DNA from: a virus
Length of the DNA stretch: 24,601 nt
Direction: 5' to 3' (one strand)
IMG/VR virus record: IMGVR_UViG_3300027906_000146
Span: 1 to 24,601 of that record
Part shown: positions 1-24,601 of the stretch, in pieces
How the letters are laid out: the number at the start of each line of letters is the position of its first letter
How positions within the stretch are numbered: the stretch's first letter is position 1
The notes under the pieces: generated by a model
Database searches by the model: none
The model's input: the letters and a program-made list of their open reading frames with translations, nothing else
What the model was told of the DNA's origin: nothing
Position numbers and translations under genes: made by a program

Positions 1-3000
1 AATCATGGATTCAATGCTACAACATATGATACTGTAACTAATGGTTCTTATGATGCTGCTGCTGGTCAGTTAGTTCTTACAATTCCTAATCACACCTATA
101 GAAATGGTGATAGAATAAGAATTGCAGATAACTCACTAACATTTGAGTGTAATGCTTCTACTGGTACTCACATATTTGTAAGTGGTGTTGCTGATGCTAT
201 CACATCTGGTGCATCTAACTTCACAGCACAGGCTGGTACAACATACAATCCTGTAACTGGTGAGATGGTGATTACTCTTGGTACTCATAGTCTTACAACT
301 GCTAATACAATTCAGATTGCAGACGGTGGTGTTACATTTACTTGTGATGCTGATGCTCATGCAACTAATCATTCATATCCAAGAGCAACTGATCCTCAGT
401 CTGGACAGAACATTGCTATTACTGCTGTAACTGGTACAACTATTACAGTTAATGTTGGTATCGCTAACCCAACTGGTAATGCTAAATCATATCCTCGTGC
501 TGCTGATCCTGTAAGTGGAAGATGGTTGTCTGTTACTAATGTAACTGCTAATACAATTGAAGTTAATGTTTTATTAGGTACTCCATCTACTAACTCTTCA
601 GTACATACATTTGTATCTGCAACTGCTAATGGAATTGAGAAGGCAAATGATTCTATTAAATTATTTAATGATGCTCTTACATTTACATGTTTGAAGGATG
701 GTAATACAGTACAGAAGACATATCCAAGAAACTCTGATCCAATAGCGGGTAGAGCGTGGTTACCTATCTCTAATGTAACACAGAATTCATTTGATGTGTT
801 CGTTGGTAAGGCTGGTCCTAACAGTCAGTATGCTCATACATTTGTATCTGCAACAAATAATGGAGTTTGGAGACAGACTGGTAAGGTTTGGTTTAATGTT
901 GGACAGACATTAAATGTAAATCACACACCTACTGCTGCTGATTACAATCCAACAACAGGTGATCTGGTTCTAACTATTGGTTCTCACTCATTAACAGTAG
1001 GTGAGAGTGTTAAGTTAGGAACTGAATCTTTAATCTTTACATGTGCTACAGATAATAATGCTACTAAGCACGCTTATCCAAGAGCAGCAACGATAACACA
1101 ACCAAGTACATATGCATTTGGTAACTGTTCTGATGTTCTTGCTACTGTAGATACCTTGATTGGTATTGTTGGTGATTCACTGAAGGCAGGTACATTAGAT
1201 ACTCTACCATCACTAAGCAGTGGTGAGTGGGATTGTGCTAACGTTCGTCAATCACTAGAGACACTATATGATATTATTACCGATTCTATCACTGCTGGTA
1301 ATATCAGTGGCCTTCCTACAGTTAATAAGGGAGACTTTATACTCAACAGTGAGTCCTCTAAGTGCTTCAGAGACATTGCATTCATTACAGATGCTTTAGT
1401 TAATGACTTAAGACTTGGTGGTAACATTAACAGTGTTCAGGCAGGTGAATCTTACTTCGTTGGTAACAACTTAGACTTCATTGATGCTGAGAAATCAGAA
1501 ACTATTGATGCTTACACATATGTTGGATCAATAGCAACTGCTGCAATGAGGAACTTCGATGTCCTCGTGTTTAATTGTGATACAACCACTGGTTCTGCTA
1601 TCGTAGACGTTGGTGATACAAGAGGTATCATCATTGGTATGACTGTTAATGAGTATGATGAGAGTGGTGCGTCGCCATATGTTAATGGTGCATTACAATC
1701 AGGTGCAACAGCAATCTATACTAACATACCAGAAGGAACATATGTTAAGAGGATTGTTGATAATACTAAGATTGAACTTGGTGTTATTAATTCTAGATTA
1801 ACAACTGGTAATACAGTTAATGCTTTACAAACAAGCACAACAACAAATCTATTCTTTGCTTATACTAAGGGAGCATGGGCTGACACTGCACCTTCAGTAG
1901 ACACTACTATTACTCAGGATACAACTACTGCTCCTGGTAGTCTACAGTGTGCTAGTACCGCAGCTGCAATAGACACATTGATTGGTAACATGACCACCAT
2001 TATTAACAGTGGTGTTGGATCAGTTACTCGTCAAGAACAGACAGTTAATACAGCATTGCTTGCTTCCAGAGCAACAGTCTTTACGATTGATACAACTGGA
2101 ACAGGTTCATCTAATGCTCACGACTTTGAGACTGGAACACCTGTAAGATTGGTTCCTCGTCCTCGTTTCGATACTGTTACACAGAAGTATGTTGATGTTG
2201 ATAAGAGACTCGTTAGATTACCTAATGGATTTACTACCAACCAAATATATTATGTAATTGCTCCAGGTAGAACTACTGTACCAGAGAATTATAATGGTAC
2301 TACATTCTTTAATGGCAGTGATCAGACTAAGTTGATGCTTGCAACATCTAAAGAGAATGCTGCTGCTGGTATCTACATCTATGCATCTGAGACTGATGCT
2401 ATTGATCCTGATGTTGAGATTGATATCTATCAGTTCGTACTTGATGATAAGTACGACCTACACAAGTATAAGTGTAACTTAACTAATACAGTTAATGCTG
2501 GTATTGAAACTGATATTTCACACATCTTCGACAAACCATCTGCATCTACTACTCCTCATAGAATATTCTTTAGAGGAATTGAGGGTGGTAATCTACCTCT
2601 TGTTGCTACAACTTATGTTACTGGTAACAATTCAGTAGTTGCTGACCTTGTAACTGGAAGACTTAATGGATTAAGTGAGTTCTATGCTAAGTATCAAACA
2701 GCTAAGATCTTTACTATCCACGAGACACATGCTGATGCTATCAGTGGAGCAAATCCAATTACATTCCAGTCTGGACAGACATTAAACTTTAATGTATTTG
2801 CTAACAAGCGTAGAAGTCCATTCCAATATGATGCTGGATTTACTGATAACACAACAAGTTCTGGTAAGTGGTTCATTCAGGTTAAGGATGAGCATACTAG
2901 TAATGACAATATCTTCTGGAGAATCCATCAGACAGATTATGCTGATAGACCTAAGACCACTGATATGTGGTATGAGCGTCTTAAGGATACTCGTGAAGCA

Positions 3001-6000
3001 GATGAAAGAACATATAAGATTCGTTACGTTATTCCTAAGTATCTTGAGAATGCAAGAGATCCTATCAACGGATTTGTCATTAAGACAAGAACTGACGATA
3101 CACGTAAGATAATTCCACAGAAGATCTTACTGAAACCTGTAAGTGGTAACCAGTTTGGTGCTAGGTTCGAGAACCCAAGACAAGCAGGTGAATACATTGG
3201 TTACACCAGTGCAGACTTTACAAGCAATAGCTTGAATAAAGATGTAGCATACGATCCATATAAGAAGGATCTAACTGGTGCTGGTATTGATTATCGTGCA
3301 TTTATCCGTACATCTAGTGGTATTCAGGCAACAATTCAGGGTGCTCGTTATGTTGCAGATGAGTTAGATAACTCAATCAATTACTTAGAATTGACTGTAT
3401 ATGACCATGCAGTTGACCTTGTAAACTTCCCTGGCCTAAGAAATGATAAGTTTACTACAGTTAAGATTACATCACCTCAAGGTGGTTCATTCATAACTAA
3501 CAAGACACAGAGTATTGCTGCCAATCAGATTGAATGGACTGGTAATTCTTCAGGTCTTGCTAATATACATGGCTATTTCTCAGTTGGAAGTGACCATTAC
3601 CTAATTCTGAAAAATATTCGCGGGGGAAAATTAGAGTACTCAGAATTCACTCAGACTAGATTTACTCAAGGTAACATCTTTGCCGATATGGTAGAAGATC
3701 AAGACTTTGGTAAGTCACTACCACTTAAGACATTAATTGCTAAGGGATATCCTGAGTATTATTACAAGCAGGATGGTGCAAATGTTTACACCATCACACC
3801 TGGTGATACTGTAACTGATAGTGCTGGTGTTCAGTATTATGTTGATACAGTTAAGGATGCAGGTATCATTGATGATACATTCTACATCTTTGGATATGAG
3901 ACATTACAGAAACGTATTGCAGGTCAGCAAGATGGTATTTACTATCTAACTTGCTTACGTGGTAACATGTCACCATTCCCAACTGGTGCTGGTGCTGCTG
4001 GAAACTTCCAGAGATTCAAGTTCTCTCAGCCAGTTAGCAAACTATATCCTCTAAACTACAGGAATGATCCTCTCTGGTTCAAGAATTCAGGTACAACAAA
4101 CGAAGAGAAGAATCTATATGCTAACCTAATTGATCCACCACAAGCATACTCTGCTGCTGATAACTATACACATGGTTTAGTTACAGTTAACGATTATAAG
4201 AACTCTACTACAAGAGAAGGTATTGAGGATCTAATTCAGCAATCTGCTTTCATTGAAAATTCATATATTGGAAGCAATAAGATTCAGGCACAGAGTGGTA
4301 ATGCTACATCTGGTTCTGAAGATCGTAAGATTGCAATTGCTGGTAATAGTACAGTTCTATCAGATCAAAGATACTACGTTGAATTAAGAAGGCCATCTAT
4401 TGCAAGAGCAGGTAACCACACATTTGAATATCTTGGTTTCGGACCAGGTAACTATTCAACTGGTTTACCATTCAGACAAGAGATTGTTCTTACATCAACA
4501 GAAGACTTCTATGCACAGTCTAAGAAACAAGACGGTGGTATAGTATTCTACACTGGTATTAACTCTAACGGTGACCTATACATTGGTAATCGTAAGATCA
4601 ATGCTATTACAGGTGCAGAAGTATTCCTAGATGCTGCTGTATTAGCAGATGATGGAGATAAGGATGATGTAATCGGAAGTCTAGTTACTACCTTCGATAC
4701 TCCTGTAACATTCAACCAGAATATTACAGTTGTTGGTAATGAAGGAGAACTTGCTAACACATTTGAGTCTCCTCTAGTAATATCTGTACAGGATAATGAC
4801 TTAACACAGCAACGTGATGCATTAATCATTCGTTCTAATGTAAGTTCTATTGATCCTGTAACACAATTAGAACAGGATGAGCAATTAAGTAGAACTGGAT
4901 GGGTTCCACCAACTAAAGGTGATATCCGTCTAAGTAAGAACCGTGTAAATGCTGCTATCTTTGGATTTAATGCCAGAGGTAATGGTCAAGAGTACATGTT
5001 CCAGACACATACTGGTGGTTCTGGTGCTCTTCCATCAAATATGACACCAAACAATAAAGCATTGGTTGGTAGTCCTGGTGGAACTAGACTTGCTAGTGAA
5101 CAGTATACAATGTATGGTGGTGTATTACCAAGGCCAGGCGATGTTCTAATCAAAGGTCAGGAAGTAGGAAGAACAGGTTCATTTGGATGGATCTATGCAA
5201 ACTACTACGAACCAATTGCTGATTCAAGTATATTCACTGTTGAGTTCATTGCTGCTTCAAGTTTAGTTAAGTTTACATTCAAGTCAGTAAATACAGGACT
5301 TGACATTACTAATGATGATCTTGGTATTACATCTGGATCTCAGATTAGGATTAATGATTTCTATCATAATACTAACTTCAATTCTATACCATTTACAGTT
5401 GTTTCACCTAACGGAGATGCATTCTCTGGTACTAATAACTACGTTCACTTCCAAGCTGAAGGTATATCATTAGCGAATGAGACACTTAACTGGAATAATG
5501 ACATTATTGCTAATACTCCAGGTGGTTCACCTAATCCAACAGTTGAGTTCTCTAACTCTTCCTTCAAGGAGATTGGTGTACTTGGTGCTGAGGCAATTAG
5601 AACTGAGACTGACACTATTGGTGATTACAAACTTGGTGTTAACACTGTTGCACGTTCTGCACACAGTGCTTATCAGAAGGCATTTGTATCTGCTGAGACA
5701 GAACCTCGTGCTAACTTAGATGTCGTTGGTACTACATTCATCAGTGGTAAGACAATTGGTGCTTACTTAACTGAGACAGGAACAGTCAAGACTGAAACTG
5801 GTAGCACCTCTGCATTCTTAGTTGGTGGTGATAGTGCTGCTCCTACAGATTCTGCACTATTCAGAGTTAATACTGTAAATAATCGTGTAGGTATCAATGT
5901 TGATAACGCATCACTAGACAGTACATTCTATGTTGGTGGTACTTCTAAGTTCACTGATAATGCTATCTTCTTACAAGACGTAGAAGTTAATGGTGGAGGC

Positions 6001-9000
6001 GGTGCTAATACTGCTGATGTAACAACAACAATCACAACAGGTGGATTTAATCTTGTTAATTCAGCAGGATTTACTGGAACACTTAATATTGCTCAGAATG
6101 CAACTACGATTGCTATTGGTGATACAACTGCTGAAGATCAGTTTATCAATATTGGTCGCGGTTCACTTCATAGTAACATAAGATTGGGTGCTACACCTGA
6201 TAATCGTGTATCAGATGGTGCTCTTACAATATCACTTGTTGACATTGGTGGTGCATATGATAATAACGAATCATTATCTGCTACTAGAATTAAGACTAAA
6301 GTTCTTAAGATAGATGGTGATGCACAACTAGGAACCAGAAGATCTGGTGCTGGTAGTATCGTTAAACTAAGTTCTACTGCTCAGAAGGTAGAATTCTTCG
6401 CTGGTAACTCGGCCACATCTATATTAGACTTCGCAACTAATGCTTCTGATATTACGATTGCTGGTCAAGGTGGATCTACAACAGTTAGAAACAACTTAAT
6501 TGTTGATGCTACTGCTAGATTCAATGCTAACGTTACTTTATGTGGTGGATTTGCTTCTTACTCATTCTCTGCTAAGAGAGCACAGGCAGGATCAACTGCA
6601 TTTGCTCATGCTAGTGGAGTACTTGGTAACAATCTATTCAACAGTAACGTTGATTTGGTTGATGTTCTAAGAGTAACTTCAAACAATACTCTGATTGATA
6701 CTTACAACCAAGTTGATACATCTGGTAGTGGTGCATGGGGTGGAGCAACATTCCAGCAAGAGATTCCTAATGTTGGTGGAGTACCAAACGTTGAACCTCA
6801 GACTTTAGTTGCTTTAACAGGTAACCAATACTATCTACCAATCAAGAACAAGCCTCAAGATGCTGCTGGTAATCAGTACTTCAATGAGAATGATATTCTA
6901 TTGATTGATACAGATGATTCTGGTGGTACATTACATCCTGAATTTGTTAAGGTTGTTTCACTACCAAGGATTAGTACTGCTCCATACTACATCGTAGTCG
7001 AGAGACTACCATTTGGTACATGGACAGCAACAAGATCGGATCATCCTGATACAACTCCAATTTATAAGTGTAACGTTCAGTATGATGCTACATGGATCAC
7101 TACTGCAATTGATTCTGGTGGAGTATCAGAAAATGTTTACCTATCACAGTTCGGTGGTAATATAGACATCGGTGATTATGTAATCATTGATCGTGAAGAT
7201 ACAACTGTCCCTGCTGATGGTGTTAATGATCAAGGTGAACTGTTCAAGGTAGAGACTTTATTATCACAGGTTGCTAAGAGTCTATTCATTAAGAATGGTT
7301 GTGATACCGCTAATGAAGAGACAGTATTCTCTGTTGATTCTACTGATGGTACATTAGTAGTTGGTGGTGATGCTAACATTGGCGGTTCATTGAACCTAAC
7401 AGGAACATGCACAACACCATATATTGATGCTACTACCAACAGAAAACTTAAGATTACTAATAATCAGACTGTTGATGTATTCAAGGTTGATACTTGCACA
7501 GGTAATACACAGTTTGGTAATCAGCATGGTACAGTGTTCATGCTATCCGAGCAGTTTGGTACATCCCCTGCTGCATATACTAAGGATTCAGATTTAGTCT
7601 ATGTTTATAGACATAATCCTCAGTCTACTATATCTGGTGGTCCTTTAACTACTACTGCGGACAACGTTGTAACTGCCACATCAAACATTGAGATTCAAGG
7701 TAACCTAACTGCATTCAAGAAGGGAGACTTGGTTGCAATTTATACAACTGGTGTTGGTGCTGCGATTGAGGTTATTCAGATTACTGATGATCCATATGTC
7801 AGTGGTACAGATAATATTCTACCAACAGCAACTAATGCTCAGTATCCAAGTGGAGGTAGAGGATTAGAAGGAACAGCAGCACAAGCATTCTCAATAGGTG
7901 CTAATGTTGTTAAGATTGATAAGTACGATAGAACTACTACATTATTACATGATGTTCCTGCTACACAGGTAGATAGAGCAACTGCACTTAAGGCCAGAAC
8001 ACCTAATACAAGTGATATTAGACTTGAGATTACATTACGTGATGCTGATCTAATTGCTCCTAAACTAGACTATGTAACATATGTCAGAATAGGAACTGAA
8101 TGGTTTATACCTGATAGTGTTGATGGTGCTAATGACATTAGTTTTGCTATCAAGACTCCTAAGCAAATTAGAGATCCAAATACTATCAATACACCTTTAG
8201 TTGATCTATATGGTGGTGGTAAACTAACTGTTCATGATGATCTTGAGATATACAGTGGTAACCTCAGAATGTATGGTTCTGATGGTCAGACTCTGGTTAT
8301 GTCTATCGCTAATGACGATGGCCACTCTGGAGACGGATCACTTGCTGATGAGAAGGAAGGAACCAATGGATTAACAATACATGGTTCTGCTACATTTGGT
8401 GGTGATCTTAGGGTTAACTATGAAGATTGTCAGGCATTCGGTCTTTGTTCCGATGTAACAACATTTAGAGTTACTAAGAGAGAAGGTAATGTCTTCTTGG
8501 GTGAAGAGTTCTATCAAGCAGGTAAGGTCTACGAGACTGAGACTGCATCCAAGACAATGTTCCACATTGATAACCTTGGATCTGCTGGAGTTGGTGGTAC
8601 TGAAGGTGCTAAGGACTTTAGAATCTATCAGAACAATGCTATTGATTCATTCGGTATTGAGAAATACTGGACAGGAAATGGTGGTAGAAGACATACTTAT
8701 GTTGCATTCGATGCTTCTACTGGTGTAGGACAGCAGATAGATAACCCACTTGAGGTTAATAATAACTATCTTGTTAATGCTTCTCAAGGAAGTAACATAG
8801 TTCTATATCTACCAGATAATCCAGAGACAGGTGATATGATTAGATTCGTTGAATTAAGTGGTAACTTAACATACAACACAAGTCTGATTATTAGAGCGAA
8901 GAAGATAAATAATATTGCTACTTCTATACAGGGTGATGCCACAGGATCTAAGTTAGATTCAGGAAATGGCCAGTCTTTAGCAACTGCATGGGATTCAGGC

Positions 9001-9129
9001 GAATTAGTTATTCAATCACGCAATGCTTCATTCGGATTAGTATTTGCTGGTACGGTTGATATTGAAGGATCTGCAAATTCAAGAACAATTCCACCTGCAC
9101 TAAGAGGATGGTGGTTAATGGAGTTATAA
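1..9129 (+). CDS. Giant modular virion fiber / structural protein, 5' end outside window
   Basis: The frame is open from base 1 and stops with TAA at 9127-9129, giving 3042 residues in the window with the N-terminus missing. The first in-frame ATG-like positions are internal, so no start is claimed. Residues about 22-365 hold repeated units of the form G-x-(L/M)-V-(L/I)-T-(I/L) ... L-T-F-T-C ... Y-P-R, typical of low-complexity, Gly/Thr/Asn-rich beta modules in cyanophage fibers. Residues about 376-670 carry three copies of a Cys-(S/A)-x6-(D/E)-T-L helical motif. Around residues 2010-2070 there are fiber-type repeats (NIAQNATTIAIG followed by INIGRG). The C-terminus ends in RGWWLMEL. No enzyme motif or membrane segment is seen. 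It abuts the next gene with no spacer (TAAATG), so it sits in the same late transcript as the three collar proteins. I infer a tail-fiber or whisker-like adsorption structure. The virion role is likely, but which fiber it forms cannot be told. Confidence 0.85.
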   Translation, partial: NHGFNATTYDTVTNGSYDAAAGQLVLTIPNHTYRNGDRIRIADNSLTFECNASTGTHIFVSGVADAITSGASNFTAQAGTTYNPVTGEMVITLGTHSLTTANTIQIADGGVTFTCDADAHATNHSYPRATDPQSGQNIAITAVTGTTITVNVGIANPTGNAKSYPRAADPVSGRWLSVTNVTANTIEVNVLLGTPSTNSSVHTFVSATANGIEKANDSIKLFNDALTFTCLKDGNTVQKTYPRNSDPIAGRAWLPISNVTQNSFDVFVGKAGPNSQYAHTFVSATNNGVWRQTGKVWFNVGQTLNVNHTPTAADYNPTTGDLVLTIGSHSLTVGESVKLGTESLIFTCATDNNATKHAYPRAATITQPSTYAFGNCSDVLATVDTLIGIVGDSLKAGTLDTLPSLSSGEWDCANVRQSLETLYDIITDSITAGNISGLPTVNKGDFILNSESSKCFRDIAFITDALVNDLRLGGNINSVQAGESYFVGNNLDFIDAEKSETIDAYTYVGSIATAAMRNFDVLVFNCDTTTGSAIVDVGDTRGIIIGMTVNEYDESGASPYVNGALQSGATAIYTNIPEGTYVKRIVDNTKIELGVINSRLTTGNTVNALQTSTTTNLFFAYTKGAWADTAPSVDTTITQDTTTAPGSLQCASTAAAIDTLIGNMTTIINSGVGSVTRQEQTVNTALLASRATVFTIDTTGTGSSNAHDFETGTPVRLVPRPRFDTVTQKYVDVDKRLVRLPNGFTTNQIYYVIAPGRTTVPENYNGTTFFNGSDQTKLMLATSKENAAAGIYIYASETDAIDPDVEIDIYQFVLDDKYDLHKYKCNLTNTVNAGIETDISHIFDKPSASTTPHRIFFRGIEGGNLPLVATTYVTGNNSVVADLVTGRLNGLSEFYAKYQTAKIFTIHETHADAISGANPITFQSGQTLNFNVFANKRRSPFQYDAGFTDNTTSSGKWFIQVKDEHTSNDNIFWRIHQTDYADRPKTTDMWYERLKDTREADERTYKIRYVIPKYLENARDPINGFVIKTRTDDTRKIIPQKILLKPVSGNQFGARFENPRQAGEYIGYTSADFTSNSLNKDVAYDPYKKDLTGAGIDYRAFIRTSSGIQATIQGARYVADELDNSINYLELTVYDHAVDLVNFPGLRNDKFTTVKITSPQGGSFITNKTQSIAANQIEWTGNSSGLANIHGYFSVGSDHYLILKNIRGGKLEYSEFTQTRFTQGNIFADMVEDQDFGKSLPLKTLIAKGYPEYYYKQDGANVYTITPGDTVTDSAGVQYYVDTVKDAGIIDDTFYIFGYETLQKRIAGQQDGIYYLTCLRGNMSPFPTGAGAAGNFQRFKFSQPVSKLYPLNYRNDPLWFKNSGTTNEEKNLYANLIDPPQAYSAADNYTHGLVTVNDYKNSTTREGIEDLIQQSAFIENSYIGSNKIQAQSGNATSGSEDRKIAIAGNSTVLSDQRYYVELRRPSIARAGNHTFEYLGFGPGNYSTGLPFRQEIVLTSTEDFYAQSKKQDGGIVFYTGINSNGDLYIGNRKINAITGAEVFLDAAVLADDGDKDDVIGSLVTTFDTPVTFNQNITVVGNEGELANTFESPLVISVQDNDLTQQRDALIIRSNVSSIDPVTQLEQDEQLSRTGWVPPTKGDIRLSKNRVNAAIFGFNARGNGQEYMFQTHTGGSGALPSNMTPNNKALVGSPGGTRLASEQYTMYGGVLPRPGDVLIKGQEVGRTGSFGWIYANYYEPIADSSIFTVEFIAASSLVKFTFKSVNTGLDITNDDLGITSGSQIRINDFYHNTNFNSIPFTVVSPNGDAFSGTNNYVHFQAEGISLANETLNWNNDIIANTPGGSPNPTVEFSNSSFKEIGVLGAEAIRTETDTIGDYKLGVNTVARSAHSAYQKAFVSAETEPRANLDVVGTTFISGKTIGAYLTETGTVKTETGSTSAFLVGGDSAAPTDSALFRVNTVNNRVGINVDNASLDSTFYVGGTSKFTDNAIFLQDVEVNGGGGANTADVTTTITTGGFNLVNSAGFTGTLNIAQNATTIAIGDTTAEDQFINIGRGSLHSNIRLGATPDNRVSDGALTISLVDIGGAYDNNESLSATRIKTKVLKIDGDAQLGTRRSGAGSIVKLSSTAQKVEFFAGNSATSILDFATNASDITIAGQGGSTTVRNNLIVDATARFNANVTLCGGFASYSFSAKRAQAGSTAFAHASGVLGNNLFNSNVDLVDVLRVTSNNTLIDTYNQVDTSGSGAWGGATFQQEIPNVGGVPNVEPQTLVALTGNQYYLPIKNKPQDAAGNQYFNENDILLIDTDDSGGTLHPEFVKVVSLPRISTAPYYIVVERLPFGTWTATRSDHPDTTPIYKCNVQYDATWITTAIDSGGVSENVYLSQFGGNIDIGDYVIIDREDTTVPADGVNDQGELFKVETLLSQVAKSLFIKNGCDTANEETVFSVDSTDGTLVVGGDANIGGSLNLTGTCTTPYIDATTNRKLKITNNQTVDVFKVDTCTGNTQFGNQHGTVFMLSEQFGTSPAAYTKDSDLVYVYRHNPQSTISGGPLTTTADNVVTATSNIEIQGNLTAFKKGDLVAIYTTGVGAAIEVIQITDDPYVSGTDNILPTATNAQYPSGGRGLEGTAAQAFSIGANVVKIDKYDRTTTLLHDVPATQVDRATALKARTPNTSDIRLEITLRDADLIAPKLDYVTYVRIGTEWFIPDSVDGANDISFAIKTPKQIRDPNTINTPLVDLYGGGKLTVHDDLEIYSGNLRMYGSDGQTLVMSIANDDGHSGDGSLADEKEGTNGLTIHGSATFGGDLRVNYEDCQAFGLCSDVTTFRVTKREGNVFLGEEFYQAGKVYETETASKTMFHIDNLGSAGVGGTEGAKDFRIYQNNAIDSFGIEKYWTGNGGRRHTYVAFDASTGVGQQIDNPLEVNNNYLVNASQGSNIVLYLPDNPETGDMIRFVELSGNLTYNTSLIIRAKKINNIATSIQGDATGSKLDSGNGQSLATAWDSGELVIQSRNASFGLVFAGTVDIEGSANSRTIPPALRGWWLMEL
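64..1092 (+). repeat. Tandem diverged protein modules inside the giant fiber gene
   Basis: Four diverged units are visible in translation. The LVLTI/MVITL strands begin near 64, 259 and 958, and a unit lacking that strand begins near 631. The L-T-F-(T/E)-C element recurs, and Y-P-R recurs at about 376, 490, 721 and 1075. Three of the YPR copies are followed by a D-P-x-(S/A)-G turn and then a (V/I)-(T/S)-x-V-T-x-x-(T/S)-(I/F) strand. The DNA copies have diverged, so this is old duplication of a folded unit and not a recent tandem repeat. More units may lie left of the window. Confidence 0.65.
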
Positions 9130-10785
9130 ATGACAGTACATTACGACTCACTTAAATCTATGAGAACTGCCAAGGTGGGGACAATCCTGCCTTGGGGTGG
9201 TGATGGAGGAACTGGCTTCCTGGCTTCTAACATACCTAAAGGTTGGATTGTTTGTGATGGAACTACATTAAATGCTTCTGATTATCCATTATTAGCATCT
9301 GTTATTGGTGACACTTATGGTGGTGACATGACTGATGGTGGTGGTAACCATTATGTGTTCCCTTATATTGCTACAGCAGCAACATTTAGATTACCTCAGT
9401 TATCATCAAGTGTATTGATGGATCTAGAGAGGTATCATCTTGATCAACCAGCATATCAAATGGGTCAGTCTGATGCTGCAACTGTTGTTGGTGGTTTAGT
9501 TAGTGATTATGGTGAGACTACTGTTATCTCTACTACGTATGAGGCCACATCTGACATAGATTTTAGTCTTAATATAGCAGGAAATTTATATTTTAAATTT
9601 AGTGATATAACTCTTACTGCTCCTGATTTCTTAGAAACTGTTCATACATTGAATCGTAAGTTGGGTATCAATCATACACCAGCACACGGTCACTCTGATA
9701 GTATTCCATCTGTAAACCCAACTGATGTTGGTGTTATGAATTTTAGAACTGACACTGGTATTACTATGACTGGTAGTGCCACAATTCATTGTAACGTAAG
9801 TAGAGGTCCAAATACTTGTGCTCTTGAAGAATCACAACCTACTAACTGGGCTAATGGTGCTACAAGCATGACATTCTATGGTGATTCTAATAAAGAAGAT
9901 ACATTACCTATGATGGATTCATTTAGGGAATATGTTCAGGATAATACAGGAAAGAATTATTGGAATAATGTTCCAGCTGGTGCATCTAACTGGAGGGGAA
10001 CAAGTAGAGGATCAGGACAAGCAACAGAAACATATACACAAACTATATTTGGTAGATATGATACTGCTGATATGGTTGATGTGACACCAGAAGATTCACA
10101 CCAAACACCATGTCATACTGGTATGTTCCCAAGACCAATGGTAACTAGAAACAAACCAAACTTCTTTGGATATGATACAGGAGCACCCATAAGAGCTGAT
10201 GGTCTGGTGGATGATCCTGAAACTACAACTCCATTTTCTGTTACTGGTGTTACTCTTACTGCTAATACTAATAAATTTCAATTACCAGCAGGTACAGATA
10301 TAAAAAGAGCATATGGTAATACTAGTGGTACACAGAATGTGGACTGGTGGTATCAATATGATAAGATTACTCCTTTGATGTATGTTGTTGATAATGACAA
10401 TGATGACAAATATACATATTTGAGAGAAGGAACTTGGGTACAGACTGTAGAAGATATAGGTGGTGGCATCTATGAGGTTACATTGAATCAACAGGTTTTT
10501 GCAAGTGGTACAAGAACTATAAACTTTAAGAATGGTACATGGCCAACAAGTTTGAACTTGAGTGCTACTAACAAAGATCCATTGAACCAAGCATTCAAAT
10601 CCCATAATCATGGTAGTTTTGAAATTTCTCAAGGTATGGGATCAATGAGTGGACCACCATCACACACTGCATCTGATGCAGATGGTTCAGCATTACAGGC
10701 AGATAGTCTTGAAAATGCTCTAAATATTTCTGCTGATGTAACGCAACCTTCAGCAACCTGTACATTTCTCATTAAGGCATACTAA
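9130..10785 (+). CDS. Phage tail collar-domain fiber protein (first of three paralogs)
   Basis: 551 aa. Residues 35-65 (I-P-K-G-W ... C-D-G-T-T-L ... D-Y-P-L-L ... D-T-Y-G-G) followed by T-F-R-L-P-Q-L at 85-91 are the hallmark of the Phage tail collar domain, known from short tail fibers such as T4 gp12. Histidine pairs occur at about 182-192 (N-H-T-P-A-H-G-H) and at H492-N-H494; in T4-type fibers H-x-H motifs bind metal along a trimer axis, so a trimeric fiber is inferred. The protein ends in C-T-F-L-I-K-A-Y, a tail shared with the gene at 12182. ATG 9130 directly follows the TAA of the giant fiber gene, and the stop overlaps the next start by 1 nt (TAATG), so translation is probably coupled. 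The receptor specificity is unknown. Confidence 0.87.
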   Translation: MTVHYDSLKSMRTAKVGTILPWGGDGGTGFLASNIPKGWIVCDGTTLNASDYPLLASVIGDTYGGDMTDGGGNHYVFPYIATAATFRLPQLSSSVLMDLERYHLDQPAYQMGQSDAATVVGGLVSDYGETTVISTTYEATSDIDFSLNIAGNLYFKFSDITLTAPDFLETVHTLNRKLGINHTPAHGHSDSIPSVNPTDVGVMNFRTDTGITMTGSATIHCNVSRGPNTCALEESQPTNWANGATSMTFYGDSNKEDTLPMMDSFREYVQDNTGKNYWNNVPAGASNWRGTSRGSGQATETYTQTIFGRYDTADMVDVTPEDSHQTPCHTGMFPRPMVTRNKPNFFGYDTGAPIRADGLVDDPETTTPFSVTGVTLTANTNKFQLPAGTDIKRAYGNTSGTQNVDWWYQYDKITPLMYVVDNDNDDKYTYLREGTWVQTVEDIGGGIYEVTLNQQVFASGTRTINFKNGTWPTSLNLSATNKDPLNQAFKSHNHGSFEISQGMGSMSGPPSHTASDADGSALQADSLENALNISADVTQPSATCTFLIKAY

Positions 10786-12179
10786 TGACAGTATTATACG
10801 GAAAAGAGAAAGCCAAGTATGGTAATCTTACAGGTCAAATAATTATTTGGCCAGTAGAATATCAGGGTACACCTGAAGATTCTAATAATGTTAGAAATTT
10901 ACCAGCAGGATATCTTAGATGTGATGGTACAATATATTATGCAGAGGATTATCCACAACTTGCTGCTATTTTAGGTACAGGAGAGCAAACTAAATTTCTT
11001 AGAAGAAATCTTGATCAAACTGCATTTGATTTTATAACTGATCAACAGTTCATGGTTCCTGATTTTGGATCTAAGTATCCAGAACCTACTTCAGGTGCTA
11101 ATGCTGGTGTATATGATAACATAAGAACTACTAATGCTCTAGGTACTGAGGTAAGTAGAGGTGGTATTGGTGTGGAGATTGCATCTGCTATTGGTCAGGA
11201 TGTTACTATTCAATATAGTGGATCAATAAGTGTTCCTAGTCAAGAGATAGAAGTTCGTGGGAAACCATCATGGAATTATGCTGGTGAGACACATAGAACT
11301 GATACTGAAGGTGTAGAAGAGAATTCTGTTCACCCTCATGCTCACTTTGGTACATGGAATAGATCAAGAAACTTACAGGTTAATGAAACAGATTCACAAA
11401 ATCCTATAGGTGCAGGTAGAACTGGTAGAAGAAACGCATCTACTGTTCCTATTCAGACTTGGTTGGATGCTACAAGATATAATAATGATCCTACATTCCC
11501 ACCAGGTAGTGCTCAAGAACCATGTAAAGCAATAGATAAGTGGAGTCCAGGTGATAATGGAGGCCCTACATCTATCCAAGGATTTGGATTACAACAGACT
11601 GTTTACTACGGACATTGTATATTTGGTGCTGGATCTCAGTACACTTACAACTGTATTAGTAATTCTAGTTACAGTATGAACAGACATGAACTATCTGGTT
11701 CTGCTGATGGACAGAATGTATCTAGATTTTGTGATGTTTGGAGGATATGGGTTATATTAACATATATTTGTGCTGTTCAAGGTAACTGTGGTAACACAAA
11801 ATCTGCAACATTAACTGTTCCTGTAACATATGTTCAGGGTGCTCAAGGAGTTCCTGATGATTGGGCAGGAAATAGTTTGTATGATGTATTACCATTGCAA
11901 TCTAATGGAGATGTTAATGATAATACATGTACACCAGATGTTGATAATGAGATTACAGATACTACTGATCTTCCTAGAGAAGGTGGAGTAGATCCTACAT
12001 CACATAACCATCGTATTGATATTGTTAAAGGAGATCATACATACAAAGTAAAGACCTCTGCTATATCAATACCACCAGAGAATTTAAAGACAACTATGTC
12101 TATTGGAGTTGATTCTTCAGTATCAATTGATTCTGCTGCTGCTCCTTTCATTGTTATGGAATATTTAATTAAGATATAA
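10785..12179 (+). CDS. Phage tail collar-domain fiber protein (second paralog)
   Basis: 464 aa. The collar domain begins at residues 39-66 (L-P-A-G-Y-L-R-C-D-G-T ... D-Y-P-Q-L) and continues with F-M-V-P-D-F near 89-94. Histidine clusters are at H183-P-H185-A-H187 and S-H407-N-H409. The C-terminus (F-I-V-M-E-Y-L-I-K-I) is a variant of the tail seen in both neighbours. The N-terminal M-T-V-x-Y matches the upstream paralog (M-T-V-H-Y). The start overlaps the preceding stop by 1 nt, and the gene ends 2 nt before the third paralog, so the three form a translationally linked set. The family assignment to collar/short-fiber proteins is firm. The exact virion position, and whether the three proteins assemble together or are alternatives, is not visible from sequence. 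Confidence 0.85.
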   Translation: MTVLYGKEKAKYGNLTGQIIIWPVEYQGTPEDSNNVRNLPAGYLRCDGTIYYAEDYPQLAAILGTGEQTKFLRRNLDQTAFDFITDQQFMVPDFGSKYPEPTSGANAGVYDNIRTTNALGTEVSRGGIGVEIASAIGQDVTIQYSGSISVPSQEIEVRGKPSWNYAGETHRTDTEGVEENSVHPHAHFGTWNRSRNLQVNETDSQNPIGAGRTGRRNASTVPIQTWLDATRYNNDPTFPPGSAQEPCKAIDKWSPGDNGGPTSIQGFGLQQTVYYGHCIFGAGSQYTYNCISNSSYSMNRHELSGSADGQNVSRFCDVWRIWVILTYICAVQGNCGNTKSATLTVPVTYVQGAQGVPDDWAGNSLYDVLPLQSNGDVNDNTCTPDVDNEITDTTDLPREGGVDPTSHNHRIDIVKGDHTYKVKTSAISIPPENLKTTMSIGVDSSVSIDSAAAPFIVMEYLIKI

Positions 12180-12181
12180 AG

Positions 12182-15100
12182 ATGACCCAGACCTATAGAA
12201 ATACAAGAACAGGATATCTAACTGATCTCTTACATGACACAACACCTATTGGTGCGATTGTGCCGAATCTTAAGGCTGGTGCTAATTCATATGATCATAG
12301 TTTTATTAAATCTGGTGCTGCTGCATATCCAGCATTATCTGAGTCTTCTGGAAATGTATATCAAGGTGGTGATGATCCAGCTTATACACATGAGGGATAC
12401 TTATATTGTGATGGTACAGAATATAATATAAATGATTATCCAGGATTATATCAGATAATTGGTAATGATTATGGTGGAACTTCTAGTAATGGATTGGACA
12501 TATTAACTGTAGGAGTGGGATATACAAGTGCTCCAACTGTAACTATTGATCCTCCATCAACTCCTGGTGGAACAACAGCAACTGCTATTACAACTGTTGA
12601 AGGTGGTACATTAAAAAGTATTATTGTATATGAACAGGGATCTGGATATACTACTCCACCTAATGTAGTTCTTAGTGGTGGTGGAGCATCTACTCAAGCT
12701 ACTATACAAGCAAGAATATCTACTAATGATGGATCTTTAGAAGGTATTACTAAAAATAATGTACTAAATTTCTTAGGTGATACATTAATGGGAACATTTA
12801 AAGTTCCTGATATGGTTGCTAAGAAGGTAGTTGGTAATGGTCCTGTATTTGGATCTAACTCACCAACCATAGCAAACTCAACAATGGGTGTGGGTACTGT
12901 AGGTGGTGGTTGGTATTTGGCTAAGACATTACAAGATGAATATTTTTCATTGGGTAGAATCGTTACTTCTGGATATGATAAGGTAGTTGAAACTACCGAG
13001 TGTAGTATAATAGGACAACAATCAATTGAAATAAGTATGAGGGAGACAAAACTCTCTGGTGCTCATCAACATATTCACTCAGTCTATCATGCACAAGCAG
13101 GTACTAACTCATGGATTTCAGAGGCTAGTGGTGATAGATATCAACAGGATTATCGTGAAGGAACAGGAAGAGTAACAAGATGGTATCCCACAACTGGCCA
13201 GGTATTTACACATAGTCATGGATTATTAAGACAACCCAACACAGATAATACTGTTGGTACTTATGATGTACTTGATTTTGCTGGTGGTGCAGGTGGTCCT
13301 GGATCACTTCAAGACCCAACTCAAGCAACATCAGCACAGAAATATCTTGCGTCTGGTACTAGTGGTGTAGGAACTTATGTATTCCAAACTTATATACCTA
13401 GTCCAGTCTTTAGAAGATTTAGTGGATCATCTGTTATTGGTGGAAGAAGTGTTAATACAGGTGGTACACCAATATATGATTATTCTAATGAATGGGAATT
13501 TAATACACCTGGATCATACAGCATAAACTTAGGAAATATAACTGGTACACCTGATAAACTGATCTATCAAGTATATGGTGGAGGTGGATCTGGTGCTGCT
13601 GGTACACAAGTAGGTAATGCTGGTACTGGAAGTAGAATAAAAGTTGGTGATGGAAGTGCAATTGATTTGGTAGTTGGTGGTGGACAACCTGGTGGTGCAA
13701 CTGTTGGATTGGGCGGTGGTTCTGGTGGACTAGGTGGAACTCATGTTAATAATGGATCAGCACAAGCAACTGGTGGTGGTGATGGTGCTGCTGGTGCTCA
13801 AGGAGCAAATGCTCCAAGTAATCCAGGATGGCCTCTTTCTCAGTATCCAAATGATCCTGGCGGTGGTGGTAATGGTGGATTAGCTTCTTCGGATCCTCTT
13901 TCATCAGGTACTAATGGTGCAAACGTATTGGTAGGTGGACAGAGTGGTACATATGATCAGACATTAGATCTTACTATTGGATATTATACTAGAGATTGGA
14001 CAGCAATAGGAACAGCACAGTTATCAACAGGAACACAGGGTGTATGGACTCAGTTCATGAAGGATCATGCAATATGGAAATCATTTCCAGGATTAAGTAA
14101 TCCAGATCCTCATTATGGTGATTGGATAGAATGTGTAATAGAAATAACTGCTGCTGGTGGTAACTCATATGATGTAGAGTTTGCTTCTGATAATGAAGCC
14201 ACTATGCATTGGACAGGTGCAATTAATAACTTAGGTACAACGAATAACAGCCCAGCAGGAGGTACTACTACATCTACAAATGTTACAATTGGACCAGTTG
14301 ATGCTGGTATTAATAGAGTAACATTCAGAGCTAGAAATACTGGTAGTATTAATCAAAATACATGGTCTGATAATCCTGGTGGACTTGCATTTGAAATTAA
14401 GGATGCAGGAACTAATAATGTAGTAGCAGAATCAAGAAATAATTGTACTGGTGGTACTAGTACTTCTCCAACAACAACGTTTCCTAATACCAATCAAATT
14501 ATTAATCCTACACTTGCTCAGTTTACAATGTGGGGTGCTAAGGGAGGAAGAGCACATAGAGGTAACTATCAAGGATCATCTGGTGGATATTTACAGGTTG
14601 ATTTGGTTAGTGGAGAATTAACTACATTCAACACACAGGTATGGAGTGTAGAGATAGGAAGAAGAGCAGGACAAGCAATTGGTGTAAGTCCTTGGCAAGT
14701 TGCTCAGAATAACGTTGCTGGTGCAAGTAATGATTATAACTCTGGTAATGGTGGACAAGGTGGTAATGGTCATGGAGTCAATGCTGGTGGTGGTGGAGGA
14801 GCATCTTCATTATTGAAACGTGGATCACTTATCATTGCTGGTGTTGGTGGTGGAGGTGGTGCTGGTTCCGATGGTGATGATGGTGGTATTGGTACTGCTG
14901 GTATTGGACCACCTCAAGGAGTTGATGCAACTACTAACGCCCTCGGTCCAGGCCAAGGTGGTGTTGGTGGTAACTATACCTGCGTCGGTGGTGGCGGAGG
15001 AGGCGGTGGCGGTGGTGTCGCTCGTAATGGTCTCACATTTGGTGGATCAGGAAATGGTGGTGGTTCTGCTGGAGACGGTGGTGGACCTGGTGGAGATGGT

Positions 15101-16549
15101 CAGCACGATGGTGGTGCTGGTGGTAGACAAGGTGTGTCATCATATCGTAGTGATTACTTAGAAAATGCTAGTTTTGCTGAAACTCATTCTCGTGCATCTA
15201 CTGACCTCATTCAAAGAGGAGAAGCGGCTATAAGATTGTATGTTGAATATAATAATGATTACTGGACTCCTGGTGGAGGTGGTGGCGGTGCTGGAGGTTT
15301 ATTCTCTGGTGACGTTGAATTCTCTTTCCTAAATGATCCTGCTGATATTACTGTAGATGTTGGAACTGGTGGTAGTGGTGTATCAATGGGTGCAGGAAAT
15401 CAAGGATCCACATCAACTGCTGGTGGTGGATATGCCAAGGTAGGATTAGGAACTATCACTGGATATGAAGGTGGTCAGACTGGAACTACTACTGGTGATA
15501 TAATTGAATCTGCATCTCAAGATGCTCTGGTATGGGATGTAAATATCTATGGTAATGGTAGTGGTACTGGAAGTGCAGGATCATTTGCATTACCAGTAGC
15601 ATCTCAAGTACCAACTGTTGTATTCCAAGGTGGTGGATCAACTGTTGATGCAGCAGGATCAGTAACAATATCAGGAGCAGGAACAGTCAATGCTATTTCT
15701 CTTGATAGTAACGGTGCTGGTTATCAAACTCAACCATACGTTTATATAATGAATGGAATATCTGGTGGTACTACAGCAACAGCTACTGTTGATGAGGCCG
15801 CTGGTACTGTAACTGCATTAACATTAACTCCTGCATCATCTCAATCATATGTTCAGTATGTTAAGTTTGGTGGATTGAGTGGTAATGCAGGAACACGTTG
15901 GATTAATTTGAAACCAGTTGATACCACTAATTGTAATTACTTCTCAATCAAGGCTTGTAGAGGTAATGGAGTTAATGGTGGAAACACACCTGAAGAATCA
16001 CTACGTGTGTACTATCAACTTTCAGGATCAACTAACTGGAACTTGATTGATACTATTATCTCACCAATATCAGTAAGGAATGATCCTCTCATTGGTAGTG
16101 TTCCTATCATTGAAAATACTTGGGATGGTAATGGTACAACTAACTGGTACACATATTCAGTAGCAGTACCTGAAGCAGCAAGAGCAACTGATACTAGATT
16201 CAGACTTGAGCAACCAAGAGCAACACCTTCTGGTGCTAATGATAATGCTGATGATAGTGACCATTATGGTATCATTGAATTTATTTGGTGGTATTCTCAG
16301 GTATCTGGACTTGTATTCCAACAAAGTCCTGGTGCTATATCAAAACCATTAGTAGATAGTTTAACTTATACTGTTGATGGTGAGGCTGGACCTGGTATAA
16401 CATATAGTTCTGGTCTTGGTGCTTCTGATGCAACGTTGACATTAAGATCAACTACTAAGATAGAACCACAGGCCACAATTGATCCTGATATAGATGTACC
16501 ATTGCTGCATCCTTACAGAACTTGTAAGTACTTGATCAAGGCATACTAA
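12182..16549 (+). CDS. Large glycine-rich tail-collar adhesin (third paralog)
   Basis: 1455 aa, about three times the length of its two upstream paralogs. The collar domain starts at residues 72-99 (Y-L-Y-C-D-G-T-E ... D-Y-P-G-L ... D-Y-G-G) but is interrupted. Residues 105-180 hold two G-x-G-Y-T-x-x-P modules, after which collar sequence resumes (T-F-K-V-P-D-M at 205-211). A third G-x-G-Y module lies near residues 1170-1205. Histidine motifs are at H295-Q-H-I-H299 and H344-S-H346. Glycine-rich stretches occupy roughly residues 465-575, 850-985 and 1025-1085, with ten consecutive glycines near 936-945. Glycine-rich domains are known as exposed receptor-binding parts of T4-group adhesins (gp38 type), so a host-recognition role is inferred. 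The C-terminus (C-K-Y-L-I-K-A-Y) matches the gene at 9130. No signal peptide or membrane segment is seen. Confidence 0.85.
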   Translation: MTQTYRNTRTGYLTDLLHDTTPIGAIVPNLKAGANSYDHSFIKSGAAAYPALSESSGNVYQGGDDPAYTHEGYLYCDGTEYNINDYPGLYQIIGNDYGGTSSNGLDILTVGVGYTSAPTVTIDPPSTPGGTTATAITTVEGGTLKSIIVYEQGSGYTTPPNVVLSGGGASTQATIQARISTNDGSLEGITKNNVLNFLGDTLMGTFKVPDMVAKKVVGNGPVFGSNSPTIANSTMGVGTVGGGWYLAKTLQDEYFSLGRIVTSGYDKVVETTECSIIGQQSIEISMRETKLSGAHQHIHSVYHAQAGTNSWISEASGDRYQQDYREGTGRVTRWYPTTGQVFTHSHGLLRQPNTDNTVGTYDVLDFAGGAGGPGSLQDPTQATSAQKYLASGTSGVGTYVFQTYIPSPVFRRFSGSSVIGGRSVNTGGTPIYDYSNEWEFNTPGSYSINLGNITGTPDKLIYQVYGGGGSGAAGTQVGNAGTGSRIKVGDGSAIDLVVGGGQPGGATVGLGGGSGGLGGTHVNNGSAQATGGGDGAAGAQGANAPSNPGWPLSQYPNDPGGGGNGGLASSDPLSSGTNGANVLVGGQSGTYDQTLDLTIGYYTRDWTAIGTAQLSTGTQGVWTQFMKDHAIWKSFPGLSNPDPHYGDWIECVIEITAAGGNSYDVEFASDNEATMHWTGAINNLGTTNNSPAGGTTTSTNVTIGPVDAGINRVTFRARNTGSINQNTWSDNPGGLAFEIKDAGTNNVVAESRNNCTGGTSTSPTTTFPNTNQIINPTLAQFTMWGAKGGRAHRGNYQGSSGGYLQVDLVSGELTTFNTQVWSVEIGRRAGQAIGVSPWQVAQNNVAGASNDYNSGNGGQGGNGHGVNAGGGGGASSLLKRGSLIIAGVGGGGGAGSDGDDGGIGTAGIGPPQGVDATTNALGPGQGGVGGNYTCVGGGGGGGGGGVARNGLTFGGSGNGGGSAGDGGGPGGDGQHDGGAGGRQGVSSYRSDYLENASFAETHSRASTDLIQRGEAAIRLYVEYNNDYWTPGGGGGGAGGLFSGDVEFSFLNDPADITVDVGTGGSGVSMGAGNQGSTSTAGGGYAKVGLGTITGYEGGQTGTTTGDIIESASQDALVWDVNIYGNGSGTGSAGSFALPVASQVPTVVFQGGGSTVDAAGSVTISGAGTVNAISLDSNGAGYQTQPYVYIMNGISGGTTATATVDEAAGTVTALTLTPASSQSYVQYVKFGGLSGNAGTRWINLKPVDTTNCNYFSIKACRGNGVNGGNTPEESLRVYYQLSGSTNWNLIDTIISPISVRNDPLIGSVPIIENTWDGNGTTNWYTYSVAVPEAARATDTRFRLEQPRATPSGANDNADDSDHYGIIEFIWWYSQVSGLVFQQSPGAISKPLVDSLTYTVDGEAGPGITYSSGLGASDATLTLRSTTKIEPQATIDPDIDVPLLHPYRTCKYLIKAY

Positions 16550-16552
16550 ATA
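16546..16552 (+). promoter_or_regulatory. T4-type late promoter motif (CTAAATA)
   Basis: CTAAATA overlaps the stop codon of the large adhesin and lies 24 nt upstream of ATG 16577. T4 late promoters have the consensus TATAAATA, and late motifs keeping the TAAATA core have been described in cyanomyoviruses. A start about a dozen bases downstream would leave a short leader for the chaperone-like gene. Because the motif includes a stop codon, chance occurrence is possible. Confidence 0.5.
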
Positions 16553-16576
16553 TATACGGAGACACTAGTTAATAAG

Positions 16577-17479
16577 ATGGCAATTAACGCTGATGCACCT
16601 GTGCTACAAATTGAATTAGATACGATAGCACAGGAGATATCATACAATGGAATACCCAAAGTAATTCCAGAAACTTACTGGAAGGATACTTTATCTGCAT
16701 TCTTATATCCTTTATGGGATACTGATAAGGATAAACTTATATCATTTCATTGGTATACTAATGGAACATATCATGCCAAACGTAGGAAGTTTCTAAAGAA
16801 TTTTAAGACTGGTCTTTTTGAATGGAAAGACTATGAGATGGAGCAGGCTGATATACCTGAGGCCAATCAACTAAAAGAAAAACTGATTGAAGCATTTTAT
16901 TTAATAGACTCCCTTGAGAATGAGGACTACCAGAAAGAACTTGGTAGATTATATGCTAAACAGAAGATAGTTACTCCATTCTCTGTTAGACTGGCAAGAA
17001 ACTTTTTATTAAGTGAAACTGATTGGGTGATGGTCACAGACTCACCATTAGATGCAGACACTAAAGCAAAATATACATTATACAGAACTAAACTAAGAGA
17101 ATTAACAGCAACATCTGAATTTGCTACTCAGGTAGAGAATACTAAGTTTCCAATCTCACCTGATTTCTACACAGAAATATGGTCTAAGGATTTCCCTGGT
17201 ATTGATTACCTCACTACACCTGAACAGTTCTTACCATTAGGTAAGCATTATCTCAAGGCATTTAGGGAGAAGATTTCATACTATCTACTACAGAAATCAT
17301 TAACTGAGACAGCATACTTCCCAACTCTACTACAAGAGTATGAGAATGTAAGAGCTGCTCAACTTGCTGCTGATGAAACTCCTACTGCATATGAGTTTGC
17401 AAACTCTGATGCACAAGCCAAGAAAGATTTCTTAGATAAAATAATCGTAGAAGCACAAGCGGAGTTAGAGAAGCTATGA
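16577..17479 (+). CDS. Tail-fiber assembly chaperone-like protein
   Basis: 300 aa. Residues 138-182 (R-L-A-R-N-F-L-L-S-E-T-D-W ... T-L-Y-R-T-K-L-R-E-L) match the pattern of the Phage tail assembly chaperone family: an R-x-x-L-L-x-x-(T/S)-D-W core, then an acidic linker, then Y-R-x-x-L-R-x-L. Such proteins are usually encoded right behind tail-fiber genes, which is the case here. The N-terminal 130 residues and the helical C-terminal third are not recognised, so the protein is longer than the isolated chaperone domain. I infer a helper for folding or trimerising the collar fibers; a minor virion component is the alternative. A late-promoter-like motif precedes it, and its stop overlaps the next start by 4 nt (ATGA). 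Confidence 0.6.
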   Translation: MAINADAPVLQIELDTIAQEISYNGIPKVIPETYWKDTLSAFLYPLWDTDKDKLISFHWYTNGTYHAKRRKFLKNFKTGLFEWKDYEMEQADIPEANQLKEKLIEAFYLIDSLENEDYQKELGRLYAKQKIVTPFSVRLARNFLLSETDWVMVTDSPLDADTKAKYTLYRTKLRELTATSEFATQVENTKFPISPDFYTEIWSKDFPGIDYLTTPEQFLPLGKHYLKAFREKISYYLLQKSLTETAYFPTLLQEYENVRAAQLAADETPTAYEFANSDAQAKKDFLDKIIVEAQAELEKL

Positions 17480-17823
17480 TTATCAATGGAAAGGAAATAT
17501 CACACTTTGATCTCATTGCTTATTGGGCTCAGAGACATCAGATGTCAGTCTTATATTTTGATCTGACTACCTATAACAACCTGGCTGCAGATAAGAAAGC
17601 AACTGTTACAGCATACTACGAAGGTTTTGTAGATGAGTACATTGTTGATATAATGAAGCAAGGCATCTTTAATACTATTGAGTATCCAGATGAGGATCAG
17701 GCCACATTGATGGGAGCATCATGGTTCCCCAAATTGGCAGACTGTCCTGATGCTGACCACTTTATGCGAGCATTCGTGGTCGATACATGGGGAGATATTG
17801 TCTGGGAAAACAAACCTACTTGA
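17476..17823 (+). CDS. Small acidic protein of unknown function
   Basis: 115 aa, starting inside the ATGA overlap with the chaperone-like gene, so probably translated by coupling. The product is acidic and rich in aromatic residues (Y, W, F), with no membrane segment, zinc motif or recognised catalytic signature. The short motif V-D-T-W-G-D-I-V-W near the C-terminus is distinctive but not one I can assign. It is the last gene of the structural block. Its final codons contain the TTGACA of a sigma70-type promoter that serves the following genes. Placement suggests a virion or assembly role, but this is inference. Confidence 0.75.
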   Translation: MIINGKEISHFDLIAYWAQRHQMSVLYFDLTTYNNLAADKKATVTAYYEGFVDEYIVDIMKQGIFNTIEYPDEDQATLMGASWFPKLADCPDADHFMRAFVVDTWGDIVWENKPT

Positions 17824-17848
17824 CAAATCTAAGGTTGTGTCCTAATAT
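17820..17848 (+). promoter_or_regulatory. Sigma70-type promoter for the accessory block
   Basis: A perfect -35 TTGACA (17820-17825) is followed after exactly 17 nt by TAATAT (17843-17848), a 4/6 match to TATAAT that keeps the key T, A and final T. Transcription would start near 17855 and leave a leader of about 15 nt before ATG 17870. It marks the change from the structural block to host-polymerase-readable accessory genes. The TATAAT at 17866-17871 is less plausible because it overlaps the start codon. Confidence 0.65.
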
Positions 17849-17869
17849 TAAATTATTCGATCCGTTATA

Positions 17870-18064
17870 ATGAAAGTTCCAACACAAGCAGATTTGATGC
17901 ACTATAAGATACAGGCTGTTATGCGTGAGCATGGCAGTCTTTCTGGTATAGAGTATCAGGGATGCGTTAATGGTGAACATATATACAAGATAGCATGTGA
18001 GGGAGAAGAACATCTTGTCCCTGTTCAATGCATAGAAGAATTTGAACCAGTTGAAGTAGATTAA
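17870..18064 (+). CDS. Small protein of unknown function
   Basis: 64 aa, first gene behind the sigma70-type promoter at 17820-17848. The N-terminal half is helical in character and mixed in charge. The second half (about residues 25-64) alternates polar and hydrophobic residues, as in a small beta fold, and ends very acidic. There are only two cysteines, too few for a zinc site, and no membrane segment. The position directly behind a host-type promoter resembles that of small early phage proteins that act on the host, but no function can be read from the sequence. The next gene starts 1 nt after its stop. Confidence 0.7.
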   Translation: MKVPTQADLMHYKIQAVMREHGSLSGIEYQGCVNGEHIYKIACEGEEHLVPVQCIEEFEPVEVD

Positions 18065-18065
18065 C

Positions 18066-18317
18066 ATGAACAATAACCAAGCATACGATCCTTCTATAGG
18101 ATATAAACATCAAACAGTGATACTTAAGAAGTGTCTACAAGCAAGTGAAAGGAATGGTTTCCTTTACACTGATGAAGAGATTCATCAAATGAAGAAAGAA
18201 CTTCGTGATTGTGAGAACCATCTTATTAACGCACGAAGAGAAGAGAAAAATGGATTTGGTTGGACACGAAAAGAAGTGTCACAAGCAACTCCCATTGAGT
18301 TGCAAGAACACCTATAA
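18066..18317 (+). CDS. Small charged helical protein of unknown function
   Basis: 83 aa, beginning 1 nt after the preceding stop. The middle (about residues 20-62) is a highly charged helix with L, M and I at heptad-like spacing. An aromatic G-F-G-W-T-R-K motif follows. There are two cysteines and no membrane segment or known domain. The end of this gene contains the -35 and part of the -10 of another sigma70-type promoter (18295-18323), which would serve the next gene and ho1. Function unknown. Confidence 0.7.
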   Translation: MNNNQAYDPSIGYKHQTVILKKCLQASERNGFLYTDEEIHQMKKELRDCENHLINARREEKNGFGWTRKEVSQATPIELQEHL

Positions 18318-18323
18318 TATACT
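18295..18323 (+). promoter_or_regulatory. Sigma70-type promoter upstream of the ho1 segment
   Basis: TTGAGT (18295-18300, 4/6) and TATACT (18318-18323, 5/6) are separated by exactly 17 nt. The -10 ends 18 nt before ATG 18342, the same geometry as the promoters at 17820 and 23363. It partly overlaps the end of the upstream coding region. It would give ho1 and its followers a transcript independent of the two preceding small genes. Confidence 0.5.
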
Positions 18324-18341
18324 TACACTAATCTAAAGCAC

Positions 18342-18539
18342 ATGACCACACCTGCTGAATCATTTGAACAATGGGATCGTGCCAAGACTCTCATGTTAGA
18401 GTCACTGCATAAACCTGACGATAGACTCAGGGGTTGTGCTCATAATCAGAAATGTTATTATGAGTTGTTAGAGATACGTGAGCAAGTAATTCAAATGGTA
18501 CAGGGTATACAAAACCCAAGAAAATATATTGATGATTAA
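18342..18539 (+). CDS. Small protein of unknown function preceding ho1
   Basis: 65 aa. The sequence is mostly helical and charged, with two cysteines separated by five residues (G-C-A-H-N-Q-K-C) and a YELLEIREQV helix behind them. That spacing is not a standard metal site. It lies 18 nt behind the -10 of a sigma70-type promoter and ends 2 nt before the ho1 start, so it is co-transcribed with ho1. No function can be assigned. A link to bilin metabolism is possible from position only. Confidence 0.7.
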   Translation: MTTPAESFEQWDRAKTLMLESLHKPDDRLRGCAHNQKCYYELLEIREQVIQMVQGIQNPRKYIDD

Positions 18540-18541
18540 TC

Positions 18542-19246
18542 ATGGCCGTAGCAGATTTCGCAGCACAAATTAAACAAGGGACTAAAGAGTCTCACTCAGC
18601 AGCAGAGAACACTAAGTTCGTTGCTGGATTTCTTCGTGGTGTCTTAGATCCAGAAGAGTATCGTAAACTCATCGCCAACTTCTACTTTGTTTATAGAGCA
18701 ATGGAGGAGGAGATAGTTAAGTTGAAAGACCATCCTGTAGTTGGTCAGATAAATGACCCTAAGTTATACAGGACAAAAGCATTAGAGGAAGATCTCGAAT
18801 ACTATTATGGGTCAGAGTGGAAAACTACAGTACAACCATCAGAAGCAGGTCAACAGTATGTCAACAGAATCCGTGAAGTCGCAAAAGATGATCCCAAACT
18901 ATTGGTTGGTCATCATTACACCAGATATTTGGGTGACCTCTCTGGTGGTCAGATACTTCGAGGTATTGCTGAAAACTCTCTTAAACCGCCAAAAGGCCAA
19001 GGTTTGAGTTTTTACGATTTCTCAGAAATCTCAGATTCTAAAAAGTTCAAAATTTCATACCGTCAGCTTTTAGACACGCTTGACATGAATCAACAGGACG
19101 TAGATATATGCATACGCGAAGCAAACTATGCTTTCAAGTTGAATATGTATATGTTTGATGAACTACAAGGTAGTGCATCAAAATCTTTTGTCAAACTGTT
19201 ATGTAATTTTGTCAAATCAAAATTAGGTATCAAAAATGAAACTTAG
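18542..19246 (+). CDS. ho1: Heme oxygenase (cyanobacterial/cyanophage type)
   Basis: 234 aa, the normal length for cyanobacterial HO1. The enzyme opens heme to biliverdin IX-alpha with release of CO and Fe2+, using electrons from ferredoxin in cyanobacteria; biliverdin is the precursor of phycobilin pigments. Family marks are present: the proximal heme ligand His18 in K-E-S-H-S-A-A, and the distal-helix motif G-D-L-S-G-G-Q at 131-137 preceded by H-H-Y-T-R-Y-L. It is a soluble, all-helical protein. Marine cyanomyoviruses are known to carry ho1 as an auxiliary metabolic gene, often with bilin reductases (pebS, pcyA). No bilin reductase is in this window. The start follows the preceding stop by 2 nt, and the end overlaps the next small gene by 11 nt. 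All key residues appear intact, so an active enzyme is expected. Confidence 0.95.
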   Translation: MAVADFAAQIKQGTKESHSAAENTKFVAGFLRGVLDPEEYRKLIANFYFVYRAMEEEIVKLKDHPVVGQINDPKLYRTKALEEDLEYYYGSEWKTTVQPSEAGQQYVNRIREVAKDDPKLLVGHHYTRYLGDLSGGQILRGIAENSLKPPKGQGLSFYDFSEISDSKKFKISYRQLLDTLDMNQQDVDICIREANYAFKLNMYMFDELQGSASKSFVKLLCNFVKSKLGIKNET

Positions 19247-19361
19247 ACCTAAAGATTCTGATTCTAAATGTAAAGAATCAAAAGAAGATTTGGACACTAA
19301 ATGTAAAGAATCAAAAGAAGATTCAACCGATAGATATGATGAAATACCAGCAAGATATTGA
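19236..19361 (+). CDS. 41-aa charged protein with an internal duplication
   Basis: ATG 19236 to TGA 19359-19361. The frame overlaps the end of ho1 by 11 nt and the start of the oxygenase-like gene by 1 nt (TGATG), the arrangement used by real genes in this block. The product is strongly hydrophilic and consists largely of two copies of C-K-E-S-K-E-D in an 11-residue period, giving two cysteines 11 residues apart. The period is exactly 33 nt, so the duplication keeps the frame. No homology is recognised. It could be a genuine tiny protein or simply a translational bridge between ho1 and the next gene. Confidence 0.5.
   Translation: MKLRPKDSDSKCKESKEDLDTKCKESKEDSTDRYDEIPARY
19264..19323 (+). 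repeat. Perfect 27-bp direct repeat, 33-bp period
   Basis: The same 27 bases occur at 19264-19290 and 19297-19323, separated by 6 nt that differ from the bases upstream. The copies are identical, unlike the diverged modules of the fiber gene, which points to a recent slippage or duplication event. The period is a multiple of three and lies inside the 41-aa frame. Confidence 0.9.
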
Positions 19362-20068
19362 TGAATTTTTATCAATTAAAGAGTCCTAATCCTAAGACTC
19401 CTTATGCACCTTTTGTTGATGTAAGTTTAGGTCATAAAGTATTACAAATTGATTGTAATATTATTACTAAGTTACTATTAGACAAAGAACCTGAATTGTT
19501 ACAATTACCAGTATCTACAGATGCAAATGGTAACTTTACAGATGGAGGTACTGGAACTGGTCGTGATAGTATCACTGCACGATTTCAGAACTTTAATATA
19601 TTGTCTTGGAAATATGAACTTCAGATCAGAAACTTACAATATCAGATAAAAGATGCTATTGAGGAGTACAATGGACACTTTGGCCACCGCACACCAGATA
19701 AATTGTATATCAACTGTTGGTACAATGTATTAAGGAAAGGAGGACAAATAAGACCACACTTACATTCTTGTCACGAATATAGTTATCTCAGTGGTCATGT
19801 AACAGTACAATCAGATGATACTTGTACTGGATATATCAACCCAGTTAATATCAAAGAGTTCTTTCTTTCTATTGTGAAACCAACAGGATTGAAAGAATTA
19901 GTTGAGTCTGGTAATACATATGAGATAGATAATAATGTAGGAGAATTAACAATATTTCCTACTAGATTAGCACACTACACATCAGTGCATGAATCAGATA
20001 TTCCTAGAATAACTATAGCATTTGATGTTAATTATCAACCCATTACTGATACCAGTATATTATTATGA
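19361..20068 (+). CDS. 2-oxoglutarate/Fe(II)-dependent oxygenase-like protein
   Basis: 235 aa from ATG 19361; an in-frame TTG one codon earlier is less likely because ATG 19361 forms a TGATG junction with the preceding gene. The C-terminal half follows the pattern of the phage/cyanobacterial 2OG-Fe(II) oxygenase family (2OG-FeII_Oxy_5 type). W120 and the R-K-G-G turn are followed by H133-L-H135, then Y-L-S-G at 142-145, then L-T-I-F-P-T-R-L-A-H205 and finally P-R216-I-T-I-A-F. H133 or H135 with H205 would supply metal ligands, and R216 would bind the 2-oxoglutarate carboxylate. The substrate is unknown; a small molecule, nucleic acid or protein is possible. Residues 1-110 are not recognised. 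The stop overlaps the pyrE-like start by 4 nt (ATGA). Confidence 0.72.
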   Translation: MNFYQLKSPNPKTPYAPFVDVSLGHKVLQIDCNIITKLLLDKEPELLQLPVSTDANGNFTDGGTGTGRDSITARFQNFNILSWKYELQIRNLQYQIKDAIEEYNGHFGHRTPDKLYINCWYNVLRKGGQIRPHLHSCHEYSYLSGHVTVQSDDTCTGYINPVNIKEFFLSIVKPTGLKELVESGNTYEIDNNVGELTIFPTRLAHYTSVHESDIPRITIAFDVNYQPITDTSILL

Positions 20069-20631
20069 GACAAGTAACTCACGATATAATGAGGCAAGAA
20101 CTCTTGATCCTCTTAAAGAAATATGCTTACAAGAAAGGTAGTTTTACTCTATCTTCAGGTAAACATAGTGAACATTATGTTAATTGTAAACCAGTAACAT
20201 TAAATGGTGAAGGTATAAATGTTGTCAGTAATATGTTATTGGAATGTATTGAACCTGATGTTAAGGCAGTAGCAGGTTTAACAATGGGTGCTGATCCACT
20301 TGTTACTGGTGTAGCAATGACCGCATACTTAAGTGTTAGTTCCCCTGATTTAGAGGCATTAATAGTTAGGAAGAAACCTAAAGGTTATGGTACAAACAAG
20401 TGGGTTGAAGGTAATCTACCACCTAAAGGTAGTAAGATTACAGTATTAGAAGATGTTGTAACAACTGCTAATTCTTCTATACAAGCAGTAGTAAGATTAC
20501 GAGAACTAGGTTATGTAGTTGATCGTATAATTACTATTGTTGATAGACAAGATGGCAGAGAAGCATATAATAATTGCGAATCTGCTAATGTAGATCTCAT
20601 TAGTCTCTACCAATTAAACGAATTATTCTAG
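20065..20631 (+). CDS. pyrE: Orotate phosphoribosyltransferase-like protein
   Basis: 188 aa, slightly shorter than typical bacterial PyrE. The family reaction joins orotate and PRPP to give OMP in UMP synthesis, which would feed nucleotides to phage replication. Visible marks are F-T-L-S-S-G-K-H-S near 27-35 (orotate-site pattern F-x-L-x-S-G), the flexible catalytic loop R-K-K-P-K-G-Y-G-T at 102-110, and the PRPP motif V-L-E-D-V-V-T-T-A-N-S at 127-137. In most relatives the last part reads T-T-G-x-S; here the glycine is Ala135 and Asn136 follows. This may alter PRPP binding or substrate choice. The loop resembles cyanobacterial enzymes. A second in-frame ATG at 20089 is possible, but the ATGA overlap favours 20065. 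Confidence 0.85.
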   Translation: MRQVTHDIMRQELLILLKKYAYKKGSFTLSSGKHSEHYVNCKPVTLNGEGINVVSNMLLECIEPDVKAVAGLTMGADPLVTGVAMTAYLSVSSPDLEALIVRKKPKGYGTNKWVEGNLPPKGSKITVLEDVVTTANSSIQAVVRLRELGYVVDRIITIVDRQDGREAYNNCESANVDLISLYQLNELF

Positions 20632-20635
20632 GAGG
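20630..20635 (+). promoter_or_regulatory. Strong Shine-Dalgarno AGGAGG deciding a GTG start
   Basis: AGGAGG overlaps the pyrE stop (TAG 20629-20631) and sits 9 nt before GTG 20645. It is a full-consensus ribosome site where most genes here rely on overlap coupling. It supports the GTG start and an independent, strong translation of the following gene. Confidence 0.75.
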
Positions 20636-20644
20636 TTCTTAATA

Positions 20645-20872
20645 GTGAAGGAAGATGAATTTAAAGCAGCAATCAAGAACTTCTTGATGATGCAAAACAA
20701 TAATGAACACAACTTTGAGATATTGCAGAAACAGATTGATAGACTGCAAGAACAAATAGATCAAATGAAGGAGTTCAGAGATATATTTAAGATACCTAAA
20801 GAAGGTAACAAAGATCGTGAACCATTTGAGTTCTATGATGAAATCACAGGACTTAAAAAGGCCGAGGATTAA
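20645..20872 (+). CDS. Short coiled-coil protein of unknown function
   Basis: 75 aa, GTG start chosen because of the perfect AGGAGG 9 nt upstream. Residues about 22-45 show heptad spacing of I, L, I, L, I, M among Gln, Glu and Lys, which is the signature of a short coiled coil and suggests a dimer or trimer. The C-terminal 25 residues are acidic and not recognised. There is no membrane segment or cysteine. The next gene starts 1 nt after its stop. Function unknown. Confidence 0.75.
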   Translation: MKEDEFKAAIKNFLMMQNNNEHNFEILQKQIDRLQEQIDQMKEFRDIFKIPKEGNKDREPFEFYDEITGLKKAED

Positions 20873-20873
20873 C

Positions 20874-21155
20874 ATGTATGAACCTGAAGTCGGTGACTAT
20901 GTTATCTGGGATCGTGGGGAATATGGCAAAGATGAAGGTTGGGTATATTTTAAAGGAGATGAGAAATCGTATGATCTCAAAGGAAAGGAACATCCCCGAT
21001 ACATTACTATAGAAACTGGTGTTAAACCAAAACCTAAGTGTCGTTACACTAGGAATGAACAGCATAAAATGATTCATACATTATTACTATGTTATGAATC
21101 ATCTTGGCATCAATTGAAGTATATCAAGAACAGACGTAATGAAGACAAGGGATAG
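20874..21155 (+). CDS. Small cyanophage-type protein of unknown function
   Basis: 93 aa from ATG 20874, just after the preceding stop. The same frame extends upstream to 20817 but would then overlap the coiled-coil gene by 56 nt, so the later ATG is preferred. The N-terminal part (G-D-Y-V-I-W-D-R-G-E-Y-G-K-D-E-G-W-V) looks like a compact beta fold. The C-terminal part (H-K-M-I-H-T-L-L-L-C-Y ... W-H-Q-L-K-Y-I) is a basic helix. From memory this resembles a hypothetical protein found in many cyanomyoviruses, but I could not check that. The stop codon overlaps the first hairpin of the structured stretch that follows. Confidence 0.75.
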   Translation: MYEPEVGDYVIWDRGEYGKDEGWVYFKGDEKSYDLKGKEHPRYITIETGVKPKPKCRYTRNEQHKMIHTLLLCYESSWHQLKYIKNRRNEDKG

Positions 21156-21345
21156 ACAGTGAACAAACTGTCACAAGGCCACGAGCATTGGGTCTGAAAT
21201 GATGTATTATATAAATGTTGAGGCATTCGTAAGACTTTCAAGGTTGCGTTCAGTCGCATTTAAGTCGAACTTAAGCAAACATAAGTCCTCAACTGCTGCT
21301 AGTCCCTTTGGTGGTTTCAGACTAGGAGGCGATAGGAAACCACCA
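21155..21345 (+). ncRNA. Candidate structured leader RNA with mutually exclusive stems
   Basis: The 210-nt gap before the 46-aa gene holds several exact complementary segments. GACAGT/ACTGTC is at 21155-21160 and 21167-21172. TGCG/CGCA is at 21245-21248 and 21255-21258. TTAAGT/ACTTAA is at 21260-21265 and 21269-21274 with a CGA triloop. The last two are enclosed by GTTGAG/CTCAAC (21217-21222 with 21288-21293) and GACTT/AAGTC (21233-21237 with 21283-21287). A 10-bp hairpin, TGGTGGTTTC/GAAACCACCA (21309-21318 with 21336-21345), has AGGAGG at its tip. Its 5' arm can instead pair with GTCTGAAA at 21192-21199 via TTTCAGAC at 21315-21322. No known RNA family is recognised and no U-tract follows. 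A 56-aa frame overlaps most of it. Confidence 0.35.
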
Positions 21346-21369
21346 TTATTCTTTACATCAGGTCAATGA
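21199..21369 (+). CDS. Doubtful 56-aa frame over the structured stretch
   Basis: ATG 21199 (or 21202) to TGA 21367-21369, overlapping the next start by 4 nt in the ATGA arrangement seen elsewhere here, which argues for a real gene. Against it, there is no Shine-Dalgarno upstream. The codons (TCG, AGC, AGG, GGC, CTA) differ from the neighbours, and the product is a basic, Ser/Arg-rich sequence without recognisable fold elements. The same bases hold strong inverted repeats. I rate a coding role and an RNA role as about equally open. Confidence 0.35.
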   Translation: MMYYINVEAFVRLSRLRSVAFKSNLSKHKSSTAASPFGGFRLGGDRKPPLFFTSGQ

Positions 21370-21506
21370 ACACAGTTATCCTAACTGATTTCGAGAAAGA
21401 GGTGATTCAAGACTTTATTCTTGATAATCTTAAGCATTCAGTGAAAACAGGGAAGAGAGATACTGTGGTTAAAGTTTACAACAAAATCTTTTCTTCATCA
21501 AACTAA
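21366..21506 (+). CDS. 46-aa protein of unknown function downstream of the structured stretch
   Basis: ATG 21366, stop TAA 21504-21506. The product is a compact amphipathic helical sequence (D-F-E-K-E-V-I-Q-D-F-I-L-D-N-L) followed by a basic segment and a second short helix, plausible for a tiny folded protein. It begins 20 nt after the closing arm of a 10-bp hairpin. No good ribosome site is free near the start (GGTC only), so expression may depend on the upstream RNA or on coupling with the doubtful 56-aa frame. Its stop overlaps the next start by 1 nt (TAATG). No family is recognised. Confidence 0.6.
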   Translation: MNTVILTDFEKEVIQDFILDNLKHSVKTGKRDTVVKVYNKIFSSSN

Positions 21507-21700
21507 TGGCGTTAATTATCACACCTGATGAACCAAATCTTTATTCATCAGCACCAACACTACCATCATATTTTTCTCGTGAAGAGTATGATGTGATTGT
21601 TAAATGTATTACTCACTCTCAGTTTCACCAAACTGAAGATGAGCAAAAACTTCTTAAGACTATTCTTAATAAAGTATCTGATTTAACGGAGGCAGATTAA
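21506..21700 (+). CDS. Small protein of unknown function
   Basis: 64 aa, joined by TAATG overlaps to the genes on both sides. The N-terminal 20 residues are proline-rich and unstructured in appearance. Residues about 23-62 form two helices with regularly spaced hydrophobic residues (Y-D-V-I-V-K-C-I and L-L-K-T-I-L-N-K-V). No domain, membrane segment or metal site is seen. It may partner with its tightly coupled neighbours. Confidence 0.7.
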   Translation: MALIITPDEPNLYSSAPTLPSYFSREEYDVIVKCITHSQFHQTEDEQKLLKTILNKVSDLTEAD

Positions 21701-21861
21701 TGGCATTTGTAAACAGATACACAAGAGCAGGACAACAAGGAAAAGAAATCCAATGTCCTGTTTGTAATGAGAATCATGTTGTATATCACTTCGCATGGTC
21801 AGCATTAACATGCCACGTTTGTGAGAGTGATGTTGAAAAACTTAATTGGAAACTTACCTAA
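21700..21861 (+). CDS. Small zinc-ribbon protein
   Basis: 53 aa, ATG 21700 to TAA 21859-21861, with 1-nt overlaps on both sides. Two C-x-x-C knuckles, C19-P-V-C22 and C38-H-V-C41, lie 15 residues apart, the layout of a single zinc ribbon. The N-terminal 18 residues are basic. Zinc ribbons of this size in phages often contact nucleic acid or host polymerase or ribosome components, but the target here is not visible. AACGGAGG upstream (around 21686-21692) provides a good ribosome site. Confidence 0.75.
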   Translation: MAFVNRYTRAGQQGKEIQCPVCNENHVVYHFAWSALTCHVCESDVEKLNWKLT

Positions 21862-22070
21862 TGTCCGTATCATCTTTCTTAAATGACATGAAAAACAGAT
21901 TAGATGCCAAGGAGTGTGATTTCTTAATTGATCTCATAATGGCAACAAAAACAGGACAAGTTGAGAGATCTGCTGAGACATTTGGTGTCAATACTCGTAC
22001 TGTTGTTACTAAACTAGGAGCACAAGCAGATTTAATTGAAGGTGTTCAAAATGGATACAATAATGACTGA
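21861..22070 (+). CDS. Small helix-turn-helix-like protein
   Basis: 69 aa from ATG 21861, which forms a TAATG junction with the zinc-ribbon gene; a TTG 15 nt upstream in the same frame is less likely. Residues about 34-52 (V-E-R-S-A-E-T-F-G-V-N-T-R-T-V-V-T-K-L) have the spacing of a helix-turn-helix: a first helix with Ala at position 5, a G-V turn, and a second helix with polar exposed residues. The preceding helix (F-L-I-D-L-I-M) could complete a tri-helical DNA-binding fold. This suggests a small transcription regulator, with moderate support from one motif only. Gene order puts it beside a zinc ribbon. Confidence 0.65.
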   Translation: MSVSSFLNDMKNRLDAKECDFLIDLIMATKTGQVERSAETFGVNTRTVVTKLGAQADLIEGVQNGYNND

Positions 22071-22464
22071 ACCATACGATTTTAATACTGGTGTCCATAC
22101 TAACGTACAGATCACAATAGATCTCAATGAGTTAGTATGGGCAAGAGGTGAACACCTTAAGCAAGAAATGTCTGTCAATCAAGCAGAGTATCTTGCTGAG
22201 ACTCTTCGTAGAACATTAACATGGGATACATTGTATAGCATGATTGATGAATCTATACTAGAGTTCTTTGAGAACCATGAACATCCTGAGATTTGGGATC
22301 CTCACTATGGTGAGATACAACCTGAAGCAGGACGTGAAGCAGAGTTAAACAAACTAGAGAAGGCAGCAAAGGAACGAGAGAAGGCAAAGAAATGTTTCAA
22401 GATGGTTGATTTGGTATCACCATCATGGACAATACAAGTGCCACAGAGAATAAATAAAGAATAA
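22051..22464 (+). CDS. Protein of unknown function with charged helical C-terminal region
   Basis: 137 aa. I chose ATG 22051 because GAAGG lies 8 nt upstream; ATG 22063 lacks a ribosome site. It overlaps the preceding gene by 20 nt. The first half is mixed, with a helix around residues 40-75 (A-E-Y-L-A-E-T-L-R-R-T-L). Residues about 95-118 are a highly charged Glu/Lys/Ala helix. The end (S-P-S-W-T-I-Q-V-P) is hydrophobic. No domain is recognised. The 3' end contains a T4-late-type AATAAATA motif serving the next gene. Confidence 0.75.
   Translation: MDTIMTEPYDFNTGVHTNVQITIDLNELVWARGEHLKQEMSVNQAEYLAETLRRTLTWDTLYSMIDESILEFFENHEHPEIWDPHYGEIQPEAGREAELNKLEKAAKEREKAKKCFKMVDLVSPSWTIQVPQRINKE
22449..22456 (+). 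promoter_or_regulatory. T4-type late promoter motif (AATAAATA)
   Basis: AATAAATA differs from the T4 late consensus TATAAATA only at the first base. It lies 26 nt upstream of ATG 22483, overlapping the end of the preceding gene. It would give the downstream gene late expression within a cluster that otherwise has early-type signals. Confidence 0.5.
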
Positions 22465-22482
22465 CATTTTATACATAATGCT

Positions 22483-22785
22483 ATGACTGAAGCACCATCC
22501 AAGAAAGTTAAAGGCAGTCTCTACAAACCACCAACTGATAGACCTGATGAAACTCACATTAGTCTAGGTGAATACATTGAAGATGCAAAGGTACGTTGGC
22601 AGATCCATTTATATGAGTGGGATGAATTTACCACTGATGTAATTGTACCAACTGCTAAGAACGTATATTCATGGTCATTAAAGACCATTGATAGCATAAA
22701 GGCAAAAGCAGCAGAAAAGGACAGTTCTAAACCAGTTGATAAAGTGTCACAGGCCACAGAGACAAGTCCCTCGGATACGTTATAA
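22483..22785 (+). CDS. Protein of unknown function, possible late gene
   Basis: 100 aa. The N-terminal 25 residues are basic and proline-rich. The middle (about 28-72) is a helical segment rich in Trp and Tyr (A-K-V-R-W-Q-I-H-L-Y-E-W-D-E-F). The last 25 residues are Ser/Lys/Thr-rich and probably disordered. There are no cysteines and no clear transmembrane helix. A late-promoter motif sits 26 nt upstream. Such a basic-aromatic-disordered layout occurs in phage structural and scaffolding-type proteins, but nothing specific can be claimed. Confidence 0.7.
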   Translation: MTEAPSKKVKGSLYKPPTDRPDETHISLGEYIEDAKVRWQIHLYEWDEFTTDVIVPTAKNVYSWSLKTIDSIKAKAAEKDSSKPVDKVSQATETSPSDTL

Positions 22786-22902
22786 TAAGTACATGGGAAA
22801 CAAATCAGGTTTCTTTCTAGTCTGACTCTGAAGCAGACACATGACGAAAGAGTAATGCACTGACCCCTGTTTTTGTTTCTCTCACCATTATATCATCCTT
22901 AA

Positions 22903-23340
22903 ATGACTGCTTCACTTCAAGAAACCTATCCTACTGTAGAATCTAGGGTCAATCGTCTTACGGAGGCACTAGAGAACCAGTACAGAGGTTATCACAAGAG
23001 AATGATCGTGAGAAACTCTGAAGGTGAAATGTCAGAGTATTCTAAAGGTCAATTAGCAGCACTAGAGAATGGCACTGCGAAACTAATGAAGTTTCGTGTT
23101 GCTTCAGGTAGAAAGTATTACAAACTAATCCAACAGGATTATGATACTTTCAGAGATAGAAACGAGTACAGAGATGGAAGTGTTCATGCTTTCATTGACA
23201 AGAAAACTGGTGAAGTTTACAAACCAGCAGGTTGGCAAGCACCAGCAAAGCATGTAAGATACGAACTTATGAATGACGAGTCATTCCAAACTTGTATTGA
23301 GCATTGCGACTGGGCAGGTGGATATTTATATATGAGATAA
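22903..23340 (+). CDS. Conserved-looking phage protein of unknown function
   Basis: 145 aa. After a helical N-terminal half, residues about 90-145 carry a distinctive signature: G-S-V-H-A-F-I-D-K-K-T-G-E-V-Y-K-P-A-G-W and, at the end, D-W-A-G-G-Y-L-Y-M-R. I recall this pattern from hypothetical proteins of many T4-like and large phages, where no function is established; I could not check this. No membrane segment. A 117-nt gap precedes it, holding only two weak 5-bp hairpins (22797-22813 and 22820-22838) and a T-rich run with TATATC at 22889. The promoter there, if any, is unconvincing. Confidence 0.8.
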   Translation: MTASLQETYPTVESRVNRLTEALENQYRGYHKRMIVRNSEGEMSEYSKGQLAALENGTAKLMKFRVASGRKYYKLIQQDYDTFRDRNEYRDGSVHAFIDKKTGEVYKPAGWQAPAKHVRYELMNDESFQTCIEHCDWAGGYLYMR

Positions 23341-23362
23341 ATTTGATCGGGTGTCGTCAGTA

Positions 23363-23391
23363 TTGACTTCACCCATTTTTCATGCTATACT
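23363..23391 (+). promoter_or_regulatory. Sigma70-type promoter
   Basis: TTGACT (23363-23368, 5/6) and TATACT (23386-23391, 5/6) are separated by exactly 17 nt, in an intergenic region. The -10 ends 20 nt before ATG 23412. This is the cleanest promoter in the window and should be read by unmodified host polymerase. It heads the run of small overlapping genes that continues to the right edge. Confidence 0.75.
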
Positions 23392-23411
23392 AATTCCATT
23401 GCATCATTTTA

Positions 23412-23702
23412 ATGACAAATCTCCCTAAACTCACCAAACTTAAAGTACAGAAAGCAGCACCTATGATAGTTGAGCATGTAAAAGAATTGCTTGCTGACAT
23501 AGATGTTGAGAATACAAAGCAATTTACAGTTAAAGTCAAGACAAGTGCCGAACCTCACTCTGATGAAGAGAAGAAGTTCTGGAGGTATCAGTCTCGCTTT
23601 ACATTAGAATTCTGTAAGGCACTAGAGCAAGTGTTACCAAGTGAGTTAGCATTTCTATCTTACAATCACTTGACCAATGATCTTACAGTGGTGAGAAGAT
23701 GA
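23412..23702 (+). CDS. Protein of unknown function, first gene of a promoter-led cluster
   Basis: 96 aa. It is basic at the N-terminus, with a helix around 18-30, an extended segment (Q-F-T-V-K-V-K-T), a Trp/Arg/Tyr-rich stretch near 55-62, and a second helix (L-E-F-C-K-A-L-E-Q-V-L). This mixed alpha/beta layout suggests a small folded domain but matches nothing I recognise. It lies directly behind the sigma70-type promoter, so early expression is likely. The stop overlaps the next start by 4 nt (ATGA). Confidence 0.75.
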   Translation: MTNLPKLTKLKVQKAAPMIVEHVKELLADIDVENTKQFTVKVKTSAEPHSDEEKKFWRYQSRFTLEFCKALEQVLPSELAFLSYNHLTNDLTVVRR

Positions 23703-23869
23703 GCATTAGTAATGAAAGAGCATCACAACTCATAGAACTCAAGGAAATACTTGAGGATACTATTGAGTATTACTGTGATGAGAACATGGTAGCAGGTGAA
23801 ACTGCATGGAACATGGTAGGTGCATTAGCAGATGCCAAATTGAATGTGGAGTTTACCAATGAACAATGA
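23699..23869 (+). CDS. 56-aa acidic helical protein of unknown function
   Basis: ATG 23699 lies within the stop of the preceding gene (ATGA) and the frame ends with TGA at 23867-23869. The product is acidic, with a helix at residues about 7-27 (L-I-E-L-K-E-I-L-E-D-T-I) and a second around 35-50. There is a single cysteine and no domain. The next gene most likely begins inside its last codons, at 23859. Confidence 0.65.
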   Translation: MSISNERASQLIELKEILEDTIEYYCDENMVAGETAWNMVGALADAKLNVEFTNEQ

Positions 23870-24107
23870 ACAAATTATTAATCCTAGTGAGGATGAATTA
23901 CGCATGATTTCCGCACAACGCGAATACCTCTATGACTGGGTTGTTTCTCGCTTTAGGCATTTGATGGCAACGGAAGACATAAATTCCGCGTTGGACTTTG
24001 CCGATGAATGGTTCGAGTGGTTGAACCCAGAACTATTAAATACAGAGTCTACACTATTCTTTAACGAGAATGAATTACAAGAACTCTATGAATCATGCAC
24101 AGAGTGA
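23859..24107 (+). CDS. Small acidic protein of unknown function
   Basis: 82 aa from ATG 23859, chosen because GGAG lies 7 nt upstream; ATG 23844 in the same frame would add five residues and has no clear ribosome site. It overlaps the preceding gene by 11 nt. The product is acidic and aromatic (Y-L-Y-D-W, E-W-F-E-W-L), and helical throughout. Its DNA is locally richer in CG-containing codons (CGC, GCG, ACG) than most neighbours. No known domain. Confidence 0.7.
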   Translation: MNNEQIINPSEDELRMISAQREYLYDWVVSRFRHLMATEDINSALDFADEWFEWLNPELLNTESTLFFNENELQELYESCTE

Positions 24108-24249
24108 CGAAATGCGGGAGTTGGTACTCGAATACATGACTGCATTCAACGAATCAGATCACGAGAAAGCAGAGGAACTCCTTCGCAGGATTGACGTTAT
24201 GAGAAATCTACTAGAAAAAGTACATGCCAAAGACTCAAAGAGCATTTGA
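24088..24249 (+). CDS. 53-aa helical protein of unknown function
   Basis: ATG 24088 to TGA 24247-24249, overlapping the preceding gene by 20 nt and the next by 26 nt. An internal ATG at 24112 would start just after the upstream stop and give 45 aa; neither has a good ribosome site. The product is one or two charged amphipathic helices (E-L-V-L-E-Y-M and A-E-E-L-L-R-R-I-D-V-M-R-N-L-L). No family is recognised. Confidence 0.5.
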   Translation: MNHAQSDEMRELVLEYMTAFNESDHEKAEELLRRIDVMRNLLEKVHAKDSKSI

Positions 24250-24541
24250 TAGTAACACTAAGAAACTATCTAAGCGGAGTACAAGCGGACGAAAGAAAAA
24301 ACTAAACTATGATAAGATTGAAGCAAAGTTTAGTAGGAAGAAAGAATACTTTCCTCATCTATCGTTTCCTATCTACCTTGAACCAACAACTAAAGATGCT
24401 TTCAATCGTGCATGGTTCAGGGATATAATAGATGCACGAAAACATCTTGAACGACTCAAATTGAAAGAGTCTGAATTTAAACTTCTTAAATACTATGACC
24501 AAAAAGAGCAACGAAAAATTAAGGCATCAGGTAAAGAGTAG
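24224..24541 (+). CDS. Strongly basic small protein of unknown function
   Basis: 105 aa, ATG 24224 to TAG 24539-24541. The first 40 residues are extremely Lys/Arg-rich (K-K-L-S-K-R-S, S-G-R-K-K-K-L), as in nucleic-acid-binding tails. A central helical part follows (A-F-N-R-A-W-F-R-D-I-I-D-A-R), then a Lys/Glu helix. Nucleic-acid binding is an inference from charge only. It overlaps both the gene before it (26 nt) and the truncated gene after it (47 nt). Confidence 0.7.
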   Translation: MPKTQRAFDSNTKKLSKRSTSGRKKKLNYDKIEAKFSRKKEYFPHLSFPIYLEPTTKDAFNRAWFRDIIDARKHLERLKLKESEFKLLKYYDQKEQRKIKASGKE

Positions 24542-24601
24542 ATTTTATTATCTATTCTGGGGCATTGCTACTGTAAGTGTTGTGGCAGGTCAATTCTATG
24601 T
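24495..24601 (+). CDS. Small membrane protein, 3' end outside window
   Basis: ATG 24495 opens a frame that runs off the right edge (35 complete codons seen). A basic N-terminus (M-T-K-K-S-N-E-K-L-R-H-Q-V-K-S-R) is followed by a hydrophobic segment (F-Y-Y-L-F-W-G-I-A-T-V-S-V-V-A-G-Q) that reads as one transmembrane helix with a positive inside. The pattern recalls a small membrane protein often seen in cyanomyoviruses, function unknown; this comes from memory. The start overlaps the basic-protein gene by 47 nt, but the competing frames at the edge lack a comparable signal. Confidence 0.6.
   Translation, partial: MTKKSNEKLRHQVKSRFYYLFWGIATVSVVAGQFY

Follow-up and report, generated by a model that had tools for sequence, protein, structure and literature searches.

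What does the gap at 21156–21365 of this viral DNA encode? The window, as we term the whole 24,601-nt stretch, is a fragment of a T4-like cyanophage, and the gap lies between a 93-aa ORF (20874–21155, PHROG 522) on its 5′ side and a 46-aa ORF on its 3′ side. Genes typical of the auxiliary set of cyanophages are also present in the window, namely a heme oxygenase (18542–19246), a phosphoribosyltransferase (20065–20631, PHROG 32468) and a 2OG-Fe(II) oxygenase (19358–20068). The initial annotation read the gap as a switching leader, in which a 10-bp hairpin (21309–21318 with 21336–21345), presenting AGGAGG near its tip, competes with an 8-bp long-range pairing (21192–21199 with 21315–21322). All of the complementary stretches that it listed are indeed present where it placed them. 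Folded alone, the gap segment gave a z score of –1.36, with 19 of 200 shuffles equally good; because folding is not clearly better than that of shuffles, this single sequence is no proof of structure.

Relatives of the segment provide an answer. Judged by sequence comparison, the gap contains a real and undescribed structured RNA, shared by hundreds of viruses that infect marine cyanobacteria. Most likely, a viral transcript opens with this element, ~70 to 200 bases long and just ahead of a tRNA or a short gene, which would guard or control that transcript.

Pseudoknot, 5′ stem and exchangeable domains

BLAST searches against phage records matched 21228–21277 to intergenic regions of cultured cyanophages and 21292–21345 to a marine virus. 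Pattern scans of IMG/VR for the two corresponding parts, termed module A and module B, yielded 62 stretches for the former and, in separate scans, 50, 119 and 120 stretches for the latter. The short pattern GGAGGCGATAGGAAA, used in the second of these scans, also picked up chance matches, which were sorted out using the rest of the motif. The search patterns themselves account for part of the conservation seen in the module B loops, and the covariation counts given below take sequences regardless of relatedness. A covariance model found two pattern-free copies of module B, one in P-SSM2 and the other in L211, a contig of 152 kb. Their stem sequences are new and the loop differs (GCGGCUAUAG); both pseudoknot stems, the 5′ stem and the 6-nt spacing between –10 box and stem are nevertheless retained. 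Across 84,980 species genomes of bacteria and archaea, the module B pattern had 0 matches, and module B thus appears to be exclusive to phages.

Module B is, on the evidence of covariation, an H-type pseudoknot, with two interleaved stems (S1 and S2) that both covary. Among 48 distinct sequences, 99.6% of the S1 and S2 cells are paired and 8 of the 15 pairs are changed on both sides; none of 500 shuffles paired as well, and slid controls reached 26–51%. For S1, which had been overlooked in the initial annotation, 1001 of 1002 cells are paired in 167 distinct sequences, compared to 764 after shuffling. With the version from cultured phages included, this helix runs on beyond a conserved G.G through U21297–A21327 and C21296–G21328, the pair beyond the G.G being U-A in 110 sequences and G-C in 57, with no exception. 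The annotated 10-bp hairpin is real in so far as nine of its pairs constitute S2 and covary among relatives; it does not stand by itself, however, but supplies one half of a pseudoknot that every relative keeps.

Coordinates of features within and next to the element (positions in the window)
Feature	Position	Strand	Remark
Predicted –10 box TATTAT	21205–21210	+	From sequence and the spacing rule of the family
5′-terminal stem, 5′ arm GUUGAGG	21217–21223	+	Pairs with 21287–21293
Module A core UAAGACUUUCAAGGU-[UGCG..CGCA]-UUUAAGUCGAACUUAAGCA	21230–21277	+	Exchangeable domain inside the 5′ stem
Module A hairpin	21245–21258	+	UGCG 21245–21248 with CGCA 21255–21258; covariation
5′-terminal stem, 3′ arm CCUCAAC	21287–21293	+	Ends on the base with which module B begins
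Module B, H-type pseudoknot	21293–21344	+	Covariation in relatives
Pseudoknot S1, 5′ arm CUAGUC	21299–21304	+	Pairs with 21320–21325 (GACUAG)
Pseudoknot S2, 5′ arm GGUGGUUUC	21310–21318	+	Pairs with 21336–21344 (GAAACCACC); hairpin of the initial annotation
Loop L3 GAGGCGAUAG	21326–21335	+	Highly conserved, partly fixed by search patterns; GCGGCUAUAG in two pattern-free copies
46-aa ORF	21366–21506	+	21 nt 3′ of the pseudoknot; unmatched in PHROG and Pfam

The 5′ stem precedes module B, and its arms vary among relatives with pairing kept, so that the annotated basal stem GUUGAGG/CCUCAAC is also confirmed by covariation. Comparison of copies indicates that the loop of this stem is either of the GNRA type or taken up by a bigger, exchangeable domain, which in the window is module A. 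In short copies, the stem is closed by GAGA or GAAA; others hold different, larger domains, of which at least six kinds were seen. Module A fills the stem in the window and in L016.

Within module A, the annotated TGCG/CGCA hairpin is real. All four of its pairs covary, with the variants AGCG/CGCU, GAGC/GCUC, GACC/GGUC, AACG/CGUU and UGUG/CACA. Across the module, 100% of cells are paired and two-sided changes occur in 5 of 8 pairs; a closing pair has both of its bases replaced, A-U for G-C, in 6 of 22 sequences. Less well borne out is the annotated 5-bp stem GACUU/AAGUC, with 88% of cells paired, no two-sided changes and 13 broken cells. An alternative, CUU/AAG plus a G-C/A-U pair, forms in 100% of the sequences and shows covariation. 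A by-eye reading of module A as tmRNA-like or as a group I intron gained no tool support, and ARAGORN found no tRNA or tmRNA in the window.

Cultured phages with module A include P-SSM4, P-RSM3, P-SSM3, P-HM2, MED4-213 and MbCM1. Genes for a DNA methylase and a helicase flank the module in P-SSM4, P-RSM3 and P-SSM3; in P-SSM4, P-HM2 and MbCM1 it is freestanding. Freestanding copies have 18 different basal stems, with a mean of 9.4 Watson–Crick pairs versus 5.9 with mismatched flanks. A sibling form of module A, AGG-CAAGGGU-[hairpin]-UUUAAnUCGAA-CCU, serves as the 5′ domain in four loci (L092, L106, L111 and L113). Another conserved domain, GGGGGTTCAGGTGTAAGCGATTCCCATAGGGTAAATTTGGGC...GGTGAAACC, occupies the 5′ stem upstream of module B in L110, L072, L083 and L102; it is freestanding in P-SSM2 (L196, 1201–1279), with TTGAGAG/CTCTCAA as its closing stem and T6 after it. 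No fewer than three other, unrelated domains occur in the 5′ stem of other phages, in L104 and L090 (GACTTAGAAGC...CCGTTGGGGTAATTCAC), in L076 and L084 (CCCCCCGATGGTACAATGGGGCTGAGTATAAGC) and in L206.

These comparisons leave little room for the proposed switch. The complementarity behind the 8-bp long-range pairing is present in the window, but its upstream partner is found in 1 of 225 relatives, and the transcript is predicted to start only downstream of that partner (see below). The competing pairing is unique to the window, and the hairpin it would dissolve belongs to a conserved pseudoknot. We therefore consider a two-state switch very improbable indeed. AGGAGG is not conserved either: about one-third of copies read GCGG, and the base that changes covaries with its partner (T-A in 110 sequences, G-C in 57). 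As a member of a covarying pair, AGGAGG was rejected as a Shine–Dalgarno (SD) sequence. A ribosome-trapping decoy, also suggested initially, is unlikely given this lack of conservation and given that about half of the relatives precede tRNA genes rather than ORFs. The overlapping 56-aa frame contains stops in L016, a close relative, and was discarded as a gene or conserved object.

Predicted transcript start and downstream genes

A –10 box matching at 5 or more of 6 positions lies before most module B copies (122, compared to 24 in the control). To locate the start without bias, it was defined solely by the best –10 box. A full 5-bp stem, formed with the bases at the head of module B, begins 6 nt after the box in 81 of 124 copies (other offsets, 0–4). 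This spacing places the predicted transcript start on the stem's first base. The window follows the same rule, with six bases between TATTAT and G21217, which we accordingly predict to be the transcription start; no good –35 element was seen in the window. Terminators are enriched upstream, occurring within 300 nt of 37 of 159 module B copies versus 3 of 168 random stretches, which argues that module B opens transcription units. Some copies have no promoter. In these, the 5′ stem is retained inside the 3′ end of the upstream coding sequence, as expected of an insulator.

Immediately downstream of module B is a tRNA gene in 115 of 225 copies (90 Arg, 18 Pro, 5 Thr). The tRNA starts 7–13 nt past the end of the pattern, i.e. 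a few bases past the pseudoknot. An ORF follows in 68 of the 225 copies as counted by script, or in ∼55 once spurious frames inside tRNA genes are removed. The ATG of these ORFs is mostly 15–38 nt from the pattern end (9–31 nt from the pseudoknot), and the linkers are short and AU-rich. In P-SSM2, where module B is at 144051–144103, purM lies 19 nt downstream; elsewhere, translations read by eye include PstS-, halogenase- and PurM-like proteins as well as small ORFs. That these partners are unrelated argues for a general function in the transcript and not for sensing on behalf of one pathway. Complete genomes carry one module B (P-SSM2, S-SKS1, S-B43, RB11-B, SynMITS9220M01, ACG-2014f, S-SCSM2R) or one module A (P-HM2, MED4-213, P-SSM4, MbCM1). 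Two module B copies are present on one contig (L281, 8708–8760 and 10693–10743, minus strand), followed by a tRNA in one case and by an ORF in the other.

Possible functions of the element

Our preferred reading, held tentatively, is that 21217–21344 acts as a 5′-terminal, cis-acting leader that would shield its transcript from 5′-dependent decay. Comparison shows an RNA that, by promoter position, opens on the first nucleotide of a stem, has the conserved H-type pseudoknot directly after that stem, and runs into a tRNA a few bases on or, past a short AU-rich linker, into an ORF; the element would act in cis on whatever lies downstream. With its 5′ end buried in a helix and backed by a compact pseudoknot, such an RNA would bar RNase E from entering and would likewise stop the cyanobacterial 5′–3′ exonuclease RNase J, thereby insulating whichever tRNA or mRNA follows. 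Module A and its alternatives could add binding of a protein or ligand.

Shielding is favoured because 5′ structures are known to protect bacterial RNA from RNase E/RppH and 5′ roadblocks to stop RNase J (PMC3997798), and because cyanobacteria possess both RNase E and RNase J (PMC10989914). Against it stands the absence of a close RppH homologue from cyanobacteria (PMC10989914). The stabilising 5′ stem-loops and roadblocks of bacterial mRNAs resemble the present element in that the 5′ end is buried in a stem, but they are ordinary hairpins or bound ribosomes or proteins and lack its conserved pseudoknot and exchangeable domains. Protection would call for no more than a 5′ hairpin, yet the pseudoknot loops are near-invariant and the inserted domains elaborate, suggesting a more specific partner. 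For a generic stabiliser, moreover, the usual single copy per genome is odd. Precursors of tRNAs are cut by RNase P anyway, which likewise counts against shielding.

A broader version, possible if doubtful, is that the element represents a modular, phage-exclusive 5′ transcript cap. Here a universal pseudoknot chassis would shield or drive transcripts of tRNAs and auxiliary genes, and the 5′ stem would accept different aptamer-like plug-in domains that adapt it to the host. T4-like cyanophages are among the most abundant viruses of the ocean, and the RNA precedes their tRNA arrays and, in P-SSM2, the well-known host-derived purM. If the idea is right, a phage-only leader with swappable domains at more than 200 loci would partly explain how these phages keep transcripts alive or read through.

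Reading through is the essence of the main rival to shielding, which we regard as somewhat unlikely: an antiterminator like the put RNAs of phage HK022, where the nascent leader would bind host RNA polymerase and render it processive through untranslated tRNA arrays and operons. The put RNAs are ∼70 nt long, and putL lies just downstream of its own promoter (PMC9378689). They are cis-acting phage RNAs near the transcript start with no fixed downstream gene, and the element is similar in length and promoter position: minimal copies (GUUGA-GNRA-UCAAC plus the pseudoknot, ∼66 nt) lie at the predicted +1 of transcripts into tRNA clusters. The shapes differ, however. Put RNA consists of two stem-loops with a triplex, arranged in a V that contacts the β′ zinc-binding domain, and no pseudoknot has been reported for it; here, a pseudoknot replaces the second stem-loop. 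The host is another one, there is no known sequence relation, and some copies are not promoter-proximal. Terminators occur 3′ of module B at roughly the rate seen elsewhere (0.20 vs 0.12 per kb), a comparison that is uninformative as a test. A leader responsive to a ligand or protein, with module A or the pseudoknot as the sensor of a riboswitch-like device, is unlikely. The long invariant loops of both modules, the unlinked genomic contexts and the exchangeable upstream domains would fit such a device, and there is precedent in the manA and wcaG RNAs of cyanophages, called riboswitch candidates (PMC2864571). But loop invariance is due in part to the search patterns, the genes that follow belong to no common pathway, many of them encoding tRNAs, and no conserved competing structure or terminator offers an expression platform.

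Translation might be the target instead, with the pseudoknot just upstream of the ribosome footprint recruiting ribosomes to ORFs that lack an SD. The tight 15–38 nt spacing and AU-rich linkers of the ORF copies are in keeping with such an enhancer, as is the paucity of SD motifs (7/65 versus 81/384 for other ORFs). This deficit is small, though, and GGAGG is not conserved. Translation plays no part where tRNAs follow, which rules it out as a universal role and makes the enhancer improbable. Quite improbable, too, is a gene for a trans-acting small RNA that sits at the head of operons by chance. One copy per complete genome, an own promoter and conserved loops would suit it, whereas the missing terminator directly after the element and the constant, tight spacing to the next gene would not.

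Relation to known RNA families

Neither module matched any of the 4227 families of Rfam 15 at gathering or permissive thresholds. A DicF match (12.4 bits against a threshold of 48, E 4.5) is a chance hit, and elsewhere in the loci only tRNA, manA and wcaG were matched. Full-text searches of open papers in PubMed Central returned no description of module A or B. The initial suggestion of a structured, regulatory-type phage RNA outside known families is thus upheld. Conserved loops within H-type pseudoknots are also found in the leaders of the preQ1, SAM-II and glutamine-II riboswitch classes; module B differs in having no Rfam match and no single downstream pathway.

The closest counterparts in kind are manA (RF01745) and wcaG (RF01761), structured RNAs of T4-like cyanophages found in 5′ leaders of diverse genes, with function unassigned. 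Their covariance models match beside module B but not modules A or B, and their loops and topology are different. The element belongs with these orphan cyanophage RNAs as a separate family of unusual modular build. In S-SKS1, wcaG lies ∼600 nt from module B. A manA RNA sits within the tRNA array, directly after the tRNA-Arg that follows module B (L193, 1330–1540; L190, 1332–1542), in S-B43 and ACG-2014f, where the order is module B, tRNA-Arg, manA RNA and further tRNAs. Just 3′ of module B in six loci (L135, L140, L146, L122, L143 and L174) is a repeated pseudo-ORF, MDVPLGSQPKKELTS / MDVPRGSPPLKELTS, that begins AGGAGATGGATGTGCC and has the look of a further conserved RNA hairpin (GGATGT..ACATCC), not of a protein.
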